DNA of 5,345 nt from Candidatus Heimdallarchaeota archaeon (GTDB lineage Archaea > Asgardarchaeota > Heimdallarchaeia > Heimdallarchaeales > Kariarchaeaceae). Shown piece by piece: positions 1 to 5,345 of the stretch. The notes under the pieces were generated by a model. That model did no database searches. It was not told the DNA's origin and worked only from the letters and a program-made list of their open reading frames with translations. The first letter of the stretch is position 1, and each line of letters opens with the position of its first letter. Location of the stretch: positions 1 through 5,345 of the forward strand of contig JAAFKL010000330.1 in assembly GCA_021399405.1 (NCBI GenBank), in the 5' to 3' direction. Made by a program: the position numbers and the translations under genes.

Positions 1-809
1 GAGGGGTTGCATATGTTGATACCGAGGGTGCATTTGTGCTTGATAGATTCAAATACCTGGCAAGGTACTGGGGTGCGGATATGGAGAAGATGAAGGACAA
101 ATTCCTCTATGCAAGGGCAGACTCGATGGATGAAGTTGAGCTAGCCCTAGATGAGATAATCAAGGTTGCGAAAGAGAAAGATATTGGCATCGTGGTGGTG
201 GATTCTATCATGGATGCATTGAAAAGTCAGTATCCAGTTGGAGGTCAGGAATTAGCGAATCTTCAACCTAGACAAAAACATCTCAAACGAGTTCTGGATA
301 AATTAAAGAGTCTGGCAAATCTCTTCAATCTGGTAGTATTCTATACAAATCATGTCAGATCCAATATTGGTGGTCCCATGGGCACACCTGATTTAGGAGC
401 CCAAGGTGGAGCCGTTCTTGGACATGCATCTGACATCCGAATGAGATTGGAGAAAGCAACCAAAGCTGAACGGAAAGACTTTGGTTTCGATGACAAACCT
501 GCTGGAAGAGTTGGGTTAAAAGTTGGACGAGCGACCATTGTAGATTGTGGGTTTCTACCTGAGGGAAGAGGATGGTATCTCATAGGCCCCATGGGTGTGG
601 CAGATCCCAATAGCTACAACCAAATATTCAAACAGTCTACAGAGTACAAAGAAAACGGCTACATCTCGATGGATAGTCAGGGTATACCCTTGGATCATCT
701 GGATCCCAATGCAAAGAGACCTAAAACATATATTTCTGAAAATCAAGAAATGATTTATGGAAAGAAGAAGGAAGATAAGAAAGTTACAGCTAAAACCAAG
801 AATAAATAA
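1..809 (+). CDS. radA: RadA/Rad51-family recombinase, C-terminal part (5' end outside window)
   Basis: This is the ATPase core and C-terminus of a RecA-superfamily strand-exchange protein, which forms filaments on single-stranded DNA in homologous recombination. The frame is already open at base 3 and reads GVAYVDTEGAF before the first GTG at 36, so the true start and the Walker A motif lie outside the window. About 268 residues are visible. Walker B is IGIVVVDS (visible residues about 61-68), followed by an L1-like region with QPRQKHL, then YTNHV (canonically TNQV), an L2-like glycine-rich stretch with GGAVLGHAS, and DCGFLPEG, matching the family's D-S-P-x-LPE segment. Unusual points are about 18 extra residues between the LGHAS and LPEG blocks, GGQEL where Rad51/RadA usually has GRGEL in L1, and about 65 residues beyond the normal end, finishing in a lysine-rich tail. 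The RecA fold is certain; it could be a divergent RadA paralogue rather than the housekeeping copy. Confidence 0.88.
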   Translation, partial: GVAYVDTEGAFVLDRFKYLARYWGADMEKMKDKFLYARADSMDEVELALDEIIKVAKEKDIGIVVVDSIMDALKSQYPVGGQELANLQPRQKHLKRVLDKLKSLANLFNLVVFYTNHVRSNIGGPMGTPDLGAQGGAVLGHASDIRMRLEKATKAERKDFGFDDKPAGRVGLKVGRATIVDCGFLPEGRGWYLIGPMGVADPNSYNQIFKQSTEYKENGYISMDSQGIPLDHLDPNAKRPKTYISENQEMIYGKKKEDKKVTAKTKNK

Positions 810-831
810 TAAATATAAAATATTTAATCTA
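810..831. terminator. short AT-rich convergent intergenic spacer
   Basis: Only 22 bp separate the stop codons of the recombinase (+) and the TPR gene (-). The spacer is almost entirely A and T and contains the self-complementary stretch AAATATTT. Archaeal termination often occurs at T-rich tracts, so both genes may end here, but there is no long T-run on either strand and no GC stem. The termination role is inferred from position and composition. Confidence 0.3.
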
Positions 832-1428
832 TTAATTATTACCAGTAATAAATTCGACTATACGGAGAGCAAGTTCCCACCCAGATTTATCCTCTAGTAA
901 CTCACCCACAAATTCGTATAAATCTAGAGAATTATCTAACGCTGCCAATTCCTTAGCAAATTGTTCCTTTATCTTGTAACTTATTTCCAAAAATAGTTCT
1001 TGATGAGTAATAGTCATGCCATCACCATTATTTTTCACTGTAAATGCCTTGTGTAGATTATTAATTGAGGATGGTAAATCTCCAAGTTTGAGATAACACC
1101 TGGCTAACCCAATAAAGGATTCTTTTATATCTGTAGTCAGAGTGTATCTTTCTGGTAAAACATTGAGAACATAAATCTCAATTGCCCTCTCATATCTTCC
1201 CTGATTGTAATAGAAATTGCCCATAGTCAAGTTTTTAGGACCAGCATAACTAACTGAGTCACTTACTGCCTCCACCAATCCAATGACTGGATTCTTTATG
1301 AATGGAATATTAGCCTTGTTCTTATCCGGACTATACATCTCGTACATTTCAAGAGATGACTGAATATCATCGTTGTTAAAGGTGTCAAAAACAGGATCAT
1401 TACAATTGGAATCGCCCGCACAATTCAT
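832..1428 (-). CDS. small TPR-like repeat protein
   Basis: The product has 198 residues with two segments resembling tetratricopeptide repeats. The first spans about residues 65-92 (NFYYNQGRYERAIEIY) and the second about 103-130 (GLARCYLKLGDLPSSI followed by NNLHKAF). Such helix pairs form scaffolds for protein-protein contacts; no catalytic motif is visible. The N-terminus has a C-x5-C pair (residues 3 and 9). No signal peptide or membrane helix is seen, so it is probably cytoplasmic. The C-terminal third looks helical. The start is firm: a TAG stop directly precedes the ATG in frame, and a TATA-like box lies about 28 nt upstream, consistent with a leaderless mRNA. It converges on the recombinase gene and is separated by 130 bp from the 206-residue gene upstream. 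Its partner and role are unknown; the TPR assignment rests on pattern only. Confidence 0.72.
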   Translation of the reverse strand: MNCAGDSNCNDPVFDTFNNDDIQSSLEMYEMYSPDKNKANIPFIKNPVIGLVEAVSDSVSYAGPKNLTMGNFYYNQGRYERAIEIYVLNVLPERYTLTTDIKESFIGLARCYLKLGDLPSSINNLHKAFTVKNNGDGMTITHQELFLEISYKIKEQFAKELAALDNSLDLYEFVGELLEDKSGWELALRIVEFITGNN

Positions 1429-1452
1429 CTACTAATTAATGGTGGTGAAATG

Positions 1453-1460
1453 TATATAAG
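1453..1460 (-). promoter_or_regulatory. TATA box for the TPR gene
   Basis: On the minus strand this reads CTTATATA, a strong match to the archaeal TATA element. Its centre is about 28 nt upstream of the ATG at 1428, so transcription should begin at or within a few bases of the start codon. No purine-rich BRE is obvious next to it. Confidence 0.65.
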
Positions 1461-1558
1461 GTCGGCAGGGGTGTTCAAATTATTATTGCGTATAGTTCTG
1501 GACGAATGATAGTTATTATTCACCAATCGATCGACCACTGTGTTAGATCTATTGCTAT

Positions 1559-2179
1559 CTAGTATCGACGGATTAGATAGACAGTTAAATCATTAGAATT
1601 AATATGTTCAATGATCTTAAACACTTTCTTTTCAAATTTTAAACAATATTCATCAAGATATGTTAAGTTAAGCCATTTGTATTCAAACCCAGCGCTTGCG
1701 CCATATGAGCTAGATTGTAGTTGCAAATAATTCTCAAGTATCATATCTATATCGTCATCATATTCTTTTTTCCCTTTATCTTCAATGAACTTACGATAAA
1801 CTTGGTCAATATTTACCCAAGGTATTTTCACAGTGTATGAACCAGAATAATATAGGTCTTTGGCAATTTGTTCCTCGGTAACATGTACCTCAAAAGACAA
1901 TTGATATAGATCAATAAGTTTAGTTATTAGTTGATCAATCGATGAATTAATTGTATTCTCTACAACGGTAAGCTGATTTTGATCTGATACTTTCCTGGCG
2001 AATTGTAATAATTCTTGTGATAATTTGGATTTTTCATTTGGTCTGTTGAAATGATTTTCTAGTAATTCATGATGCAAAAATTCAAGAAAATTATGTAAAT
2101 CCGCAGAATTATGGCTTCTTAAAGGGAGAAAATGTTGAATCGTATTATCAGATCTCAATATTAATTTTTCCAAGACCAC
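1559..2179 (-). CDS. unrecognised 206-residue protein
   Basis: I do not recognise this protein. It is 206 residues, mostly predicted helical from its pattern of leucine, isoleucine and charged residues, with no transmembrane segment, signal peptide, nucleotide-binding loop or metal-binding cluster. There is an acidic patch around residues 139-145 (EYDDDID) and an aromatic-rich stretch near 167-178 (YKWLNLTYLDEY). The start is a GTG: an in-frame TAA lies seven codons upstream with no ATG between, and an AT-rich box is centred about 27 nt upstream. A TTG two codons in is an alternative start. It lies downstream of the helicase on the same strand, after a 114-bp gap containing T-tracts, so it is probably transcribed separately. 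It shows no helicase motifs and is not a helicase fragment. That it is a real gene is supported by length, lack of a competing frame and the box upstream. Confidence 0.65.
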   Translation of the reverse strand: MVLEKLILRSDNTIQHFLPLRSHNSADLHNFLEFLHHELLENHFNRPNEKSKLSQELLQFARKVSDQNQLTVVENTINSSIDQLITKLIDLYQLSFEVHVTEEQIAKDLYYSGSYTVKIPWVNIDQVYRKFIEDKGKKEYDDDIDMILENYLQLQSSSYGASAGFEYKWLNLTYLDEYCLKFEKKVFKIIEHINSNDLTVYLIRRY

Positions 2180-2202
2180 GTAGAAGAAATTCGATGTTTA
2201 CA

Positions 2203-2210
2203 ATTTTAAT
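2203..2210 (-). promoter_or_regulatory. possible TATA box for the 206-residue gene
   Basis: The minus strand reads ATTAAAAT here, centred about 27 nt upstream of the GTG start at 2179, the spacing expected for a leaderless transcript. A second candidate, ACATATAGG at about 2229-2237, lies farther away and would give a leader of roughly 25-30 nt. The match is weaker than for the TPR and helicase genes. Confidence 0.4.
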
Positions 2211-2218
2211 GTTGGTAC

Positions 2219-2246
2219 AAAAAATCAGCCTATATGTCCTAAAAAA
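2219..2246 (-). terminator. T-rich tracts downstream of the helicase gene
   Basis: On the minus strand there are two runs of six T, at 2246-2241 and 2224-2219, about 50-75 nt after the helicase stop. Runs of T are sufficient for intrinsic termination in archaea. They fall before the AT box assigned to the next gene, which fits separate transcription of the two genes. Confidence 0.4.
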
Positions 2247-2293
2247 GGAAAGGAATGAGCTAAAACTGGGACTAAACATTGATAGATCAACTC

Positions 2294-4087
2294 TCAAACA
2301 TATTTGGTAGTAGTGTATTCAAACTCATCTTCATATGATGCTATTATTAACCTATTTTTCGCCCTTGTAACAGCAACGTACCATATTCTTCTCTCCTCAT
2401 CTTCATCCTCCTCACCACGTTTCTCATAATGGGTGGCCCGATTTATCACAATAACAAGATCTGCCTCTTTTCCTTTACTTTTGTGTATAGTCATTACCTT
2501 GACCTGATCCAACGAATTGAGTAGCTGATCCTTATTCCAACCCTTCTCAATTCCTTTCTCAATACTTATCTTTGAGGCCTTGCTAATCTTGCGTGTCAGG
2601 AGTTCGAGGATTTCCGGACCGACGAGATCGATCAAAGAAAGGAGTATTTTCTTATCAATATTAATTTCATTTTCTTCGTCCAATAATTGTTGTAATTTAT
2701 GATATTCATCATAAAGAAACAATGATTTTCTCTTACCAATATTTATCACATTGCTGAAATTCTGTGGTGTCTCGGCTAACTTTAGTAAAAGGCGGATATC
2801 ATCATTTGAGAAAACATCAGCTGATTCCGGATCGACATTAACCATTTTGTAGATCGCATCATAATACTGTTCAATTTCCTTTCTCTCCTGAGTATTGGTC
2901 GAATCCTTAGGATAAATACAGTTCACGATTCCAGCTTTTCTCAATTTTTTACTGATAATATCTATCATGGAATTGGTCCTGCACAGAACAAATACCGATT
3001 CATCCGGGTCTATTTCAATCTCGGATAACTCGATTTCCTCCACCGAGCCCTCTCTATCTATGGATACATGGGATTGATATGAGGAAAGATATGTGTTCGA
3101 GGTAATCATTTGCTGCGCCAGCTCGATTATTTTCGGAGGAAGCCGATACGATACATCTAAGATGATTTCAGGTTCGGTTGCTTCATAATTCTGCAAGAAC
3201 TGAGGTGATGAATTCTGAAAGCCGTAGATTGCCTGATTGGGATCTCCTGCAATGATTGTGATCTTGGTATTTTCTGCCCATACTTTGAATACCTCAAATT
3301 GCAATGGTGAGAAATCCTGGAATTCGTCCATGATGAGAATGGTACATTGTGGATAGAGCCTGTTTTTGAAGCAGTGTAGTAGTAAATCATTGAACTCAAA
3401 GATATAATTCTGCTGCTTATGTAGGGTCCATTGCTGATGAAACAGAAAACTTACCTGAATTGCTAATTTAGATAATTCTTCATTGATATCATCAAATTCA
3501 TCCTCGTCATCATATTCATCATCATCCTCAAAAGATAATCGGGACCAGTATTCATTCAAGTACTCAAAGGATTGTTTGATATCATCATCTGGAAATTTGA
3601 TCTGCAAATCCTGATGAAGCTTGAAGAAAATACCAGGATGTAATTCATTCAGGGATTCAAGATTTCTCAGATCATATACTGTGGAATTATCATAGGATAC
3701 AAATTTGAGAAAAGTAAAACGGTGTTGATAATTTGTCTTAAATTCTGTAAAGAAGTCCTCCCTTGTCTTTAGATTGTTTTTCGTCTTGAATTTATTACCT
3801 AGATGTTGTCTTACTAAGGTGTAAGACAGAGAATGCATGGTTTTGATAGATTTTAGGGTTTGATCAGTTAATTGTGGTAATAGTTTCACAATTCTTTCCT
3901 GCACCTCCCCAATCGCTGCTTTGGTATGTGAGCAGTAAATTATATCTTTCATTTCAATACCATCTGAGACATAGTTTTTTACTATTTGTAGAAGGGTGTA
4001 AGTTTTACCAGTACCTGGGAGTCCAATAATTTTATACGATTTTCTTGCATCATGTTGTAGCTCATATGGACTGGCAAGAGTTAACAT
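2294..4087 (-). CDS. UvrD/Rep-like superfamily 1 DNA helicase, compact
   Basis: This 597-residue protein is an ATP-driven DNA translocase/helicase of the UvrD/Rep/PcrA group. Motifs in order are Walker A GLPGTGKT (22-29, lysine 28), motif Ia YCSHTKAA (51-58), TMHSLSYT (83-90), Walker B MDEFQD (253-258), motif III AGDPNQAIYGF (280-290), motif IV DVSYR (311-315), motif V VMTIHKSKGKEAD (531-543) and motif VI RRIWYVAVTRAKN (566-578). All key residues are present, so it should be active. It is shorter than UvrD (about 720 residues): the part between motifs IV and V is reduced, which suggests a small 2B domain. An acidic run (DDDEYDDEDEFDD, 188-200) lies in the 1B region. No fused nuclease domain is seen. 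The ATG at 4087 has a TATA-like box about 25 nt upstream and no Shine-Dalgarno site. It could serve repair, replication of an element, or defence, as the UvrD-like GajB of Gabija does; the sequence does not decide. Confidence 0.95.
   Translation of the reverse strand: MLTLASPYELQHDARKSYKIIGLPGTGKTYTLLQIVKNYVSDGIEMKDIIYCSHTKAAIGEVQERIVKLLPQLTDQTLKSIKTMHSLSYTLVRQHLGNKFKTKNNLKTREDFFTEFKTNYQHRFTFLKFVSYDNSTVYDLRNLESLNELHPGIFFKLHQDLQIKFPDDDIKQSFEYLNEYWSRLSFEDDDEYDDEDEFDDINEELSKLAIQVSFLFHQQWTLHKQQNYIFEFNDLLLHCFKNRLYPQCTILIMDEFQDFSPLQFEVFKVWAENTKITIIAGDPNQAIYGFQNSSPQFLQNYEATEPEIILDVSYRLPPKIIELAQQMITSNTYLSSYQSHVSIDREGSVEEIELSEIEIDPDESVFVLCRTNSMIDIISKKLRKAGIVNCIYPKDSTNTQERKEIEQYYDAIYKMVNVDPESADVFSNDDIRLLLKLAETPQNFSNVINIGKRKSLFLYDEYHKLQQLLDEENEINIDKKILLSLIDLVGPEILELLTRKISKASKISIEKGIEKGWNKDQLLNSLDQVKVMTIHKSKGKEADLVIVINRATHYEKRGEEDEDEERRIWYVAVTRAKNRLIIASYEDEFEYTTTKYV
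3807..3828. repeat. isolated inverted repeat inside the helicase gene
   Basis: TGTCTTAC and GTAAGACA form a perfect 8-bp stem with a 6-nt loop. It is the only stem of this length with a short loop that I found outside the insertion sequence, and may be chance. Confidence 0.5.
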
Positions 4088-4107
4088 AGTAAATATTAAT
4101 CGTGAAA

Positions 4108-4117
4108 TTTATTTAAG
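4108..4117 (-). promoter_or_regulatory. TATA box for the helicase gene
   Basis: The minus strand reads CTTAAATAAA, centred about 25 nt upstream of the helicase ATG at 4087. Transcription would begin at about the start codon, giving a leaderless mRNA. The left end of the insertion sequence lies roughly 65 bp farther upstream, so this core promoter is intact, though regulatory sequence above it may have been replaced. Confidence 0.6.
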
Positions 4118-4189
4118 TAAGATAGAAGTTGTACTTAGAAATTATGTTGAAGTTAGATTGATTTTCATCGATCTGCTCTAACCCTCACA

Positions 4190-4228
4190 TTGGACCCACT
4201 TCCTGACCATCCACGCGCCCACTTTACA
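4190..4228 (+). repeat. left terminal inverted repeat of the insertion sequence
   Basis: Aligned with the reverse complement of 5291-5330, about 28 of 39 positions match with one 1-nt gap. The best-kept blocks are TGACCA (4204-4209) and CGCCCA (4216-4221). The heptamer CCCACTT occurs twice, at 4195-4201 and 4218-4224, 23 bp apart, suggesting two transposase-binding sites on the same face of the helix. The transposase stop codon (4224-4226) overlaps the repeat. Confidence 0.7.
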
Positions 4229-5255
4229 CCCACGAATACTTAGGGGTTGGATACAACCCCTTACGGGCACTATTGTAGTACCGTATCCAGCGAGTAACGT
4301 GCATTTTTAAAGCACGAACACTCGAAATAATGATCGATACGATAGCTTCAGCCTTCACAAGGCTGAATTTCGATTCAATCAAACTCAAATGGGGACTCCA
4401 AGCGGGTAACCAAAGAACTTTAATTTTCAATCGTTTCAAGCTTTTCTGAAAGATTTTGGCACGATTCCCCTGATAATTATCCATGATCATTGTGATTTTC
4501 TTACTTTGAGGAAGCATCCGATAGATGCTTCTGAAAGCATTTCTGATGCTTTCACCCTTCAGATCTTTGGTCCAAGTGTGGTACATGACGTCTCCCTTGA
4601 CATCGTACACACCTAACATGATGGCCTTGCCATTATGCCATTGATAGGAGGGTATCGTAGGAATTGAGGTCGTCCACTGACGACCTTTTACGCCAACATC
4701 ACTTAAAAATATCTTCTGATCCAGGACAAGGATCAGATGATCCTTGTCTTTATCCTGGTAAGCTTGCATGACCTTGGCTTTGCGTTCTGCGTAATTTGGA
4801 TGGACCGTGTACGGTCTGAACTTGGTTCTTCGATATCGATAATCTGCTTGTTTTATCAACCTACGTACCCGTTCGTGACCGAACGGACACCCTTCTTGTC
4901 TCAGAAAATACCACAACCTTTTGACACTCCAGGTTGAATATGGCTGCTTCAGAGTTCGAGGTGGTGTATTCACCACCTCCAACACTCGTTCTTTCCAATG
5001 AATTACTCCTGGAGCCTCAGAAGGGGTATTTGATTGCTGGTTCAAACCAGCAAAACCGAAACGTTTCCAATTTCTAATCGCCTTCCAGACTGTATCTGGA
5101 TGGCAATGCAACTGCATTGCGATCTGCTTGGGTTTGAAACCTAAGTCGCGAAGTAAAATTATTTTGCTGCGCAATCTGAATTTGTCAAATCGACAAAGTT
5201 CTTCTAGTTGTGAAATTTCAATATCTGAGAGAGATTTGATTTCTGATTTGATCAT
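4224..5255 (-). CDS. IS630-family transposase (DD34E)
   Basis: This 343-residue protein cuts and joins the ends of its own element through an RNase H-like DDE active site. The N-terminal helix-turn-helix is at about residues 25-65 (RLRSKIILLRDLGFKPKQIA and onward), and a second, winged-helix-like segment lies at about 106-140. The catalytic residues appear to be D179 (LVLDQKIF), D259 (TMIMDNYQGN) and E294 (PHLSLIESKF), with 34 residues between the second D and the E, as in the IS630/Tc1-mariner superfamily. The motif PAWSPHLSLIE corresponds to the usual PxxSPxLNPIE; the first D is followed by Q instead of the common E, and DNYQGN replaces the usual DNxxxH. The frame has no stops or shifts and is near full family length, so it is probably active. 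The ATG at 5255 has a weak AAGGT upstream and an AT-rich box at 5276-5283. The coding sequence is packed with short hairpins (see separate entries). Confidence 0.95.
   Translation of the reverse strand: MIKSEIKSLSDIEISQLEELCRFDKFRLRSKIILLRDLGFKPKQIAMQLHCHPDTVWKAIRNWKRFGFAGLNQQSNTPSEAPGVIHWKERVLEVVNTPPRTLKQPYSTWSVKRLWYFLRQEGCPFGHERVRRLIKQADYRYRRTKFRPYTVHPNYAERKAKVMQAYQDKDKDHLILVLDQKIFLSDVGVKGRQWTTSIPTIPSYQWHNGKAIMLGVYDVKGDVMYHTWTKDLKGESIRNAFRSIYRMLPQSKKITMIMDNYQGNRAKIFQKSLKRLKIKVLWLPAWSPHLSLIESKFSLVKAEAIVSIIISSVRALKMHVTRWIRYYNSARKGLYPTPKYSWV
4242..4261. repeat. transposase-gene hairpin, 8-bp stem
   Basis: AGGGGTTG and CAACCCCT pair perfectly around the loop GATA. It lies at the 3' end of the transposase coding sequence, next to the left inverted repeat. 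Confidence 0.75.
4347..4367. repeat. transposase-gene hairpin, 9-bp stem
   Basis: TTCAGCCTT and AAGGCTGAA pair perfectly around the loop CAC. It lies over the codons following the catalytic glutamate. Confidence 0.8.
4511..4554. repeat. two adjoining transposase-gene hairpins, 8- and 9-bp stems
   Basis: GAAGCATC and GATGCTTC pair around CGATA (4511-4531), and immediately next TGAAAGCAT and ATGCTTTCA pair around TTCTG (4532-4554). Both stems are perfect. The arms share a GCAT core, so alternative pairings between the two hairpins are possible. Confidence 0.8.
4576..4612. repeat. longer bulged hairpin in the transposase gene
   Basis: GACGTC (4587-4592) pairs with GACATC (4599-4604) around TCCCTT, with one mismatch that is a G-U pair in the mRNA. 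GTAC outside it pairs with GTAC after a 2-nt bulge, and GTGT then pairs with ACAC after a 1-nt bulge, for 14 pairs in all. Confidence 0.55.
4667..4686. repeat. transposase-gene hairpin, 8-bp stem
   Basis: AGGTCGTC and GACGACCT pair perfectly around the loop CACT, shortly downstream of the first catalytic aspartate in the coding direction. Confidence 0.75.
4721..4758. repeat. transposase-gene hairpin, 11-bp stem with outer extension
   Basis: GACAAGGATCA (4725-4735) and TGATCCTTGTC (4738-4748) form a perfect 11-bp stem, most simply 10 bp with the loop AGAT. CCAG and CTGG extend it by four pairs beyond a 6-nt one-sided bulge. It is the longest perfect stem found in the window. Confidence 0.85.
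4869..4886. repeat. transposase-gene hairpin, 7-bp stem
   Basis: CCGTTCG and CGAACGG pair perfectly around the loop TGAC. The stem is GC-rich and should be stable despite being short. Confidence 0.6.
4958..4979. repeat. transposase-gene hairpin, 9-bp stem
   Basis: GAGGTGGTG and CACCACCTC pair perfectly around the loop TATT. It lies in the linker between the two DNA-binding segments of the transposase. Confidence 0.8.
5034..5053. repeat. transposase-gene hairpin, 9-bp stem
   Basis: TTGCTGGTT and AACCAGCAA pair perfectly around CA, or as 8 bp around TCAA. It follows the N-terminal helix-turn-helix coding region. Confidence 0.8.
5084..5197. repeat. run of four or five small hairpins in the transposase gene
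   Basis: In order these are TCCAGA/TCTGGA around CTGTA (5084-5100), GCAATGC/GCATTGC around AACT (5103-5120), CTTGGGTT/AACCTAAG around TGA with one mismatched pair (5127-5145), an AT-rich stem at 5148-5172 built from GCG-AG-AAAA and TTTT-CT-CGC with one mismatch and one G-T pair, and TTTGTC/GACAAA around AAATC (5181-5197). They follow one another almost without gaps across the helix-turn-helix codons. Each one is weak alone; the run is notable. Confidence 0.55.
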
Positions 5256-5275
5256 CTAGACCTTGAATCTCTCGC

Positions 5276-5283
5276 ATTTTAAG
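5276..5283 (-). promoter_or_regulatory. possible TATA box for the transposase gene
   Basis: The minus strand reads CTTAAAAT, centred about 25 nt upstream of the ATG at 5255. It lies just inside the right inverted repeat, so the element would carry its own promoter and transposase binding could repress it. An AAGGT at 5260-5264 is a weak possible ribosome site. Confidence 0.4.
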
Positions 5284-5290
5284 AATCTTT

Positions 5291-5330
5291 TGAAAAATGG
5301 GCGATTCGGTGGTCAAAAAGTTGGTTCAGA
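5291..5330 (-). repeat. right terminal inverted repeat of the insertion sequence
   Basis: This is the partner of 4190-4228. On the plus strand the conserved blocks read TGGGCG (5298-5303) and TGGTCA (5310-5315). Similarity becomes poor beyond about 5330, so the true end may be near the TA at 5334-5335. Confidence 0.7.
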
Positions 5331-5345
5331 AACTAGGTCACCGCA

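Follow-up and report, generated by a model that had tools for sequence, protein, structure and literature searches.

The window, that is, the whole 5,345-nt stretch of DNA analysed here, contains five main ORFs according to the ORF listing and family-model matches (Table 1). The product of one of them scored 135 bits against NF033545 (cut-off 100), which passes the IS630 family threshold, and also matched the DDE_3 and HTH_23 domains. Its catalytic triad consists of D179, D259 and E294; D179 is invariant, and D259 and E294 are present in at least 90% of 14 aligned sequences. The last two members are separated by 34 residues. IS630 belongs to the Tc1/mariner superfamily, and a D/D/E triad with this spacing is typical of it. 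The segments 4191-4228 and 5291-5328 are probable inverted ends of the element, the former being identical to the reverse complement of the latter at 28 of 38 positions (counted by eye in the alignment). The alignment scored 36 against a maximum of 30 in 300 shuffles, with one outer end lying beyond the window. By its family match and triad, the gene belongs with the IS630-family transposases and looks intact, the probable inverted ends being a further likeness, and the open frame of the original prediction was borne out. The closest relative of the protein (P0001, 91% identical) is assigned to Kariarchaeaceae, an Asgard (Promethearchaeati) family.

The contig stops 17 bases past the matched part of the inverted repeat, and the outermost bases at the 5291-5328 end probably lie past the contig end. 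The contig end thus probably falls inside the element, as could happen if the element exists in several copies and interrupted assembly there. Among the other genes, the RadA/Rad51-like protein scored 98 bits, under the curated RadA cut-off of 259, its score being lowered because the gene is cut at the 5' end; it also matches the UvsX-like recombinase family PHROG 97. The UvrD-like helicase matches a phage DNA-helicase family (PHROG 1967, 1.4e-80). Its highest listed identity is 84%, followed by 83% and 80% with proteins from Heimdallarchaeota MAGs, and it is 66% with a Kariarchaeaceae protein. Judging by the relatives of the helicase and the transposase, the host is an Asgard archaeon.

Table 1. 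Genes, element ends and hairpins in the window.
Feature	Position	Strand	Basis or description
RadA/Rad51-like gene, 5'-cut	3-809	+	family-model match
TPR-like gene	832-1428	-	matches under Pfam cut-offs
ORF, kind unknown	1559-2179	-	ORF listing
UvrD-like helicase gene	2294-4087	-	family-model match
Probable inverted repeat of element, end beside transposase gene 3' end	4191-4228	+	alignment
IS630-family transposase CDS, 343 aa, intact, DD(34)E	4224-5255	-	ORF, NF033545, DDE_3, HTH_23
Perfect hairpin	4242-4261	.	stem 8, loop 4
Perfect hairpin	4347-4367	.	stem 9, loop 3, inside FSLVKAE
Perfect hairpin	4511-4531	.	stem 8, loop 5
Perfect hairpin	4532-4554	.	stem 9, loop 5
Perfect hairpin	4667-4686	.	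stem 8, loop 4; disallowed by P0001 protein
Competing overlapping hairpin, arm common to 4725-4748	4715-4737	.	stem 8, loop 7
Perfect hairpin	4725-4748	.	stem 11, loop 2
Perfect hairpin	4958-4979	.	stem 9, loop 4
Perfect hairpin	5034-5053	.	stem 9, loop 2; one arm codes N-Q-Q
Ninth perfect hairpin	5103-5120	.	stem 8, loop 2
Probable inverted repeat of element, other end	5291-5328	-	alignment

Within its 1032 bases, the transposase gene has nine perfect stems, which measure 8-11 bp and enclose loops of 2-5 nt. Eight of them had been pointed out in the original prediction and are all present where it placed them; the ninth had been overlooked. The adjoining hairpins at 4511-4531 and 4532-4554 have arms alike, and those at 4958-4979 and 5103-5120 each continue for three pairs past one mismatch (4954-4983 and 5099-5124). 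As predicted, the stems fall in no single codon phase: five are in phase 2, three in phase 1 and one in phase 3, with phase defined as in the Nematomorpha paper and derived by hand, in agreement with the centre enumeration after merging of loop variants. Widening the loop to at most 10 nt added one further stem (4715-4737), since the raw count of four for loops of 6-10 includes segments interior to stems with shorter loops, and an excess at loops of 11-80 was looked for in the transposase gene and was absent. The non-coding ends of the element within the window have zero stems of at least 8 bp. In the rest of the window, the one near equivalent mentioned before (3807-3828, loop of 6) is there, and another stem at 2696-2715 (8 bp, loop of 4) had been missed. 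A known structured RNA family was ruled out by the Rfam search, which gave 0 matches at gathering score across the window.

The number of stems far exceeds expectation. Codon-preserving shuffles gave a mean of 0.29 and a maximum of 5 in 3000 replicates, and codon shuffles with dinucleotide counts nearly fixed, which kept 46% of the codons in place, gave a mean of 0.33 and a maximum of 3 in 1000. Both nulls show that the earlier expectation of 0.06 stems, made with uniform base frequencies, was too low; the shuffle check proposed with it nevertheless left an excess of about 30-fold. The proposed comparison with other genes also held, as the radA-like, TPR, unknown and uvrD genes contain 0, 0, 0 and 1 stems of at least 8 bp, near expectation. 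A further 136 control ORFs, mechanically defined with at least 100 codons, came from E. coli K-12, from one plasmid each of Halorussus and Rhodococcus (in the latter near its IS630 matches, with some overlap of loci) and from the contig L001 described below. Together they contain 15 stems, where 100 shuffles of each ORF predict about 15, with at most two per ORF (by source, 0 against 2.7 in E. coli and 11 against 7.9 in Halorussus). The IS1, IS5 and IS30 genes in the E. coli stretch and, unlike the gene studied here, the IS630 copies of the Rhodococcus plasmid are without a comparable hairpin tiling. The excess of stems is real and, within the window, limited to the transposase gene.

Chance, codon usage or an assembly artefact as the sole cause is refuted by these counts unless the contig sequence is wrong, and we regard it as scarcely credible. 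The gene is known from one contig and one copy, many genomes have more short palindromes than expected (PMC4060949), and third codon positions are richer in G+C in the arms (0.55) than elsewhere (0.43). However, neither kind of shuffle reached nine stems, each of the 140 remaining ORFs has two stems at most, and the codons in the arms are usual for the gene (mean log p of -1.18, against -1.15 with sd 0.10 for random partitions), which rules out odd codon usage in the arms as the cause. The conserved 343-aa frame has been kept, so that an assembly artefact is hardly likely.

Shorter and imperfect stems are fewer than the "about ten more" once suggested. Besides the nine, there are five perfect stems of 6-7 bp (four of 6 bp and one of 7 bp) against about 1.75 expected. 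There are also four one-mismatch stems, where 0.4 are expected and none of 500 shuffles exceeds 3; two of the four only lengthen perfect stems already counted. We further enumerated permitted centres, meaning points where some set of synonymous codons for the same protein would form an 8-bp stem with a loop of 2-5. Among 35 distinct permitted centres, nine are realised at 8-11 bp, two at 6-7 bp and 24 at no more than 5 bp, where shuffles predict 0.24 for at least 8 bp and 0.5 for 6-7 bp. When loop variants are counted apart, 12 of 48 centres are realised in the transposase gene versus 1 of 81 in the four neighbour genes. Because the 6-7 bp and one-mismatch stems are in excess too, the all-or-none form is near but not strict. 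The gap in stem lengths would be the outcome of conversion, whereas graded selection for folding should fill the middle as well.

The pairing is superimposed on the protein. Among 14 aligned proteins, there is no indel specific to the one encoded in the window, so the stems are not insertions; an inserted palindromic element of the Rickettsia type is ruled out by the same alignment, in which there are no extra residues. Several stems lie within peptides kept by most of the family (FSLVKAE, EVVNTPPR and DxDHLxLV), so that pairing there rests on codon choice; FSLVKAE is present in 11 of the 12 homologs aligned at this site, and the remaining one has FSIIKAE. Other stems use residues that the alignment shows just in this transposase and its nearest relative. 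An example is the stem at 5034-5053, which falls in a variable stretch of the protein and has N-Q-Q encoded by one arm. The P0001 protein permits a stem of at least 8 bp at eight of the nine sites and excludes the one at 4667-4686, which means that at least this stem differs between the two elements.

Mean protein identity to homologs is 0.72 at realised centres and 0.71 at unrealised ones. The residues permitting a stem are retained in 59 of 109 cases at realised centres and 139 of 310 at unrealised ones, a small difference obtained with 13 of 17 homologs (P0014-P0017 fall outside the alignment); these counts appear neither to support conserved stems nor to exclude them. The potential of the protein to permit stems, compared with residue shuffles, is highest in the transposase of the window (z 4.0). 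All but one of 15 homologs also have a positive value, but values for 12 control proteins of E. coli spread from -2.7 to 2.9, and little weight is placed on this measure. The proportion of stems reaching the limit allowed by the protein is uninformative, since shuffled stems (470 of 799) are alike in this respect to the real ones (6 of 9).

One explanation of the stems is selection for a locally folded transposase mRNA, by which slowed ribosomes, hidden internal initiation or protection from decay would keep transposition low. Folding is indeed predicted to be strong, with z-scores of -9.3 for the whole gene and -7.8 in 60-nt windows, while the four neighbour genes range from -1.8 to 0.7 for the whole gene (100 shuffles, 20 for uvrD). 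Eight of the stems have a mean pair probability of 0.71-1.0 in the full-length predicted fold, the mild excess of imperfect and 6-7 bp stems suits such selection, and another transposase, that of ISPpu9, is described in excerpts of PMC8450116 as regulated by mRNA structure. The complement, however, is nearly as extreme (-8.5 for the whole gene and -6.2 in 60-nt windows), so selection on mRNA is not specifically supported; the folding check proposed originally gave an excess on both strands. Allowing G.U pairs adds four stems (13 in total against a null of 2.8), and allowing A.C pairs, which equal G.U on the other strand, adds six (15 against 2.2). G.U thus adds no more than A.C, and the pairing rule of RNA leaves no sign. 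The summed stem energies of the two strands are -104.1 and -105.5 kcal/mol. As G.U and A.C counts, folding z-scores and energies are alike on both strands, the signal concerns the DNA duplex about as much as the message. RNA folding also opens each of the three 2-nt loops by one pair, the remaining one of the nine stems pairs at a probability of 0.10, mid-length stems are few at permitted centres, and residue retention differs little between realised and unrealised centres. We therefore consider selection on the mRNA possible but doubtful.

Midway through the gene (4715-4737, - strand), a stem resembling a terminator precedes a T-rich tail and has one arm common to the 11-bp stem. Some stems could be transcription terminators against read-through from outside. 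In the region 4090-5345, the scan gave three sites of this kind, where 50 shuffles averaged 0.9 (sd 1.0); they include 4715-4737, on the strand of the mRNA, and 4347-4367, on the opposite strand. A T-rich tail was seen at only these two of the hairpins described here, and the consensus used in the scan is of the bacterial type; this role is highly improbable as the cause of the stems.

Searches for relatives of the element yielded little. In genome contigs, the sole DNA relative is one partial relic (L001) in a Heimdallarchaeota MAG, a frameshifted copy spanning about the last third of the gene with 70% identity over 329 aligned bases. Viral contigs searched with the transposase, the family alignment and the P0001, P0005 and P0008 queries gave no relative, nor did the phage search or the DNA search of plasmids. 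The protein search of plasmids found just IS630-like matches from actinobacteria; each of the 69 lies below 60% identity, with the best 30 of the 69 at 20-24%. A profile protein search added two short fragments and nothing more.

At the four homologous stems, the relic keeps 6 of 9, 4 of 8, 5 of 9 and 0 of 8 Watson-Crick pairs (15 of 34 in all), and stems of at least 6 bp with loops of 2-6 were looked for in its coding part and none were found. One pair is altered on both sides and still pairs, as seen by reading the pairs. The proposed check of relatives for paired substitutions was made on one decayed partial relic, where pairing is absent. The hairpins are therefore no fixed trait of the family, though a dead copy is a poor witness. 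Identities of the two arms between the transposase gene and the relic are 7/8 and 6/9, 3/8 and 7/8, 7/9 and 7/9, and 2/8 and 4/8. The second stem, with seven of eight bases kept in one arm and three of eight in the other, has the pattern that one-way copying would give, and it is the only clearly lopsided pair of arms among the four. An 8-bp hairpin with a loop of 4 was also seen at 3393-3412 of L001, just past the gene remnant and near the relic IS end.

The relic also bears on selection at the DNA level, in which cruciforms or single-strand hairpins would serve transposition, replication or the avoidance of host defence. The symmetric Watson-Crick pairing and the distribution of stems over the whole gene agree with it. 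On the other hand, the stem sequences and loops differ, so that a shared recognition motif is not seen; the non-coding ends, where a transposase acts, are without stems, and pairing is absent from L001. We know of no single-stranded stage in IS630/Tc1 cut-and-paste elements, and the single-stranded stage suggested in the original prediction is not expected for an element of this type. Selection on the DNA is therefore rated unlikely.

Of the three causes proposed at the outset, template switching at quasi-palindromes fits best. It would explain most of the features shown here, which are the excess itself, its restriction to a single gene in the window, the short loops, the lack of any G.U or strand preference, and the nearly all-or-none form of the stems. 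We propose, with moderate confidence, that repeated local template switching, filtered by the protein, rewrote an ordinary Asgard IS630 transposase gene. During DNA synthesis, the nascent strand would fold back on a nearby near-palindrome, and one arm would be copied onto the other until complementarity is perfect, a process known as quasi-palindrome correction. Conversions tolerated by the protein alone would survive, so that stems would stand where both arms can be read, largely through synonymous codons. Both the copying event and the protein filter are deduced from the final pattern, and the switch event itself is hypothetical. More tentatively, gaps left by cut-and-paste transposition might be refilled by repair synthesis, and the element might thus be re-copied by switch-prone synthesis far oftener than its neighbours, giving a reason for its excess. 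The other IS genes in our comparison behave normally, so this scenario would require a particular factor of the host or an element of uncommon activity. Selection, too, would be compatible with stems confined to 8-11 bp and scattered over the length of the gene.

Template switching has been invoked for coding sequences before. Mitochondrial genes of Nematomorpha have many perfect inverted repeats inside conserved coding sequence, and template switching is one of several mechanisms proposed by the authors, who were led to the idea of active conversion by the lack of imperfect repeats and likewise reasoned that graded selection should also fill the middle stem lengths (PMC6649704). Coding palindromes are called exclusive to that phylum in PMC10380579. 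The archaeal gene resembles these cases in having perfect inverted repeats in conserved coding sequence far past codon-preserving chance, in their nearly all-or-none identity, and in the overlap and competition of some repeats. The arms of several stems do encode conserved residues (FSLVKAE, EVVNTPPR), but protein identity at realised centres hardly exceeds that at unrealised ones. The hairworm repeats, in contrast, are counted from 15 bp, reach 142 bp per arm and occur in several genes of animal mitochondria, whereas here the arms are 8-11 bp with loops of 2-5 in one gene. As the arms are under 15 bp, the gene is said to work like the Nematomorpha palindromes and is not filed as a member.

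Ladoukakis and Eyre-Walker, as cited in PMC4060949, reported that short inverted repeats are in excess in the coding sequences of prokaryotes, an excess ascribed to perfection of imperfect palindromes by template switching, as we propose here; both template switching and selection on mRNA folding are reported in the citing paper as causes offered for the general excess. That excess is small, spread over many genomes and weaker in archaea according to the same source, in contrast to about 30-fold in one gene with neighbours at expectation. In yeast genes, template switching makes the arms of short inverted repeats identical and short spacers are favoured (PMC8604942, in part), similar to the short spacers and matched arms within a coding gene found here. 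The yeast events were inferred from phylogeny in about 1% of the analysed genes, unlike the many stems of a single gene known from its final sequence alone. Template switching is able both to create and to repair hairpins, according to the consulted part of PMC8794818. No recognised equivalent in archaea or IS genes was found among the literature matches listed, which were seen in part.

The case resembles the conflict between palindromes and protein in hairworms, but in a prokaryotic mobile element and on a scale short enough for single events. If sister copies of the element differ in their stems, template-switch events could be counted directly, and the mutational process could be told from selection on mRNA folding. 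A broader and rather speculative reading, which we hold to be unlikely, is that coding palindromes with fast turnover occur throughout a clade of Asgard IS630 elements, since gap repair prone to switching would copy the element anew in every cycle of transposition. If this were true, the transposase gene would preserve a lasting archive of template switching in a lineage of archaea near the eukaryotes.
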